From an uncultured bacterium (lineage in GTDB: Bacteria; Calescibacteriota; Calescibacteriia; Calescibacteriales; Calescibacteriaceae): a stretch of DNA of 64,000 nt. Shown piece by piece: positions 1-64,000 of the stretch (position 1 is the stretch's first letter; the number at the start of each line of letters is the position of its first letter). The stretch covers positions 62,001 through 126,000 of the forward strand of contig CALHPK010000006.1 of assembly GCA_938036315.1 (NCBI GenBank). Reading direction: 5' to 3'. Under the pieces are notes generated by a model. The model saw nothing but the letters and a program-made list of their open reading frames with translations. It did no database searches and was not told where the DNA came from. Both the position numbers and the translations under genes were made by a program.

Positions 1-603
1 TTACACGCAGAGCACGAAATAAATGCGTCAACATTCTCTGCCAGAGTTGTGATATCTTCTCTGACTGATATCTACTCTGCGGTAGTTGCGGCAATAGGGA
101 GTTTAAAAGGTCCCTTGCATGGGGGGGCAAATGAGGATGTTATTAGGCTACTTGAGGAAATAGAAAGTGGAGTTGGAAACGGAGTATCTGTTGAGGACAT
201 TATCATCTCAAAGATTAATAAGAAGGAAAAGATACCAGGGTTTGGTCACAGGGTATATAAAAACTACGACCCACGCGCTGCAATATTGAAGAAGATAGCA
301 GAAAAAATAGCAGAGAAAGATGAGAATATCAAAAGGCGACTCGAGATAGGAAAAAGAATAGAAAAAGTAATGATAGAGAAACTCGCACAAAAAAGAATTT
401 ATCCCAATGTTGATTTTTATTCCGGAATTGTTATGTCCTATTTAGGAATAGAGCCGAGAATGTTTACTGTAATTTTCGCCACGGGAAGAATTGTAGGATG
501 GTGTGCTCATATTCTTGAACAACTTAAAGATAACAGAATATTCAGACCAAGAATAATTTATACAGGGGGCGAAAAAACTTATATCTCCATCGATAATAGA
601 TAG
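1..603 (+). CDS. Citrate synthase, C-terminal part (5' end outside window)
   Basis: The reading frame is open from base 1 and ends at TAG 601-603, giving about 200 residues of the catalytic large domain. The motif HAEHEINASTF near the left edge, GPLHGGAN, GFGHRVY and PNVDFYSG carry the active-site His, His and Asp expected of the citrate synthase family. This enzyme condenses oxaloacetate with acetyl-CoA at the entry to the TCA cycle. The 2-methylcitrate synthases share these motifs, so propionyl-CoA as substrate cannot be excluded. The N-terminal half is missing only because the window starts inside the gene. It converges with the MarR gene at 693, with an 89-bp spacer and no clear hairpin. 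Confidence 0.93.
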   Translation, partial: LHAEHEINASTFSARVVISSLTDIYSAVVAAIGSLKGPLHGGANEDVIRLLEEIESGVGNGVSVEDIIISKINKKEKIPGFGHRVYKNYDPRAAILKKIAEKIAEKDENIKRRLEIGKRIEKVMIEKLAQKRIYPNVDFYSGIVMSYLGIEPRMFTVIFATGRIVGWCAHILEQLKDNRIFRPRIIYTGGEKTYISIDNR

Positions 604-692
604 ATAAAATAAGATTAATACTATTTTTAGCAATCGTAATAGAAACCATCACATTTTTGAATTCTTCTCAATTGATATTCTTACAAATAGGA

Positions 693-1328
693 TTAGTTAT
701 GTGAGATATAATCTGGACAATTTATCATTAGGTCTTGTGGTCTCAATTTTTTTCTGAGAAAAAGACAGTATAGGGAATTTTGTTCATATCTGAAAAATTT
801 GCAAGTTGAGCACATCCTTTGGTAGCTTATGACTTTTTCTGCCAGACTGTGCTCAATAAATTTATATATGAATTTATATACAGATACTTTTTCTTGGTAG
901 CTTAGATTGTAGGTGACATTCTTTACAACTTTTGATATTTTGTCAATTATTGACTTTTTAGCTTTTCCTCCCTCTTTTGTGAGGTAGATCATTTTTGATT
1001 TCTCTTTCTTTTCAATTGATATTAATCTTTTTTGCTTTAAGTTTTTGATGGATTTACTGAGAGTTGAGATGTCTAAGGCGAGTTTTTCTTTTAAGCTTTT
1101 CTGACTGATTCCGTTTTCATCGATACTGAGTATTATATGAGCTTGAGTATGGGATATTTTGAAGTTATCAGCTACATCTATGAGTATAGCCTTTATTATT
1201 TCTGATATTCGCTCTGTGCCATCTGCTATTTTGTCATCTATGGTGTACGATTTGTGTATTTTGTGTAGTTCTCCAATTTTTGAATTTCTCACTATACATA
1301 ATTTACTTTCTCCATTCTGAAAATACAT
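693..1328 (-). CDS. MarR-type winged-helix regulator with C-terminal cysteine cluster
   Basis: A 211-residue protein. The middle third (about residues 45-150) reads as a MarR winged helix: a helix-turn-helix around ISQKSLKEKLALDISTLSKS, then a wing ending in IYLTKEGGKAKK. The last 45 residues carry a Cys set: CSTCKFF, then YC before LFLRKK, then INCPDY. That tail is typical of MarR-like proteins encoded beside cytochrome P460 genes and may bind metal or sense redox state (inference). The ATG lies 26 bp inside the 3' end of the P460 gene, so the two are translationally coupled. A start a few codons downstream is possible. It is the obvious candidate to bind the twin palindromes at 1834-1868 and so control its own operon. 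Confidence 0.85.
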   Translation of the reverse strand: MYFQNGESKLCIVRNSKIGELHKIHKSYTIDDKIADGTERISEIIKAILIDVADNFKISHTQAHIILSIDENGISQKSLKEKLALDISTLSKSIKNLKQKRLISIEKKEKSKMIYLTKEGGKAKKSIIDKISKVVKNVTYNLSYQEKVSVYKFIYKFIEHSLAEKVISYQRMCSTCKFFRYEQNSLYCLFLRKKLRPQDLMINCPDYISHN

Positions 1329-1809
1329 AATCTTTGTCTTTTACTTGTTCTGCGTGGCAGGAGAAACATTCAGCAATAGGATCTTTGACAATCTGGTTCT
1401 TTCTATCGCCTTTTGCGAATGCCTTGAATTCCCATCCTCCTGTTTTTTCTAGTGCTTTGTTTTTAGAGTCTTTTCTCATATAAGCTAAGACTTTTCTATC
1501 CCCTTCTGATACGGTGTTATTTTCTTTGACAACTTCAAGTAGATCGAAGATTATAACTGTTCCATCCGGGAACTTCCTTCCGCTACTTTGCTTTATTGCT
1601 TCAAGTCCCTTGTCATTTACATATACATGATGAATCCCGCCAAATGCTGAAAAGAGCGGATGTCCCTCTTCTAGTATCATAGTTTTGACATGATTCCACT
1701 TGCGATAATCCGTTGGAAAGTATTCATCTTTTGCGTTAAGAGCTACATAGCCAACTACCGATGTTATGAAAACTAATATAGCTGATTTTACAATTTTTGA
1801 TTTGTCCAT
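1303..1809 (-). CDS. Cytochrome P460 family protein (c-type haem)
   Basis: A 168-residue protein with an N-terminal hydrophobic segment (about residues 8-25) that would act as signal or anchor for export to the periplasm. One haem-binding CXXCH (CFSCH) lies about 20 residues from the C-terminus. The surrounding blocks FPDGTVIIFDLLEV, TGGWEFKAF, DPIAECFSCH and VFSEWRK are characteristic of the cytochrome P460 family. Characterised members oxidise hydroxylamine or detoxify NO-type nitrogen species through a Lys-crosslinked haem. I could not identify the crosslinking Lys by eye. The gene has a strong GGAGG ribosome site (1818-1822 on the complement) and heads an operon with the MarR gene. Confidence 0.88.
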   Translation of the reverse strand: MDKSKIVKSAILVFITSVVGYVALNAKDEYFPTDYRKWNHVKTMILEEGHPLFSAFGGIHHVYVNDKGLEAIKQSSGRKFPDGTVIIFDLLEVVKENNTVSEGDRKVLAYMRKDSKNKALEKTGGWEFKAFAKGDRKNQIVKDPIAECFSCHAEQVKDKDYVFSEWRK

Positions 1810-1833
1810 AGTTTTACCTCCTTTTTATTTATT

Positions 1834-1868
1834 TTGGCAATACCAAATATAAATTGGCAGTACCAAAT
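1834..1868 (-). promoter_or_regulatory. Twin palindromic operator upstream of the P460-MarR operon
   Basis: Two near-identical 15-bp boxes, TTGGCAATACCAAAT (1834-1848) and TTGGCAGTACCAAAT (1854-1868), lie 20 bp apart, about two helical turns. Each is a dyad with TTGG/CCAA arms around 5 bp. They sit 25-60 bp upstream of the P460 start, with AT-rich sequence between them that could hold a -10 element. This arrangement is what a MarR dimer pair would bind for autoregulation. The link to the downstream regulator is inferred. Confidence 0.6.
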
Positions 1869-1897
1869 AGAAAGATAGAAATTTGCAAAAATTTTTT

Positions 1898-1919
1898 ATT
1901 CCCAGATTTATTCCCAGAT
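1898..1919. repeat. Two-copy direct repeat, 10 bp, period 12
   Basis: ATTCCCAGAT occurs at 1898-1907 and again at 1910-1919. It lies in the divergent spacer between the P460 operon and the MBL-fold gene. It is one of many unrelated short twin duplications in this window. Confidence 0.6.
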
Positions 1920-1978
1920 CTAGAAGTCTGTTTTATGAAGAAATATAAAATGTAGTAAAGCAAATTATACTATCAGAA

Positions 1979-3037
1979 ATGGAGGAGCTACGAGAAAAAA
2001 TATCGCAGGAACTACCAACTGAAGTTTTTGAAACATCCAAAGGAAATAAAGTTATAAAGCTATCCGTAAATACCCTCCCAAAATTATATAACAACGTATA
2101 TATTGTATTTTCTGATAACGGAGTATTCCTTATTGACATAGGCTTTTCTGTGAACTTTGAGGGATTCCTCAGGAAATTTGATGCAGAGATAACTAAGAAA
2201 TATTCAGTGAAGCTAGAAGAAATAAAAGGTGTTTTTGTGACACATGCTCATATAGATCATTTCGGAGGATTGTCAAGATTAAAAGAACTAAATCCTAATA
2301 TAAAAATTTATGTACATGAGCTTGATTCGAAAACTATCGATAGATTTGAAGAAACTGTAATATATGCAAGGCATTATCTTATACTCTTTCTCAAAAGAGC
2401 AGGATTGAGTCAAGAAGATATAAATTTTTTCGTATCTGTATATTCAAGTTCAAGAGAATTCCTAAAATCTGTGAAAGTTGATAGAGTTCTCAGGGACGGG
2501 GACTCGTTGTATGGATTTAAAGTTGTCTATGTTCCAGGTCATAGTCCAGGACATATATGTCTTATCCTTGATAACATGATCTTTACAGGAGATCATATCC
2601 TTCCGTATATCACTCCTCATCAATTCCCAGAAAGTATTATGAGGCACACCGGATTAGAGCGTTATATTAGCTCGCTAGATAAAGTTTCAGAGGTGGTCAA
2701 AAAATACAAGATAGAATTGGGGTTACCAGGGCACTACTCAGCAATAACAGATGTAGTGGGAAGAATTGAGGAGATAAAGGCTCATCACAGGGAGAGGCTG
2801 AAAATCTCCCTTGACAGTTGTGTTGAGCCCATTACCATATGCGATCTGGCGCATAAGCTCTTCCCAGACAAAAGAAGATATCAATTTTTGCTTGCTGTTG
2901 AAGAAATAGGGGCACATATTGAATATCTATGGGATAGAGGATATCTATCCATCAGTAATATAAGTGAATTTGTCAGGGATGATATGACTCCAGCAAAGTG
3001 GGTAAAGGTTAGAGACTTTGAAGGAGACACCTTTTGA
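1979..3037 (+). CDS. MBL-fold metallo-hydrolase with C-terminal helical/winged-helix region
   Basis: A 352-residue protein. The first 250 residues form a metallo-beta-lactamase fold. Metal ligands are visible as THAHIDHFGG (HxHxDH, about residue 86), GHSPGHICL (His, about 185), TGDHIL (bridging Asp, about 200) and LPGHYS (final His, about 245). The C-terminal 90 residues look like the helical DNA/RNA-binding-like tail of LACTB2/glyoxalase-II-like proteins. Substrate is unknown; thioester, nucleic acid and sulfur-compound hydrolysis are all possible. It is divergently transcribed from the P460 operon, and the ATG at 1979 is the first in frame. Confidence 0.82.
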   Translation: MEELREKISQELPTEVFETSKGNKVIKLSVNTLPKLYNNVYIVFSDNGVFLIDIGFSVNFEGFLRKFDAEITKKYSVKLEEIKGVFVTHAHIDHFGGLSRLKELNPNIKIYVHELDSKTIDRFEETVIYARHYLILFLKRAGLSQEDINFFVSVYSSSREFLKSVKVDRVLRDGDSLYGFKVVYVPGHSPGHICLILDNMIFTGDHILPYITPHQFPESIMRHTGLERYISSLDKVSEVVKKYKIELGLPGHYSAITDVVGRIEEIKAHHRERLKISLDSCVEPITICDLAHKLFPDKRRYQFLLAVEEIGAHIEYLWDRGYLSISNISEFVRDDMTPAKWVKVRDFEGDTF

Positions 3038-3176
3038 TTTGTTCCGAGCTATTTAAGTTTGTCGCGGTTTTATCTATTTATTCTTTCAGGAGCAGACCAG
3101 CTATTTGTCAAAATCCTTTTCAATTGAAAATCTTGCTTTCTTCAAAATTTATATTCTAAGGTCTTATTTTGTGTTT

Positions 3177-4409
3177 ATGCTTCCTGAATACAAAGATGGA
3201 GTTCTGTCGTGGGGTGGGGTCAATCTGGAGAAGATAGCTCAGGAGTACGGAACTCCACTTTTTGCCTTTTCAGCAGATGTATTTTCGAGAAGAATAAAAC
3301 TTGTATCGGAATCCGCAAAATATCCACATCTTCTTTGTTTTTCAATGAAATCAAATAATAACTATCACTTGTTAAATGAGGTAAGATTAGCCGGTGCCGG
3401 GGTTGATGTGGTATCTTACGGTGAATTTTTCATCGCTCAAAGATGTGGAATAGATCCAAAAAAAATTGTGTTTTCTGGGGTGGGAAAATCAGACTATGAG
3501 ATCACACAGGTAAATAATAGTGGAATTTTGCTTCTGAATATAGAAAGCGAATCTGAGTATAGATTTGTTAAAAAGTTATTCTCAGAAGTTGGATTGAATT
3601 TTGGGATTTCTTTTCGGGTAAAATTTGAATTATCACTTGATAGGCTACATCCGTATTTAGGAGTTGGGAAAAAAGACTCTAAGTTTGGGATAAGTGAAGA
3701 GGTGGCATTTGAGCTGTATGAAGATGCAGTAAAAAGTAATCTGCCTGTAGAGGGTCTTCATTTTCACATTGGTTCTCAAATTAAAGACCTGGAGATATTT
3801 TATGAAGTAAGTAAATCTGCTTTGAATTTTGTTGAGAAACTTGAAAAAGAAGTAGGTGTGAAGCTCAGATATGTTGATGTCGGAGGAGGTCTTGGACTTG
3901 ATTACGAAAATCTTACTGAACCTCCTATTGATAGATACACAGATGCGTTCAAGGTTCTTGCTGATGCTGGATATAAAATAATCTTCGAGCTTGGAAGATT
4001 TATCTCAGCACCAGCTGGAGTTCTTATTACCAAAGTTTTAAGAAAAAAGAAAAGGGAGGGTCTGAAAAATTTCCTCGTAGTTGATGCCGGAATGACGGAG
4101 CTTTTAAGAATCCCCCTGTACAAGGCATATCATAAAGTAATTCCAGTGAGAGATGGAGTTGCAAAAGAAAAATTCGATATTGTTGGGCCAATTTGTGAAA
4201 ATTCAGATTATATACTACAGGATGTATTTTTGGCAGATGTTGAAGAGGGGGAATTTTTATGTGTGCTATATGCTGGAGCTTATACATCAACTATGCTTAT
4301 GAATTATAATGGAAGACCATTCCCAGCCGAAGTTGTTATCAAGGATGGGAAAACAACTCTTGCTAGAGAGAGAGGTAAATGGGAAGATCTTATCCCCAGA
4401 CCAAATTAG
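3177..4409 (+). CDS. lysA: Diaminopimelate decarboxylase
   Basis: Converts meso-diaminopimelate to lysine, the last step of lysine synthesis (PLP-dependent, alanine-racemase-like barrel plus beta domain). The PLP lysine is in FSMKSNNNYHLL. The glycine-rich phosphate site is GGGLGLDY, and ELGRFISAPAG carries the ExGR motif. CENSD stands in place of the usual CESGD, with the active-site Cys kept. I prefer the ATG at 3177 (MLPEYKDGVL) over a TTG at 3105, because family members start just before this block and the extra 24 residues look non-native. There is no good ribosome site. The gene ends 6 bp from the convergent gspD stop. Confidence 0.93.
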   Translation: MLPEYKDGVLSWGGVNLEKIAQEYGTPLFAFSADVFSRRIKLVSESAKYPHLLCFSMKSNNNYHLLNEVRLAGAGVDVVSYGEFFIAQRCGIDPKKIVFSGVGKSDYEITQVNNSGILLLNIESESEYRFVKKLFSEVGLNFGISFRVKFELSLDRLHPYLGVGKKDSKFGISEEVAFELYEDAVKSNLPVEGLHFHIGSQIKDLEIFYEVSKSALNFVEKLEKEVGVKLRYVDVGGGLGLDYENLTEPPIDRYTDAFKVLADAGYKIIFELGRFISAPAGVLITKVLRKKKREGLKNFLVVDAGMTELLRIPLYKAYHKVIPVRDGVAKEKFDIVGPICENSDYILQDVFLADVEEGEFLCVLYAGAYTSTMLMNYNGRPFPAEVVIKDGKTTLARERGKWEDLIPRPN

Positions 4410-4415
4410 TTCCCT

Positions 4416-6386
4416 TTACTCTATTCCTTCTTCTTTCCTGAATTTTATGTCTTCCTGAATTTTATATTCTCGTATCTGCTCGGCATCCGCTGATTTCTCT
4501 ATAATTTTAGGTGTTAAGAATATGATAAGATTTGATTTTTGCGTTTGTGATTTTGAAGATCTAAATAGAACCCCGATAACTGGTATATCTCCCAAGATTG
4601 GCACTTTAGTTCGTGACGAAGATTTTCTCGTTCTCATAAGCCCGCCGATAACTATAGTTTGTCCATCATCTACAAGGACCGAAGTTGTTGATGATCTTTT
4701 TATCGTGGCAATTCCAAGTTGCTGTACTGCTAGTCCTGCTGGAGCTTCTTCTGCCACGTCTGATATTTCAATATTAACGTCTAAGATGAGCCTGTTTGTC
4801 CTTTCTATTGTATGTGGTGTTATCTTGAGTATTATTCCAACATCTTGTCTTTGGATTGTTATTGTTGGTACAGCTGCTCCACCTGCCCCTGCAGCAGTTA
4901 TTATCTGTCCCGTTGGGAATGGGATATTTGTTGCCACTCTTATTTCCGCTTCCTTGTTATCAAGTGTGAGAATTTGAGGTGTTGAAAGAATATCAACATG
5001 TGAATCAGCAGCAAGAGCCTGTAGAATTGCTGCAAGTGGGGGAACAGATACTGTTTGTCCGCCGATATTGACTGTGGCTGGGGGTAAGGTGAAACCTAAA
5101 AGTAGTCCTGAGATCGCTCCAAGTTTCTGTGGGTCGATTATAGCAAAAGGTAAGGGTGTTCCCAAGGCTCCTCCGAAAATTCCTACTCCCTGCTTCGTCT
5201 CTCCTTGAACCTTGGTTTCAAAATCTTTAGCCCCGAAAAATGATAGTCCATATTGAGCAAGTCTTGTTGATGATACTTCCACTATTGCTGCGGAAACGAA
5301 AACTTGTTTTCTTTCTATATCTATTTTGTCAACTATATCTTTTATTTTTTCGAAGTCTTGTGGTGATGCTAATACTATTAGCGAGTTTGTAGATTTATCT
5401 GCAGCGATTCTTACTGGAGCCTGAACAACCTGGGCCTGTCCTGGCACTCCCCTGATCCCCCCCGCTATTAGATTCTGAAGTATGGAGGATATCTCCTCTG
5501 CTTTTGAATACTTAAGATATATAACATTTACTTCCCCCCCTTCCACTGGGACATCGATTTGTGATAGAATTTCCTTTATGTACTCTACATCTTGAGGTTC
5601 TGCAGCAATAATTATTGAATTTGTTCGTGGCTCAGGAATAATTCTTGGCTGTGTCTGAGGCGCTAGGGGACGTCCGGGTTTCCTCTGTGTTTGTGTTATC
5701 TGCGTTAATATCCCACTGACCTCTTGTGCGGTTGAATATTTCAATCTCACTATTTCTGTTTTGAAGGTGAACGGAAGTTTATCTAATTCCTGAATTATCT
5801 CCTTGAGTCTTTCGAAGTTGGCTTTGGTTTCAATGAGAATTATCAAGTTCGTTTCTGGATAGACTTGTAAAAAGGCGTTCCTGGATATGAGATTTCTTAT
5901 TATGCCTGCGATTTGATTTGCATCGCCATATTCTATTGGGATTACAAATGTTGCGAAATCTTCCGAGGGCATAAGTTTCTTCTCCCCTTTTACCGTCTCT
6001 ATAGGACTCTGACGAGTTTCTGCTGCTGGGACAATTTTTGTTATATTCCCAACTTCAACAACCGCAAGATCATTTGCATATAGGATTGAATGGAAAATCT
6101 GTAAAGCTTCTCTTTTGGTAACTCTCTTGGGGGATACTATTGTTACCTTACCTCTTATTCTCTGATCAAGTAAGTAGTTCTTCCCTGACCATTCTGAGAT
6201 GAGCCTGACAAGTTCAACTATATCTAAGTCATTGAAGTTCATCGATATAAGTTCATCTAAGCCTTTATCTCTTTTTTGAGGGTAGATATCAGCTGGATGC
6301 GCTATATACAAAAGAGTATATAGTAACGATGTTACTATCAAGTAAATTGCGTTTTTTATTCTTCTCCGTCTTTTCTGGATAAGCAT
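4416..6386 (-). CDS. gspD: Type II secretion outer-membrane secretin
   Basis: A 656-residue secretin. A basic N-terminus and hydrophobic segment (residues 10-33) form the export signal. N0 and three KH-like N1-N3 domains follow, each ending in a TNSIII/TNSLIV-type strand (RTNSIIIAAEPQD, STNSLIVLASPQD). The C-terminal beta-barrel has the secretin signature VPILGDIPVIGVLFRS. The protein forms the multimeric outer-membrane channel for folded proteins or pili. PilQ-like function is less likely because there is no AMIN domain. No other gsp/pil gene is in the window. The last 15 codons contain a 17-bp tandem duplication (4435-4465). Confidence 0.92.
   Translation of the reverse strand: MLIQKRRRRIKNAIYLIVTSLLYTLLYIAHPADIYPQKRDKGLDELISMNFNDLDIVELVRLISEWSGKNYLLDQRIRGKVTIVSPKRVTKREALQIFHSILYANDLAVVEVGNITKIVPAAETRQSPIETVKGEKKLMPSEDFATFVIPIEYGDANQIAGIIRNLISRNAFLQVYPETNLIILIETKANFERLKEIIQELDKLPFTFKTEIVRLKYSTAQEVSGILTQITQTQRKPGRPLAPQTQPRIIPEPRTNSIIIAAEPQDVEYIKEILSQIDVPVEGGEVNVIYLKYSKAEEISSILQNLIAGGIRGVPGQAQVVQAPVRIAADKSTNSLIVLASPQDFEKIKDIVDKIDIERKQVFVSAAIVEVSSTRLAQYGLSFFGAKDFETKVQGETKQGVGIFGGALGTPLPFAIIDPQKLGAISGLLLGFTLPPATVNIGGQTVSVPPLAAILQALAADSHVDILSTPQILTLDNKEAEIRVATNIPFPTGQIITAAGAGGAAVPTITIQRQDVGIILKITPHTIERTNRLILDVNIEISDVAEEAPAGLAVQQLGIATIKRSSTTSVLVDDGQTIVIGGLMRTRKSSSRTKVPILGDIPVIGVLFRSSKSQTQKSNLIIFLTPKIIEKSADAEQIREYKIQEDIKFRKEEGIE
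4435..4465. repeat. Tandem duplication inside the 3' end of gspD, period 17
   Basis: TTCCTGAATTTTAT is present at 4435-4448 and 4452-4465. The period is not a multiple of three, so the same DNA is read in two frames at the GspD C-terminus (KIQE, then IKFRK). The duplication has therefore rewritten or extended the tail. Confidence 0.75.
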
Positions 6387-6617
6387 AGCAACTTATTAAA
6401 GTTTATAGGTAGAAATTTCAAAAATCCACAATTGTAATTTTACTTTTTTGCGCTGGCTTTACGCAGGAAATTGGAGCACATAAAACCTTAGCAAAAATAA
6501 GATTCAAAGTCATATCAGGATAGAAAGCATTAATAAAATAAAGGCTTATGATAAATAATAAATATAAATATCATATAAATAAATAAAAATATCATTAATA
6601 AAAGTAGATACATAAAT

Positions 6618-7592
6618 ATGTTTGTGTGCGGGATAGATGAAAACGGCTTAGGACCTTTTTTAGGTCCTCTTGTTATAACCGCATATGAATCCGAAACCGC
6701 ATACAAACCTGATCATATGAAGTTCACAAACCTGAAGGGGGCTGATGAGATAATAAGGGACAGTAAAGCAATCTTTTCAAGAAGAGAAAAAAATTATGCT
6801 CTTATTGAAGATTTTTTCTTTGAGAGATTGTGTAAAGTTCGCAAATTGGATAGTAGTTTGAATCTTAGTCTTGCCAAGCTATTTCTTGAGTCTGCCTTTT
6901 CTTTCAAGATAAAGAAGATCTGCCCGATAGGCCCGGAGTCGATATGTTTTTCGGATTCAGTGAAGATACCCGCATGGAGTGAATATAAAATTTCTGCTGA
7001 GGAAAAATCAAAAGAAAATACTTGCTCCGCACCGAAAGAGAATTTTTATTTTGCCATAGTATGTCCTAAGCTTTTGAGGGCAACTGTTAGGACACTTGGA
7101 AGTAAATTTTCTGCAGATGCATACTTTATGAGTATTTTAGCATTAAGGTCTCAAGCACAAAGTGTGATATGCGGAAAAGCTGGATTTAAAAAAACATATA
7201 CATCCGAGATTATCAAAGCCTCCGAATCTATCAATATCAAACTAGATAAGATAACCACTCTAAAGGAAAGCACTGAAGAAAGTTCATATATTATATCACT
7301 GCAAAATAACGGTAAAGATGAGATTAAGCAAATATTATTTGTTAAAGATGCCGATGTGAAGTTTCACCAGGTTGCAGTAGCTTCTGTATTGGGGAAATAT
7401 TTGAGGGAGTTATGTATGCTGTCCCTTACAAAAAAGATATATCCAGATTCTGTATTTCCCATTTCAGGATATGGAGAGAAAAACAAGCTAAAGGGTATAT
7501 CTGAGAAAATTCTCAAGGTATTTGAGGAGTTTGCCGGTGAGGATTTTGATTTTCAAGAAATCAGAAGCGAGTGTATTGAAAGGAATTATTAA
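6618..7592 (+). CDS. Divergent ribonuclease HII-like protein
   Basis: A 324-residue protein whose start GIDENGLGPFLGPLVITA matches the RNase HII opening (GIDExGRGPLAGPVV), including the catalytic Asp-Glu pair at residues 7-8. DSKAIFSRREK corresponds to the DSKxLS block. VKDADVKFHQVAVASVLGKY matches the KGD...AAASIxAK region, and SGYGEK matches the GYGTK end. About 100 residues around 110-230 are a divergent insertion, so it is longer than the usual 200-260. The family normally cleaves RNA in RNA-DNA hybrids; activity here is inferred. It lies 15 bp before tlyA. It could instead be a specialised RNase H-fold protein with a separate genuine rnhB elsewhere. Confidence 0.6.
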   Translation: MFVCGIDENGLGPFLGPLVITAYESETAYKPDHMKFTNLKGADEIIRDSKAIFSRREKNYALIEDFFFERLCKVRKLDSSLNLSLAKLFLESAFSFKIKKICPIGPESICFSDSVKIPAWSEYKISAEEKSKENTCSAPKENFYFAIVCPKLLRATVRTLGSKFSADAYFMSILALRSQAQSVICGKAGFKKTYTSEIIKASESINIKLDKITTLKESTEESSYIISLQNNGKDEIKQILFVKDADVKFHQVAVASVLGKYLRELCMLSLTKKIYPDSVFPISGYGEKNKLKGISEKILKVFEEFAGEDFDFQEIRSECIERNY

Positions 7593-7607
7593 AAAGAAAG
7601 GTTGTAG

Positions 7608-8405
7608 ATGGGTAGTGAAACTTTCAGAGCTGACGTACTTATTGTGAGACGTGGTTTTTGCGAGTCCAGAGAAAAGGCTCAGGAACTTATATCCTCTGGA
7701 GTAGTAAAAATAAATGGGATTACTGTGACAAAAGCTTCTTTGAAGTTTCCCGAGGATGCGGATATTCAAATTGACAAGATGATAGGGTATGTATCAAGGG
7801 GATATTTGAAAATAAAGTGGGCTTATGAAAAGCTTGGATTCAGTTGTGAGGGTAAAGTCTGCGCTGATATTGGAGCCTCGACAGGAGGATTTACACAATT
7901 TCTTATTGAGATGGGAGCTAAGAAAGTCTATTCTATTGATGTAGGGAAGGGGCTACTTCATCAGAGTTTAGTCGAAAATCCAAAGGTTGTAGTTATGGAA
8001 GGTGTAGATGCTAAAAATTTATCTCCAGATATGTTTGCTGAAAAAGTAGAGTTTGCCACAGTAGATGTTTCTTTCTCATCATCTATTCCTATAGTAAGAG
8101 CTATAAAATTCATTCCAGAAGTTCTCCTTTTGTGTAAGCCAAATTTTGAAGTACCTCGGAGGTATCTTAAAAAGGGAATTTTGAAAGATAAGGACATAAT
8201 ATTTCTTGCTATCAAGAAAGTTATATCAAACATTGAGGATATTTTCTGGGTGGATAAAATTACGTTTTCTAATCCGCCTGGGAGTTCTGGGAATGTTGAG
8301 TTTTTTCTTCTTCTAAAAACTTCTTCAGAAATATCAAGAAGAATGATTGACGATGAGCATATAAGGAAAGTAATAAATGAAGCTTTTTCAACTCTGGATA
8401 TATGA
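7608..8405 (+). CDS. tlyA: TlyA-family rRNA (cytidine-2'-O)-methyltransferase
   Basis: A 265-residue protein with an N-terminal S4 RNA-binding domain (residues 5-60) followed by an FtsJ/RrmJ-like methyltransferase domain. The SAM-binding motif is CADIGASTGGFTQ, with DVSFSSS and LLCKPNFEVPR further on. Family members methylate 16S and 23S rRNA 2'-hydroxyls, and some are called haemolysin A for historical reasons. It is preceded by an AAAGG ribosome site and is probably co-transcribed with the RNase HII-like gene 15 bp upstream, so an RNA-processing pair. Confidence 0.9.
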   Translation: MGSETFRADVLIVRRGFCESREKAQELISSGVVKINGITVTKASLKFPEDADIQIDKMIGYVSRGYLKIKWAYEKLGFSCEGKVCADIGASTGGFTQFLIEMGAKKVYSIDVGKGLLHQSLVENPKVVVMEGVDAKNLSPDMFAEKVEFATVDVSFSSSIPIVRAIKFIPEVLLLCKPNFEVPRRYLKKGILKDKDIIFLAIKKVISNIEDIFWVDKITFSNPPGSSGNVEFFLLLKTSSEISRRMIDDEHIRKVINEAFSTLDI

Positions 8406-8523
8406 TCTAAGAACTGCTTTTCAGATGTGTTTAGATATTTCAGCGGTAAGACGATTTGAAAGATATTTCAAGATTATGTGATAATTCATAAAGATGAGCG
8501 GTAGGGGTTAAATTTACTATCCT

Positions 8524-10107
8524 ATGAGAAAGATTTTCATATATGATACGACCTTGAGAGATGGTGCGCAGGGGCAAGGCTCTTCATGGACACTTGAAGA
8601 TAAGATAAGAATCTCAAAGCTTCTTGATGATTTTGGGATGGATTACATTGAAGGGGGATGGCCAGGATCTAACCCGAAAGATGAGGAATTTTTCAAGGTA
8701 ATGAAGTTAGAAAAGTTGAGGAAATCAAAACTTGTTGCTTTTGGTTCAACTTGCAGAGTTGGAGAGCGAGCTGATAGAGACCCACAGCTGAGAAAGCTTT
8801 TAGATGCTGAAACGCAGACTGTGACAATATATGGTAAGTCATGGACGCTGCACGTTGAAAAAATACTAAGAGCTACACCTGATGAGAATCTTCGTATAAT
8901 AAAGGATACTATTAAATTCCTTAAAAGGGAAGGTCGAGAGGTAATTTTCGATGCGGAGCATTTTTTTGACGGTGTTAGAGCGAACAAAAATTATGCTTTC
9001 TTGTGTGTTGAAATGGCTATAGAGGGTGGGGCTGATTGGATAGTCTTGTGCGATACAAATGGAGGATCTTTACCTTGGTTTATAAGAGAGGTGGTGGAGG
9101 AGATCAAGGGTAAGTTCAAGGGGGTGGCTTTGGGGATTCATTCTCATAATGACCTTGACTTGGCAGTTGTGAATTCGATAGAGGCTATAAGAGGTGGTGC
9201 TGATCAGGTTCAGGGAACAATCAATGGCTTAGGTGAAAGGTGTGGAAATGCAAATCTCACATCAATTATGCCTATTCTTAGATTCAAGCTCGGATTTGAT
9301 ATTTCTCCTGATTTATCTAAGTTGAAAGAAGTCGCTGATTTCATATGGGAAATCTCAAATATTTATCCTCCGAAGAATCAGCCATTTGTGGGTGAGTCTG
9401 CCTTCGCTCACAAAGGTGGTGTCCATATAGATGCTGTGGTGAAAGATATGTCGTCATATGAGCATATGAGTCCAGAGCTTATTGGAAATCAGAGAAAGAT
9501 TCTTATTTCTGATCTTGCTGGCAAGTCTGCAATAAAGCTTAAGCTCTCAGAACTCGGATTCAACAGCGATGACGCCACAGCAAAAGTTATTCTCGATAAA
9601 GTCAAAGAACTTGAGAAAGAGGGCTATGACTTCGAAATGGCCGATGCTTCTTTAAATCTTCTTATTCTGGAGGTGTTAGGAAAGAAACCGAAGTTTTTTG
9701 ATTTCGAGGGATTTTCTATTTTAATATACGGAACATCAGGGGATAGAGAGGATATTTACTGTCAGGCTACTGTGAAGGTGAATGTGAGAGGAGTTTTTGA
9801 GCATACAGCTGCTGATGGAAATGGTCCTGTCAATGCTCTTGATAAAGCCTTGAGAAAAGCATTGGAGAACTTTTTCCCAGAGATAAAAGAGATACAGCTT
9901 ATGGATTTTAAGGTTAGAGTTGTTTCCGGTAGCCAAGGTACTGGTGCAGCTGTGAGGGTTTTTGTTGAATCATCAGATGGAAAGAAAAGATGGGGTACTG
10001 TTGGAGTTTCAGAGAATATAATTCAGGCTTCATGGAAGGCTCTCCTTGACTCAATAGAATACAAAATAATCTTAGAAAGAACTGATATCTTAAAGAAGAA
10101 AAAATGA
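8524..10107 (+). CDS. cimA: (R)-citramalate synthase
   Basis: Condenses pyruvate with acetyl-CoA to citramalate, the threonine-independent entry to isoleucine. It is a 527-residue protein with an HMGL-like TIM barrel (YDTTLRDGAQGQGSSWT, SHNDLDLAVVNS, NGLGERCGNANL) and the C-terminal LeuA allosteric dimer domain (GNGPVNALDKALR). YIEGGWPGSNPKDEEFF is typical of the CimA branch and differs from the EAGFP of the LeuA encoded at 58520. The ATG at 8524 directly precedes the conserved start. It is a single gene with no leuCD nearby. Confidence 0.93.
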   Translation: MRKIFIYDTTLRDGAQGQGSSWTLEDKIRISKLLDDFGMDYIEGGWPGSNPKDEEFFKVMKLEKLRKSKLVAFGSTCRVGERADRDPQLRKLLDAETQTVTIYGKSWTLHVEKILRATPDENLRIIKDTIKFLKREGREVIFDAEHFFDGVRANKNYAFLCVEMAIEGGADWIVLCDTNGGSLPWFIREVVEEIKGKFKGVALGIHSHNDLDLAVVNSIEAIRGGADQVQGTINGLGERCGNANLTSIMPILRFKLGFDISPDLSKLKEVADFIWEISNIYPPKNQPFVGESAFAHKGGVHIDAVVKDMSSYEHMSPELIGNQRKILISDLAGKSAIKLKLSELGFNSDDATAKVILDKVKELEKEGYDFEMADASLNLLILEVLGKKPKFFDFEGFSILIYGTSGDREDIYCQATVKVNVRGVFEHTAADGNGPVNALDKALRKALENFFPEIKEIQLMDFKVRVVSGSQGTGAAVRVFVESSDGKKRWGTVGVSENIIQASWKALLDSIEYKIILERTDILKKKK

Positions 10108-10178
10108 AAAAGAATGAAGATGGCTAATTTTAGTTAGTAAATGATCTGTAAGCTCGTTTTTGTACGGGTGCAGAGATT

Positions 10179-10196
10179 CCTTAAAGACAGCTAAGG
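10179..10196 (+). terminator. Weak hairpin downstream of cimA
   Basis: CCTTA (10179-10183) pairs with TAAGG (10192-10196) across an 8-base loop, with one further A-T pair outside. It lies between the convergent cimA and Rpn genes. There is no clear U-tract, so this is a tentative terminator. Confidence 0.3.
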
Positions 10197-10225
10197 AGAT
10201 TTATTCACCAGAACTTGTGTAAGAC

Positions 10226-11164
10226 TCAATAAGGTTTGTTGTTGTTGGTGAGTTTATTATTGCTGTTTGCATGATATATTTTTTTAGAGAATTCATTTAG
10301 ATTTTTTGCTTTGATAATTTCTTTTTTGAGTTTTTTGAGTTTTTGGATATCGGAGATTTTTCTGATCTTGCTCATAAGAGATAAGGCTTTTTTGCCAAAT
10401 TTTATCTGAAGATCTAAAGCTATAGCAGTATAAAGTCCTTCCCTCAGACCTCTTTCAATCCCCTCTTTTATGCCTTCTTCTTTTCCTTCTTTTTTACCTT
10501 GTTTGTAACCCAGAAGCCGTGTGACATCTATTTTAAGCTCTACTGGCATACTCTCTAAAGCCTCCTTCTCTACAGATCTAAGCTCAGACAATATATCTAT
10601 TCTGTATATATATTTTAGCAGCTTACTCTCATCGAGGTTCAATTTTTTCAATTTTTCTGTTATTTTCCTGATAACTTCAATTCTGTTTTGAGTTTTGCCA
10701 AGGATGGACAGGATAAAGACATCGGGATCATCAGATTCCAAGAATTTTTCAGCATCAATCTGACTCAGATCTATAATTTCGAATCTGTGGAAGGTTTCGG
10801 TAAACTCTGTTTTTAGAGAGAAGAAATTTTTCATTCTTAATTTGTCTTGCCCGATATAAACCAAGATCTGGATAAGTGGTAAGCTTTGTTTTTGAGGATG
10901 TTTTTTCAGATATTTTCTGTAGAGAGAAATTGCGTAGTTGAGCATTCTTTGAGGCATAAAGTCATCATTTGAGCTTTGAAATTCGATGTGAAGCAGGAAT
11001 TTTCCCTGAGGGGTTTCAATTTCACCGACGAAATCTGCAATGAGCTTTTCTTGGACTTCTGTAGGTAGAGTTTTGATTTTGATGATATCGATGCCAAGGA
11101 GGATTTTGGCGATGGTCTTTGCAGAGGATTCAAAGATTTCTTTTATTTCAGAGTCAAATTTCAT
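10226..11164 (-). CDS. Rpn-family / DUF4351-like PD-(D/E)XK putative nuclease
   Basis: A 312-residue protein. The N-terminal half has the Rpn (recombination-promoting nuclease, transposase_31-like) core: ADFVGEIETPQGKFLLHIEFQSS supplies the acidic E and ExQ-type residues of a PD-(D/E)XK fold, followed by RMLNYAISLYRKY. The C-terminus has the repetitive GKKEGKEEGIKEGIERG helix common in this group, then a coiled, Lys-rich tail. Known relatives act as DNA endonucleases that raise recombination, often in multicopy families. No inverted repeats flank it, so it is not an intact insertion sequence. Confidence 0.75.
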   Translation of the reverse strand: MKFDSEIKEIFESSAKTIAKILLGIDIIKIKTLPTEVQEKLIADFVGEIETPQGKFLLHIEFQSSNDDFMPQRMLNYAISLYRKYLKKHPQKQSLPLIQILVYIGQDKLRMKNFFSLKTEFTETFHRFEIIDLSQIDAEKFLESDDPDVFILSILGKTQNRIEVIRKITEKLKKLNLDESKLLKYIYRIDILSELRSVEKEALESMPVELKIDVTRLLGYKQGKKEGKEEGIKEGIERGLREGLYTAIALDLQIKFGKKALSLMSKIRKISDIQKLKKLKKEIIKAKNLNEFSKKIYHANSNNKLTNNNKPY

Positions 11165-11434
11165 TAATAAGAATTTTGCAAATTATTAGTGTTTTTGGAA
11201 TTTGGTAGTATCTGGATTAGGAATGTTTTTGCTTTTTAGATCACTCTCAGGAAGCAATTTTGGTATTTCCAATTTTCGATGGATTGTGAGTGGTCCCGTT
11301 AATTTAAATTTCTCAGGATATATTGGCAATTATGATTATGCTTTAAATTAAAGCTATTTTAGTTTTTAAGTAATTGGGAGAGTTCATAAAAAGCTTCTGC
11401 TCATAATGATAATTCATTTTTTTAAATTTTTTAT

Positions 11435-12007
11435 ATGAAGGTTTTAGGAATAGATCCAGGTCTTAAGGAATTTGGGTGGGCAGTGATTAATGTGTTATAT
11501 GATTTGAATGGCTACAGAAATAACGGATTCAGAATTAAAAGTAAAATTGATAAAATCGGAAATGATAAAGGCAAAAAGAGAATCAGAAGAATTCCAAAGG
11601 TAAAGATAGTTGATTGGGGAGTAATATCAACTTCAGAGAAGGATAATCTGGGTGTAAGACTTTGTAGTATAGGAAAGCGAATAAGCCTGGTATTGAGGAA
11701 GCACCAGCCAGAAGTAATTGGAATCGAAACACCATTTGTTTGGAGGAATCCCGGTTCTGCTTTAAAACTTGGTATGGTTGTTGGGCTTTGTGTTGAAGCT
11801 GCAAGGAAATACGGAGGATTGATAAAATTCGTTGCCCCGATTTCAGCAAAAAGTAGAGTAACTGGCTTCCAGTTTGCTTCAAAGGAAAATGTCAGAAAAG
11901 CTGTTATCAGAGCTATAAAAAATAAGAGTAAATTTATTAAGGAGAAAAACGACATCCCACACCATATATGGGATGCTGTAAGCGTAGCTATATCTTCAGT
12001 GTCTTGA
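11435..12007 (+). CDS. ruvC: Holliday-junction resolvase RuvC
   Basis: A 190-residue RNase H-fold resolvase that cuts Holliday junctions. The catalytic set is visible: Asp7 (GIDPG), Glu98 (GIETPF), His177 and Asp180 (HHIWDAVSVA). The His-x-x-Asp form matches the Thermus enzyme rather than the Asp-x-x-Asp of E. coli. A basic insertion of about 30 residues (about 22-52) separates the first strands and is unusual. No ruvA or ruvB is adjacent. The leader is pure A/T with no Shine-Dalgarno sequence. Confidence 0.9.
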   Translation: MKVLGIDPGLKEFGWAVINVLYDLNGYRNNGFRIKSKIDKIGNDKGKKRIRRIPKVKIVDWGVISTSEKDNLGVRLCSIGKRISLVLRKHQPEVIGIETPFVWRNPGSALKLGMVVGLCVEAARKYGGLIKFVAPISAKSRVTGFQFASKENVRKAVIRAIKNKSKFIKEKNDIPHHIWDAVSVAISSVS

Positions 12008-12079
12008 CCCACTTCGATGAGCGTATAAAAATTATTGAAAAACAAGAAAGCTACTTTTTATATTTTCAAGTTTTGAGAT

Positions 12080-12835
12080 ATGATTTGGATACTTATATTG
12101 GGGATTATTTCTCATCATGGTGAGGAAGCAATGCTTGAGCACGATGCTAAAAATGCGGCTGGATTTCTGGCTACTTACTCAGTTCGTGAAATTTTAAATG
12201 ATATAAATGCTAAAAGTTCAATTTTGGTATCTCCGTTTGGGGAATATAAATTTTTAGATTTAGAAGCAATAGCTCTTTCTGTAAAATTAGATATCCCATT
12301 TGGTTTTATAGGAAATAATTTCTACTTTTCAGATATTGTAGCAACTTTAAGGGGAACTTTTGATATAGAGGTTTTGAGTCTGACACCTATGCTTTCTATT
12401 GAATTCCCGACAGGAAATTCATATGGTACAAGTGGACATTTTTCTTTACTCCCAGCTACTGCTTTCCACTTTCTTATTCCGGGGGTGTTCAGCAGCCATA
12501 TACACGGAATTTTAGGACTCAAGATACCAGCTGGTGGGGAACATGAAGACTCAAATGCTCATTCGCATGGGCATACTGTCAATTACATATTCCCTCACTC
12601 GGAGAAAGAGTTATTTTCTCACATCGGAGCAACTTTTTATTTTCTCGGATTCGTTGGACTTGATATAAGACCTCATCTATTTTTGGAGAATATGAAAAAT
12701 TTTGTTGTTCAACCCCAGGTAGGGCTTGTTGTAAAGTCTGAACCTTTTCTCAGAGTGAATCTCTACGGATTCTGGGCATCTGGAGGTGTGAGAAAGGGAT
12801 ATGGGGGGGGAGTTTTAGCATATCTTACGTTATGA
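12080..12835 (+). CDS. Putative exported beta-barrel-like protein with His-rich loop
   Basis: A 251-residue protein with a short hydrophobic N-terminus (MIWILILGIIS) that may be a signal peptide. Alternating hydrophobic strands with many Gly and aromatic residues resemble outer-membrane barrel proteins. A His-rich loop around residues 152-175 (GGEHEDSNAHSHGHTVNY, with more His after) suggests metal binding such as Zn, Ni or Cu; a further HHGEE lies near the start. I do not recognise a specific family. It starts 72 bp after ruvC on the same strand. Confidence 0.5.
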   Translation: MIWILILGIISHHGEEAMLEHDAKNAAGFLATYSVREILNDINAKSSILVSPFGEYKFLDLEAIALSVKLDIPFGFIGNNFYFSDIVATLRGTFDIEVLSLTPMLSIEFPTGNSYGTSGHFSLLPATAFHFLIPGVFSSHIHGILGLKIPAGGEHEDSNAHSHGHTVNYIFPHSEKELFSHIGATFYFLGFVGLDIRPHLFLENMKNFVVQPQVGLVVKSEPFLRVNLYGFWASGGVRKGYGGGVLAYLTL

Positions 12836-13142
12836 CTACACTATATTTGTGTTCTGCAACCTGTACTTATGTAGTAAATTCAAAATTCTTGATAGAATGT
12901 AGCTTTCTGATAAGCTTTGTAACTTTTTCCTTTGCATTTTTTGTCGGGTAAGAATAGCAATTCAGGATCATCAGGTTTGGAATCAGGATCAGATCAGTAA
13001 CAATATATTCCAAAAGTAGCTGATAATTTCAGTCCTTGAGGAATTGGCTGAGATAATAAAGTAGTAGATAGCCATTGTTAGCCAGAACATAAATTTGTGC
13101 GTAATTCAGAAAAAATTTGGAGATTAATTAAATTAAAAGGAA
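12836..13142. other. Non-coding spacer of 307 bp
   Basis: I see no convincing gene or RNA. The nonamer TCAGGATCA is repeated about 20 bp apart near 12963-12990. The end (around 13130) is A-rich with a weak AAAGG ribosome site for the next gene. The promoter of the infA-ribosomal cluster may lie here or at 13680-13720, but no confident hexamers can be picked in such AT-rich DNA. Confidence 0.4.
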
Positions 13143-13679
13143 ATGGCTCGTAAAAAAGATAAAGATAAAAAAGATAAGAAAGAGGAAGAAGAAGGGAGAA
13201 GTGGTGAGGCGGAGGTTATGGAGGATAATGAATCAGAATACGAGATAAATACAATTGAGGATTACTTCAGAGTTTTGAGGGAGGTATTCGACGAAATTAG
13301 GGAATTTGTCAAAGATACTAATGTTACTCTGAATGTTACTTTAAGTGCTTTGAGAGACATTGTTCCAATGGTAACAAGTGGAGATGCTGATCTAGGAGTT
13401 CTCAATAAAATCTTGGGAGATGTTAATTTAGTTTTGGAAAATTATATTAGTAAGCAGGAAAAACTTGCAAAAAAGATAGCTTCAGTTTCTCGTGCTCTTT
13501 CAGATCAGACAAGGTTAGGAAATATGTTAAGGGAATTCTTTTCAAGACCATACAGGATAAATTTTGTCCTAGAAAAAGAGAAAAAAGATGTGATAATCCC
13601 GTCAGCTGTGGTAAAAGATAAAGAAATTATAGAAAAGACTTTTGGTGTTGAGATTATAGATGATGACAAGGAAAAGTAG
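13143..13679 (+). CDS. Hypothetical charged helical protein upstream of infA
   Basis: A 178-residue protein of no recognised family. The first 30 residues are almost entirely Lys, Asp and Glu ([17 protein letters not shown]). The middle (about 40-130) is predicted helical with regular Leu/Val/Ile spacing ([18 protein letters not shown]), and the end is acidic. No signal peptide or membrane segment is visible, so it is probably cytoplasmic. It is 41 bp upstream of infA on the same strand, so it may be co-transcribed with the translation cluster. Confidence 0.6.
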
Positions 13680-13720
13680 TTAAATATAAACTCCTGTATT
13701 TAAATATTCTTTCTCTTTTA

Positions 13721-13972
13721 GTGATAAAATTGGAAATTAAGGTGGATGGCAAGAAAAAAGATGTACTGAGGTTCAGGGGAAAAGTTATAGATGTTAGCAA
13801 AGGTTTTTTTAGGGTTGAACTTGAGAATGGCAAGATAATACTGGCCTATCTTTCTGGAAGTCTGAAAAAGAACTTCATAAAGGTAGGACTTGGGGATCAG
13901 GTCGAAGTCGAGGTTTCTCCCTATGATCTCACAAAAGGAAGGATTGTCTGGAGATATGCTACTTTGAAATGA
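13721..13972 (+). CDS. infA: Translation initiation factor IF-1
   Basis: An 83-residue S1-like OB-fold protein that occupies the ribosomal A site during initiation. The core [37 protein letters not shown] and KGRIVWRY is unmistakable. The GTG at 13721 gives about 10 residues more than usual at the N-terminus; no better start or ribosome site is visible. It is followed at 14063 by rpmJ, as in the classic infA-rpmJ-rpsM-rpsK-rpsD order. Confidence 0.94.
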
Positions 13973-14062
13973 GAGAAAAATAAGTAAAAGAAAGTAAAAT
14001 TTGTTGCAAAAATTATTCTCAAATATTGATATATATATTATACCATATTGTTTTTAGGTGCC

Positions 14063-14176
14063 ATGAAAATTAGAGCTTCGGTTAAGAGAAGATGTTTGAG
14101 TTGTAAAACAGTGAGGAGAAAGAATATTGTTTATATAATTTGCTCTAATCCAAAGCATAAGCAGAAGCAGGGGTGA
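14063..14176 (+). CDS. rpmJ: Ribosomal protein bL36
   Basis: A 37-residue protein starting [14 protein letters not shown] and ending NPKHKQKQG. The zinc ligands C-x2-C, C and H are all present, so this is the zinc-binding form. It is too short for most ORF callers. Its end contains the GGTG ribosome site for rpsM, 4 bp downstream. Confidence 0.95.
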
Positions 14177-14180
14177 AAAT

Positions 14181-14564
14181 ATGAGAATACTTGGAAAGGA
14201 TATACAAGACGGTAAAAAGATTATACCTGGACTTGCTGATATATTTGGTATAGGGGCTGAACTTGCGTACAAGATTGCTGCTATGACTCAAATTGATTAT
14301 GCAAAGAGAATAAAAGACCTAACACAGGAGGAAGTGGCGAGAATAAACTCTGCAGTTGAATCTATGGGCATAAAAATTGAAGGAGACCTAAGACGGGAGA
14401 TAGTGGATAATATTCAAAGGCTCAAGGATATAAGGGCTTACAGAGGGTTGCGTCACATTGCTGGTTTGCCCGTAAGAGGTCAAAGAACTCACTCAAATTC
14501 CAGAACTAGAAAAGGTCCAAGAAAGCATAGGGTACTTGCGAGAAAGAAAAAGAAAAAGGAGTAA
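14181..14564 (+). CDS. rpsM: Ribosomal protein uS13
   Basis: A 127-residue small-subunit head protein that contacts tRNA and the 50S subunit. It has the helix-two-turn-helix region (DIFGIGAELAYKIA) and the conserved basic tail YRGLRHIAGLPVRGQRTHSN, RTRKGPRKHR, then Lys repeats. It follows rpmJ with 4 bp between and is followed by rpsK after 20 bp. Confidence 0.97.
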   Translation: MRILGKDIQDGKKIIPGLADIFGIGAELAYKIAAMTQIDYAKRIKDLTQEEVARINSAVESMGIKIEGDLRREIVDNIQRLKDIRAYRGLRHIAGLPVRGQRTHSNSRTRKGPRKHRVLARKKKKKE

Positions 14565-14584
14565 AACAGGGAAGGTGATGTAAA

Positions 14585-14962
14585 ATGCAAAAGAAAAAAA
14601 AGAAAATAAAAAAGATTCCTTATGCGATTGCGCATATAAAGGCGACCTTCAACAATACAATAATTACATTTACAGATTTAGAGGGAAATACTCTAACATG
14701 GGCATCTGCTGGTGCTATAGGCTTTAAAGGAACTAAAAAGGGTACACCTTACGCCGCTCAAAGAGCAGCGTATGAGGCTGCCAAAAAAGCAAAAGATATA
14801 TACGGAGTTGAAAGATGCGCTGTTTTTGTCAAAGGCGGAGGATTAGGGAGAGAGACTGCTATTAGAGCAATAGAGGGTGCCGGAGTAAAGATAGTTATCC
14901 TAAGAGATATCACTCCGATACCGCATAACGGGTGTAGGCCACCTGGGCGTCGCAGAGTTTAG
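14585..14962 (+). CDS. rpsK: Ribosomal protein uS11
   Basis: A 125-residue protein of the 30S platform. Blocks [39 protein letters not shown] and [15 protein letters not shown] are diagnostic. A good ribosome site (GGAAGGTG) precedes the ATG. Confidence 0.97.
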
Positions 14963-14993
14963 GAAAATAAAAATATGGAGGACTAATTGACAG

Positions 14994-15596
14994 ATGGGTA
15001 TAAGTGCTGAAAAAGTCTGTAGAACTTGTAGGAGGCTTGGGATGAAACTTTATATCAAAGGGGAAAAGTGCTATACTGAAAAGTGCCCCTTCGAAAAAAG
15101 ACCTTTCCCCCCAGGGCAACACGGTAGAACAAGAAGGTTCTTCCGATTCTCAGATTATGGAGTAAGACTTGCTGAAAAACAAAAACTTAAAAACCACTAT
15201 TTTATGAGAGAGGATCAATTCAGAAGATTTTTCGATATGGCCTTAAAATGGAAGGGAAATACAGGTTCAAAATTTATCGAACTTCTTGAGAGGAGATTGG
15301 ATAACGTTGTTATGAAAAGTGGATTTGCTTCGTCTTTAAGGCAGGCAAGACAGTTGGTATCGCATGGACACGTAAAAGTGAACGATCAGAAAGTTGATAT
15401 CCCTTCGTATATAGTCGATGTAGGGGATATAATTCGGGTTGAGAGAGAATTTGTTGATGACAGTCCAGTCACTAAAGCTCCAAGCTGGATCGAGCTTATA
15501 GATAAGAACACAGCAAAAATTGTCAGATTACCGGAGAGAAAAGATTTTGATCTGAAAATTGATGAAAATCTGATTGTAGAGTTCTATTCGAGATAA
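14994..15596 (+). CDS. rpsD: Ribosomal protein uS4 (zinc-binding form)
   Basis: A 200-residue primary 16S rRNA-binding protein that can also regulate ribosomal protein genes and anti-termination. The N-terminal zinc motif is intact (CRTC, then CYTEKC), followed by RPFPPGQHG. The S4 RNA-binding domain is RLDNVVMKSGFASSLRQAR through VKVNDQKVDIPSY. The ribosome site GGAGG is 15 bp upstream. In the standard layout rpoA follows; here rpsQ follows at 17 bp instead. Confidence 0.97.
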   Translation: MGISAEKVCRTCRRLGMKLYIKGEKCYTEKCPFEKRPFPPGQHGRTRRFFRFSDYGVRLAEKQKLKNHYFMREDQFRRFFDMALKWKGNTGSKFIELLERRLDNVVMKSGFASSLRQARQLVSHGHVKVNDQKVDIPSYIVDVGDIIRVEREFVDDSPVTKAPSWIELIDKNTAKIVRLPERKDFDLKIDENLIVEFYSR

Positions 15597-15612
15597 GAGG
15601 AGGATAAAAGCT

Positions 15613-15891
15613 ATGCCTCGCAAAGAGTTTATGGGAATTGTTATTTCCGCTGGCAAAATGGATAAGACAATAAAGGTCAAAGTGGAAAGTCTCTACAAGC
15701 ACCCGCTCTACAAAAAGTATGTGAAAAAGGTCAAAAAATATTTGGTGCATGATCCAGAAAATAAAGCGAAAGAAAATGATATTGTAGTGATAAGAGAGGG
15801 AAGACCATTCTCTAAGCTGAAGAGATTTTACCTTGCTAAGATAATTAGTCATGCTAAAGGGCTACCTGTATCTGAGGAAGGAGGTATATAG
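15613..15891 (+). CDS. rpsQ: Ribosomal protein uS17
   Basis: A 92-residue OB-fold 16S rRNA-binding protein ([49 protein letters not shown]). It has a strong GAGGAGG ribosome site. It is normally preceded by rplP and rpmC; here it follows rpsD directly, marking the breakpoint between alpha-operon and S10-operon segments. rplN starts 2 bp after its stop. Confidence 0.95.
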
Positions 15892-15893
15892 TT

Positions 15894-16262
15894 ATGATAC
15901 AGAGAGAAACCAAAGTTGAGATTGCAGATAATTCGGGTGCAAAGTGGGGCAAATGTATTGGAATACTGGGCGGAAGTGGGAAAAAGTATGCCTATATAGG
16001 AGACGTAATAACTATTGCAGTAAAGGAGGCAATCCCGAACTCCAAGATCTCAAAAGGAGACGTGAAAAAAGCGGTTGTCATCAGAACGAGGAAGGAGTTC
16101 CAAAGAAAAGATGGTTCGTATATAAGGTTTGGTAGAAATTCTGTGGTCATAATAAATGAAAGAGGAGATCCTGAGGGGACTAGAATTTTTGGTCCTATTC
16201 CGCGAGAGATAAGAGAAAAGGGTTTTGTCAAAATAGCTTCATTAGCTCCAGAATTGGTATAA
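15894..16262 (+). CDS. rplN: Ribosomal protein uL14
   Basis: A 122-residue 50S protein at the subunit interface ([48 protein letters not shown]). GAAGGAGG precedes it, within the end of rpsQ. Order rpsQ-rplN-rplX-rplE is the standard spc sequence. Confidence 0.97.
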
Positions 16263-16271
16263 GGTTAAGCT

Positions 16272-16583
16272 ATGAACAAGATAAAAACAGGGGATACAGT
16301 TTTCGTTTTAGCGGGTAAGGACAAAGGTAAAAGGGGTAGAGTCTTGAGGGTGTTCCCGAAGGAAGACAGAGCAGTGGTTGAAGGAATAAATAGATTGAGG
16401 AAGCATCTGAAGCCTACTCCGCGGAATCCACAGCGAGGAATAGTGGAAATATATGGTAAGATCCATCTGTCTAATCTTATGTTGATTTGTCCTTCTTGCG
16501 GTAAGCCAACGCGGGTTGGCTTCTTGGTAGAAAACGGAAAGAAGCACAGATATTGCAAAAAGTGTAAAAAAGTAATAAATTAG
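16272..16583 (+). CDS. rplX: Ribosomal protein uL24 with zinc-ribbon-like tail
   Basis: A 103-residue KOW-domain protein that nucleates 50S assembly ([19 protein letters not shown]). The C-terminal half carries two CxxC pairs ([11 protein letters not shown] and CKKC), a zinc-ribbon variant seen in many bacteria. rplE follows after 13 bp. Confidence 0.96.
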
Positions 16584-16596
16584 TGAGGTATTTATT

Positions 16597-17178
16597 ATGC
16601 AGAAGGTGAAAACTAACCAAGATCAGCAGGGACGATATGTCCCACGTCTTAAAACGATTTACTATAATGACGTGGTTCCAAAGATGATGGAAAAATTCGG
16701 GTTTGAAAATCCTCTGGAAGTCCCGCGACTGTGGAAGATAGTCGTTAATATGGGGATCGGAAAGAACAAGGATGATTCTTTATATTTTCAAGAAGCTATG
16801 CAAGATCTTGCTTTAATTACCGGTCAGAAACCGTCGCCGCGTAGAGCGAGAAAATCAATAGCAGGGTTCCATCTCAAAAAAGGAGATGTTATAGGTTTGA
16901 CCGTTACTCTTCGTGGCAATATGATGTATGACTTCTTTGACAGGCTGATAAATGTTGCTATGCCAAGAGCGAAAGATTTTAAGGGTTTTTATTCGAAAGG
17001 ATTTGACGGAAAAGGTAGCTATAGCATAGGCATAAAGGAACATACTATATTCCCAGAAGTGCCTTATACAAAAATAAAACATATCAAGGGGATGACGGTT
17101 ACGATTGTCACAACTGCCAAAACCGATGAGCATGCAAAGGAGCTTTTGAAATTAATGGGAATGCCATTCAGAGATTGA
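16597..17178 (+). CDS. rplE: Ribosomal protein uL5
   Basis: A 193-residue 5S rRNA-binding protein (VVNMGIGKNKDD, ITGQKPSPRRARKSIAGF, GLTVTLRGNMMYDFFDRL, FPEVPYTKIKHIKGM). In the standard spc operon rpsN-rpsH-rplF follow; here the ribosomal run ends and argJ begins 36 bp later. The stop codon lies within a three-copy 12-bp tandem repeat (17170-17205). Confidence 0.97.
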   Translation: MQKVKTNQDQQGRYVPRLKTIYYNDVVPKMMEKFGFENPLEVPRLWKIVVNMGIGKNKDDSLYFQEAMQDLALITGQKPSPRRARKSIAGFHLKKGDVIGLTVTLRGNMMYDFFDRLINVAMPRAKDFKGFYSKGFDGKGSYSIGIKEHTIFPEVPYTKIKHIKGMTVTIVTTAKTDEHAKELLKLMGMPFRD

Positions 17179-17205
17179 TTTAGAGATTGATTTAGAGATT
17201 GAGAG
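17170..17205. repeat. 12-bp tandem repeat, almost three copies, across the rplE stop
   Basis: AGAGATTGATTT is repeated at 17170-17181 and 17182-17193, with a partial copy (AGAGATTGAGAG) at 17194-17205. The TGA of rplE (17176-17178) belongs to the first copy, so each unit carries an Arg-Asp-stop. The array fills the spacer before argJ. Confidence 0.85.
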
Positions 17206-17214
17206 TAGCTGAAT

Positions 17215-18435
17215 ATGGCTCTGTTCTCCGGGGTTCAAGCAGGTATAAAAAAGAATAAAATTGAGGATTTTGGTTTAATTCTTCCAGAGACTAAATTTCC
17301 AAAAATAGTAGGTTTCTTTACATCGAACAAAGTAAGAAGTGAAGTAATAGATAGGGCCGAAAAAATTCTCAGGAAAAGGAAGACAGCTTCAGCAATTGCC
17401 ATAATATCCGGAAATGCTATGTGCAGGTATGTCGGGGTTGAGCAAGATGCTCAGAGGATATGCCAAGCAATTGCAGACGAGCTTAAACTGAAAGGGCTCA
17501 CCAACGGAAATAAAAATATATCTCCTGAAGATATAGTATTGCTTGCAACCGGCAAAATAGGGGAGAAGCTCGAGCTAAAGAATGTATTATCAGCTGTGCC
17601 GAAACTTGTAGACAGCGTTGAAAGGGATTACACAAGGTTTTCTAAAGCCATAATGACTACTGACAAGAAGCCAAAAGTATCAGAGTATAAAAATGGCCCT
17701 ATCCAGATAATAGGAATAGCTAAGGGGGCAGGAATGATATTCCCACATTTCTCACAGGCTACTACTCTTTCCTTCATAGTCGCAAATGTAAGATTCGAAG
17801 ATGATAAAGAGATTTTCAGAATTCTCGATCAAACTATAGGAGCTGTAAATATAGACTCTTGTATGAGTACCAATGATAGTTCGATTTTTATCTTTGATGG
17901 AGATAAGTCCATTCCGAGATCTTTAAGATTGGAATTTGTAGATGGGTTGAAATTCGTTCTTTCTGAGCTTGCAGTTAAGATAGCAGAAGATGGTGAAGGA
18001 GTAACACGCATTGTGAAAGTGGTAGTAACAGGAGTCCAGAACTACAAGGTAGCAAAGCGTATCAGTGAGACAGTTTCTTCATCTATGCTATTTAAGTCTT
18101 CTATAGCAGGAGCATCTCCAGACTTTGGTAGAATTCTCGCAGCAGTGGGTTCTGCAGGAGTTAGCATAGGAAAAATCAATGTATACATCAGCAACGATTT
18201 TGAGATTATGGGATACGATTTCAGTAGTACTGAAAAATATGAATCGCATAAAAGGATTCAGGTTGTAAAAGATACAAAAATTGTTGCCCAGAATCTTGAT
18301 ATAGCCCGAGAGATTATGAAGCTTCCAAGGTATACAATCATCATTGACGTCTGTCTGAGTAAGAATAAAAGAGTTTCAGCATATACAATTATGACAGATC
18401 TTACGGAAGAGTATGTGAGGTTCAATAAATCATAA
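17215..18435 (+). CDS. argJ: Bifunctional glutamate/ornithine N-acetyltransferase
   Basis: A 406-residue arginine-biosynthesis enzyme that moves the acetyl group from N-acetylornithine to glutamate. It self-cleaves into two chains before a nucleophilic Thr. The expected blocks are seen: MTTDKKPK, AKGAGMIFPH and ATTLSFIVAN, placing the cleavage between Ala182 and Thr183. The site has two extra residues compared with the usual PNMATML, and the NAGxAN block is reduced to SGNAMCRYVG, so it is a divergent member. It follows the ribosomal cluster by 36 bp and may share its transcript. No other arg gene is in the window. Confidence 0.88.
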   Translation: MALFSGVQAGIKKNKIEDFGLILPETKFPKIVGFFTSNKVRSEVIDRAEKILRKRKTASAIAIISGNAMCRYVGVEQDAQRICQAIADELKLKGLTNGNKNISPEDIVLLATGKIGEKLELKNVLSAVPKLVDSVERDYTRFSKAIMTTDKKPKVSEYKNGPIQIIGIAKGAGMIFPHFSQATTLSFIVANVRFEDDKEIFRILDQTIGAVNIDSCMSTNDSSIFIFDGDKSIPRSLRLEFVDGLKFVLSELAVKIAEDGEGVTRIVKVVVTGVQNYKVAKRISETVSSSMLFKSSIAGASPDFGRILAAVGSAGVSIGKINVYISNDFEIMGYDFSSTEKYESHKRIQVVKDTKIVAQNLDIAREIMKLPRYTIIIDVCLSKNKRVSAYTIMTDLTEEYVRFNKS

Positions 18436-18450
18436 TGCTTTTAGAAAGCA
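18436..18450 (+). terminator. Hairpin directly after argJ stop
   Basis: TGCTTT (18436-18441) pairs perfectly with AAAGCA (18445-18450) across a TAG loop. It begins one base after the argJ TAA. Only ATTT follows, so termination strength is doubtful. Confidence 0.4.
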
Positions 18451-18490
18451 ATTTAGGATGAATTTTTACATCGGAATAACTTTTAAAGTT

Positions 18491-18508
18491 CCCTTCTTTG
18501 AAGGGTTT
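18491..18508 (+). terminator. Second hairpin in the argJ 3' region
   Basis: CCCTTC (18491-18496) pairs perfectly with GAAGGG (18500-18505) across a TTT loop and is followed by TTT. It is the more stable of two hairpins in tandem after argJ and is a plausible end of the ribosomal-argJ transcript. Confidence 0.5.
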
Positions 18509-18621
18509 CCATAAAGATTGGTTTCATCTGAAGTTTTGCCGGTCTATAAATATGTGAAAAAATGGAAAACTATAAACAAAATTTTTAAAATTCCGATTGG
18601 AAGAATAGGGGTGAAGGGTCT

Positions 18622-18927
18622 GTGGCAGACGAGATAAAAATGAAGATAATAAAGGATGTATCAAAGGTAGAGTCTCCAAGTATTAAGTTTAAGAGAGTAG
18701 AGAAGCAGAACCAAATCTCTGGGACAAGTAAAGAGAGGGCAGAAATTTCCGAGGAGGCAAAAATCCTTAATGAATTTGTTCCTAAAGTTCTCGCATCAAT
18801 CGAAAGGAGCGAGTCTTCTGAAATGGAAGCGAAAGCAAAACCTGCTTCAAACTCAGATATAGCAGGAGCATTCCTTGAAGAACTTATAAAAACAATTCTC
18901 GCAAAAAAACTAAGTGAGAACATATAA
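18622..18927 (+). CDS. Small hypothetical protein with FlgM-like C-terminal pattern
   Basis: A 101-residue protein starting at GTG 18622 (MADEIKMKII). The first half is polar and probably disordered. RAEISEEAKILNEFVPKVLASI and DIAGAFLEELIKTIL roughly follow the FlgM anti-sigma-28 pattern (short acidic stretch, S-x-E-A, IxxA.LI). The resemblance is weak and no flagellar gene is nearby. I do not assign a function; translation itself is supported only by the open frame and a modest AAGGG ribosome site. Confidence 0.4.
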   Translation: MADEIKMKIIKDVSKVESPSIKFKRVEKQNQISGTSKERAEISEEAKILNEFVPKVLASIERSESSEMEAKAKPASNSDIAGAFLEELIKTILAKKLSENI

Positions 18928-19045
18928 CCAAAATAGTGAGAATATAATATATAGCCTGAATATTCGTGCAAGTAATATACAAGATGTAATGGATAGTACC
19001 TTGGGTTTGTACGTAGTGGTTTAGCTTCTGTGGTTTTGCTGATCT

Positions 19046-20068
19046 TTATTTGGTTCTAAGAAGTTCTCTTATTTTTCTTACTTCTGGTTGATCAAAGGGA
19101 TTTATTCCGATGATTTCGCCGAAGGTGGCTATTGCTATTTGGAATGAGAAAAGAAGGGTTGAAACATCTTTGAGGTTCTCTCCTACCTCAATTGTGAGCG
19201 TCGGGATTTTTTCAGAGAATACCTTAGCTGTTACATAGGCTTCGTGTAAGGTTTCTTTTACTCCAGTTTTGGGAAGTATAAAAATTGCGGATTTCCCAGC
19301 TGGATTCCCCAAAATCAGTTGGGCAACTGAATGCTGAAACTGGGGTCCAAGAACAGGGATAGGTGAAAATCCCTTGCCGTTTTTTCCTAAGCTTTCAGCG
19401 ATAAGCTGGGATATATTTTCACCTAATTCATAAAGTTTTCTCGAATAAAAACATAAGAACATATCTACTATTTTTCTCTCTTCACTTTCTAGCAAGAACT
19501 CTGCTATTTTGAAATGAAGACTTCCCTGATTGTATATCTTCTTTCTTACTTCTTCTATTCCCATTCTTACTTTCGTGTGATAACCAAACCCTTTGAGAAC
19601 GGGGTAAGATATGAAAAAAGTTGAGAATCTTCCAGATAGCTTTTCAGGGAAATCTATTATTTCCCATCTGTTTTTTTCTGCTATTTTTAGAAGATCTGAT
19701 TCTAATTTTTGTGTTACGATAAATGCTCTATTTATTCCTCTTTTACAAAACTCTCTGACCAGTACCAGTGTTTCGTATGTTTCTCCTGATTTCGAGACTA
19801 CATATAAGATTTTCCCTTTAGTTTTGCCCATAATTTTTTTATCCTCTGGGGATTCAAAGAACTGGACGGAGTTATTATCTGCTATCTTGAATAGAGCGCG
19901 GGGTCCAGATGAAGATCCTCCTATTCCTACCCAATTTATATTTCCTTTGACTTGTATGCCTGTTTTTTCACCTATCTTGTCCGCTATAATAAAGATCCAT
20001 TCTGTATTTATGTGATTTTCAAGTCCGCTTTTTATTACTTTTGCTATTTCTTGGATTTTATCTTTCAT
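19046..20068 (-). CDS. pgi: Short phosphoglucose isomerase-like protein
   Basis: A 340-residue SIS-fold isomerase (glucose-6-phosphate to fructose-6-phosphate). The key blocks are present: GIGGSSSGPRALF, VSKSGETYET, LSGRFSTFF, AESLGKNGKG with the catalytic Glu, GPQFQHSVAQ with the His, and INPFDQPEVRKIR. It is at least 100 residues shorter than typical enzymes, and the first sugar-phosphate loop is only about 48 residues from the start. The Lys usually found after the DQPxV motif is Arg here. It overlaps cdaA by 4 bp, so the two are co-translated. A related SIS isomerase activity cannot be excluded. Confidence 0.75.
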   Translation of the reverse strand: MKDKIQEIAKVIKSGLENHINTEWIFIIADKIGEKTGIQVKGNINWVGIGGSSSGPRALFKIADNNSVQFFESPEDKKIMGKTKGKILYVVSKSGETYETLVLVREFCKRGINRAFIVTQKLESDLLKIAEKNRWEIIDFPEKLSGRFSTFFISYPVLKGFGYHTKVRMGIEEVRKKIYNQGSLHFKIAEFLLESEERKIVDMFLCFYSRKLYELGENISQLIAESLGKNGKGFSPIPVLGPQFQHSVAQLILGNPAGKSAIFILPKTGVKETLHEAYVTAKVFSEKIPTLTIEVGENLKDVSTLLFSFQIAIATFGEIIGINPFDQPEVRKIRELLRTK

Positions 20069-20826
20069 TGTCTGTGTTTTTTTGATTCTTTTTCTGTTAT
20101 TTTACTAATTTTTTCTGTCAGTCTTTCTGGTGTGATGTCTTGATACAATTCCCCTGCATATGATATTGAGACTTTGCCAGATTCTGATATAACTATGCTC
20201 AAGGCATCTGTTTCTTCGGTTATTCCTACTGCGGCTTTGTGTCGTGTTCCTAGATTAGTATCGAGTGGTTTTGTTGATATAGGCAAGATTGCAGAAACAA
20301 GGTGGATCCTATTTCCCCTTATTATTACTGCTCCATCGTGAGTTGGAGAGTTTTTATTAAATATTGAAACAAGGAGATCACTGCTTACTTCAGCATCTAT
20401 TCTTCTACCTCCCTGAACTAAGGATATAAGGTCTACGGCTCCTTCTATTACTATGATTGCGCCTTCTTTCCTTTTGGAAAGTGTTTGACAAGCTTTCTCT
20501 ATCTCTTCTAATACTTTTTTATCGGTTTGTCTTTCGAAGATTTTTAATCTTGTCCCTAGTATGACTCTTCTCATTTCTGGTTGAAAAAGAATGATGATTA
20601 TGATTATTGCATATTCTGCTATTTTGTCAGTAAGATATGAGGTTGTACCTAATCCTAAAAGAGTAGAAATTACATTTACTGAGAATATTGCTGTGAAGAA
20701 AATTATTACTCCAATTATTCTTGGATCGTAGCTTAGTTTCAATATAGTGTAGATTAGAAATGCTACGATAGATATATCAAGTACTGCTCTGATACCTATT
20801 ATTATTACATCGGTTGCTCCTACCAT
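20065..20826 (-). CDS. cdaA: Diadenylate cyclase (c-di-AMP synthase), CdaA type
   Basis: A 253-residue membrane enzyme making c-di-AMP from two ATP. Three hydrophobic segments fill the first 85 residues, and the DisA_N catalytic domain follows with SPTHDGAVII (DGA motif) and LGTRHKAAVGITEETDA (RHxxA motif). c-di-AMP controls potassium and osmotic balance in many bacteria, and the Kup potassium carrier is encoded 3-5 kb away on the same strand. The usual partner cdaR (YbbR) is absent. It overlaps dnaX by 7 bp and pgi by 4 bp. Confidence 0.93.
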   Translation of the reverse strand: MVGATDVIIIGIRAVLDISIVAFLIYTILKLSYDPRIIGVIIFFTAIFSVNVISTLLGLGTTSYLTDKIAEYAIIIIIILFQPEMRRVILGTRLKIFERQTDKKVLEEIEKACQTLSKRKEGAIIVIEGAVDLISLVQGGRRIDAEVSSDLLVSIFNKNSPTHDGAVIIRGNRIHLVSAILPISTKPLDTNLGTRHKAAVGITEETDALSIVISESGKVSISYAGELYQDITPERLTEKISKITEKESKKHRQ

Positions 20827-22313
20827 ATCTCCTCTTCTTGTATAGCTATGTTTTCTTTTTTACTTTTTTGTGTATGCGTAGAATCAAAATTTTCTGGTTG
20901 TTTGGGAGATATTAATTCAAACTCATCACCCAGATCTGGAGTTACTTCGGTATCTTTATTTTGGATTGCTATTTTGATTTCTATTCCTATGCTTGAAAGA
21001 TAGCTTTCTATTTCTTCTTTCAGGTTTTCTAATCTTCTTTTCACCCTATTATCTGTAAGATAGATCTTTAATAGATTTTCTGAAAAATTCCATTCAAGTT
21101 TGCTAAATTCTTCAGCGAGTAAGATTTGTCCAGATGATTTAAGGTAATTGATTATTTCTTCGAATATTTTCTTACCGTCTATGCTTTGTAGCTGTTGTGA
21201 ATTATTCTTAAGATTCAATATTAGTTCTTTGAGTGGTTTTATTCTTTTGAGGTAGCAGAGTTTTATAAAGAACATTTTAAATCCGAGTTCTTCAGAGGCT
21301 GAAAATGATAAATCGGATTCGAATTTTAGTGTAGAGTTGATTAATCTGAGAGCATCTTCAAATTTTATTTTTGTTTCATCGATTATACTTAGTATTTTCC
21401 AATCGACATCTTTTTTTATACCATCAAGGTAGAAGCAGATTTCTTTTACATATTCCGCGAAGCTTTTACAGACTTTTTTGAAATTGTATCCTTTTTCAAT
21501 TATTTTTTGGGTTATTTCGTCGACTTTCTTGGTATCACCTTTTATTGTATATCTTACAAGGTCGGTGATCAGTGATGAAGGTGCCAAGCCAATTACTTCT
21601 TCGACATCCTTTTCGGTTATTTCTCTTTCTCCGGTGTACATCCATAGAGCCTCAATCAAAGATATGGAATCTCGTAAGGAACCATCGCCTGCTTCTGCTA
21701 TGAGTTCGAGTGCGGTTGGGGAGATAGTTATCTTTTCCTTCTCACAGATTATTTTTAGCCTTTCTACGATATCTTTTTTAGGGATTTTTCTGAAGTCAAT
21801 TCTTATTGTTCTTGATTGGACTGTTTCAGGTATTTTGTGTGGTTCTGTTGTTGCCAGTATGAATACATCAAAAGGGGGGGGTTCTTCAAATATTTTGAGC
21901 AGTGCGTTGAATGCAGCCGTGGAGAGCATATGAGCTTCATCTATTACAAACACTTTGAATTTTCCTTTAGCTGGGGGGTATAGGGCCTTTTCCTTTATAG
22001 TTCTTATGTCATCTACAGATGTTTGACTGCCGGCATCCATCTCTATAAAGTCTATAAAAGAACCAGAGGTTATAGCTTTACAATTTTCGCACTCATTGCA
22101 GGGATCTGGAACAATTCCTTTGACACAGTTTAAACTTTTGGAGAAAATTCGCGCAGCGGTTGTTTTACCTGTTCCCCTGATTCCAGAGAATATGTATGCG
22201 TGATGAATTTTCTTTGTAGCTATCGAATTCTGTAATATTTTTACTGCGACTTCTTGTCCATAAATTTCACTGAATGTCTGTGGTCTGTATTTTCTTGCTA
22301 GTGAGATATACAT
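20820..22313 (-). CDS. dnaX: DNA polymerase III subunit gamma/tau
   Basis: A 497-residue clamp-loader ATPase. Visible are the Walker A GIRGTGKTTAARIF, a four-Cys zinc module (C...CNECENC), Walker B VIDEAHML, and sensor 1 LATTEP. The AAA+ and lid regions fill residues 1-360. The tail is short, about 140 residues, so a full tau domain seems reduced. The ATG lies only 6 bp after the 3' CCA of tRNA-Ser, with AAATAA between them and no Shine-Dalgarno sequence. It is first in the dnaX-cdaA-pgi operon. Confidence 0.95.
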   Translation of the reverse strand: MYISLARKYRPQTFSEIYGQEVAVKILQNSIATKKIHHAYIFSGIRGTGKTTAARIFSKSLNCVKGIVPDPCNECENCKAITSGSFIDFIEMDAGSQTSVDDIRTIKEKALYPPAKGKFKVFVIDEAHMLSTAAFNALLKIFEEPPPFDVFILATTEPHKIPETVQSRTIRIDFRKIPKKDIVERLKIICEKEKITISPTALELIAEAGDGSLRDSISLIEALWMYTGEREITEKDVEEVIGLAPSSLITDLVRYTIKGDTKKVDEITQKIIEKGYNFKKVCKSFAEYVKEICFYLDGIKKDVDWKILSIIDETKIKFEDALRLINSTLKFESDLSFSASEELGFKMFFIKLCYLKRIKPLKELILNLKNNSQQLQSIDGKKIFEEIINYLKSSGQILLAEEFSKLEWNFSENLLKIYLTDNRVKRRLENLKEEIESYLSSIGIEIKIAIQNKDTEVTPDLGDEFELISPKQPENFDSTHTQKSKKENIAIQEEEIW

Positions 22314-22319
22314 TTATTT

Positions 22320-22409
22320 TGGCGGAGAGGGTGGGATTTGAACCCACGCGGGGAAGATATCCCCAGCGGATTTCGAATCCGCCCCGTTCGTCCACTCCGG
22401 CACCTCTCC
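22320..22409 (-). tRNA. tRNA-Ser (anticodon CGA)
   Basis: A class II tRNA, read on the minus strand, with acceptor GGAGAGG/CCTCTCC and a D-arm. The anticodon stem is GCGGA/TCCGC with loop TTCGAAA (anticodon CGA). It has a long variable arm closed by GGGG/CCCC and a T-arm with GGTTCAA. CCA is encoded at 22320-22322. It reads UCG serine codons. It is about 63% G+C, against an AT-rich chromosome. It directly precedes dnaX. Confidence 0.96.
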
Positions 22410-22450
22410 AAATTTATATTTTTATCAGTAGTTATAAATATCAACAATAA

Positions 22451-24034
22451 CTAATAAATTTCAACTTCGTCAAAGTATACAACATCTAGTGGATTAAATT
22501 TTATTTTGATGTTAGGCTTTTTCAAAATAGCCGAAACCCCCCAGAATTGTGGGACTATTGCTACTTTTTCCTCAAGCAGAATTTTCTGAGCCCTATCATA
22601 AAGCCTTTTCCTCTCCTCCTCATCGAAAGTCTGCGATGCAATTTCTATTATTCTGTCGTATTCAGGATCTTTAAAGCCTGTATGGTTATTGCCAGAGTTA
22701 GATAAAAATAGATCCATAAAGTTGTGCGGATCCGGAAAATCAGCTCCCCATCCTAAAAGAAAAAGTGGTGGCTTCTGATTAACGATTGTGCGTAGATACA
22801 TTTTCCATTCCATACTCTCAAGCTCTACATTCACATTAAGTATCCTTCTAAAAGTTTCTTTGAGAACCTCTGCAATTTTTCTCACCTCCGGAGAGTGACT
22901 GAAATACAGCTTAACATCTGGGAATTTAGCATAATACTTTGATTTCCTAAATTCTTCCTGAGCTTTCCGTTCGTCAAAGTTTAATCCTATTTCAGGATTG
23001 TGTGCGAACATACCTGGCGGAATCCAGGATGTAGCTGGGATTTGAATTCCGCCGATAGCATTTATGATAGCGTTCCTTGATACAGCATAGGCGAACGCTT
23101 TCCGTACGTGAATGTCATCAAAAGGTGGTTTCTCAATGTTAAATCCAATGTAAAACCCTCGGAGACCTGGGAAGCTTAAAAATTCAGAAGATCCTTTGTA
23201 CTTATGAATAGCGAGAGAGAAAAGACCCGTCGCAAATATATAGCCGGCTTTATAAAGGTTTAGTGCGGTGGCAGGATCAGATACGACATATAATTCTACC
23301 TTATCTACTTTAGGTTTATCGCCTATCCAGTATGGATTTGGCTTGAGTACAACTTTGTATTCATGCCTCCATTCAGCTAAAACGAAAGGTCCTATTTCAG
23401 GATAGCATTCGGGTTCAGTCCATCTTTCTCCACATTTTTGTATGATGTCAACCCTTATTGGGAATGTAACCATAAATGAAACTATTGCTGGTAAATAAAC
23501 TATTGGTTTTTTTAGGTAGACTATTAAGGTTTTATCGTCTTGAAATGTTACACCTTCTAAATATTTTTTCTCTCCTGTATTGAATTCATATGCGTCATAG
23601 ATATCATATAGGAAATAAGCATATTCAGCGCCGGTGGAGGGATCAAGTAATCTTCTCCAGGAATCGATAAAGTGTTGAGCTTTAAGAGGGACTCCATCTG
23701 ACCAAAAGGCATCTTTGATTTTGAATATAACTTTTGTTCCTTCATCTTTGTATTCCCAGGACTCTGCAAGGCAGGGAACTGGTCTTAGGGTTTCGGTGTC
23801 GTAGCGGGTAAGTCCGCATTGGAGATTTGTAAGCAATCTATGGGATACGGAATCTGTAGCAAGATTAGGATCTAAAGTTGGTGGTTCTGTAGATATAGCT
23901 AATCTGAGGACCTTTTCCTCCTTATGAGTTTTGGTGGAGCATGCAAAAATTGTGTATATGACTGTAATTTGTAAAAGCAAAAGAAGTACAGCTCTTCTCT
24001 TTTTGCAAAAACTTTCTTTTTCTGTCCGGATCAT
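22451..24034 (-). CDS. ABC-type oligopeptide-binding lipoprotein (OppA-like)
   Basis: A 527-residue solute-binding protein, SBP family 5. It has an N-terminal basic region, a hydrophobic stretch and the lipobox IFAC (Cys at about residue 32), so it is probably a lipoprotein. Family blocks are LRLAISTEPPTLDPNLATD, LAESWEYKDEG, DAFWSDGVPLKA and VRKAFAYAVSRNAI. It would bind peptides or similar nutrients in the periplasm. No permease or ATPase genes are adjacent. It overlaps the Kup gene by 4 bp (24031-24034), which suggests co-translation. Confidence 0.9.
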   Translation of the reverse strand: MIRTEKESFCKKRRAVLLLLLQITVIYTIFACSTKTHKEEKVLRLAISTEPPTLDPNLATDSVSHRLLTNLQCGLTRYDTETLRPVPCLAESWEYKDEGTKVIFKIKDAFWSDGVPLKAQHFIDSWRRLLDPSTGAEYAYFLYDIYDAYEFNTGEKKYLEGVTFQDDKTLIVYLKKPIVYLPAIVSFMVTFPIRVDIIQKCGERWTEPECYPEIGPFVLAEWRHEYKVVLKPNPYWIGDKPKVDKVELYVVSDPATALNLYKAGYIFATGLFSLAIHKYKGSSEFLSFPGLRGFYIGFNIEKPPFDDIHVRKAFAYAVSRNAIINAIGGIQIPATSWIPPGMFAHNPEIGLNFDERKAQEEFRKSKYYAKFPDVKLYFSHSPEVRKIAEVLKETFRRILNVNVELESMEWKMYLRTIVNQKPPLFLLGWGADFPDPHNFMDLFLSNSGNNHTGFKDPEYDRIIEIASQTFDEEERKRLYDRAQKILLEEKVAIVPQFWGVSAILKKPNIKIKFNPLDVVYFDEVEIY

Positions 24035-25869
24035 ATTTCAACCTTTGTTATGACTCCATGAAGTCTTTTTATTGGAAAATTATAGAATGATTCAAAAGTT
24101 GGTGATAATTTTTTGATCAAAGAGTAGATTTTCATTGCTGGGTTCTTAGTTATTATTTCTTCTATCCCGTAGAATATCACAGTTGGATCGATTTTAAATT
24201 CCTGAAATATTTTTCCCATGTTTAAAAATTCCATATAACCGAGTTCGATGAATAAGAATTCAAGCCCTGGTCCTATGTCGGACATTACTATGTTTATTCC
24301 ATATGGTTTGTAAGTTGGAGCTATTGAGAGGAGTATATTTTTTTCGTATATTATTTTTTGATTTTTTATTATTCCAATCACGTATGGGGGGATTCTGTTT
24401 ATATCTTTGACCATAAAGACTGCGGTTCCGTGGATCCTTGGACCCTCATGGTATACCTTCTTATATTCTCCTATGAAGGAGTGAAAATCAATGGCTCCGA
24501 GTTTTTTTGAAACTATTTCTTGCCCGATATTATAAATTAGCATAATGGAAGCGATCATTAAAGCTAATATCAATGGTATGTAAGCCCCTTCTTTTATTTT
24601 GTAGGAGTTGCTTACAAGAAAAATTAAGTCTATTGAGAGGATCAGAGAGCTGAGGATTCCATATCTTGTATTTTTCCTTTTAAAGTATATTATGGCTATG
24701 AAGATGGCAGTCAGTACCATATCAGCGTTCACGGTAAGACCGTAGGCGTGCCCGAGTTTATCAGAGCTTTTGAAGATTAGCATAAAGGAGATTATAAGCA
24801 CTGTAAGTGTGTGATTAACAAATCCTATGTATACTTGTCCAGCTAATGAAGCTGATTTATGCTCAACTTTTAGTCTTGGTAAGATGTGAGCATTTACCGC
24901 TTGATATACCACAGAAAAAGCCCCTGATATTACCGCTTGTGATGCTATTACCGAGGCCAAGGTTGTGAGAATAACATACGGGATGTAAAGAGGACTTAGT
25001 AAAGATTGTTTTATGAGTTCGAAAAATAAAAGTCCAGATTTAAGTTCAGATTTAGTTATTAGAGCTCCCTGACCGAAGTAGTTTATGGTTACTGCTGGAA
25101 AAACAATGAAAAACCAGGCATTCCTTATGGATCTACGCCCAAGGTGTCCCATATCTGCGTACAGTACTTCAGCTCCTGTGGCGCATAGAAATATCTCGGA
25201 GATTACGAACAGAGATGAATATCCGTGCCTGAGGGCAAAGTCAAGAGCATAGAGAGGATTTATAGCTAAAAGGACTTCTGGTTTCTGGAAAATGTGGTAT
25301 GCTCCTGTGGTAAATAAAACTGAGAACCAAACGAACATAATAGGAGAGAACATATGACTTACCATTTCGGTTCCCCGCCTCTGAATAATGGAGAGGAAAA
25401 GCATAGTAAGAATTGCTGCGAGAACGATTTTTTCTTGAGTTATATTCGATACAAGCTTGAGCCCTTCATATGCCGAGATAATTGTGATAGACGGTGTGAT
25501 GACACTGTCTCCAAGTAAGAATGCTATGCCGATAAATGAAACAATGTTTATGATTCTCAGGGATCTCTTTTTTTTTGATAGTGACGCAAGAATTCTTGTT
25601 AGAATGAAGTTACCTCCTTCTCCTCTTATGCTCAGATTCATAGCAAGCAGTGCATACTGTATGCTAACGATAAATACAAGTGTCCAAAGTATTAGCGAGA
25701 GGACACCTAGTACGTTTTCTTTGTTTGGTTCTAATCTTAGGAACACAATTGAGAGAGTGTAGATGGGGCTTGTACCGATGTCTCCGAAGACAATCCCTAG
25801 TGTCTTGAATGCATTTTTGAGGTCTGTTGCGAGTGTGATTTTTTGGGGGCTCCGTTCTGAGATGGGCAT
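24031..25869 (-). CDS. kup: Kup-family potassium uptake protein
   Basis: A 612-residue proton-coupled K+ importer with about 12 membrane segments and a cytoplasmic C-terminal domain from about residue 455. Typical blocks are GIVFGDIGTSPIYTL, FLLGDSVITPSITI, QGALITK and TGAEVLYADMGHLGRRSI. It sits downstream of an SDR gene and overlaps the oligopeptide-binding gene. K+ uptake by Kup is a known c-di-AMP target in some bacteria, and cdaA is nearby. Confidence 0.94.
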   Translation of the reverse strand: MPISERSPQKITLATDLKNAFKTLGIVFGDIGTSPIYTLSIVFLRLEPNKENVLGVLSLILWTLVFIVSIQYALLAMNLSIRGEGGNFILTRILASLSKKKRSLRIINIVSFIGIAFLLGDSVITPSITIISAYEGLKLVSNITQEKIVLAAILTMLFLSIIQRRGTEMVSHMFSPIMFVWFSVLFTTGAYHIFQKPEVLLAINPLYALDFALRHGYSSLFVISEIFLCATGAEVLYADMGHLGRRSIRNAWFFIVFPAVTINYFGQGALITKSELKSGLLFFELIKQSLLSPLYIPYVILTTLASVIASQAVISGAFSVVYQAVNAHILPRLKVEHKSASLAGQVYIGFVNHTLTVLIISFMLIFKSSDKLGHAYGLTVNADMVLTAIFIAIIYFKRKNTRYGILSSLILSIDLIFLVSNSYKIKEGAYIPLILALMIASIMLIYNIGQEIVSKKLGAIDFHSFIGEYKKVYHEGPRIHGTAVFMVKDINRIPPYVIGIIKNQKIIYEKNILLSIAPTYKPYGINIVMSDIGPGLEFLFIELGYMEFLNMGKIFQEFKIDPTVIFYGIEEIITKNPAMKIYSLIKKLSPTFESFYNFPIKRLHGVITKVEI

Positions 25870-25876
25870 TTTTTAT

Positions 25877-25911
25877 GTTTACATTTCTATCCTGTGTTTA
25901 CATTTCTATCC
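25877..25911. repeat. Two-copy direct repeat, 16 bp, period 19, between SDR and kup
   Basis: GTTTACATTTCTATCC occurs at 25877-25892 and 25896-25911. The second copy overlaps the last codons of the SDR gene (its stop is at 25898) and the first lies in the leader of kup. It fits the window-wide pattern of small duplications at gene ends. Confidence 0.85.
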
Positions 25912-26689
25912 CGAAACCCTTTGCAAAATAATGTCCTCCATCTACTATTAGGGTTATTCCGTTTATAGCTCGTGCTGCTGGTGATGCGAGAAATATAACC
26001 GCCCAAGCTATGTCTTCTGGTTCTACCACAATGCCACGTGGAGTATTTTTCTTTATGTTCTCTAAAAGTGATTCGGTAGCTCCGACATTTTTGACAAAAC
26101 CTTCTGTCCACACAAGACCCGGGGCTACTAGATTTACTCTGATGTTATATCGCCCCCATTCTGCAGCCAATGTTTTTGTTAATCCTTCGAGTCCTGCTTT
26201 GCCTGTTGCCGATGGCAGAGCGAACGGAGAGCCGAATATACCTGTTGTTGCTCCAATGTTTATTATGATACCGCCATTGTTCTCTTTCATTATCTGGCAC
26301 GCATACTTTGAGCAAAGGAATGTCCCAAGAAGTATTGTTTCAATAATTGCATTCCAGCCTTTGACAGATAACTCCTCTGAGAGGGAAAGGAAATTAGCTC
26401 CAGCGTTGTTTACCAGAATATCGAGTCTACCTTTATCTTTCTCTATTTTTTTGAAAACCTCTCTTACTGAATCCTCTTGTCTCACGTTCATTTGATGGTA
26501 TGTTACTTGTTTTCCTGTTTCCTGTTCTATTTCCTTTGAGGTTTTTATTAAGTTTTCTTCTTTTCGGGATGCTATTATCACATCTCCACCAAGTTTGGTA
26601 AATTCTCGGGCTATAGCTTTCCCTATTCCGGTTCCTCCTCCCGTAACAAGAATTACTTTGCCATCGAAAATGGATTCCTTAAAGATCAC
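25898..26689 (-). CDS. SDR oxidoreductase, 2,4-dienoyl-CoA reductase-like
   Basis: A 263-residue Rossmann enzyme with TGGGTGIGKAIA (NAD(P)-binding TGxxxGIG) and NNAGANF. The usual catalytic YxxxK is SATGKAG, with Ser in the Tyr position, a pattern known in the 2,4-dienoyl-CoA reductase branch. The rest of the family pattern (NIGATTGIFGSPF, RVNLVAPGLVWTEGF) agrees. It probably reduces an unsaturated acyl-CoA. It starts at GTG 26689 with no obvious ribosome site and is first in the SDR-kup-opp run. Confidence 0.8.
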   Translation of the reverse strand: MIFKESIFDGKVILVTGGGTGIGKAIAREFTKLGGDVIIASRKEENLIKTSKEIEQETGKQVTYHQMNVRQEDSVREVFKKIEKDKGRLDILVNNAGANFLSLSEELSVKGWNAIIETILLGTFLCSKYACQIMKENNGGIIINIGATTGIFGSPFALPSATGKAGLEGLTKTLAAEWGRYNIRVNLVAPGLVWTEGFVKNVGATESLLENIKKNTPRGIVVEPEDIAWAVIFLASPAARAINGITLIVDGGHYFAKGFGIEM

Positions 26690-26821
26690 TTTCTGATATT
26701 TTTAAGTGAGAATTGAGGAATTGATTTGAATTGTAAAATATTTTCGTTTTTGGAGTCGGGGAATAAATAATGGGTAGAAAAACTATTTTATAACAGATTG
26801 TTGCAGAATATTATTATTACT

Positions 26822-27952
26822 ATGAGATTTTTTACAGCTGGTGAATCGCATGGGAGTGGAATATTTGCATTTGTGGATGGTTTCCCTGCCGGAGTGAGAA
26901 TCGATCAGGCATATATAAACAATTTATTGAAACTCAGGCAGGGTGGTTATGGCAGGGGAGGGAGACAAAAGATAGAAAGAGATGAAGCAGTAATTCTTTC
27001 TGGAGTAAGATTTGGTATAACAACTGGAGCTCCTATCCTTATTGCGATATGGAATAAGGACCAGAGGGAGATAAAGGAGAGTTACTTACCGCGACCTGGG
27101 CATGCTGATTTGGCAGGTGCTTTCAAATACGGTATAAAGGATACGCGCTTTATATCGGAGAGGGCATCTGCAAGGGAGACTGCCGGCAGAGTCGCTGCGG
27201 GAGCTCTTTGCGAGCTTTTGCTCAAAGAGTTCTCTATTGAGTTCTTATCATTCGTCATTGAAATAGGGGGTGTAAGGGCAAAGGTCCCACAAGAATTTGA
27301 TTACGACCAAATGAGAAAAATTATCGAGAACTCAGAGCTCTACACTCCAGATAAGGAAGCAGAACAGAAAATGAAAGAGATTATAGATCTAGCCAGAAGG
27401 AAAAAGGATACTGTCGGCGGGATATTTGAAGTCAGAGTGAAAAATGTCCCCCCGGGACTTGGCTCTTGTGCGCAGTGGGATATGAGATTGGATGGGAAAA
27501 TTGCAGGTGCGTTGATGAGCATCCAAGCAATAAAGGGGGTAGAGATAGGATTGGGATTCGAATCCGCAAGAAGGTTTGGTTCGCAAGTTCATGATGAAAT
27601 TATTCTTCAAGATGGGAAAATAAAAAGAACTTCAAATAGGGCTGGTGGCATAGAAGGTGGTATGACAAATGGACACGAGATAGTGGTCCGAGCAGCGATG
27701 AAGCCAATTGCAACCTTGTACGCTCCATTAAGATCTGTCAATCTCAAAAGTTTAGAAGAAGAACCAGCCCTTGTGGATAGGTCAGATATATGCGCAGTTC
27801 CTGCCGCATCAGTTGTCGGGAGAGCCGTGACTGCTATTGAGATTGCAAAAGCTTTTCTTGAAAAGTTCGGAGGTGATTCTTTAGATGAGATAAGAAAAAA
27901 TTACGAAAACTATATGAAGAGAGTAGAGAACGTGAAATCATGGATCGGGTAG
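26822..27952 (+). CDS. aroC: Chorismate synthase
   Basis: Final step of the shikimate pathway, FMN-dependent. A start at 26822 (MRFFTAGESHGSG) is chosen over a TTG at 26798, since family members begin with M-R/K-x-x-T-x-G-E-S-H. Conserved blocks are RQGGYGRGGRQKIERD, RASARETAGRVA, GGIEGGMTNGHEIV and VGRAVTAIEIA. No clear Shine-Dalgarno sequence precedes this ATG. It is divergent from the SDR-kup operon. Confidence 0.96.
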   Translation: MRFFTAGESHGSGIFAFVDGFPAGVRIDQAYINNLLKLRQGGYGRGGRQKIERDEAVILSGVRFGITTGAPILIAIWNKDQREIKESYLPRPGHADLAGAFKYGIKDTRFISERASARETAGRVAAGALCELLLKEFSIEFLSFVIEIGGVRAKVPQEFDYDQMRKIIENSELYTPDKEAEQKMKEIIDLARRKKDTVGGIFEVRVKNVPPGLGSCAQWDMRLDGKIAGALMSIQAIKGVEIGLGFESARRFGSQVHDEIILQDGKIKRTSNRAGGIEGGMTNGHEIVVRAAMKPIATLYAPLRSVNLKSLEEEPALVDRSDICAVPAASVVGRAVTAIEIAKAFLEKFGGDSLDEIRKNYENYMKRVENVKSWIG

Positions 27953-28021
27953 CATAAAATAAGTAACTCAGACAAAAATTCGGATCTATTCTATTTATTT
28001 ACTTGATATTTTGGTTTGCTA

Positions 28022-28041
28022 CTGAAAAAATCTGAAAAAAT
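28022..28041. repeat. Tandem CTGAAAAAAT, two copies, period 10
   Basis: CTGAAAAAAT is perfectly repeated at 28022-28031 and 28032-28041, just before the start of the small beta-barrel gene. Confidence 0.6.
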
Positions 28042-28056
28042 ATTCCTTATATCCGG

Positions 28057-28512
28057 TTGAATGAAAGAATCTTTAATATGTTTGTTGTGGGAGCACTTCA
28101 GACATTGATATTTTTATCTCAATTCGGGCTAGGGGTTATGATAGGTGTCCCATCTGGCTTGACGGGGAAATATTGGCTTGATAGAATAAATGCAGTAAGT
28201 GCAGGGGTTTCATGGTCTATAGTAGATGAGTCCTTCTTTGCTTTTGTAGATTGGAACTACGAAATCAGAATTGATATTGATATAGCTGAAATCAAAGATG
28301 TAGGACATGTTTTCTTTTATCCTGGTGTGGGGATATTTACTGGGATTGGCAAAAGGGGAAATGTCGGGGTTAAAATCCCGCTGGGGGCTGATTTCAGTTT
28401 TATAAAGGTACCACTTAATCTGTTTTTAGAGATATCACCAGCTGTTGGGCTTATACCTGAGACATCTCCAAAATTATTTGGATTTATAGGTGCTAGATAC
28501 TTGTTCAAATAA
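28057..28512 (+). CDS. Small outer-membrane beta-barrel protein (BAPKO_0422-like)
   Basis: A 151-residue exported protein. A hydrophobic N-terminus (VGALQTLIFLSQFG) acts as signal, followed by GLGVMIGVPSGLTGKYWLDR, whose pattern matches the small outer-membrane barrels labelled BAPKO_0422 family. Alternating strands end with a terminal aromatic-type FIGARYLFK. The start is a TTG at 28057; an in-frame ATG at 28078 (MFVVGAL) is an alternative. Its function is structural or unknown. Confidence 0.65.
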   Translation: MNERIFNMFVVGALQTLIFLSQFGLGVMIGVPSGLTGKYWLDRINAVSAGVSWSIVDESFFAFVDWNYEIRIDIDIAEIKDVGHVFFYPGVGIFTGIGKRGNVGVKIPLGADFSFIKVPLNLFLEISPAVGLIPETSPKLFGFIGARYLFK

Positions 28513-28705
28513 AGTTTCTCACCTTTGGAAGAACTTTGTAGTTTATAGTTGTTAGTTTATAGATAGTTCTGTAAAATCTATTCTAAAGCTATTTTTTAAA
28601 AGTATTTCAGACTATTTATTTTGTTTATTATTTTGTTTTTATTATTATAACCATTTTATTGATATTATATTATGTTTACTATATTTTAATAGGGGGTTTT
28701 TAGCC

Positions 28706-29869
28706 ATGAATAGGGTGTTATTTTTGTTCTTTCTTTTTTCACTTTTGACTTACGGCATATCTACCGCTGAAACTGGAGTTACAAAAGATAAGATATATGT
28801 GGGAACGAGTATGCCATTTTCTGGACCTGCTGCCGCCTGGGGGAATGTCGGAAAAGCTATGTCAGCTTACTTCAAGTATGTGAATGAGAAAAAAGGAGGA
28901 GTTCATGGCAGGAAGATAGAATTGTTAGCCCGGGATGATGCTTATACTCCTGCCAAGATGAGGACAAATATTGAGGAACTTTCAGGTAAAGTCTTTATTT
29001 TTGCTGGACTTTTGGGAACTGCTAATGTATCAGCAAACAGGGACATTGTTGCTCAGAAGAAGATCCCAACCATTCTCCCTTTAGGTAATCCGAGAATGTG
29101 GGTTGGTTACCCCAAAGATAAGCTTAAGTATTTTTTTGTAGGTTATACAGATTACAAAGATGAAGCTGTCTTTTTAACTAAGTTTGCGATTGAGAAATTG
29201 GGAGTACAGAAAATAGCCGTTTTTTATCAAAATGATGACTACGGTGAAGGTGGACTGGAAGGTGTAAAGGAAGTTGCGAAAGATAAACTTGTTGAGAAGA
29301 TTTCACACGAGCTTACAGAGACTGATTTTTCGGTTCACGCTCAAAAAGTTAAGGATTCAAATGCCGATGCGGTTGTGATCTATTCAAATCCTCGACAGGC
29401 AGCTTCATTTGTTAAGAAGTTGGATGAGCTTGGTTTTAGACCTAAAATTCTTGCTTCCTTCCCTCTGGCAGATCCGGTTATGGTTAAGCTCGCAGGGCCG
29501 GCGTGGGATGGTGCCTATGTAGGGGCAGTTGTGAAGCTTCCTCAGCTTTATCCAGAGTCAGCTACAATATTTGAGGAGGTAGTAAAGATTGATCCTGAAC
29601 TTGCAAAGACTCCTTTTATTACACTATATGGCATAGGTATAGGAATAGTAGTTGAAGAAGCTCTAAGAAGAGCCGGGAAGAATCCGACAAGAGGAAAAGT
29701 CATAGAGGCTCTTGAAAGTATGGAAAACTATGAAACACCTATTTTCTTCCCTATAACTTTCTCAAAGACGAGAAGACATGGTACAAATTATGTTGGTATA
29801 TGGAAGGTGTATGCTGATGGGAAATATGAGGAGATAGAAAAACCTACGGCATTGCCTCCCTTGTTCTGA
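28706..29869 (+). CDS. Branched-chain amino-acid type ABC substrate-binding protein
   Basis: A 387-residue periplasmic binding protein (LivJ/LivK type I fold). A signal peptide of about 20 residues is followed by GVTKDKIYVGTSMPFSGPAA, the classic start of the mature domain. GGVHGRKIELLARDDAY and AVFYQNDDYGEGG confirm the family. Ligands in this family include amino acids, amides and aromatic acids. AGGGGG at about 28691 gives a strong ribosome site. No transport permeases flank it. Confidence 0.92.
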   Translation: MNRVLFLFFLFSLLTYGISTAETGVTKDKIYVGTSMPFSGPAAAWGNVGKAMSAYFKYVNEKKGGVHGRKIELLARDDAYTPAKMRTNIEELSGKVFIFAGLLGTANVSANRDIVAQKKIPTILPLGNPRMWVGYPKDKLKYFFVGYTDYKDEAVFLTKFAIEKLGVQKIAVFYQNDDYGEGGLEGVKEVAKDKLVEKISHELTETDFSVHAQKVKDSNADAVVIYSNPRQAASFVKKLDELGFRPKILASFPLADPVMVKLAGPAWDGAYVGAVVKLPQLYPESATIFEEVVKIDPELAKTPFITLYGIGIGIVVEEALRRAGKNPTRGKVIEALESMENYETPIFFPITFSKTRRHGTNYVGIWKVYADGKYEEIEKPTALPPLF

Positions 29870-29991
29870 GTCTGATTTTTCGAGCCTTTTAGATAAGAAG
29901 GTATTACCTCTATTGAATCATTTTGCTTATCGCTCAAAATATCTTGACGGTAAGAAGATTATCAATCCTATCTTATCTGGTAGCTGTGGAT

Positions 29992-30053
29992 GGAAGTGAG
30001 TATTATGAAAGGTATAACAAAAGGAAGTGAGTATTATGAAAGGTATAACAAAA
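29992..30053. repeat. Perfect 31-bp tandem duplication
   Basis: A 31-base unit that starts GGAAGTGAGTATTATG is present at 29992-30022 and again at 30023-30053 with no mismatch. It lies between the binding-protein gene and the ATP sulfurylase gene. It is the longest exact duplication in the window. Confidence 0.95.
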
Positions 30054-30103
30054 AGATACTGATATTTGAAAATGTGGATTGAGTTTTGCTATATACAAAC
30101 AAT

Positions 30104-31315
30104 ATGAGTGTAGTCTTAGGTAGTGGGAAAAAAAATGCCAAAAAGGTTGTAGGGATTATAAGACCTCACGGAGGAAGTTTGAAGTTAAGGTTTTACCCAA
30201 AAGGAAAGGAGAAGATAAAATTAGAAAAGTATCCGGTTTTAGAAGTAACTCGTAGGGAATGGTGCGATCTTCAGCTTTTGGGAGTTGGTGTTCTCTCTCC
30301 TCTTGAGGGTTTTATGAACAGAAAAGATTATCTTTCCTGCGTAAAGAATTTGCATCTTGATAGCGGTATTTTGTGGAGTATCCCAATAACTTTATCGGTA
30401 AAGGATGATGAATATGAAAAGGTAAAGAGAGCAGATATCGTGTATATCAAGTATCAGGGTAAAATATGGGGAGAAATTCAAGTGGAAGAAATATACAGAG
30501 TTGACAAGGAGAAGGAAGCTTTATTTGTTTATAAAACTCTGTCAGATGAGCATCCTTCTGTTCAATACTTGAGAAAGATAGGTCCAAGGTACATAGGTGG
30601 TAAGGTTTTGCTTTATGAGGTTGACAACTTCGGATTTCCAGAGCTTTTTTTTACTCCGGAGCAAACTCGCAAGATCTTTGAAAGTAGGGGGTGGAAGAAA
30701 GTCGTTGGGTTTCAGACCAGGAATGCTCCGCACAGGGGACATGAGTATATTCAGAAATGTGCTCTTGAGATTTGCGATGGGTTGTTTATCAATCCTTTGG
30801 TGGGAGAAACTAAAAGTGATGATGTCCCTTCTGATATTATTGTGAAATCATACAAAGTTTTGATCTATAATTACTACCAAAAAGAGCATGTATTTTTGGG
30901 GGTTTTGCCATCTGCTATGAGGTATGGGGGACCACGTGAGGCTGTTCATCACGCAATAATGCGGAAAAACTTTGGTTGTACTCATTTCATAATAGGGAGA
31001 GATCATGCTGGATTTAAGAATTTTTACGGTCCTTATGATGCCCAAAAGATATTCGATGAAATAGATCCGAAAGAGATAGAGATAATACCTCTTTTTTTTG
31101 GAAATTCTTTCTGGTGCAAAAAGTGTGGTGGAATGACATCGGAAAAGGCTTGTCCTCATCAATTGGAGGATCATATCTCAATTTCTGGGACTCAAGCCAG
31201 GGCTATGCTATCTGAAGGTAATATCCCTCCCGAAGAATTTATGAGAAAAGAAATTTCTGAGATTCTTATAGAATACTATAGAACTTTAAGACAACATAAG
31301 AATCAAGGAGTTTAG
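30104..31315 (+). CDS. sat: Sulfate adenylyltransferase (ATP sulfurylase)
   Basis: Makes APS from sulfate and ATP. The ATP-binding signature QTRNAPHRGHEY and GRDHAG are present, with a zinc-type CKKCGGMTSEKACPH near the end, as in prokaryotic homodimeric Sat. I prefer ATG 30104 (MSVVLGSGKK) over TTG 30086. No apr or dsr genes are nearby, so assimilatory or dissimilatory use cannot be decided. The last 4 bp overlap the stop of the convergent CcmB-like gene. Confidence 0.93.
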   Translation: MSVVLGSGKKNAKKVVGIIRPHGGSLKLRFYPKGKEKIKLEKYPVLEVTRREWCDLQLLGVGVLSPLEGFMNRKDYLSCVKNLHLDSGILWSIPITLSVKDDEYEKVKRADIVYIKYQGKIWGEIQVEEIYRVDKEKEALFVYKTLSDEHPSVQYLRKIGPRYIGGKVLLYEVDNFGFPELFFTPEQTRKIFESRGWKKVVGFQTRNAPHRGHEYIQKCALEICDGLFINPLVGETKSDDVPSDIIVKSYKVLIYNYYQKEHVFLGVLPSAMRYGGPREAVHHAIMRKNFGCTHFIIGRDHAGFKNFYGPYDAQKIFDEIDPKEIEIIPLFFGNSFWCKKCGGMTSEKACPHQLEDHISISGTQARAMLSEGNIPPEEFMRKEISEILIEYYRTLRQHKNQGV

Positions 31316-31941
31316 TCTTCAATATCAAAAAGCAGTAATGAGATAGAAAAGTTCAGAACATCAAAACTTATTATTAGTTTTATAGCATTGGGATCTCCTT
31401 CAAGAAATTTTTGAGCACCTATAATAACTGGAATATATAATGGTAAAAGAATTACATAAATCGGGACTCCTACATTTCCCCTGATGTATGAAACTGAAAA
31501 TAGGATTGACAAAGATGTAACTCCAATCAGTGAAAGTTGAAAAATTAGAACTGAAGAGTATGATACTTTGAAGTTCAAAAAGAAGGTAAACATAGCTATG
31601 ATAAAAAATCCTATCGCTGTCATAATTATGTAGCAGATTAAAAATTTTGATATAAAGATAAGTTCTTTCTCAACACCTGAATTTAAAATTCCCTCTAATA
31701 TTCCATTTTCAGATTCATGCCTTAGTATTTCTGTTGGGATTATAAGTCCTGAGAAGAGAAAGATAATCCAAAGGATTTGGAATGAATGTTCAGATACTAT
31801 TTCCGTGGGCAGGGAGAAAGATATCAGTACAGTGGATATTAATGAGAATGCGAGGGGGAATAGGAATGAAGTTTTTTCTCTGAATGCTATCTTTATGTCT
31901 TTTGTTATCATTGCTACTAATTTATTCAAGAGTGTAGACAT
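31312..31941 (-). CDS. CcmB-like membrane protein (haem exporter B-type)
   Basis: A 209-residue protein with six hydrophobic segments. The pattern KDIKIAFREKTSF, LWIIFLFSGLIIPTE, ESENGILEGIL and LLPLYIPVIIGA matches the CcmB permease of the CcmAB haem-handling transporter for c-type cytochrome maturation. No ccmA or ccmC is adjacent. It is coupled to the GMC gene, whose stop is one base upstream of its ATG, so it may work with that oxidoreductase. An ABC-2 permease of other specificity is the main alternative. Confidence 0.6.
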   Translation of the reverse strand: MSTLLNKLVAMITKDIKIAFREKTSFLFPLAFSLISTVLISFSLPTEIVSEHSFQILWIIFLFSGLIIPTEILRHESENGILEGILNSGVEKELIFISKFLICYIIMTAIGFFIIAMFTFFLNFKVSYSSVLIFQLSLIGVTSLSILFSVSYIRGNVGVPIYVILLPLYIPVIIGAQKFLEGDPNAIKLIISFDVLNFSISLLLFDIED

Positions 31942-31942
31942 A

Positions 31943-33499
31943 CTAGAGAATGTTTTCGAGGATGAATTTTGCTATCTTCAAGGAAAACGCCATAATAGTC
32001 AATTGAGGATTTACGCTCAATGGGAATGGGAATATGCTACCGTCTGATATGTATAGGTTCTCTACTATATGGTATTTGCCATTTTCGTCAACTGCTGAAA
32101 AATGAGGGGAATTTCCCATTCTGCAAGTGCCGAGTGGATGAAATGCCACAGGTTCAAGATGAGATGGTTTTATTTTCCAATCCAATATTTTTTTTATCTC
32201 ATCTGGTTTTAGTTCATCTATCCCCCAGATGTGCGGAAAGATTCTTCTTGCCCCACTTTCGGCAAATATTTTTGAAGCGTTATATATTGCTATCTTGAAT
32301 CGATCGGCATCTGATTTTGTAAGATTGTAGATCATAATGGGGTCTTTAAGAAAAGGTAAGGAAAGTATTCTGCCGTATCCTGAATCTGAAACCATAACAC
32401 CTGTGGACATTATATTATTGTATCTTTTTAACAGAGCTTTAAACTTTTCACCTATAAATGGTAGAGTCATAGCTCCTATGATTGGTGGAGTTGCTATTCC
32501 TTCTATCATTATCCCATATTTTTTAAATTCATCGACTAAGTATCCTTGAGGAATTCCTTCCCATTGATTGATTTCGAAATCAAATTCGGCGGAGATTCTT
32601 ATTCCAGGGTGAATAGTCAGGTACTTTCCAACCGAGTTTAGTGCGATTCCGCTTTTTTTTAAGATATGTGGCGTATAGATTGAGCCAGCGGATAACACAA
32701 CGACCTTACCAAAGACTCTGAATTTCATTTTTTTTCTACTGCTGTCTGTATGTTCATCCAGTGGAGTTTTAACTACTCTGCCTTCTACTCCAACTATTTT
32801 ATTGTTGTGCAATATCAATTTTTCTACTCTTGAGTTTACTATAAATTTTGCTCCATTCTTTATCGCTTGTGGAATATATGATACTGCCATAGAGAGTTTT
32901 GCATTTTCAGGGCAAATATACTGACACTGGCCACATCCTTTACAGTCCTTCGCATTTCTTTTTAGTGGGCTAGCTGACCAGCCCAATTTTTTCGCACCTT
33001 CAAGAAAGATTCTTCCATGGTTCCCTAAAAGTTCATAAGGCGCTTCCGATACTGATAATGATCTTTCAACCTCTTCATAAAAGGGTTCGATGTCTTCATA
33101 TTTTATTTTTACTCCAAAATCTTCAAAGTGAGAGAAAGTATCAGGTGATGCTCTAAGACACGTGCCAGAATTAATAAGGCTTGAGCCTCCCAATCCTACC
33201 CCGATAGGGATTGGAATAGGCGGGCGACCAGGTATGGTATTGTAGGCTACCGTAAAGCCGGAGTTTCTGTATACTTTCTGGAAAGCTCTGAGAGGTCTCT
33301 CGTTGATATCGTAGGGTAAATCTTCTGCCTTCACATAATCTCCCTCTTCAATGATTATGACATTAACTCCACTTTGTGCTAGACTTTTGGCAAGCGGTGC
33401 TCCTCCAGGACCTGAACCTACTACAACAACATCTGCATTCAGTTCGTATCCTCTCTGCGGAATTAATACTCCATCACGCAACTTAAAATCTGCCACCAT
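31943..33499 (-). CDS. GMC-family FAD oxidoreductase
   Basis: A 518-residue enzyme with an N-terminal FAD site (VVVGSGPGGAPLAKSLAQSG). The middle has CKGCGQCQYICPENAK, a Cys set that resembles a ferredoxin-like motif and is typical of long-chain alcohol/sterol-type GMC enzymes. The C-terminal HPLGTCRMG is the GMC signature with the active-site His. The substrate, probably an alcohol, is unknown. It is the third gene of the TetR-HAD-GMC-CcmB-like operon, with 12 bp or less between genes. Confidence 0.88.
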   Translation of the reverse strand: MVADFKLRDGVLIPQRGYELNADVVVVGSGPGGAPLAKSLAQSGVNVIIIEEGDYVKAEDLPYDINERPLRAFQKVYRNSGFTVAYNTIPGRPPIPIPIGVGLGGSSLINSGTCLRASPDTFSHFEDFGVKIKYEDIEPFYEEVERSLSVSEAPYELLGNHGRIFLEGAKKLGWSASPLKRNAKDCKGCGQCQYICPENAKLSMAVSYIPQAIKNGAKFIVNSRVEKLILHNNKIVGVEGRVVKTPLDEHTDSSRKKMKFRVFGKVVVLSAGSIYTPHILKKSGIALNSVGKYLTIHPGIRISAEFDFEINQWEGIPQGYLVDEFKKYGIMIEGIATPPIIGAMTLPFIGEKFKALLKRYNNIMSTGVMVSDSGYGRILSLPFLKDPIMIYNLTKSDADRFKIAIYNASKIFAESGARRIFPHIWGIDELKPDEIKKILDWKIKPSHLEPVAFHPLGTCRMGNSPHFSAVDENGKYHIVENLYISDGSIFPFPLSVNPQLTIMAFSLKIAKFILENIL

Positions 33500-33511
33500 T
33501 GAAATAATAGC

Positions 33512-35533
33512 TTACTGATACAGTAATTTGTAAAGATAAGCAATCTTTTCCAACCCTGATATAGATGATATGAAAAAGTAAACTTTACCTCTCTCAGAGA
33601 AGAAATTTGGAGATCTTATTTCGGAGTATAAAGCTATAAATTTTGCTGATGATGAAATTGCTGTTTGGTGGTCAATTTCGGAATCACCAACTATGAATGT
33701 TTCCTGTGGAGTGATATTGAGTTTATCGCAGATAAATTCTATTACTTTTTTATTCGGTTTAAGGATATCTTCTTTATGATCTTTTACATCTCCTTCTCCG
33801 ACTATCAGGTCTGTGTATTTGTGGAATCCAAAATTTTCAGTTAGTTTTTTCAAAAACTCCGTTTTTTTATTTGACAGTATTGCTACTTTGTATCCAAGCC
33901 TTTTCAACTTTTTTAGGGTTTCAAGGGCTCCGGGTGCCGGGTAAGTTTTCTTCAGGAATATCTTTTTATATTTCTCTCTGAATAATTTTACTCCTTTTTC
34001 TGCTTCTTCTCCTGTGATGATTTCGAAGCATTTTTTAAGGGGGAGACCTATATATTTCTGGATGTTTTCTGGGAAGGGTTTCCCAAGTTTTTCAAGTGCG
34101 TATTCGAACGCCTCTTTTATTCCTTCATACGACCACGCCAGGGTTCCGTCAAAGTCTATTATAAAGCAAGCGGGGGAGATGCTTAATGTTTCTATTATGT
34201 CATAGAAATTTTCAAATGGTGCAAAGTCTAATCCTTTTTGCTGGCATATTTCCTTGAGTCTTGATTTAGCAAAAACTATGTCCGCTTCCTCAACTATACA
34301 TCTATCAGATATTCCATTTCCTGCGAAAATTGTGAAAAATTCGCCCTTTATATTTTTATCGGAAATTTTGCGCCTTCTGTATACTTCGAGTTTGCAAGTT
34401 GCACAGAGGTTACAGAATTTGCTTTGGTTTGGAAATTTGAATTCTAATTTACCGGATTTTTCGCAGAGTTCTGATGCATGATAATTCAGGTTCAGTCCAA
34501 ATTTTTTTTCTGTTTCTTCAATATAAAATGAGAATCCATCGGACACTATTTCTATATCTGCAAACTTAGATGAGAAATTGATAAATTCTGTGAATCCATC
34601 TTCTATTTCAACAAATTCAGAAGAGAATTTCCTCATATCATCAAGTGAGCCTAATATTTTGTCCTCCACGATCCTATAAAGTTCTTTAGAACCAATATTC
34701 CCTTTTATGACATTTCGCGGTAGGTTTCTCCAAGTTCCAGATGTAAACTTATCAAGAATAGCTATGGATACGTCTTTTTTCGTTATTGTTCCATCAAAGT
34801 CACATAATATTTTTATACTTTTTTCTTCTTTTTTACTGGAGGTGGTTGAGATTGTTTTTTGTTGAGATAACGGTTTTATTCTGCCCAAGAATTTATCCTC
34901 AACGAGTCGGTAAGTTTTCTCTTTTTTCGGGATGTTTATAAAATTTATTACTTTCGGGACTGCATATTTCAGTACAAGAGCAATAGCTTGGCTTTCAATA
35001 TTTTTTGCAAGAAAGATGTATCCTTCGCATATTTTTCTAGTTGCTAATGATAGTGCAATTACCATATTTTTTGTTGATATGCTTTTTAGGGAGGAGATTG
35101 GGAATCTGTAGTTTACATTAAGATCAAAGGCTGAAAATTCTGTTAGGAAGTTTTTAACTTTGATACCTGTGATGAATTCGATCCATAGGGAGAAAAGTAT
35201 TTTGTGGATTTTGCTTTTGGACTTTATGTAAAATATTCCGGATTTTTTCGACTTCAGATTCACTTTTTTGATTTCTGAGAATAAAATTTCTGTAAAATCT
35301 TCATCTGTTAGTATACTACTTTCTACTAATTTTCTGTTTTTGGGGTCAGTTATATTTTTTTTAAGGAGTTCTGCAAGTTCAGGAGAGAATAAGTGGTCAT
35401 TTTTGTCATCTATTGTTTTGATGTTTACTGGTTTTAGTTTAGGATTAGGATTAAGAGGAGATGTTTTCAAGAGTTTTACTACTGTGTCTGAGAATAGAAA
35501 TTCTATATTCGGTACAGAAGTAGTATCAAGCAT
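33512..35533 (-). CDS. Three-part protein: unknown N-terminus + two HAD phosphatase domains
   Basis: A 673-residue protein. Residues 1-235 are of no recognised family and mostly helical. HAD domain 1 (about 240-455) begins with CDFDGTITKKDVS, the nucleophile motif of MtnX/phosphoserine-phosphatase-like enzymes, and carries FCNLCATCK, as MtnX-like enzymes do. HAD domain 2 (about 455-673) begins with IDFDGTLAWS and resembles phosphoglycolate phosphatase, with LSNKK and IVGDSEID. Both domains keep the DxDGT nucleophile, so both could be active. KTYRLVEDKFLGRI at the end of the N-terminal part nearly repeats KELYRIVEDKILGSL inside HAD domain 1. It follows TetR by 5 bp. Confidence 0.75.
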   Translation of the reverse strand: MLDTTSVPNIEFLFSDTVVKLLKTSPLNPNPKLKPVNIKTIDDKNDHLFSPELAELLKKNITDPKNRKLVESSILTDEDFTEILFSEIKKVNLKSKKSGIFYIKSKSKIHKILFSLWIEFITGIKVKNFLTEFSAFDLNVNYRFPISSLKSISTKNMVIALSLATRKICEGYIFLAKNIESQAIALVLKYAVPKVINFINIPKKEKTYRLVEDKFLGRIKPLSQQKTISTTSSKKEEKSIKILCDFDGTITKKDVSIAILDKFTSGTWRNLPRNVIKGNIGSKELYRIVEDKILGSLDDMRKFSSEFVEIEDGFTEFINFSSKFADIEIVSDGFSFYIEETEKKFGLNLNYHASELCEKSGKLEFKFPNQSKFCNLCATCKLEVYRRRKISDKNIKGEFFTIFAGNGISDRCIVEEADIVFAKSRLKEICQQKGLDFAPFENFYDIIETLSISPACFIIDFDGTLAWSYEGIKEAFEYALEKLGKPFPENIQKYIGLPLKKCFEIITGEEAEKGVKLFREKYKKIFLKKTYPAPGALETLKKLKRLGYKVAILSNKKTEFLKKLTENFGFHKYTDLIVGEGDVKDHKEDILKPNKKVIEFICDKLNITPQETFIVGDSEIDHQTAISSSAKFIALYSEIRSPNFFSERGKVYFFISSISGLEKIAYLYKLLYQ

Positions 35534-35538
35534 GCAAT

Positions 35539-36129
35539 TTATTTTTCTGCGAGGAGACCTTTGAGGATTATGTCTAAGGTATCATCTATGTCCTTCTTTT
35601 TTGTATTTTGTGACATAGCTAGTTCTTTAGTTATGGAGAGGATTAAAAAGGCTGCTTGCCTTGTGTCAATAGCTCTGAAAACTTTTTTTTCTATCCCCTC
35701 CTTTATTATACTGTCAAGTAATTTTAGTTCTCGACCTCCTAATTCCTTTGCTTTTAATCTTTCTATTTCACTTTTAAGTTCTCCGACAATCTCTTCTGTC
35801 ATGTTAAACAATCTGATTAATTCTTTTGCCCCTTCAATTTTGACTTCTGCAAATTTTTTTATTTTTTCTACTGGGTTTTCTGTCTCTTTTACTGATTCTT
35901 CAATTTTCGTGATTAGCTTCCCTATTTCATCTTTTATTCCTTCTTCGAATAGATCTTTTTTTGAATCGAAGTAGTAGTATATAGCTGCGGGAGTGAAGCC
36001 AATTTCTCTGGAAATATCATCCATTGTTGTTTTAATGTATCCATATTTTGCAAAAACCTTCTTTGAAAGGTCTAAGATCACTTTCCTTCTTTCTTCTTTC
36101 GGTTTTCTCTTTTTCTTGTTTTCCTGCAT
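35539..36129 (-). CDS. TetR/AcrR-family transcriptional regulator
   Basis: A 196-residue protein starting with a Lys-rich stretch, then a TetR helix-turn-helix (KVFAKYGYIKTTMDDISREI, FTPAAIYYYFDSKKDLF). The rest is a helical ligand domain. It is the first gene of a four-gene minus-strand operon (HAD fusion, GMC oxidoreductase, CcmB-like), so it likely represses that operon in response to a small lipophilic molecule (inference). A GGGGGAA stretch precedes its ATG. Confidence 0.88.
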   Translation of the reverse strand: MQENKKKRKPKEERRKVILDLSKKVFAKYGYIKTTMDDISREIGFTPAAIYYYFDSKKDLFEEGIKDEIGKLITKIEESVKETENPVEKIKKFAEVKIEGAKELIRLFNMTEEIVGELKSEIERLKAKELGGRELKLLDSIIKEGIEKKVFRAIDTRQAAFLILSITKELAMSQNTKKKDIDDTLDIILKGLLAEK

Positions 36130-36324
36130 TTTGTTTCCCCCTTTTTGTTAAATTTTATTTATTTATTGAGAAACTAGGTTTTTGATGTAATTTTCAAAAT
36201 TTGCGGTTTGTTTATTAGGGATGGGTTTGTGGGCAAACTTTTTTGTTTTTCTGAGAAAGTGGGAAAAATGTTATAAAATTGTAGTTTTAGCTAATTATAG
36301 ATGTGGAGATAAATAATTTGAGCT

Positions 36325-36507
36325 ATGTTTTACATAAGGACAAAGGGGAATTTAGATAGGGCTTTGAAGATTTTGAGGAAAAGTTTTGAGATTGATATAG
36401 CGCCTCTGTTGAGGAGGCATCAGCATTATAGGTCAAAGTCGCAGATAAGGCGAGAGAAGCATCTTTTGAGGGTGCAGGGTACGAAAAAGCAAGCCAAGGT
36501 GGAGTGA
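36325..36507 (+). CDS. rpsU: Ribosomal protein bS21
   Basis: A 60-residue protein with the bS21 layout: a short N-terminal strand (FYIRTKGNLDRALKILRKSF), then IAPLLRRHQHYRSKSQIRRE and a basic C-terminus. It is divergent from the consensus but matches in length and charge. It lies 6 bp before tRNA-Phe on the same strand. Confidence 0.8.
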   Translation: MFYIRTKGNLDRALKILRKSFEIDIAPLLRRHQHYRSKSQIRREKHLLRVQGTKKQAKVE

Positions 36508-36513
36508 GAGGAT

Positions 36514-36586
36514 GGGCAGGTAGCTCAGGGGGTAGAGCGTAGGACTGAAAATCCTAAGGTCGGCGGTTCGACTCCGCCCCTGCCCA
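36514..36586 (+). tRNA. tRNA-Phe (anticodon GAA)
   Basis: A 73-base cloverleaf: acceptor GGGCAGG/CCTGCCC, D-arm, anticodon stem TAGGA/TCCTA with loop CTGAAAA (anticodon GAA), and T-arm GGCGG/CCGCC around TTCGACT. CCA is not encoded (ACAT follows), unlike the tRNA-Ser here. About 63% G+C. Confidence 0.97.
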
Positions 36587-36588
36587 CA

Positions 36589-38211
36589 TCATCTGGGAGA
36601 TCTCTTGGGAGCTTTAGAAGGAGGACTCTTCTCATCTTTCGTTTGCTTTGGTTTTGCATCCTTGAAAATATTTACTTCCCTACCTTCGAAAAGTGAAGCT
36701 TCAAGCTCACCAATGGTACCTGGCGTAATTTCGGGATCTCTCTTCAGTATATCGAAAGCTATAGCGATAAATATATCGCCTTTTTTATTTTCCACTGTTG
36801 CTAAAATCTCTTTAGACTTTTTGTTATTCCCTATGTTTGCATATGCCATAGCCAGTATTAACTTTGTTCTATCGTTACCTTTAATTTTCTGTAGCTCTTC
36901 TATTGCAAGATCATATTTTTCAAGGAGAAAGTAGCAGAGCCCTAAAAGCTCTATATATTCAGGTAAAGCTTTTATGTTTATTGCGCTCTGTAGCGCAGAT
37001 ATTGCATGTAGAAGATTACCAGATCGGGCAAATTTCGGACCAACTTCTGCAAGCCAAAAGTTTGAAAGTGCAAAAAAATATAAAACTTCGCTGTCAGAAG
37101 GATCTTCCTCGAGATACTTTTTAGCTATTTCTCTAGCCTCTTCCAAATTACCTATCTTAGATTCTCCACCTGAGAAGAGTAAAGCTTTTACAATGAGTAT
37201 TTGAATGAGAATTTTTTTTGCGTATCTGTCCTCTGGGGATATCTTAAGGATTTCTCTAACTTCTGTTTCTGCTCCTTTTATGTTGCCTGATGATATAAAT
37301 TTATAAACAAGTTTCAACCTCTCTTGGGGGGAGTAAGGAAGTTTGACGGTGATCAGTGCAGGATAATTTGTTTTCACATCTTCGTAACTCTCTTTTGCTT
37401 CTTGATACATACCAAGATCTCTTTGTGCAGTGTGAAGAAGTATCTTAGCTAAATATTTTTCATCTTTTATAAACTTTTCAGATGCTAAAATGTAGTATTC
37501 TGTTGCTGAGTCAAGGTAACCCGCTGAGTGCAGGATAACAGCTGAATAAAGGTAGAAATTCGGTTCATCCCAATCCTTCGGTATTCTTCGGACAATTTCT
37601 GGGATTAGACTCACTTTTTGCTGTCTAAATAAAGATTCAATAAGTCCAACATATGCATATGGATTTTGCGGATTTTCAGCAATGTATTCTCTGAATATTT
37701 TTTCTGCTTTGTCATTCTCATTTGTAATGATGAGTAAGAATCCATTTTTAAGGATAAGAGAATTAATTATATCTCTTTCTCCTGAATTTTTGAACTTTTT
37801 AAGAGCTTCCTCAACAGTATTTTTAGCTGAGTTTATATCTCCTCTTCTCAGATATGCAGAAGTCAGAGAATCATAGACCGCAGGGTGAGGATTTATAGCC
37901 TTTGCTTGATTCAGATAAAAGACTGCGAAGTTGTATTTCCCTGTTAGAAGATAAAGATTCCCAAGATTGAATTTTACGAGGAAATCAGGGGGGAATTTTT
38001 CATCAGCATATTTGAGTATCTGCTCGGCAAATTTTATTTCCCCAGCGCATACACTTACCATAAACGCTTTTATGGCATCATCTGAACTCTGTATAAGATT
38101 AGGGGTTATTTTCTTCACTTCTTTTTTGCACAGCTGAGGTTGTGTTAAAATATCCGGAAAGCTATAAAGAGATAGAATTAATGAAAAAGAAGCAATCATA
38201 AAAATACTCAT
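36589..38211 (-). CDS. Exported TPR-repeat protein
   Basis: A 540-residue protein with an N-terminal signal-like segment (FMIASFSLILSLYS) and many TPR motifs from residue 60 to about 500, for example FNLGNLYLLTGKYNFAVFYL and FYLNQAKAINPHPAVYDSL. It ends in a Lys/Pro-rich tail (PPSKAPKRSPR). TPR scaffolds of this size in Gram-negative bacteria act in periplasmic complexes, but the partner is unknown. It ends 2 bp from tRNA-Phe on the other strand. Confidence 0.8.
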   Translation of the reverse strand: MSIFMIASFSLILSLYSFPDILTQPQLCKKEVKKITPNLIQSSDDAIKAFMVSVCAGEIKFAEQILKYADEKFPPDFLVKFNLGNLYLLTGKYNFAVFYLNQAKAINPHPAVYDSLTSAYLRRGDINSAKNTVEEALKKFKNSGERDIINSLILKNGFLLIITNENDKAEKIFREYIAENPQNPYAYVGLIESLFRQQKVSLIPEIVRRIPKDWDEPNFYLYSAVILHSAGYLDSATEYYILASEKFIKDEKYLAKILLHTAQRDLGMYQEAKESYEDVKTNYPALITVKLPYSPQERLKLVYKFISSGNIKGAETEVREILKISPEDRYAKKILIQILIVKALLFSGGESKIGNLEEAREIAKKYLEEDPSDSEVLYFFALSNFWLAEVGPKFARSGNLLHAISALQSAINIKALPEYIELLGLCYFLLEKYDLAIEELQKIKGNDRTKLILAMAYANIGNNKKSKEILATVENKKGDIFIAIAFDILKRDPEITPGTIGELEASLFEGREVNIFKDAKPKQTKDEKSPPSKAPKRSPR

Positions 38212-38286
38212 CTTACTCAGATGATCATTATATATTTACTGATGATTATATTATCTACCTAATAATAATATAATAATAACATTACT

Positions 38287-38322
38287 TTTATTTTTATTTA
38301 TCTGCTTTATTTTTATTTATCT
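38287..38322. repeat. Two-copy direct repeat, 17 bp, period 19, between mfd and TPR gene
   Basis: TTTATTTTTATTTATCT at 38287-38303 and 38306-38322. It is AT-rich and downstream of an array of TAA repeats. Confidence 0.7.
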
Positions 38323-38377
38323 ACTGTGATTCTTTATTTAGCTTAGTTTATCTTCCATAAGGGAGATTGTGGCTCTG

Positions 38378-41242
38378 CTATTTTTGTATCCGCAGTTCAG
38401 ATTTTGTAGGAATTTTTTTGTTCAATTCGCTCTTGAGGAGTTCTGTAAGCTCATCTATTCCGCGGTTTAGAGAAATTTTCATTCTGCCGAATTGAGAATT
38501 TAGCTCCACATATAGCATATCCTTCGAGAATGAGGCAGAGAATATATTCAACTTCCTCATCAGGATTTTGAGTTTTATAATCTTGATAAAATTCTCAAGT
38601 TCTGGGTAAATTTTGAGTAATTCTTCTTCGTTTTCTCCTTTATCTTTTGCGAACTTCTCAAATATTATCCCAATGATTTTGTCAACTTCTTTTTCGTTAT
38701 CTGCAACTGCAAAAGTCCTGTAAAACGATATGCGCATTATAGGATCTTGGATAATTTCTGCAGGTATGAATGCTGGAACATCTATTTCAACTTTCGGTTC
38801 AAATGTTAAAGATTTTCTTTCAATTTCCACTTTTTCTTTGAGTTCATCTATCACTTCCTGTAATATTTCTAGATATACGTCGAAACCAACTTCTAAGATG
38901 TGGCCTGACTGTTCCTTTCCAAGTATATTGCCAGCTCCTCTCATTTCCAAATCTTTCAGGGATAACTTCAGACCTATGCTATCTAAATCTATGTTAGATA
39001 TGTCAAGGAATACTTCGAGTCTTTTTCTTGCATTGTCAGAAAGTTTCTGTGGTACTATGAGGTAGCAGTATGCATCTCGGTTTCCTCTTCCGACTCTACC
39101 ACGCAGTTGATAAAGTTCTGAAAGTCCAAACAGATCTGCTCTTTCAATAACCATGGTGTTGACATATGGTATATCTATACCTAGCGCCACAATCTTTGTG
39201 GCGACCAAAATTTTTGTTTCTCCTAGCATAAAAGATAAAATTACCCTTTCTATGTCTCTGGGAGTCATTTTACCATGAATTAGACTGATAGTTGCATTTG
39301 GAAACAGAAAACTAAGTTTTGACAAAATATCTCCCAATCCCTCGATATGCGGGTATATATATATGATTTGCCCATCTCTCATCAGCTCGTGTTCTATAAC
39401 TTCCTTTATGTTTTCTTGCTTTATCAGTGATGTAATTATAGTTCCTCTTCCAGGTGGCTTTTTCTTTATTACTGATATGTCTTTTAGTCCTGATAAGGCC
39501 ATCTTCAGAGTTCTAGGGATTGGAGTGGCGGTCAGAGATATAGTGTGTACTGTGGCTTTTATTCTTGCTATTTTCTCTTTTTCTGCAACTCCAAATCTTT
39601 GTTCCTCATCAACTATGAGAAGTCCGAGGTTGTGAAATTTGTGTAGAATGTTCAGAACTTTATGGGTTCCTATGACAATATCAATTCTCCCTTCTTTTAT
39701 GTCCTCTATTATTCTTTTTTCTTTGTGTGGTGGTACAAGTCTTGAAAGCATTTCTACTCTGAATGGGAATTCCACCAGTCTTTCTTTTATTCTTATGTAG
39801 TGCTGTAGTGCTAATGGGGTGGTTGGTGCCACAAATGCTACTTGTTTACCAGCATAAGCTACTATTGCGGCAGCTCTTACCGCAATTTCAGTTTTTCCAA
39901 CTCCTGAATCTCCAACTATGATTCTATCTGCTGGAAAATCTTGCTTGCATAGATCGTTCACAATATCCTCAATGGCTTTGACTTGATCTTCCGTCTCCTC
40001 GTAAGGGAATGTCTCTTTGAGTCTTGATAGTATATCCTCTGCTCCAGCTAAAGGTTCTATCTTTATTGATTTCCTTATGGCTATTGCCCTGAGAAAATCG
40101 GATATATGTTTCTCTATGCTCTGCCTGACTCTTGCTTTCCTTAGCATAAATGTTTTCCCGCCTATCTCATCAAGAGGTGGATTTTCGTAACCTATGTATT
40201 TGTGCAGAAGTCCTATGTCCTCTGCTGGAATATAAAGCATTGCTGAATCTCTATACTCTATCTTTAAAAACTCCCTCCCATATTCGATTGATGTTCCTCT
40301 GAAGATCCCTATGCCATGTACTTTGTGGACAACATAGACACCATTTTCAAGTTCGTCATATGATATCTTCGGATACTTTACTGATTCGGTTTTCTTTTTG
40401 GCAAACTTCTCACTTTCCCTCAAATTTATGAATGCTACTTTCATATTTGGGATGATGAATCCGGGAATCCTTTCCTGTGTCTTTATGAGTTTTACATTTT
40501 TGCCAGCGAAGATTTTTCTCATTGAGTACTCTTCTTCCCAATCCTTTATGAATAGTGACACATTGTAATTTTTTGATATGAGATCCTCGATGTCATTTTT
40601 ATCTTTTATAATATCTGTAGTTAGGAATATTTTCTGGTCTAATCTTTTAAGCACTGAATCTTTGAGTTGGCCTTTTGAGTGGATCTGGCACAATGGCCAA
40701 ATACATAAACATATTATCTCTTCAAAAATCTCAGAAAGCTTTTCTTTTCTCAGATTAGTAAGAGATGGAATTGAGATTTCGTCTTTTTTCTGAATCTTTT
40801 CTCCATCTATAAGGTAGATTTTCTCAATCTCATCGAATAAGATTTCGATTCGTAATTTTGAACGATCCTTTTGTTTTATCTCGAAAATATCTCCTATAAC
40901 AGAGAATTCCCCGGGGGTGTATGGATCAATGTTTACTCTTGTGTATCCATTTTGTATTAAAAATTCGGAAATTTTTTGAGGAATTATTTTCATCCCTACT
41001 TTCAGGTTCAAAAATTTTTCGGTTAGTACAAATTCGTTATATGCTTTTTCAACGGTTGACACAAATATGCCGTTCTGGTAATCAGATGGATCTACGGACA
41101 CTTTCGATTGCGAGAAGATTTTGAGTGCTTTTGAGAACAAATTTACTTCTTCATCGGTTTTGAATAGAATAAGAATTTTTTCTTCCCTTCCCAGGTCTTT
41201 TCCTATTAAGAATGCTATACCGCAAACTACTGCTTCATTCAT
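38378..41242 (-). CDS. mfd: Transcription-repair coupling factor (short N-terminus)
   Basis: A 954-residue translocase that removes stalled RNA polymerase and recruits nucleotide excision repair. Visible are the RNA polymerase-interacting domain near residue 306 (VYVVHKVHGIGIFRG), RecG-like helicase motifs GDSGVGKTEIA (about 446) and DEEQRFG (about 544), the motif RVGRGNRDAY, and the C-terminal TRCF domain. The family is usually about 1,100-1,200 residues. The missing stretch is at the N-terminus, in the UvrB-homology region, so UvrA recruitment may be altered. It is 19 bp after the YrdC-like gene. Confidence 0.93.
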   Translation of the reverse strand: MNEAVVCGIAFLIGKDLGREEKILILFKTDEEVNLFSKALKIFSQSKVSVDPSDYQNGIFVSTVEKAYNEFVLTEKFLNLKVGMKIIPQKISEFLIQNGYTRVNIDPYTPGEFSVIGDIFEIKQKDRSKLRIEILFDEIEKIYLIDGEKIQKKDEISIPSLTNLRKEKLSEIFEEIICLCIWPLCQIHSKGQLKDSVLKRLDQKIFLTTDIIKDKNDIEDLISKNYNVSLFIKDWEEEYSMRKIFAGKNVKLIKTQERIPGFIIPNMKVAFINLRESEKFAKKKTESVKYPKISYDELENGVYVVHKVHGIGIFRGTSIEYGREFLKIEYRDSAMLYIPAEDIGLLHKYIGYENPPLDEIGGKTFMLRKARVRQSIEKHISDFLRAIAIRKSIKIEPLAGAEDILSRLKETFPYEETEDQVKAIEDIVNDLCKQDFPADRIIVGDSGVGKTEIAVRAAAIVAYAGKQVAFVAPTTPLALQHYIRIKERLVEFPFRVEMLSRLVPPHKEKRIIEDIKEGRIDIVIGTHKVLNILHKFHNLGLLIVDEEQRFGVAEKEKIARIKATVHTISLTATPIPRTLKMALSGLKDISVIKKKPPGRGTIITSLIKQENIKEVIEHELMRDGQIIYIYPHIEGLGDILSKLSFLFPNATISLIHGKMTPRDIERVILSFMLGETKILVATKIVALGIDIPYVNTMVIERADLFGLSELYQLRGRVGRGNRDAYCYLIVPQKLSDNARKRLEVFLDISNIDLDSIGLKLSLKDLEMRGAGNILGKEQSGHILEVGFDVYLEILQEVIDELKEKVEIERKSLTFEPKVEIDVPAFIPAEIIQDPIMRISFYRTFAVADNEKEVDKIIGIIFEKFAKDKGENEEELLKIYPELENFIKIIKLKILMRKLNIFSASFSKDMLYVELNSQFGRMKISLNRGIDELTELLKSELNKKIPTKSELRIQK

Positions 41243-41261
41243 CTTAGGATATGGGCAACTT

Positions 41262-41897
41262 TCATATTATTTTTAGGGCAAAATTTTCACTTATATCAGC
41301 CTTTCTCACAGTTCCTTCATAGTTAATTTTTACTGAATCAGCCACGATCTCGATGAAGGTTGGGAATCCTCTTTTTTCTGGCAAGATTTTGATAAAAAAA
41401 TAATCTTCAAGTATTTTTGTTCCTATCTGCAAAATTTTTTCTTGCGAATATATGGGGTTTCTATTTTCAGAAATAGGGAAGCATATCATTATTCCTCCGA
41501 CGATATTCAGGAGATTTTTTGTGCTATCAAGCTGTGGATTGATCAGTCCTACTTTACCTACTATTCTGCTGATGTGCTGTAGAGTTGTTCGCAGAACGAG
41601 GATCATATCGATATTTTTTGCCACTATAAGCTTCCAGAGAAAAAGTTCTCTTTCTGAAAAGAAAAAGAGTTTTCTTGCTATATTCTCATTTGAGGGTATT
41701 ATATACGGGAAGATTCTTCCGGAGTAATCTGTTGAGAATTCATCGAAGACTCTTTTTACTGTGGTAGATAGGAAGGGATTCAAGCCTATGGAAAAATATC
41801 CCTTTTCTGGGAATATTATACCTCCTCCTTTTTCAAATATGCTCTTTATTGCTGACGAGAGTTTTGCGATATCTTTCCACTGATCTATCTCTATCAT
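41262..41897 (-). CDS. Divergent YrdC/Sua5-like protein
   Basis: A 211-residue protein. KDIAKLSSAIKSIFEKGGGI followed by IFPEKGYFSIGLNP resembles the Sua5/YrdC start (GGVVxFPTDTVYGLG). The C-terminal FPTFIEIVADSVKINYEGTV resembles the PSTIVDV...RxG end. The family makes threonylcarbamoyl-AMP for tRNA t6A. The core Lys/Arg and SAN motifs are not clearly seen, so this is a tentative, possibly non-enzymatic member. It lies between GT9 and mfd in the minus-strand run. Confidence 0.4.
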   Translation of the reverse strand: MIEIDQWKDIAKLSSAIKSIFEKGGGIIFPEKGYFSIGLNPFLSTTVKRVFDEFSTDYSGRIFPYIIPSNENIARKLFFFSERELFLWKLIVAKNIDMILVLRTTLQHISRIVGKVGLINPQLDSTKNLLNIVGGIMICFPISENRNPIYSQEKILQIGTKILEDYFFIKILPEKRGFPTFIEIVADSVKINYEGTVRKADISENFALKII

Positions 41898-41946
41898 CGG
41901 CTTTAAAATCTTTTAGTATATTTTTCTCTTTTTCACAATATACTTT

Positions 41947-41973
41947 GGTTTTTGCACTTAGGTTTTTGCACTT
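41947..41973. repeat. Two-copy direct repeat, 13 bp, period 14
   Basis: GGTTTTTGCACTT occurs at 41947-41959 and 41961-41973, in the spacer after the glycosyltransferase gene. Confidence 0.8.
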
Positions 41974-41978
41974 GATAC

Positions 41979-42971
41979 TTAAATATATTTTGATATTCTT
42001 TCCCAGACCATATCTGGTGTTATGTTTTTGAGGCAAGCTATTCCGAGTTTGCATTCTTTCTCTACTGATTTTTCTCCTTTTGCGAAGTTATAGCAGGGTG
42101 AGCAGGGGAGTTCAAGCCTGATAATTTCTGCACCTTCTGGAGCTGTGTGGTAGTATCTTGTGTATCCGAATATTACAAAGGTTTTTATTTTTGATATCCC
42201 AGCTATATGAGCCAGTGCTGAATCATTCCCAAGAAATATCTTAGCCCTTTTTATGTAAGAGATTATTTTGTTAATGCTTTCTCCAAACAAAAAATCTATG
42301 CTCTTATCTGCTTTTTCTTTGCTGAGTTCATATTCTAAAATCTTGAACTCTTCTTTATCATCTTTACTTAGAACGAAGATAGTTTTGAGTCCGTTTGCGA
42401 CTATTTTTTTTGCGATTTCAATGAATTTATACAGATCCCATCTTTTTGTCTTGTACTTTGAGGTTGGGTGAATTATAGCATATGGAACTTTCTCTTCGGC
42501 TTCTTCACTGAATTCAGAAAATTCTTTGAAATCAAAGTTTTTGTCCGGGGGTATTCCTATAAGGTTTGAGTTGAGATCTGTATATTTTCGCAAAGGTGGA
42601 TACTTTATTGGTATTCTAACTATTCCTGGAGAGACTTTTGTCAGCCACAATAGTCTTCTGAGCGAAAAATTCCCATCGTCATAAAAGAACTTTTTACCAG
42701 GAGATAGGGCTAATAATAGATTTGTTCTTCTACCATTCGGGTAGGTTCCATATACGAATTCATAATTTCTTTTCCAAAGTTCTAATGAAATTTTCAATAT
42801 ATTTTCAGTTACAGATTTATTTTCCTTCCACCATATAATATCAAGTTGATAAGGTGAAAATAATTCTTTATATATGTCTGATAGGATAAGTGAGCCGGGG
42901 AATTTTGTGAACAGTGGAAGATGCATAATCATATCTCCTAAGCCACCGGAGACGGAAATTAGAGCCCTCAT
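41979..42971 (-). CDS. Glycosyltransferase family 9 (heptosyltransferase-like)
   Basis: A 330-residue ADP-heptose:LPS heptosyltransferase-like enzyme for lipopolysaccharide core synthesis. The opening MRALISVSGGLGDMIMHLPL is the GT9 GxGDxxxxxP motif. IIHPTSKYKTKRWDLYKF is the HPG(S)xxKxW block. FLGNDSALAHIAG is the nucleotide-sugar binding block. Its C-terminus is Cys-rich (CSPC, CKLGIAC). It lies in the same run as lpxA, consistent with envelope synthesis. Confidence 0.85.
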   Translation of the reverse strand: MRALISVSGGLGDMIMHLPLFTKFPGSLILSDIYKELFSPYQLDIIWWKENKSVTENILKISLELWKRNYEFVYGTYPNGRRTNLLLALSPGKKFFYDDGNFSLRRLLWLTKVSPGIVRIPIKYPPLRKYTDLNSNLIGIPPDKNFDFKEFSEFSEEAEEKVPYAIIHPTSKYKTKRWDLYKFIEIAKKIVANGLKTIFVLSKDDKEEFKILEYELSKEKADKSIDFLFGESINKIISYIKRAKIFLGNDSALAHIAGISKIKTFVIFGYTRYYHTAPEGAEIIRLELPCSPCYNFAKGEKSVEKECKLGIACLKNITPDMVWERISKYI

Positions 42972-43014
42972 GGTGTGATCCGGTTTTATGATTATTTTAT
43001 TTTTTTATTTTATT

Positions 43015-43851
43015 TTATTCTTTGTCCCAACCCATTTTTTCCTTTAGCGTCTTGTAGAAGCTTGAATCTATGCTTTTGAGTATCTTCATTCTGTTTTCAG
43101 AATATCCGATTATTATTTCTGTGGTAGAATTTAATTCCTTCACGACATTACCATCGGCGCATAATTTTATCTTGCTTATGCCTGTTTTTACTAATATTTG
43201 TTCTTTGGCTGATACAATTATAGATCTTGCCCATAATGAGAAGGGAGCGATGAAAGATATGACAAAGACATCTGCACCAGGGAGCACTATAGGCCCCCCG
43301 ACAGAAAGGTTATAGGCTGTTGATCCTGTTTGAGTTGAGATAATTACTCCGTCAGCCCTAACTTTTCCTATCTTCTCTTCTCCGGCGGTTATTTCAAATT
43401 CGCGTATCCTCTCATCAGAGCTTCTGATGACAAAATCGTTTATAGCATAAACTTTCTCATTATTAACCTCTGCGAACATTACTGGTTTTATTTCGATTTT
43501 GAATTCGTCTGCCAGAACTTTCTGTAGTATTTGTGGGAATGAGTCTTCTCCAAATGTCATAAAACCTAATCTTCCCATATTTATTCCAAGAATTGGTATA
43601 TCTTCTCTTTCTGCTATTACTTTTTGAGAAGCTCTTAAAATTGCGCCATCGCCTCCAAGGACGATAACTAAATCTATATCTTTCAAATTCTCTTTGGATT
43701 GGATATTTTTAACTTTTGTTTTTAGTTCAGGTTCAATCCAGTTTTCTACAAACACTCTTATGCCTTTTTGATCAAGCAATGAGATTATAGAAGCTACGCT
43801 CTGGATGTTTATATCCTTTTTGCAGAAGATAAAGGTATTTTTAAGCATCAT
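43015..43851 (-). CDS. nadK: NAD kinase
   Basis: Phosphorylates NAD to NADP. A 278-residue protein with the GGDG motif (VIVLGGDGAILRASQ) and NMGRLGFMT. A second conserved block is TGSTAYNLSVGGPIV. No Shine-Dalgarno sequence is visible; it starts 7 bp from the upstream dehydrogenase stop, so reinitiation is likely. Confidence 0.94.
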   Translation of the reverse strand: MMLKNTFIFCKKDINIQSVASIISLLDQKGIRVFVENWIEPELKTKVKNIQSKENLKDIDLVIVLGGDGAILRASQKVIAEREDIPILGINMGRLGFMTFGEDSFPQILQKVLADEFKIEIKPVMFAEVNNEKVYAINDFVIRSSDERIREFEITAGEEKIGKVRADGVIISTQTGSTAYNLSVGGPIVLPGADVFVISFIAPFSLWARSIIVSAKEQILVKTGISKIKLCADGNVVKELNSTTEIIIGYSENRMKILKSIDSSFYKTLKEKMGWDKE

Positions 43852-43858
43852 TGTTTAT

Positions 43859-44734
43859 TCACTGATTCTTGAGAAGTTCTTTGTACAGAAGGTAGATTGA
43901 AGAGAAGTCAAGTTGAGATAGACCATTTTTCTGTGCCGAGTTGTAGAGTCTCTCTGCAAGGGAGAAAAGGAAAGTATCTTTGCTAATTCTTAGTGTCTTA
44001 AGAAGATATTGGAGATCTTTCCTTATAAGGGAGGTTGAAAAATGAGGGGAAAAATCAAGGTTTAGGATTTTTTCTTTTTTAGCTTCCAGAATTTGTGATC
44101 TCCCTGCTCCTGCTGAGAGAACATCTAAGGATATTTCCGGAGGAATTCCTAGCTTCTCGCCAACTGCGATAGCTTCAGCAATTCCGGCCATAAAAACTCC
44201 AAGGACAAGATTGTTCACAAGTTTCATCTTTGACGCAAATGGCACCTTATTACCAAAGTAAAATATTTTAGACGCAATGGCATCCAGAAGTTCCTTAATC
44301 CTCTTATATGCATCTTCATCACCGCAGACAAGAAGAGTAAGTTTTCCCTGCGAAGCTGGAATAACACTCCCCACAACTGGACATTCTATATATTTCCCTC
44401 CTTCTCCTTCTACCAAGTTTTGGAATTCTACTGCCTTTTCAGGAAGATTTGTTGTCATATCAACTATTATTTTTTTCTCTTTTGGTATCATAGGCATTAC
44501 TGATTCAACCGCTGAACTATCGAAAAGACAGGTGAAGACTATATTGACATCTGGAAATTTTTTCCTGATAATTATTCCTCCGACCTCTGATGCGAAAGCC
44601 TCTGCACGAGCTATGTCTCGGCTCCAGATATACAGAACTATATTATCTTTGAAAACTTCTTTCAGACGTTTTGCAATTGCTCTCCCAAGATTCCCAAGTC
44701 CCAGAAACGCAATCGATCTAGATTCCTCGGTCAT
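43859..44734 (-). CDS. Beta-hydroxyacid dehydrogenase (3-hydroxyisobutyrate type)
   Basis: A 291-residue NAD(P)-dependent enzyme with the N-terminal Rossmann motif (GLGNLGRAIAKRL). The family substrate motif CPVVGSVIPASQGKLTLLV and the catalytic Lys region MKLVNNLVLG follow. Members reduce or oxidise 3-hydroxyisobutyrate, glyoxylate, succinic semialdehyde or similar; the substrate is not determinable here. It is followed by nadK. Confidence 0.88.
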   Translation of the reverse strand: MTEESRSIAFLGLGNLGRAIAKRLKEVFKDNIVLYIWSRDIARAEAFASEVGGIIIRKKFPDVNIVFTCLFDSSAVESVMPMIPKEKKIIVDMTTNLPEKAVEFQNLVEGEGGKYIECPVVGSVIPASQGKLTLLVCGDEDAYKRIKELLDAIASKIFYFGNKVPFASKMKLVNNLVLGVFMAGIAEAIAVGEKLGIPPEISLDVLSAGAGRSQILEAKKEKILNLDFSPHFSTSLIRKDLQYLLKTLRISKDTFLFSLAERLYNSAQKNGLSQLDFSSIYLLYKELLKNQ

Positions 44735-44827
44735 AGCAACACTCTAAGAATATAATTAACAGAATAGATTATGTCCTGCGGGTAGGAAGTAATTCAATTG
44801 CAAAAATTTCGTGTAAAACCAGTTCTG

Positions 44828-45628
44828 TTACCTGTCCTCTTGGGAATCTTGAGATTTTTTGCTTTTTCTTATAAGACCTCTTTTGGAGGGGGTTCTGATG
44901 AAATCGCAGAAGTATTTTATTAGATCTGAATTGCTATCTATTTTTTTAATTTCTTGTTCTACTTCTTCGATCTTTAAGGATATATCAAGGTATATTTTGA
45001 GGGCTTTTTTAAGTTTTTCTATTTCATGTGAGGGTATGCCTGCTCGGCGGAGTCCAACGATATTCAGTCCAGCAATCCTTGCATCGACACCTGTAATAAG
45101 TACAAAAGGTGGTACGTCTTTGGTCGGGAAGGAACCAGCTCCTATCATAGCAAGCTTCCCAACTCTGACAAATTGATGTGTTCCTGAAAAACCACCAAAA
45201 ACGACTTTATCATCAACTACGGTGTGTCCTGCCAAAGCAGAAAAACTTGTTATGATGCAATCAGATTTTATGATGGAGTCATGTCCTACATGTGAGTAAG
45301 CCATAAGGTAGTTTCTTGAGCCAATTTTGGTAATACCACCTCCTTGTATAGTTCCACGATGAATTGTTGTAAATTCTCTTATTATATTTTCATCTCCAAT
45401 TTCAGTATAGGTTTCTTCATCTTTATATGCAATGTGTTGCGGAGGAGTTCCTATTACAGCGTAAGGAAAAATCTTATTTCTCTTCCCGATTTTTGTGTTC
45501 TTATCAATATAACATCCTTTCCCTATGATTGTTTCTTCTCCTATTTCTACGTTTTCTCCTATAAAAGCATCATCTTCTATTATTACATTTTTTGATATTT
45601 TAGCTGTTGGGTGTATAAACTTTGGCAT
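44828..45628 (-). CDS. lpxA: Acyl-ACP--UDP-N-acetylglucosamine O-acyltransferase
   Basis: First step of lipid A synthesis. A 266-residue protein with a left-handed parallel beta-helix of hexapeptide repeats (IGENVEIGEETIIGKGCYI). It has the catalytic-His block AYSHVGHDSII and a C-terminal helical end (LRRAGIPSHEIEKLKKAL). It shows that the organism has an LPS outer membrane. The other lpx genes are not in the window. Confidence 0.93.
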   Translation of the reverse strand: MPKFIHPTAKISKNVIIEDDAFIGENVEIGEETIIGKGCYIDKNTKIGKRNKIFPYAVIGTPPQHIAYKDEETYTEIGDENIIREFTTIHRGTIQGGGITKIGSRNYLMAYSHVGHDSIIKSDCIITSFSALAGHTVVDDKVVFGGFSGTHQFVRVGKLAMIGAGSFPTKDVPPFVLITGVDARIAGLNIVGLRRAGIPSHEIEKLKKALKIYLDISLKIEEVEQEIKKIDSNSDLIKYFCDFIRTPSKRGLIRKSKKSQDSQEDR

Positions 45629-45634
45629 AGTTTT

Positions 45635-46312
45635 TTATGAGTGTTCTCCATAAGATTTTTTGATTCCTCTGAGTTCTCTTGCTTTATTAAGGATAAATAT
45701 TGTTATTGACACAGCAACAGGAGTTCCACCCTTGGGTGATAGATTTGTAATGAATGGAACAGAGATTTTCTTAGAGAGTTCCTCTGCGAGATATCTTTTG
45801 ATTTCTTCCGCGGAGACGAATCCAACTGGAACCCCGACAATTGCGCAAGGTGTAACCCCCTCTTTATTTTCTATTAATCTTAGGACTTCTGCCAAGAAAG
45901 TAGGAGAGTTCCCACAAACAACTATTCCAACTTTTTTTTCTTTCAGAATTTTTCTTGCCGAGGCTATACCTTTTGTTATTCCGTGTTTTTGGGCATATTC
46001 TATGACTTCTGGCAGGTTTATGGCACATATGACATCAATATCAAGTGATTTTGCATATTTTTGCAATCCTGCTTGAGCCATCTCAACATCAACAAATATT
46101 GGAAGCCCATCCAATATGGATTGAACAGCTTTTGGTATGAAATCTTTGTGTATTACAAGGCTTTTTGCCAGTTCAATATCAGCTGTTGAGTGTGCAACTC
46201 TTATTGCAAGTTCGTACTCATCGTCGCTTCCGTAAATTTCTCGCTCCAGATGTTTCTTTATTATGTTGTAGCTTTCTTTTTCTATAGTTTCTGGCGACTG
46301 GAGAAATCTCAT
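45635..46312 (-). CDS. cbiC: Precorrin-8X / cobalt-precorrin-8 methylmutase
   Basis: A 225-residue corrin-ring enzyme that moves the C11 methyl to C12, making hydrogenobyrinate or cobyrinate. RVAHSTAD carries the catalytic His. [10 protein letters not shown] and [16 protein letters not shown] complete the CbiC/CobH pattern. It is the only B12 gene visible. It overlaps nuoB by 4 bp (46309-46312), so the two are translated together, and lpxA starts 6 bp downstream. Confidence 0.92.
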
Positions 46313-46866
46313 CGTATCTCGTGTCCACCGAGAATAAGTGTTTTCCTACCTGCCTGAATAATTCTTCCTTCACTTTCGAGTTTTTTAAAAATTTCTTTTT
46401 TGCCATCTAATTTCTCCTGGAGAAATTCTATAGCTTCAAGTAGGGCTTCGGGTCTGGGGGGGCAACCTGCTACGTACACATCGACAGGGATTATTTTATC
46501 TATGCCTTCTAAGACCGAGTAAGTCTGGTAAATTCCATTACCGCTTGATGCACAGGAACCGAAGGATATAACCCATTTAGGTTCTGCCATCTGCTCCCAG
46601 ACTCTTCGCAGTACTCCGGCCATTTTTCGAGTTATTGTTCCAGCAACCACCATCAGATCCGCTTGTCTTGGCGAAAATCTTACAACCTCTGCTCCCCACC
46701 TTGATGCATCAAAGTGTGAAGATACAACGGCCATATATTCTATTCCGCAACAAGCAGTTCCAATGGGAATAGGCCAAAAAGACCATTTCCTCCCCCACGA
46801 AACTATTCCCTTAATGAACTCCTTAAATTTATCTGCTCTTGTGGTTAGTATTTCTGATTCTAACAT
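46309..46866 (-). CDS. nuoB: NADH-quinone oxidoreductase subunit B
   Basis: A 185-residue subunit carrying the N2 [4Fe-4S] cluster of respiratory complex I. The cluster region [10 protein letters not shown] provides two Cys, with further Cys in [10 protein letters not shown] and [10 protein letters not shown]. It is alone, with no nuoA, nuoC or nuoD next to it. The 20-kDa small subunits of related hydrogenases share this fold, but the length and motifs fit NuoB. It heads the minus-strand run that continues to the TPR protein. Confidence 0.92.
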
Positions 46867-47001
46867 ACATAGAGATTAATCTTTCAGGAATAAGATTTGA
46901 CAATGCCAAGTATTTTTGCCTACTGCCTAATTTGGTTTATTCATATATACTTTGCTTCTTTGGGTTGCTTTATTGAATCACAATTAATAAAATATATTGG
47001 T

Positions 47002-47487
47002 ATGGTGAAATTTTTATCTTTTTTTATTTTGCTATTGCTGGTAAATTTTGTCTATGCTCAGGAAGTTAAGGAGGGGCTTGAAGGAGGTCGTCAAGGTTCT
47101 ATTGAGTTGATCCAAGATATAAGAAAAAGTATTGATTACATCAGAATAAATATCTCCGATATCACAAAAAAGATTGATAGTATGGGGGAGAAGCTTATGT
47201 CATTTCAGCAAGATGTGACTAAGATAAACTATGAAGTTGAGAAGATGCGGAAAGTAGTTGAGGAATTTAAGATGAGAATAGATTCTATTGAAGATAAGGT
47301 ATCATCGATTGACAAGGAGCGATATAATGAGAGATTAAATTATATTGATCTGAGAGTGAAGTATCTTATGGGGGGATTAAGCATTGCTTACGGAGGTATT
47401 ATAGCTTCATTCATTATTCTTTTTATCCTTATCTTTGTAACCAGAGGTAAGAGAAGGGGTAGGGGCGAGTTTATTTTTAAACGCTGA
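47002..47487 (+). CDS. Hypothetical exported coiled-coil protein with C-terminal membrane anchor
   Basis: About 161 residues if started at ATG 47002 (MVKFLSFFILLLLVNFVYAQE), which gives a clean signal peptide. An ATG 35 codons upstream is less likely. The middle (about residues 30-125) is a long coiled coil of Lys, Glu, Ile and Val heptads. A hydrophobic segment near the end (YGGIIASFIILFILIFV) anchors it, followed by a basic tail (RGKRRGRGE). I do not recognise the family; its shape suits a periplasmic spacer or tethering protein. Confidence 0.65.
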   Translation: MVKFLSFFILLLLVNFVYAQEVKEGLEGGRQGSIELIQDIRKSIDYIRINISDITKKIDSMGEKLMSFQQDVTKINYEVEKMRKVVEEFKMRIDSIEDKVSSIDKERYNERLNYIDLRVKYLMGGLSIAYGGIIASFIILFILIFVTRGKRRGRGEFIFKR

Positions 47488-47535
47488 GAGAGCTTTGATA
47501 ACCAAAGGTAATTTTGTGAGTGTGGAACTTATATT

Positions 47536-48693
47536 TTATATTTTTCCATCGTAAGCCATCTCCAATATTTCTTTTATTGCTTCCGGGTAAATAGCAAATC
47601 TTGGATTTGATATTATGGAGGGGTCTCCGATTGACAGTTCTGCTATTTTATCAAAATCTTCTCTTTTTACGCCGACATCTTTTAGGGTTTTGGGAAGACC
47701 GAGAGATTCTATAAACTTTAGTAATTCTTCTGCGAGTTTATCTCCGGCCTTTTTGGGGTTTTCTTCATAGATCCCCCAAGCCTCCGCTGCGATTTTGTAT
47801 CTTGGGCATTCTGGGAGGTTGAATTTTATTCCATAGGGCAGGATTAGGGAGTTAGCAAGACCGTGCGGTATTCCGTATAGTGCTCCTATGGAATGAGCTA
47901 TTGCGTGGACTACCCCAACTTGTGCATTTGTGAAAGCTGCTCCTCCCATCATTGCTGCAACCTGCATATTTTGCCTGAATTGCAGATTATTAGGCTCATT
48001 CAGAACTTTAGGTAAGTTTTCTTTTATCAGTTTTATGCCATGTATAGCCAGCGCATCTGATACTGGATTGTTTTCGGTTGAATGGATTGCCTCTATGCAG
48101 TGAGTTAAAGCATCCATTCCTGTATGTGCGGTTATTGACGGTGGCATAGAAGTGGTTAGCGTCGGATCGAGAATGCTGACTGTTGGCATAATGAAGTGAT
48201 CAGCAAAGACGAGCTTCCTTCCCGCTTGTTCATCTTTTATCACTGCAACGTGGGATACCTCGGAACCTGTTCCAGCTGTTGTTGGTATTGCAATGTGAGG
48301 TACTGTCGGACCTGAGAGAATATATACTCCCTGGTGTTCTCTTATATCTCCTTTTTTTTGGAATAATATACATACGCCTTTTGCTGTATCTATTGAAGAA
48401 CCCCCACCCACACTTATTACACTGTCAGCCTCCCACTCGCTCCCTACCTGATATGCTTTATTTACTATAGAGCACTCAGAATCTGGCTTTACTTCATCAA
48501 AAACAAGGTAATCTTTCTTCCCTCTCAAGGCTTCTTCTATCTTTGTTACTATATCTGTCTTCTCTCTTATGATCTTATCTGTTATTATTATTGGTCTTTT
48601 TGCTTTCAACCTATCAAGTTCAGTGGAGATTTCTTGGATTGTTCCGGGGCCAGTTATGATTTTTGTCCTTAAGTTGAAGATAAAACCTTTCAT
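47536..48693 (-). CDS. Iron-containing alcohol dehydrogenase
   Basis: A 385-residue group III alcohol dehydrogenase. Seen are the NAD-binding block VGGGSSIDTAKG and metal-site region HTGMDALTHCIEA. HAIAHSIGALYGIPHGLANS supplies the iron-binding His residues. The substrate is unknown; related enzymes oxidise primary alcohols, butanol or lactaldehyde. No cofactor-recycling partner is adjacent. It converges with the coiled-coil gene. Confidence 0.9.
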   Translation of the reverse strand: MKGFIFNLRTKIITGPGTIQEISTELDRLKAKRPIIITDKIIREKTDIVTKIEEALRGKKDYLVFDEVKPDSECSIVNKAYQVGSEWEADSVISVGGGSSIDTAKGVCILFQKKGDIREHQGVYILSGPTVPHIAIPTTAGTGSEVSHVAVIKDEQAGRKLVFADHFIMPTVSILDPTLTTSMPPSITAHTGMDALTHCIEAIHSTENNPVSDALAIHGIKLIKENLPKVLNEPNNLQFRQNMQVAAMMGGAAFTNAQVGVVHAIAHSIGALYGIPHGLANSLILPYGIKFNLPECPRYKIAAEAWGIYEENPKKAGDKLAEELLKFIESLGLPKTLKDVGVKREDFDKIAELSIGDPSIISNPRFAIYPEAIKEILEMAYDGKI

Positions 48694-48800
48694 ACCCTAA
48701 ACTTTAAACGAAATTGTTGCTCTGTCTTTAATAACAAAAAGGATTGGCAGGCAGATCTTTTGTTATTTTTTCATTTCTGTTACTGAATTCTTAAATTCGT

Positions 48801-49256
48801 ATGAGGATGATAAAAAATAAAGGCAGAGAAAAGAATACAAAGAAAGATAATGGGAAAGTATCTAAAGGTAATATGAAGGGTAATGCGAAGAGAGCTAAGG
48901 AGATGAATAATAAAAAGGATGTTAAGGTTGAAAGACGCGGGGAAAAGAGAATCCCTGTTGAGTTAGAAGTTAAATATTCTACCCATCAGGGTTTTGCTAT
49001 AGACTGGATAACGAATATATCCAAAGGTGGGATGTTCATAAAAACAGAGAATCCACTACCTGTGGGGACTCAGCTTGAGATCAAGTTTTCTGTTCCTGAG
49101 CAGGATGAGATTATTTCTGCAGAAGGAGAAGTCAGATGGGTGGCGCCTCCGTCTCACGGTGAATTTGTTGTTCCTGGAATGGGGATTAAAATTACCAAAA
49201 TAGACGAAAAGAGCAAGAAATTCCTTGAAGAATTTATGGAAAAATATGGAAAATAG
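48801..49256 (+). CDS. PilZ-domain protein (c-di-GMP binding)
   Basis: A 151-residue protein. The first 45 residues are Lys/Asn-rich and probably disordered. The PilZ domain follows with ERRGEKRIPVELEV (RxxxR) and NISKGGMFIK (D/NxSxxG), then a VRWV strand. Such stand-alone PilZ proteins of the Myxococcus-type subfamily bind c-di-GMP and adjust motility or polysaccharide production. The stop is 24 bp from the convergent flavin reductase, across a twin hairpin. Confidence 0.85.
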   Translation: MRMIKNKGREKNTKKDNGKVSKGNMKGNAKRAKEMNNKKDVKVERRGEKRIPVELEVKYSTHQGFAIDWITNISKGGMFIKTENPLPVGTQLEIKFSVPEQDEIISAEGEVRWVAPPSHGEFVVPGMGIKITKIDEKSKKFLEEFMEKYGK

Positions 49257-49288
49257 AGGAATTTATCCTCCAGAGGAATTTATCCTCC
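49255..49288. repeat. Tandem 17-bp duplication forming two hairpins (bidirectional terminator?)
   Basis: AGAGGAATTTATCCTCC is repeated at 49255-49271 and 49272-49288. Each copy contains a perfect dyad GAGGA-ATTTA-TCCTC (49256-49270 and 49273-49287). The pair lies across the facing ends of two convergent genes, where the second copy encodes the end of the flavin reductase. It could act as a paired terminator in either direction; U-tracts are absent. Confidence 0.8.
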
Positions 49289-49756
49289 GTAGAACCAGCC
49301 TGTATCCCACATAACAAGTGGTTTAGCTTCTCTCACTATACCAGCGTTAATTACTTCCCCCACAAAGATTGTATGATCTCCTTTTTGAACTTTATCTATC
49401 ACTTTACACTCAAAAAAGGCAGGGAGATCTTCAAGAATAGGTGAACCTGTTTTGCCTTCTTTGAATTTGTAACCATTTATCTTATCCCCTTCTATAGTTG
49501 TCCGTTTGAAGAAAGCAGATGCTATCTCTTTTTGATCTGAGGCTAAAATATTAACTGCAAAGACTCCGCTTTCTGAGATTGTACTGTGTAGTCCGGAATC
49601 TTTTTTGACTCCTACCATAATAAGTGGGGGGTCAAAAGAAGCTTGGCTCAGCCAGTTAATAGTACCAGCCGAATATTTTTCTCCAGACTTTGAAGTAAGT
49701 ATATAGAGCCCGTAAGTTATCATCCTTAGGGTTTTCTTTTTTATCTCAGGATCCAT
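49280..49756 (-). CDS. Flavin reductase-like domain protein
   Basis: A 158-residue FMN-binding split-barrel protein (TYGLYILTSKSGEKYSAGTI, LTWxS-type block NWLSQASFDPPLIMVGVK, VNILASDQKEIA). Members reduce free FMN or act as small flavoproteins beside rubredoxin-type electron carriers. It is alone here. The end (WFYGG) is encoded by the duplicated hairpin element. Confidence 0.87.
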   Translation of the reverse strand: MDPEIKKKTLRMITYGLYILTSKSGEKYSAGTINWLSQASFDPPLIMVGVKKDSGLHSTISESGVFAVNILASDQKEIASAFFKRTTIEGDKINGYKFKEGKTGSPILEDLPAFFECKVIDKVQKGDHTIFVGEVINAGIVREAKPLVMWDTGWFYGG

Positions 49757-49922
49757 TTTCCATTTTAGTTTATCAATTTGAGTGCATTTTTACCTTAAAT
49801 CTGATTTTTTTAGATTATATTCGCTAAGCTTCAATACATTAGTTGTGAAAAATTTTATTCCCACTGGATTTGAGATATGGCTATTTAGTAAGTGGTCAGC
49901 AACCTTAGCTATTAAGATCTAT

Positions 49923-50507
49923 CTACGTTACAGAACTATCTGAGTTACTTTTTTTCTTTTCTTTAGGCTTGACAGCTATTGTATAAGTTGGTGGGATCCC
50001 GGAGGTAGATAATTTTTCTGGAAGTTTTCCTGAGAGGAGATTTTTTATTATTTCCCGTCTCTCCTCAGTGGGGAGTTTGTCTATTATTAATTTCCCCAAA
50101 AGGTGATCAATTTCATGCTGAAATAGTACAGCTGATAAGTCCTCAAGTTGCTGAACAAATCTGTTTCCATTTTCATCAAACCATTCTACGGATATTTTTT
50201 TTGCACGTTCAACAGGGATTCTCAAATTTGGTATTGATAAACAGCCTTCATTAAAAATAATTTTCTCTCTGCTGAATTGTATTATTTTCGGATTTATAGC
50301 AACTTTAGGATCATTCTTCTCTTCAGATAGGTCAAAGACAAAGATTTTCAGTGGGATGCCAACTTGTGTAGCTGCAAGTCCTATACCGTCTTCTGCATAC
50401 ATAAGTTCCTTCATTTTCTCAAGAATTATCTTTGTTTCCGAATCTACAAACTTCAGATCTTTTGCTTTAATTCTGAGGCGAGGATCTGGAAAACGTAAAA
50501 TTTTCAT
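49923..50507 (-). CDS. def: Peptide deformylase
   Basis: Removes the N-formyl group from new proteins. The three family motifs are intact: GIGLAATQVG, EGCLSIP and QHEIDHLLG, giving the Cys and two His metal ligands. 194 residues with a Lys/Ser-rich tail (KEKKKSNSD). No fmt gene is adjacent. Confidence 0.95.
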   Translation of the reverse strand: MKILRFPDPRLRIKAKDLKFVDSETKIILEKMKELMYAEDGIGLAATQVGIPLKIFVFDLSEEKNDPKVAINPKIIQFSREKIIFNEGCLSIPNLRIPVERAKKISVEWFDENGNRFVQQLEDLSAVLFQHEIDHLLGKLIIDKLPTEERREIIKNLLSGKLPEKLSTSGIPPTYTIAVKPKEKKKSNSDSSVT

Positions 50508-50606
50508 CTTTGTAATTTATCAATTTTGAATTTTTTTGAGCTTTTTTGTGATTGTTTTAATTCTTCCGCTTTGATAAAACAATCTATTCTATTCACCAGA
50601 CAGGTA

Positions 50607-50643
50607 TTCACTTTATCTCTATGGTTGAGTGTTCACTTTATCT
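50607..50643. repeat. Two-copy direct repeat, 12 bp, period 25
   Basis: TTCACTTTATCT occurs at 50607-50618 and 50632-50643, in the spacer between dtd and def. Confidence 0.7.
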
Positions 50644-50649
50644 GTGATA

Positions 50650-51132
50650 TTATTTGCTGTTGGTTTTACTGTTGACATCGTTTGTGGTTTTGCTGTCGAT
50701 GATGATTGTTACAGGGCCGTCGTTCCATATTTCGACAGTCATCATTGCTCTGAATATTCCTGTTTTTACCTTTTCATCTCCGATTTCTTTTCTCATCAAT
50801 TCAACAAATTTATTGTAGAGGATCTCGGCTTGCGTTGGGTCTTTCGCATGTGAGAAATCAGGTCTATTACCAGATCTTGTATCTGCATATAATGTAAATT
50901 GTGAGACGATTAAGACTTCCCCTCCAGTGTCTTTAATAGATAAGTTCATCTTCTTTCTTTCATCATCGAAGATTCTCAGGTTTGAGCACTTTTTAGCAAG
51001 ATAATGCGCATCTTGTTCGTCATCATATTTCCCGATGCCTACAAATATGACCAAACCTTTGGCTATGCTTCCGGCTACTTTGTTATCCACTAAGACAGAT
51101 GCTTTTTTAACTCTCTGGATAACCAATCTCAT
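50650..51132 (-). CDS. dtd: D-aminoacyl-tRNA deacylase
   Basis: A 160-residue proofreading enzyme that cleaves D-amino acids from mischarged tRNA. The active-site block SQFTLYADTRSGNRPDF and the Gly-cis-Pro block NDGPVTII are present. The ATG lies directly after the stop of the eIF2B-like gene, so they are translationally coupled. Confidence 0.94.
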   Translation of the reverse strand: MRLVIQRVKKASVLVDNKVAGSIAKGLVIFVGIGKYDDEQDAHYLAKKCSNLRIFDDERKKMNLSIKDTGGEVLIVSQFTLYADTRSGNRPDFSHAKDPTQAEILYNKFVELMRKEIGDEKVKTGIFRAMMTVEIWNDGPVTIIIDSKTTNDVNSKTNSK

Positions 51133-51885
51133 TCAGGTGCAGATTATATTAAAGTTTTCTTGTGCTTCAAATTTTTCAAATATTTCTTCAGATAGAGAGA
51201 AATCTTCTGAGGTAAATTTTTCAGATTCTGCAAAGATAAAGATTTTTTTGTTTTTGAGGAGGTTTGCGACTTTTTTAGATGGAATTCCATTTACTATCCA
51301 CGTTTTATTCTCTGATTTTATTATGGCATCCGCTCCCATGATTCCAATATCAGCTGAGGCAATTCCGTTTGAATCAGTAACTATAATCTTGTCGCTTAAG
51401 TTTTTTGCGAAATTGTCTTCTTCGAGTGCGAGAAAAATTTTGCCCTTTGAACCGTCTATTATTCCTTTTATTATCGAAGAGAAACTCGCTACAGCAATTT
51501 TGTTGTAGTTCTGAATGATTTTGATCCCAATCTCAATAAGCTTTTGTTTTTTTATTTTGAGTTCATCTATAGTAGCTGATATAAAGTATTTAATTCTTTC
51601 TGGTTTTAAGATCTTCTCAGAGTTTACATATTCTTTGATTTTGCGCACCGAATTTTTTATTATCAACATATCTTTTCTGATGTTTTCAGAGTAATCAAGT
51701 ACTTCTGAAATTCTTTCTACTCCGAATTCATCTATGTATTGTATTATCTTGTTGAGTGTTTTTTCTGCAAGAGTTGAAGATCCATCCGATTTATTTTCAC
51801 TTATATCTTTGAAGAATTTTTCAAGCTCTATATCTACAGATTTTCCTTGAGGGCTATTCGTTTGAGATTTTATATAGTTGGCCAT
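51133..51885 (-). CDS. eIF2B/MtnA-like (ISOCOT-fold) protein
   Basis: A 250-residue protein. The C-terminal half resembles the eIF-2B alpha/MtnA family: DIGIMGADAIIKSENKTWIV (GAD motif), VNGIPSKKVANLL and FIFAESEKF, which in relatives bind sugar phosphate. The N-terminal 100 residues are helical and differ from methylthioribose-phosphate isomerase. It is shorter than MtnA (about 350), so it may act on ribose-1,5-bisphosphate or another sugar phosphate, or be non-enzymatic. It is coupled to dtd. Confidence 0.65.
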   Translation of the reverse strand: MANYIKSQTNSPQGKSVDIELEKFFKDISENKSDGSSTLAEKTLNKIIQYIDEFGVERISEVLDYSENIRKDMLIIKNSVRKIKEYVNSEKILKPERIKYFISATIDELKIKKQKLIEIGIKIIQNYNKIAVASFSSIIKGIIDGSKGKIFLALEEDNFAKNLSDKIIVTDSNGIASADIGIMGADAIIKSENKTWIVNGIPSKKVANLLKNKKIFIFAESEKFTSEDFSLSEEIFEKFEAQENFNIICT

Positions 51886-52010
51886 CCGCGATGATCAGAG
51901 TACATAATTTTGACTGATTAAAGATTAATTGATGATATTTTTGAAATTAATTTCTTGAGGTTTTGTGAAACTAGTTTTTATGTAGAATCCTAAGATTAGG
52001 GGGGTGCCAA

Positions 52011-52766
52011 ATGGGTAGTAAAAATGGGAATAGGAAAGAGGTGACTTTTGTTATTTTTAGAGGAGATAAGGGGCGAGGAGAGTTTAAGGAATATAGAGTC
52101 CCATATCAGGAAGGTATGGTTGTACTTGATGCGATTTTGTGGATTCAGGGGAATTTGGAAGGAGATTTAGCAGTAAGGTGGAATTGTAAGGCTGCAAAGT
52201 GCGGATCTTGTGCGGCAGAGGTAAATGGTAAACCATCTCTTATGTGCAAAACAAGGGTCGACGAATTGAAGGAGCCGATAAAAGTTGAGCCTATGAAAGC
52301 GTATCCTCACATAAAAGACATAGTTGCAGATACATCTTGGAATATGAGAACAAGAAGGAAAATAATAACAAAAGTTGGATTCAGACCATCTTTGAAATCT
52401 ACCTTCTTGATGAAAGAAGAAGATGTAGAGAGAGGGAGGGAGTTTCGCAAATGTATAGAGTGTGGTTTGTGTATTGATGTTTGCCATGTTCTACGTGAGC
52501 ATCAACTTTTTGATAAATTTATCGGGCCAGCCTATCTTGTTTTCTCAGCTTATCTCGAAACACACCCAGAAGATACTATCAATAGAATAGCTTGGCTGAA
52601 AGAAGAAGGAGGTTTAATGTACTGTAATATTACAAAATGTTGCACTGAAGTATGTCCTGAAGAGATCCACATAACAGACAATGCTATAATTCCTCTCAAA
52701 GAAAGGCTAGCTGATGAATATTTTGATCCTATAAAGATGCTTTTCAGGAAGATACTCAACAAATAA
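52011..52766 (+). CDS. Succinate dehydrogenase/fumarate reductase iron-sulfur subunit
   Basis: A 251-residue B subunit. The [2Fe-2S] ligands are in WNCKAAKCGSCAAEVNG with a later C (SLMC). CIECGLCIDVCHV holds the [4Fe-4S] Cys, with His after the last Cys instead of the usual Pro. CNITKCCTEVCPE holds the [3Fe-4S] type, with an extra Cys where Asn is usual. No A, C or D subunit gene lies next to it. GGGGGG before the ATG is a strong ribosome site. Confidence 0.9.
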   Translation: MGSKNGNRKEVTFVIFRGDKGRGEFKEYRVPYQEGMVVLDAILWIQGNLEGDLAVRWNCKAAKCGSCAAEVNGKPSLMCKTRVDELKEPIKVEPMKAYPHIKDIVADTSWNMRTRRKIITKVGFRPSLKSTFLMKEEDVERGREFRKCIECGLCIDVCHVLREHQLFDKFIGPAYLVFSAYLETHPEDTINRIAWLKEEGGLMYCNITKCCTEVCPEEIHITDNAIIPLKERLADEYFDPIKMLFRKILNK

Positions 52767-52808
52767 TGCTTTTTGTAAAGTTATAAGTTCCTTTTGCAAA
52801 ATTAAGTT

Positions 52809-54935
52809 ATGTTGTTAAAGAGATCAATTAAGATTGTTTTTCTGTTTTTGTCACTTGCTAAAATTCCGTTGATTTTTTTATTCTGTTCTAAAGTGAAAGA
52901 AGATGAACTGCGGGTAAGATTGAATCTTGTGAAGATAGTGGTAGGAACCTCAAGTCTGAAGTTTGAAGAAATTCTTCAAACATCTGGATTTTTAGATATA
53001 AAGGAGGAACTGATTTCACAAAAGGAATTTAAGGTTAATTTTGGACAAGATTTTATTTCCGACTCTCTATATGTAAAATTTAAAAGGTATAATGGTTATC
53101 AAGTTATTGAAGCTATAGCCCTGAATCTTGATTTTGATTACAAAAAAGATATTTTACCATTCATTGAATTTTGGTTTGAATGTCAAGATGGTGAAAGGTT
53201 TTTCGGTTTTGGAGAATGGTCAGATTATGCGGACGCAACCGGTTTGACCAGAGAAATATGGACTCAAGAACAGCATGTAGGTCGTGGTAATGATAGTGAT
53301 CCTCCTTTTCCAGTTAACAGAGTAACTACTTATTTTCCAGTTCCATTCTTTATTTCGTCAAGAAATTATGCGTTTTTCTTAACTGGGTATGCCAGGATGG
53401 AGTTTTCTATGTGTGAGAATGATAAGTATTGGAAAGCGAAAATTTACGATTCAGTGGTAAACGCGTTAGTTTTCAGATGGGAGAAGAAACCATTAGAAGC
53501 TGTAGAGAAATTTACGGAGATAGTGGGGAGGCAGAAAGTTCCACCTCTTTGGGCTTTCGGAAACTGGATAGATGAGATCTTCGGTCAGGAAAATGTACTG
53601 AACACAGTAGTGTGGCTTCGTAAAAACAAAATTCCTTCATCCGCTATATGGACTGAGGATTGGGCCGGGGGAAGATGGACAACTCCTACTATATACAATA
53701 TAGGAGGATGGGATACTGAGCACTCCAGAGAGCTTTATCCAGAAATTGAGAGATTATCTCAAGAGCTCAAGAAATTCGGATTTAAGTTTCTCGGATATTT
53801 CAACACCTTTGTGCCAGATCACCATAAATCCCATGCCGAGTCTCGAGAAAAAGACATACTTTTCAGAGATAGAGATGGTAACATACGATATTTTTGGACT
53901 CCTGAAGGAAGGGCTGCTATTGTTGATATTTTAAGCGAAACTGGAGCTCAATATATGAAAGATGTTATGAAGAAAATAGCAGATTTGGGTTTTTCTGGCT
54001 GGATGGCTGATTTTGGGGAGTGGGTTCTACCAAGTTTTATTTCAGGTGGGAAAACAGGATGGGAGTTCCGAAACCTATATCCTTATCTTTGGGCTAAAAT
54101 AAATTATGAATTCTGGGAGAGCTATTCGCCGGGGGATTACGTGTTTTTCTCAAGATCTGGTTTTACGGGTTCTTGGAAATTTTCCCCTGTTGTTTGGCAA
54201 GGCGATCAGAACACATCTTTTGAAAGGTTCGATGGCCTTGGAGCTTTAGTCCCCCAGATGACATCTGTTGGAATGGCTGGTGTTGCGAATGTGGGACCAG
54301 ATATAGCTGGTTATACAACATTGTTTTCAGGACCATCTGATAAGGAACTTTACATAAGGTGGACATCTTTATGTGCTTTTGTTCCCATTTTCAGAACTCA
54401 TCACGGAACTGAGCCAAAGAGGAACTGGAGGTTTGATAAGGATACTGAAACTACTCTGGTATTTAAGCGATGGGCTGAGGAACACATAAGGCTTGCCCCG
54501 ACGTTTTATGAACTCTCTAAAATAGCTCAATCCAGGGGATATCCTATTGTGCGCCATATTTTTCTTGAGTATCCGGAAGTTGTAAAGTATCTCCCCGAGA
54601 AATTAGAGGTTATCGAACAGCAGTTTTTGATTGGTGATTCACTCCTTGTAGCTCCAATTGTAAAAAGAGGCGAAACAAAAAGAGAGGTTTTTATACCTCC
54701 TGGGATCTGGTTTAATTATTTTTCAAGAAACGAATCTTTTAGTGGTGGAGAGAATGGTAAATTTATAGAGATCGAAGTTCCTGTTGGCGAGATTTTTGTC
54801 GTCGTAAAGAAGGGAAGTTGCATTAAAGTTTTTGATCCTATCCCTCATACTCTTTTGCAAGTCAGTGCAGATGTAAAAGAGCAATTCGAAATTACAGATA
54901 TTTCAAATGCTGAAATAAAAGAAATTTGTTTTTGA
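52809..54935 (+). CDS. Glycoside hydrolase family 31, DFGE-type, probable lipoprotein
   Basis: A 708-residue alpha-glycosidase. The nucleophile Asp401 is in GWMADFGEW and the acid Asp466 in WQGDQNTSF. MADFGE is the form seen in sulfoquinovosidases rather than the WxDMNE of many alpha-glucosidases. TEDWAGGRW aligns with the QDWxGxR block, with Glu283 for Gln. The Arg and Trp that bind the sulfonate are not clearly conserved. A hydrophobic N-terminus ends at LFLFCSK, where a Cys could be lipidated, although Phe before Cys is atypical. No sugar-metabolism genes adjoin. Confidence 0.85.
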   Translation: MLLKRSIKIVFLFLSLAKIPLIFLFCSKVKEDELRVRLNLVKIVVGTSSLKFEEILQTSGFLDIKEELISQKEFKVNFGQDFISDSLYVKFKRYNGYQVIEAIALNLDFDYKKDILPFIEFWFECQDGERFFGFGEWSDYADATGLTREIWTQEQHVGRGNDSDPPFPVNRVTTYFPVPFFISSRNYAFFLTGYARMEFSMCENDKYWKAKIYDSVVNALVFRWEKKPLEAVEKFTEIVGRQKVPPLWAFGNWIDEIFGQENVLNTVVWLRKNKIPSSAIWTEDWAGGRWTTPTIYNIGGWDTEHSRELYPEIERLSQELKKFGFKFLGYFNTFVPDHHKSHAESREKDILFRDRDGNIRYFWTPEGRAAIVDILSETGAQYMKDVMKKIADLGFSGWMADFGEWVLPSFISGGKTGWEFRNLYPYLWAKINYEFWESYSPGDYVFFSRSGFTGSWKFSPVVWQGDQNTSFERFDGLGALVPQMTSVGMAGVANVGPDIAGYTTLFSGPSDKELYIRWTSLCAFVPIFRTHHGTEPKRNWRFDKDTETTLVFKRWAEEHIRLAPTFYELSKIAQSRGYPIVRHIFLEYPEVVKYLPEKLEVIEQQFLIGDSLLVAPIVKRGETKREVFIPPGIWFNYFSRNESFSGGENGKFIEIEVPVGEIFVVVKKGSCIKVFDPIPHTLLQVSADVKEQFEITDISNAEIKEICF

Positions 54936-55006
54936 TTTCCAACACTTCTGGTCTGGTCGCTATATAAAAATTATCATTCAGAGCTTTTCTTTTTAATCAT
55001 TTTGGA

Positions 55007-55041
55007 TTTGAATGTATTAATAATTTTGAATGTATTAATAA
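55007..55041. repeat. Two-copy direct repeat, 17 bp, period 18
   Basis: TTTGAATGTATTAATAA occurs at 55007-55023 and 55025-55041, just upstream of the acyl-CoA synthetase start. Confidence 0.85.
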
Positions 55042-55053
55042 TTTATTCTATGT

Positions 55054-56946
55054 ATGATGAATGAAGAGTTTAGAAATATTATAGAGCTTTTTAAGAACAC
55101 TGTGGATAGGTTAAAATCTAAGCCTGCTTTGCGATATAAAAGATCTGGAATTTGGCATGAGATAACTTGGGGTGAGTATTATGAGAGAGTAAAAAAAATT
55201 GCTAAAACTCTGGTTCTGCTTGGTATTAGAAAAGGGGACAGGGTTGCTATTATTGGGGAGAATAGATGGGAGTGGGTTGTTTCCGATCTTGCGGTTTTAC
55301 TTTCGGGCGGAGTTTCAGTGGGGCTTTATCCGACTCTTGCTCCTGAGCAAATTCAATACGCTCTGACACACTCAGAATCTAAAGTGATTTTTGCTGAAGG
55401 TGAAGAGCAATATGACAAACTTCTTGAGATCAAAGATAAGGTTAACCTCAGAAAGATAATAATATGGGATAGAAAAGGACTTTGGGGTATAAAGGATGAA
55501 TCGGTCTTATTTTTTGATGAGCTTTTAGAGCGTGATAATGAAAATCCTGAACTTGACGGAATTTTAGATGAAATATTGGAAAGAATAAAAAGTGAAATGA
55601 GTCTGGATGATGTTGCTTTCATAGTTTATACATCTGGAACTACAGGGCCACCTAAGGGTGCGATGATAACCCACCGTAATATACTATTTATGACCTCGGC
55701 GCTTCAGAAGGTTAATGAAGCAGATAGCAAGGACGAAGTCATATCATACTTGCCCTTAAATCATATTGCTGAAAGATTGCTTTCTGTTTATCTTCCAATC
55801 AGGGTCGGATACAGAGTTAATTTTGTTGAGAGTTTCGAAACCTTACTTGAAAATTTACGAGAGGTAAGACCAACAATATTTTTTTCGGTTCCACGAATTT
55901 GGGAGAAGATAGCGTCCCAGATCTATATACTCATTGATGATTCAACTACCTTTAAGAAATTTTTATGGAAAAAGAGTATAGAGATAGGGCGGGACTACGC
56001 AAAACAGGAGCAGAAGATTAGGGAGGAGTTGATTCGGAAAAGATGGGAAACAATCAAAGATCTCACGGGGCAGGGAAGACGTAGACTTACAAAAAGCAAA
56101 ATCCCCCTGTGGTCCAGATTCAAATACTTTTTGGCGTATAATCTGGTTCTGAGACACGTCAAGAGAATTTTGGGATTGTCTCGAGTAAAGTACGCACTAT
56201 GTGGTGCTGCTCCCTCTGCCCCCGAACTCTATGAGTTTTACAATGCACTAGGGGTTCCATTAGCTGAGGGTTATGGTCAGACAGAGTCTGCTGGTGTGAT
56301 AACTATATCACGCATTGGTCTTGAAAGATGGGGATACGTCGGTACTCCCTTGGATGGCATCGAAGTTAAAATTGCAAGTGATGGGGAGATTCTAACGAAA
56401 GGCCCCCATGTCTTTAAGGGATACTTCAAGGATGACGAATTAACCTCTGAGACCATAAAAGATGGCTGGCTTCACACTGGTGATATAGGTCAAATGGATG
56501 AGTTGGGCTTTGTTAAAATTCTTGACAGGAAGAAAGATATAATAATTACTGCTGGTGGTAAAAATATAACTCCATCATATATTGAAAACAAACTCAAGTT
56601 TTCTCCATATATTCAGGATGCTGTAGTTATTGGGGATGGTAGGAAATACCTTGTTGCTTTGATTTTGATTGATGAAGAAAATGTTTCAAATTGGGCACAG
56701 AAGAATAAGATCCAGTACGTTACATTTGAAGATCTCACGAGAAATCCTGAGGTCTACAAGCTCATAGCTAAGGAGGTTGAGAGTGTAAATAAAACTTTGT
56801 CTCAAGTAGAGACTATAAAAAAGTTTTCACTTATTCCTCGCAAGCTTTACGAAGAAGAAGGGGACATAACTCCAACCAGAAAAATTAAGCGTAAGGTGAT
56901 AGAGAAAAAGTATAAAGATTTGATTGAAAAGTTGTATAAAGATTGA
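55054..56946 (+). CDS. Long-chain acyl-CoA synthetase (AMP-forming)
   Basis: A 630-residue ANL-family enzyme that activates fatty acids to acyl-CoA. The P-loop-like motif is YTSGTTGPPKGAMITH. The other motifs are GYGQTESAGV, GWLHTGDIG and the hinge KDIIITAGGKNITPSYIE. The length and the middle insertion fit the FACS long-chain group. It converges with leuA: the stops are only 2 bp apart. Two ATGs in tandem (55054, 55057) are equally possible starts. Confidence 0.92.
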   Translation: MMNEEFRNIIELFKNTVDRLKSKPALRYKRSGIWHEITWGEYYERVKKIAKTLVLLGIRKGDRVAIIGENRWEWVVSDLAVLLSGGVSVGLYPTLAPEQIQYALTHSESKVIFAEGEEQYDKLLEIKDKVNLRKIIIWDRKGLWGIKDESVLFFDELLERDNENPELDGILDEILERIKSEMSLDDVAFIVYTSGTTGPPKGAMITHRNILFMTSALQKVNEADSKDEVISYLPLNHIAERLLSVYLPIRVGYRVNFVESFETLLENLREVRPTIFFSVPRIWEKIASQIYILIDDSTTFKKFLWKKSIEIGRDYAKQEQKIREELIRKRWETIKDLTGQGRRRLTKSKIPLWSRFKYFLAYNLVLRHVKRILGLSRVKYALCGAAPSAPELYEFYNALGVPLAEGYGQTESAGVITISRIGLERWGYVGTPLDGIEVKIASDGEILTKGPHVFKGYFKDDELTSETIKDGWLHTGDIGQMDELGFVKILDRKKDIIITAGGKNITPSYIENKLKFSPYIQDAVVIGDGRKYLVALILIDEENVSNWAQKNKIQYVTFEDLTRNPEVYKLIAKEVESVNKTLSQVETIKKFSLIPRKLYEEEGDITPTRKIKRKVIEKKYKDLIEKLYKD

Positions 56947-56948
56947 GA

Positions 56949-58520
56949 TCAGATTCCGGAGCTTTTTTCAAGTTTTTCAGAGCTTTTTCCTTTTTGCCTG
57001 AGTTTTGATATTTTTTCTATTCTGTTGATTGCAGATATGAAGGCTTTTGCAGAAGCAACCACAATATCTGTACTAACTCCAGATCCTGATGCTGAGATAT
57101 CTCCGATTTTTAGGATAACAGAGACTTCCCCTTGCGCATCAGTACCGCCTGATATAGATTTTACTGAGTAGTCAACGAGTTCTGGTTCTGCTCCTACACA
57201 TTTTTGAATTGCTTTGTATACTGCGTCAACTGGACCATCTCCTGTGGCTGAAGATTTGATTTCTTTTCCTTCTTGTCTGATGATAACTGTTGCGTTCGGC
57301 ACGATCTCGGTCCCAGCAGCGATATTAACCGATACAAGCTCATATCTATCACTATCTTTTCTTGTCTTTACAATCTCTTCAAGCACAATGGCTTCTATAT
57401 CTTCATCGTGGATGATTTTCTTCTTATCAGCAAGGTCTTTGATTCTTCTGTAGAGAGATTTTAAATCTTCGGGGGAGAGCTCGTACCCGAGTTCGGCAAC
57501 TTTTCTTGCTATAGCGTGTTTACCTGAGTGTTTACCTATTACAATTTGTGAGCTTGGAAATCCAACGTCTTCGGGTCTCATTATTTCATAGGTAAGAGGG
57601 TATTTCAGGACTCCATCCTGGTGTATTCCTGCTTCGTGAGCGAAAGCGTTTTGTCCTATTACTGCTTTGTTAGGGGGTATTTGGACTCCTGTGATTTTTG
57701 CAAGTAGACGTGATACTGAGTAGAGTTCACGCGTGTTGATTTCTGTATAGACATCTTTGAAGAAATCTTTTCTGGTTTTTATTGTCATTACAACCTCTTC
57801 AAGAGCTGTGTTCCCGGCACGCTCTCCGATTCCATTCATTGCAACTTCGCATTGGCGGGCGCCACCTAATATCCCGCTCAAAGTATTTGCGGTTGCCAAA
57901 CCTAGGTCATTATGGCAATGGACTGAAATTATTGGTTTCCCTACCTTGTAAATCTCTTCTTTTATCCTCCTTACAAGCTCATAAAACTCAAAGGGTAGGG
58001 CATATCCAACTGTGTCAGGTATATTTATAACATCCGCCCCCTCTTTTATAACTGCCTTGAAAACTTCTATGAGGAAATTGGGATCCGACCTTGTTGCATC
58101 CTCCGCCGAGAATTCCACTTCGTCTGCATACTTTTTAGCAAGTCTCACCGATTCTACGGCTTTTTTAAGAACTTCTTCCTCTGAAAGTTTTAGTTTGTAT
58201 TTCATATGTATTTCGCTTGTTGCTATAAAGACATGGATTCTTTTTCTTTTTGCAAACTCAAGAGCTTCAGCTGCCCTTTCTATGTCTATTTTCTCACATC
58301 TTGAAAGTGCGCATACTGTAACCTTCTGCAGGGTTTTTGATATTTCTTTTACTGATTCGAAATCTCCTTCTGATGTTATCGGGAAACCAGCTTCTATTAT
58401 ATCAACTCCGAGTTTCTCCAGAGCTAATGCCATCTTCACTTTCTCGTCCAAGGTCATTGTGAACCCTGGAGCTTGTTCCCCATCTCTTAGCGTTGTATCG
58501 AATATGTAAACCTTTTCCAT
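56949..58520 (-). CDS. leuA: 2-isopropylmalate synthase
   Basis: First leucine-specific step. A 523-residue protein. The start [19 protein letters not shown] fixes the N-terminus. [22 protein letters not shown] and the regulatory C-terminal [12 protein letters not shown] are conserved. GGGAGAAAGG precedes the start. The first 119 bp overlap the 3' end of pssA in another frame, since the LeuA motif requires this start. It ends the rpoA-rplQ-dagK-pssA-leuA run. Confidence 0.95.
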
Positions 58521-59217
58521 TGCCTTTCTCCCTATTCTTTAAATTTTCAAAGATTATATTGTATAAAATATAGGTAAAACTCAATGTAAGAATTACAATG
58601 AAGAAAATTTTTGGTTTGAAAAAAATCAGCCACAGGAGAGCCGGAGGAAGGATAAGAAGATAGGTAAGTAGCGCTCTTGACAGTTTCATATCTTTAAATG
58701 ACCTGAAATTTAGTGAGCTTACTTCTAAAGATGATATCACGAAAATAATAATGATAATAGCTGTCTTGCCCCATAGAGTATTCTTGAATTCATAAAGTTC
58801 TGCTAGCATAGTTGCTGAGACTAAAGTAAAAGCTCCAAGGGGAGAACTTAATCCTTCAAAATACTCACTTCCTCTTGATTGAAAGTTTGCATTGAACCTT
58901 GCCAGCCTTATCGCAACAGCAATAAGTGGAATAAAAGCTATGATCTTTCCAAATTCTACTTCTTTGAGAAAAATAAGATACATAAGTATAGAGGGAGCAA
59001 GTCCGAATGTTATCAGATCTGCCAAGGAGTCAAATTCTATACCGAATTTTGACGATATTTTTAGAGCCCTTGCTATTCTTCCATCTAACATATCAAATAT
59101 CAATCCCAAGACTATAAAATAGAAAGCTTGTAAAAATCTCCCTTCAATTGAGAAAAAAATCGACATAAATCCAGAGAACAGATTTAAAGATGTAAGGATA
59201 TTTGAGATATATTTCAT
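58402..59217 (-). CDS. pssA: CDP-diacylglycerol--serine O-phosphatidyltransferase
   Basis: Makes phosphatidylserine, the precursor of phosphatidylethanolamine. A 271-residue membrane protein with the CDP-alcohol phosphotransferase motif DGRIARALKISSKFG followed by FDSLAD. About eight hydrophobic segments follow. The last 40 residues are encoded inside the leuA start region and look arbitrary ([16 protein letters not shown]). A TAG in another frame sits just before the leuA ribosome site, so a small indel may have removed the original stop. Confidence 0.88.
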   Translation of the reverse strand: MKYISNILTSLNLFSGFMSIFFSIEGRFLQAFYFIVLGLIFDMLDGRIARALKISSKFGIEFDSLADLITFGLAPSILMYLIFLKEVEFGKIIAFIPLIAVAIRLARFNANFQSRGSEYFEGLSSPLGAFTLVSATMLAELYEFKNTLWGKTAIIIIIFVISSLEVSSLNFRSFKDMKLSRALLTYLLILPPALLWLIFFKPKIFFIVILTLSFTYILYNIIFENLKNREKGNGKGLHIRYNAKRWGTSSRVHNDLGRESEDGISSGETRS

Positions 59218-59239
59218 GGCTATACTATATTTTTATACT

Positions 59240-60190
59240 TTATACTATAAAATATAATTCTGGGCCTGGGGTTAAGGTGAAAGTTTTAGCACTATATAAA
59301 TCTCCATCTAATGTGAAACCTACATCTTCGCTATTCAATGATTCAACTGTAACTTTTGTAGCTTGTTCATTTATTGCGTCCTGAGGTAGGATACCAAAGT
59401 AGATTAGAGGAAGAAATGATATGAGCTTCACCGTGCTACCTGCGTAGGCGATAAAATTGAAGGAGTTCTTAGATTGTGGGGCTTTGGGGAAATTTGAAAA
59501 ATTTAGTCCAAAAGAGTGGATAGTTCCTGCTCCGAATATTAAAAAGTCATTTTCTTCCTGTTTTTGTATATCCCAGATTTTTATTCTTAGTTTGTGTCTT
59601 CCTGAGATTTGTCTATCTCCTTTTACCGCTTTTGCTATTGTTGTCAGGAGTGTTTTTACAGCGCCTGTGGGGCCTAGGATCTTCCCTTCGTAATAATCTT
59701 TCAGGAAATTATAGACCAGTTTACCGCCCCCGAACATAAAGCCATATAGTTCTTTGCTACCACCATCTATCTCTACCTTTATCGAGTTTCTTGGAATCAC
59801 TTCAACTTCTCTGTTCCCACTTTTGAGCTTTTCTATAATCTCTGAATTTTTGGGTATCTTGAGACAAGTTGCTATTGTATTCATGGTTCCACCACGTAAA
59901 TGGCCTATAATTAATGGGGTTCTGACTCTTTTTTTTGTGTAAAGATATGTTATTGTATTATGAATTGTTCCATCTCCTCCATATATAAGTAAAACAGTTT
60001 CATCGTCTACTTGAATATCTTCTATTTTTTCGTGTGGGACTATAAATAGCTCCATTGGTTTTACATTCTGCCAGATATTGTCTAGTACTCTTAAGTATGT
60101 TGATGGCTTATGATTTGAAGAAGCTTTTTTATTGTATATAAGATAGATTTTTTCAAATTTCTTTCTTTGTTTGGGATAGTTGTGTTTCAT
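59240..60190 (-). CDS. Diacylglycerol kinase / NAD-kinase-like lipid kinase
   Basis: A 316-residue DagK catalytic-family protein with GGDGTIHNT and GHLRGGTMNTIA (nucleotide and substrate loops). LDGDLYSA at the end is the conserved C-terminal block. It could be a diacylglycerol or related lipid kinase; the nearby pssA supports a phospholipid role. 26 bp separate it from rplQ. Confidence 0.85.
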   Translation of the reverse strand: MKHNYPKQRKKFEKIYLIYNKKASSNHKPSTYLRVLDNIWQNVKPMELFIVPHEKIEDIQVDDETVLLIYGGDGTIHNTITYLYTKKRVRTPLIIGHLRGGTMNTIATCLKIPKNSEIIEKLKSGNREVEVIPRNSIKVEIDGGSKELYGFMFGGGKLVYNFLKDYYEGKILGPTGAVKTLLTTIAKAVKGDRQISGRHKLRIKIWDIQKQEENDFLIFGAGTIHSFGLNFSNFPKAPQSKNSFNFIAYAGSTVKLISFLPLIYFGILPQDAINEQATKVTVESLNSEDVGFTLDGDLYSAKTFTLTPGPELYFIV

Positions 60191-60216
60191 TTTGGATTTG
60201 GTTTGAGTTTTATTTT

Positions 60217-60603
60217 TTATCTTTGTTCCACAAATGATATTATAGCTGTTGGTGCTCCGTCTCCCGCCCTTGCTGAATATTTAAGTATTTGTATGTAGCC
60301 TCCATTTAAATTTTTATATCTTGGAGCGATTTCGGTGAGGAGTTTTTTTGTAGCGGTTCTATTCTGCAGTAAGGAGAACACAGATCTAGCTGCGTTTATA
60401 GATTGACTTGATGATGTGTTTTGAGGGTCATACTTTTTAGCGATTGTTATCAGTCTCTCGGCATATTTCCGGAGTTCTTTTGCTTTTGCTTCTGTAGTCA
60501 GTATTTTCCCATTGATTATGAGAGAAGATGCCAAATTTCGTAAAAGTAATAGTCTGCTTTTTGTAGGTCTTTTTAATTTTCTTCCTTTTACTCTGTGCTT
60601 CAT
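60217..60603 (-). CDS. rplQ: Ribosomal protein bL17
   Basis: A 128-residue 50S protein starting MKHRVKGRKLKRPTKSRLLL, with NLASSLIINGKILTTEAKAK. It follows rpoA by 12 bp as in most bacteria, but the rpsM-rpsK-rpsD genes that usually precede rpoA lie about 45 kb away. Confidence 0.96.
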   Translation of the reverse strand: MKHRVKGRKLKRPTKSRLLLLRNLASSLIINGKILTTEAKAKELRKYAERLITIAKKYDPQNTSSSQSINAARSVFSLLQNRTATKKLLTEIAPRYKNLNGGYIQILKYSARAGDGAPTAIISFVEQR

Positions 60604-60615
60604 AATTTTTATTTT

Positions 60616-61629
60616 TTACTCTTTATTCTTTTTCTCTTCTTCTAGTTTTGCGATTTCCTCATCTGTCATGCCAAGTCGCAATTTCGCTCGATTTAGTAAT
60701 TCTTTTATTTCTCGAATGGATCTCCTACCGAGATTCGGTAAAGATAGTAATTCTTTTTCGCTCTTTTTGATTATCTGATGTACATATATGAGGTTATGGG
60801 ATTGCAGAACTTCGATTGTTTTTCTTGGCAGATCAAGTTCTTCGATGCTCCTCTGCAAAAATTCAGCGATATTTGAAACTTTTATATCTTTTTTCATCTC
60901 CTCATATTCTCTTCTCTCAAGATATCTTTTCAGTGATTCAAAGTAGTCAGTTATGATATCTATTGATTCCTCATATGCTTCCTGGGGGGTGGTTGTTCCA
61001 TCTGACCATATGTCCAGAACTAATTCATCGTAATCAGCTCTGTTGCGGTATAGAACTTTTCTGACTTCATAATTGACTTTTACTATGGGGTTGAATATCC
61101 CGTCCATTGTGATAACATCCGCTGGCAGTTCATATATATCTCTTATTTTTTCTGCTGGAACATAACCCCTGCCTCGTGCGATGAACAGCTCGCTTTTGAA
61201 TTTGTATCCGGGTGCTACTTCTGTTATGTATTGCTCAGGATTCGTGATTTCAACCGGACCAGAAATATCGGATGCTTTTACAATATATGGTGAGTTGCTC
61301 TTGGTATTATCCACTTTTATTTCCGCCCTGATAAGATCTTTGCTGCCTTTTATTTTCGCTCTGACTCTCTTCAGATGTAGAATTATCATTGTGACATCAT
61401 CTCTTACCCCCTCGATTGATGAGAATTCGTGTTCTACCCCTTCTATTCTTATTGCTATTATTGCTGCCCCCTCTATTGAGCTAAGGAGAATTCTCCTGAG
61501 AGAGTTACCCAAGGTGTGCCCAAAGCCACGTTCCAGTGGCCCTATGTAAAATCTTTGATACATTTTTCTTGCTGACTCAGGAACTGTTTCATCTATTTTT
61601 GTCCCCTCAGGGAATACCATATCCATCAT
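60616..61629 (-). CDS. rpoA: RNA polymerase alpha subunit
   Basis: A 337-residue protein. The N-terminal dimer domain has LERGFGHTLGNSLRRILLSS and EGVREDV-type VEHEFSSIEGVRDDV. The C-terminal DNA-binding domain has LPNLGRRSIREIKE. GAGGGTTAAAG on the minus strand (about 61631-61642) is its ribosome site. It starts the rpoA-rplQ-dagK-pssA-leuA unit. Confidence 0.97.
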   Translation of the reverse strand: MMDMVFPEGTKIDETVPESARKMYQRFYIGPLERGFGHTLGNSLRRILLSSIEGAAIIAIRIEGVEHEFSSIEGVRDDVTMIILHLKRVRAKIKGSKDLIRAEIKVDNTKSNSPYIVKASDISGPVEITNPEQYITEVAPGYKFKSELFIARGRGYVPAEKIRDIYELPADVITMDGIFNPIVKVNYEVRKVLYRNRADYDELVLDIWSDGTTTPQEAYEESIDIITDYFESLKRYLERREYEEMKKDIKVSNIAEFLQRSIEELDLPRKTIEVLQSHNLIYVHQIIKKSEKELLSLPNLGRRSIREIKELLNRAKLRLGMTDEEIAKLEEEKKNKE

Positions 61630-61941
61630 ACTTTAACCCTCCTCAGATATAGTTCAACCATTACTTATTTAAGTAATCTTCTGTGTTTTCTTTTTTAGAT
61701 TTTTCTGAAATATTTTTTGACTTATGTTTGAGGAAAAAGTTCCATTTCAAAGGACACAGAAAAGATAATTTTTTCAAAGCTTTTCAGGATTTCCTCATCC
61801 TAATCCTAAGCCTGAAGTAAAGTGAAAAACTAAACATAAACAAACAAATGGGTCACGATGGAATGGTAAGGGGGCATATTAATGAGGTAATCAATTTTTT
61901 AATCAAGAAAAAATCTTCTTAGATTTCTTAAATTAAATTAT
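61630..61941. other. Non-coding spacer of 312 bp
   Basis: Divergent spacer between rpoA and the lipoprotein gene, expected to hold the rpoA promoter. Only a 24-residue open frame (61848-61922) without a ribosome site is present, which I do not call. No RNA motif was recognised. Confidence 0.4.
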
Positions 61942-63645
61942 ATGAAAGTCAAGGATTCTTCAACTATCAGAAGGATATTACGATGGTTATTGTACTTTTC
62001 CCTCCTTTTAATTTTGCAGTGCAAAAAGCCGGATAAGAAGGTGGATGATTTTTCGTGGGGACTTGCTAATAGGGATCCCGCTATCATGGAGGGGATAGGA
62101 TATATTGAGAAGGAAGATATAAGAAGAGCAAAGGAGTTCTTTGATGAGCTTGGTCAAAAGAACCCGAACCATTGTGGCTATCTTGTGGGATTCCCACTTG
62201 CTCAGATTCAGGATTATCTTGCTAAAATAAGTTCTATTATAAATTTTGTAGTGGGAGCCTACTCATCTGGTTCACCTTCAGCCCCTAAACATATTTCTGT
62301 TGAGCAAGTTGAAAACTGTGATCCAACTCTTGATAATATGTTGAGAGAGTTTATTTTTGAAATGCATAATAATACCGGAAAGGGAATTTCACTTTTTGAA
62401 AAAGCCATTGCTAATAAGTGTGAGATGGAGTTAAATTTCCCACTGAGGTTAAGTGTTGGACCGAACTTTTCTTTATATATAACTATGAATGGAAGGTTTG
62501 GAGAAGCAGAACTTCAGATAATGAATTTTATTGGGTATTGGATTTTGACACTTTCGGCAGCTATTCTGGCTCATGATTATTCAATAGATACGCTATCTAT
62601 ACTATCAAATATAAAGAACATAGACACTTCGAATATAGTAGGGCTCCTGAGATCTTTGGCATTTATCCTTCCAGGGTGTAGTAGAACCTTAGCTTTCCAC
62701 TCAAAGGATATGAACTATATTTTTAAAATTCCAGAATTTGTTGCAAGATCTATATCTGCTGGTAGAGCCTTTCTGAAAGCCCTTGAACAGAGAAGCGGAA
62801 GTGATGTTAACTACATTTTCAATTTTAAGGATAATTCAGGAGAAGGCAAAATAGGATACTTCCCAGAGGATACTACACCAGGGCTTTCCCTTGATGAAGT
62901 GACGGTAAATATAGGAGGGAGTACTTCTGTTGGCAATGTAAAAGCAAATATTAAAGCTCTAAAAATTAAAATTCCTTATATAATAACCACTGGATTTATA
63001 GAAGAGGGGGCAAAAGTTGTAGAAAAATTGGATAGTATAATTCAGAACAAAAAAGTGGGGTGTCCAGAAAATTGTATATCTATTGCTGAACTCAACTTCT
63101 TTCTGAGACCTTTGAATACTTCGAAGTTTGATGATTTTTTAAGACTCGATATTATGAGATATTTCAGCAATCCTAAGCCTCTGAGAGAACTTTTACCATA
63201 TTGGTTCCAAGACGAGGAAAGGAAATGGAAATTTGTTATAGAAGCAGAAGTTCCCCCGTCACGAAAAGATTTGACAAACTATCTTTTCAATTATGATGCA
63301 CCACATTTTGAGTATCCCAAGGAGATAACATTTTACGGAAAGTACTTTACAGGGTTTTCTATCCCGCCTGATTGTGTATCACTTGAGAATGTAAAAGAGG
63401 ATTGGGTACTTGCACCTTATATTCTTTTCCAAGATCCCACATTCTCGGGAGTATTTTGGGCTCGTATGAAAAATGTTATTATTGAGCTTTGTAACACTTA
63501 TGATTACGAGTATGAGGTTGAGGAATGGAAACCGACCAATGTTTATATGTTGAATAAAGCTATTGCGATTATAACTCAGAAAGCTGGTTCAATCATATCT
63601 CCTCTTACCGATCTTATCATTCAATCAGTAGAAGTGATTGAGTAG
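61942..63645 (+). CDS. Hypothetical large lipoprotein
   Basis: A 567-residue protein of no recognised family. The N-terminus is basic, then hydrophobic, and ends LLILQCKKPDK, a probable lipidation Cys with Gln before it, which is not a standard lipobox. A region near residues 30-60 (LANRDPAIMEGIGYIEKEDIRRAKEFFD) looks like one TPR-like helix pair. The rest has several Cys and hydrophobic helices, perhaps an exported ligand- or lipid-binding body. Confidence 0.7.
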   Translation: MKVKDSSTIRRILRWLLYFSLLLILQCKKPDKKVDDFSWGLANRDPAIMEGIGYIEKEDIRRAKEFFDELGQKNPNHCGYLVGFPLAQIQDYLAKISSIINFVVGAYSSGSPSAPKHISVEQVENCDPTLDNMLREFIFEMHNNTGKGISLFEKAIANKCEMELNFPLRLSVGPNFSLYITMNGRFGEAELQIMNFIGYWILTLSAAILAHDYSIDTLSILSNIKNIDTSNIVGLLRSLAFILPGCSRTLAFHSKDMNYIFKIPEFVARSISAGRAFLKALEQRSGSDVNYIFNFKDNSGEGKIGYFPEDTTPGLSLDEVTVNIGGSTSVGNVKANIKALKIKIPYIITTGFIEEGAKVVEKLDSIIQNKKVGCPENCISIAELNFFLRPLNTSKFDDFLRLDIMRYFSNPKPLRELLPYWFQDEERKWKFVIEAEVPPSRKDLTNYLFNYDAPHFEYPKEITFYGKYFTGFSIPPDCVSLENVKEDWVLAPYILFQDPTFSGVFWARMKNVIIELCNTYDYEYEVEEWKPTNVYMLNKAIAIITQKAGSIISPLTDLIIQSVEVIE

Positions 63646-63713
63646 TGCTAATTGAGAGTTAAATTTAGGTTGAATTTGGGTTGAGTATCCAGTTTAGATT
63701 GGAGTCCAAATTT

Positions 63714-64000
63714 TTATTGGTTAAATTTTTCTGATGTGATTATCTCAATAGCGAGAGGAGTTATTTTTTCTCCTTTAGTGATTGCGATTCCGCAGTCTAT
63801 TGGAAATCCTTTTTCCTTAAGTATGACTTCTACTGACTTTTCTCTGTCAACTTCAATAAGAAATGCAAAGTAATCAGGATGTATTGGTAACTCTCTTCCG
63901 ATTCTGTTTACTAAAGTAAGTAGCTTGACACACTCGGGTCTTCCAAAATCGAAAATCTCGCATAGGGCTGATCTTATAGTCCTTCCAGTATATATTACAT
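63714..64000 (-). CDS. pyrR: Bifunctional pyr-operon regulator / uracil phosphoribosyltransferase PyrR, C-terminal part
   Basis: The frame is open to the window edge and ends at TAA (63714-63716 on the complement). About 94 residues are visible. The PRPP-binding loop appears as IYTGRTIRSAL, then FDFGRP and NRIGRELPIHPDY, the PyrR signature. The tail of about 45 residues after PDYFAF continues beyond where many PyrR proteins end, with a strand-rich C-terminus. The N-terminal half is outside the window. Confidence 0.88.
   Translation of the reverse strand, partial: VIYTGRTIRSALCEIFDFGRPECVKLLTLVNRIGRELPIHPDYFAFLIEVDREKSVEVILKEKGFPIDCGIAITKGEKITPLAIEIITSEKFNQ

Follow-up and report, generated by a model that had tools for sequence, protein, structure and literature searches.

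In this work, we describe a 673-residue protein of a hot-spring bacterium in which a domain with a probable truncated CobT fold stands in front of two phosphatase domains of the HAD superfamily, HAD1 and HAD2, an architecture that can be read directly from the sequence, as can its spread, the modularity of the gene, and which of its motifs are intact. We put the probability at about one half that the protein is a soluble small-molecule phosphatase, with HAD2 as the main catalyst, HAD1 as a modified domain, and the catalytically dead CobT-fold domain as a module for binding or assembly. Judged by its homologues, the fusion is real, and it seems to be confined to one small bacterial family, in which it combines a lineage-specific domain with a twin-HAD protein that is found alone elsewhere. 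No published description of this domain architecture was found in the openly accessible literature, subscription papers being mostly outside the search; the preliminary description had called the arrangement unfamiliar, which holds for the complete protein but not for the HAD1-HAD2 pair, which occurs alone in other lineages.

The fusion gene, its locus, and its relatives

The gene is an open reading frame with an ATG start and 0 internal stops (Table 1), located in the window, that is, the whole stretch of 64,000 nucleotides analysed here, which belongs to a 1.87 Mb genome assembly that is 85% complete. A gene for a TetR-family regulator lies 5 bases before it and a gene for a GMC oxidoreductase begins 12 bases after it, so that the fusion gene probably belongs to an operon. 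Only a few bases separate the genes for TetR, the fusion protein, the GMC oxidoreductase, and a membrane protein on the minus strand of the window (31312-36129).

Table 1. Positions in the window of the fusion gene, its parts, and its neighbours
Feature	Position	Strand	Remarks
Three-domain fusion gene, 673 aa	33512..35533	-	CobT-like domain, HAD-IB, and HAD-IA; open reading frame, domain matches, homologues
TetR-family regulator	35539..36129	-	PF00440
GMC oxidoreductase	31943-33499	-	
Membrane protein	31312-31941	-	Same tight run of genes
N-terminal domain, residues 10-201	34931..35506	-	Probable truncated CobT/ArsAB-like core; AlphaFold2, Foldseek, hhalign with controls
Variable linker, residues 202-239	34817..34930	-	Alignment of relatives; pLDDT < 50 at 208-239
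HAD1, residues 240-451	34181..34816	-	HAD-IB, MtnX/PHOSPHO1-like; CxxCxxCK cluster C374, C377, C380, K381
HAD1 motif IV GNGISD, residues 405-410	34304..34321	-	Asn406 where a metal-ligand Asp is usual
HAD2, residues 454-640	33614..34174	-	HAD-IA, Gph-like
Near-repeat, first copy, residues 204-217	34883..34924	-	KEKTYRLVEDKFLG; in linker
Near-repeat, second copy, residues 282-295	34649..34690	-	SKELYRIVEDKILG; in HAD1

A search for the same domain order, which the preliminary description had suggested, was carried out with the full-length protein as query against 60 related and broader genomes, and the same three-part protein was recovered from three of them (G001, G003, and G004), in which it is 47-50% identical to the query along the entire alignment. 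Its retention in these three related genomes rules out a frameshift or a chance reading frame. The relatives of the window genome include Bacterium HR19, Candidatus Calescibacterium nevadense OTU 1, and Candidatus Calescibacterium sp. SKYB43, which places it in the Calescibacteria lineage; the fusion is present in 4/5 Calescibacteria genomes, and the last of the named relatives (G002), the fifth genome, carries its halves as two separate genes. When the whole protein was used as query in a first scan of the genome contig collection, no matches were obtained.

In G002, a 218-aa gene for the N-terminal domain and a 431-aa twin-HAD gene are located on one contig, ~13 kb apart (region C38 22496-37386, L030 and L031), and the protein is therefore modular. 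The gene for the N-terminal domain directly follows a TetR gene whose product is 49% identical to the TetR of the window; past TetR and the N-terminal domain, the equivalent region of G002 does not show the gene order of the window. The same G002 gene overlaps a convergent gene for a family-2 glycosyltransferase, a relative of which (42% identity) immediately precedes the fusion in G004. In G001 and G003, the fusion gene is closely preceded by genes (L027:10444-10746 and L028:1-372) whose products end in a GFEEGK...ELKFG C-terminus, and the window encodes a protein with a comparable C-terminus at 10226-11164. The best tree weakly joins the window protein with that of G002 (support 66/89), with other groupings not rejected (p-AU 0.17-0.46), and neither this tree nor one of Mfd decides between fusion and fission in G002.

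The N-terminal domain and its likeness to CobT

No convincing match for the first ~235 residues was found in sequence searches of Pfam, PHROGs, NCBIfam, or the PDB; a weak RE_ApaLI match of one member of the domain family (6.6e-4) and matches to dynein light chain (0.29) were treated as chance. With a five-sequence profile, the domain was detected in the five Calescibacteria only, among 386 genomes, in which no convincing homologues beyond this group were found and one extra match, covering 39 positions at 9e-4, was not accepted as real. The preliminary description had left this part of the protein unrecognised, which agrees with the sequence libraries but no longer holds once structures and profiles are compared, which point to a truncated CobT fold.

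A structure prediction of this part, likewise suggested earlier, gave an AlphaFold2 model with a pTM of 0.77, in which most of residues 10-120 and 145-200 are above pLDDT 80; the model and the profile both rest on five sequences (Neff ~2). The top 36 matches returned by Foldseek against the PDB were all CobT or ArsAB, with probabilities of >= 0.97 in 19 of the first 20, at a best E-value of 3.3e-3 and TM-scores of about 0.3-0.5, which are weak. A viral structure library yielded nothing for the same model (best probability 0.09). In profile comparison with a CobT alignment, the domain scored 27.0, whereas none of 150 column-shuffled controls exceeded 19.4 and the reversed profile reached 11.5, and CobT led a panel of 22 families with 29.6, the next family reaching 17.2. 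A permissive alignment is colinear with the CobT core (PF02277), running from residue ~36 to past 201 against CobT from ~110, with its confident part at ~107-200, and the helix-strand-helix segment around DGFIS...P of CobT has a counterpart at NIES...P in the N-terminal domain. Since the probability assigned by hhalign itself is just 6-12% and the alignment of the domain is thin, the relation to CobT is probable rather than proven, and residues 10-201 would represent a truncated core of the CobT fold.

The domain differs from CobT in several respects in addition to the attached HAD domains. PF02277 did not match it, either in Pfam scans or in a genome search with this model; the domain has neither the CobT motifs GDMGIGNTT and GRGTG nor the C-terminal LGEGTGA segment; and it stops before the CobT segment that carries the catalytic Glu, with the N-terminal region of CobT missing as well. 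In Salmonella CobT, E317 acts as the general base, whereas M. jannaschii CobT uses Asp52 instead (PMC9561151). As the segment with the catalytic Glu, GDMGIGNTT, and GRGTG are all absent, the N-terminal domain is unlikely to be an active phosphoribosyltransferase. A CobT-type domain inside a fusion protein is also known from BluB/CobT2 of Propionibacterium freudenreichii, which, unlike the window protein, is a functional enzyme whose partner is BluB and not a pair of phosphatases (PMC4657239). A complete CobT was found in G001-G004 and CobS in all five Calescibacteria genomes; CobT was not found in the window genome, which may reflect a gap in the 85% complete assembly.

The preliminary description had also noted a nearly duplicated 14-residue segment, which is indeed present (8/14 residues identical, 25/42 at the DNA level) but not conserved in relatives. 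Only 2/2000 shuffles were as good, for a segment that was picked post hoc. This choice, together with the position of the first copy in a variable linker not shared with the relatives, lends little support to a real duplication, and the near-repeat probably arose by chance or, at most, through a local event of no functional consequence. An internal duplication was rejected on the absence of the linker copy from the aligned relatives and on the DNA identity.

The two HAD domains and the stand-alone twin-HAD proteins

That the protein contains two HAD domains of different subfamilies, both with a DFDGT nucleophile motif, as had been proposed from the sequence, was borne out by matches of HAD1 to TIGR01488 (HAD-IB; 79.3 bits, above the cut-off of 45, residues about 242-451) and of HAD2 to PF13419 (HAD_2; 2.9e-35, residues about 456-640). 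HAD2 has a complete catalytic set, comprising D460/D462 of DFDGT, S554, K592, D617, and D621, and the corresponding D-x-D, motif-II Ser/Thr, motif-III Lys, and GDxxxD are found in 21/21 aligned twin-HAD proteins. It aligns with Gph-type HAD-IA enzymes (PDB 2nyv) over most of its length and with all four motifs, but falls below the equivalog cut-offs of this family (82.1 against 225 bits for phosphoglycolate phosphatase), so that its substrate is not readable from the match.

In HAD1, motifs I-III are kept (nucleophile D245/D247, S331, and K381), as they are in all 21 aligned twin-HADs. Its motif IV departs from GDxxxD in that Asn406 replaces the first Asp, with the second, D410, retained and invariant across an eight-protein twin-HAD alignment. 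The equivalent position is Asn in all five Calescibacteria, and among the 21 aligned twin-HADs the motif reads GNGxSD in 16 (all Calescibacteria included) and GDGxSD/TD in 5. A pattern count on fetched loci, with the window excluded and with sequences that are related rather than independent events, gave Asn in 16/21 twin-HADs versus 6/63 single-domain relatives of HAD1. Work on two other HAD phosphatases, Sav2152 and PchP, has linked the corresponding aspartates to metal binding or to catalysis; most of the motif mutants, not all, were inactive (PMC11084212, PMC3170909). By analogy with these enzymes, the Asn in motif IV suggests that HAD1 is plausibly impaired or altered as a phosphatase; such a residue need not abolish activity, and HAD1 may therefore be active. 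By fold and sequence, HAD1 is a member of HAD subclass IB, and the doubt concerns its full activity only. It resembles MtnX/DKMTPPase-like and PHOSPHO1-like HAD-IB enzymes (TIGR01489, PF06888) in motifs I-III, in the CxxCxxCK cluster, and in its length of ~210 residues, but differs from them in scoring below the MtnX cut-offs, in its GNGISD motif, and in the second HAD domain behind it.

The HAD1-HAD2 pair is not unique to Calescibacteria, since about 16 other genomes carry it without the N-terminal part. In the genome contig collection, at least 16 loci outside this group, a lower bound obtained with a single search pattern, encode the pair alone, mostly as proteins of 425-460 aa, in Thermodesulfobacteriota and other bacteria (L039-L053, L055), and twin-HADs were also found in 6/381 other genomes searched. 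These proteins share the HAD1-HAD2 order of the fusion and are about 30-34% identical to it along almost their entire length, but have no CobT-like domain and different neighbours. Adjacent genes encode a CDP-alcohol phosphatidyltransferase (L040), an acyltransferase (L053), a metallophosphoesterase (L039), a cytochrome c assembly protein (L044), or a cytidylyltransferase (L043); across the regions L039-L055, the neighbours vary by lineage and no common pathway was found among them.

Proposed function and competing explanations

Which domain does the work, and what the N-terminal domain contributes, we infer from the state of the motifs and the fold comparison; the full-length structure model is poor (pLDDT 49) and unusable for domain contacts. 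The intact, Gph-like HAD2 would hydrolyse the substrate through an aspartyl-phosphate on D460. HAD1, with its nucleophile, Ser, and Lys kept and Asn406 in the metal site, would either retain a weak or altered phosphatase activity or serve in regulation. The CobT-like domain may hold an oligomer together or recognise a ligand that resembles a nucleotide or a base, but would not make alpha-ribotides. In a related scheme, which we regard as improbable, the CobT-fold domain, devoid of phosphoribosyltransferase chemistry, would be a ligand sensor controlling the twin-HAD part and one of the two HAD domains a pseudo-phosphatase, together forming a metabolite-gated phosphatase specific to Calescibacteria.

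The bifunctional phosphatase envisaged in the preliminary description, with HAD1 and HAD2 both active on two substrates or in two steps of one pathway, draws on both nucleophile motifs, the intact Ser (motif II) and Lys (motif III), and the invariant D410; it becomes doubtful in view of Asn406, which occurs in all five Calescibacteria and most other twin-HADs at a position that is important in other HAD phosphatases (PMC11084212, PMC3170909), and we consider it a rather unlikely alternative. A missing further catalytic residue in either domain had been named as counting against such an enzyme, and this applies in part to HAD1, whereas HAD2 is complete. An identity of HAD1 with MtnX of methionine salvage, the remainder being merely attached, is very improbable: an MtnX model is its top NCBIfam match and 2fea, annotated MtnX, its top PDB match, but every MtnX model scores far below its curated cut-off (80 against 303.2 and 91.4 against 292 bits; TIGR03333 / PRK09552), the partner dioxygenase MtnD (PF03079) exceeds its cut-off in 1/8 twin-HAD genomes and in none of the other 7/8, among them the window genome (85% complete), and visual inspection of the neighbours showed no recognisable mtn genes.

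The remaining alternatives concern the N-terminal domain. Its likeness to CobT could be spurious and the domain an unrelated, lineage-specific alpha/beta domain, as the low TM-scores, E-values of 3e-3 and above, lack of a sequence-family match, and shallow alignment would allow; we think this unlikely, given that all leading fold matches come from one family and that profile comparison picks CobT, in colinear order, over shuffles and 21 other families. If the likeness is taken at face value, the protein might act on the nucleotide loop of cobamides (B12-type), with the CobT-like domain binding an alpha-ribotide or base and a HAD domain removing the phosphate in a CobC-like step. CobT makes alpha-ribazole-5'-phosphate and the pathway requires a late dephosphorylation (PMC9561151), the pathway is present (CobS in 5/5 genomes, bona fide CobT in 4/5), and BluB/CobT2 provides a precedent for a CobT fusion (PMC4657239). 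Against this, the active-site motifs of CobT are absent from the N-terminal domain, and a complete CobT is kept besides it in 4/5 genomes; in addition, three genomes with twin-HADs (G018, G024, and G048) gave no CobT match and no recognisable cob genes adjoin the fusion gene, nor are the CobT genes adjacent to it, and for these last reasons we do not favour a cobamide-pathway role, which is conceivable but in our estimate quite improbable.

Should the reading as a soluble phosphatase driven mainly by HAD2 be correct, a phosphoribosyltransferase fold of the B12 pathway would have found a second, non-catalytic use as part of a phosphatase in a lineage of uncultivated hot-spring bacteria, and the twin-HADs would form a family in which the metal site of the first domain is often altered. 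G002, in which the two halves are encoded as separate genes, offers a natural experiment.
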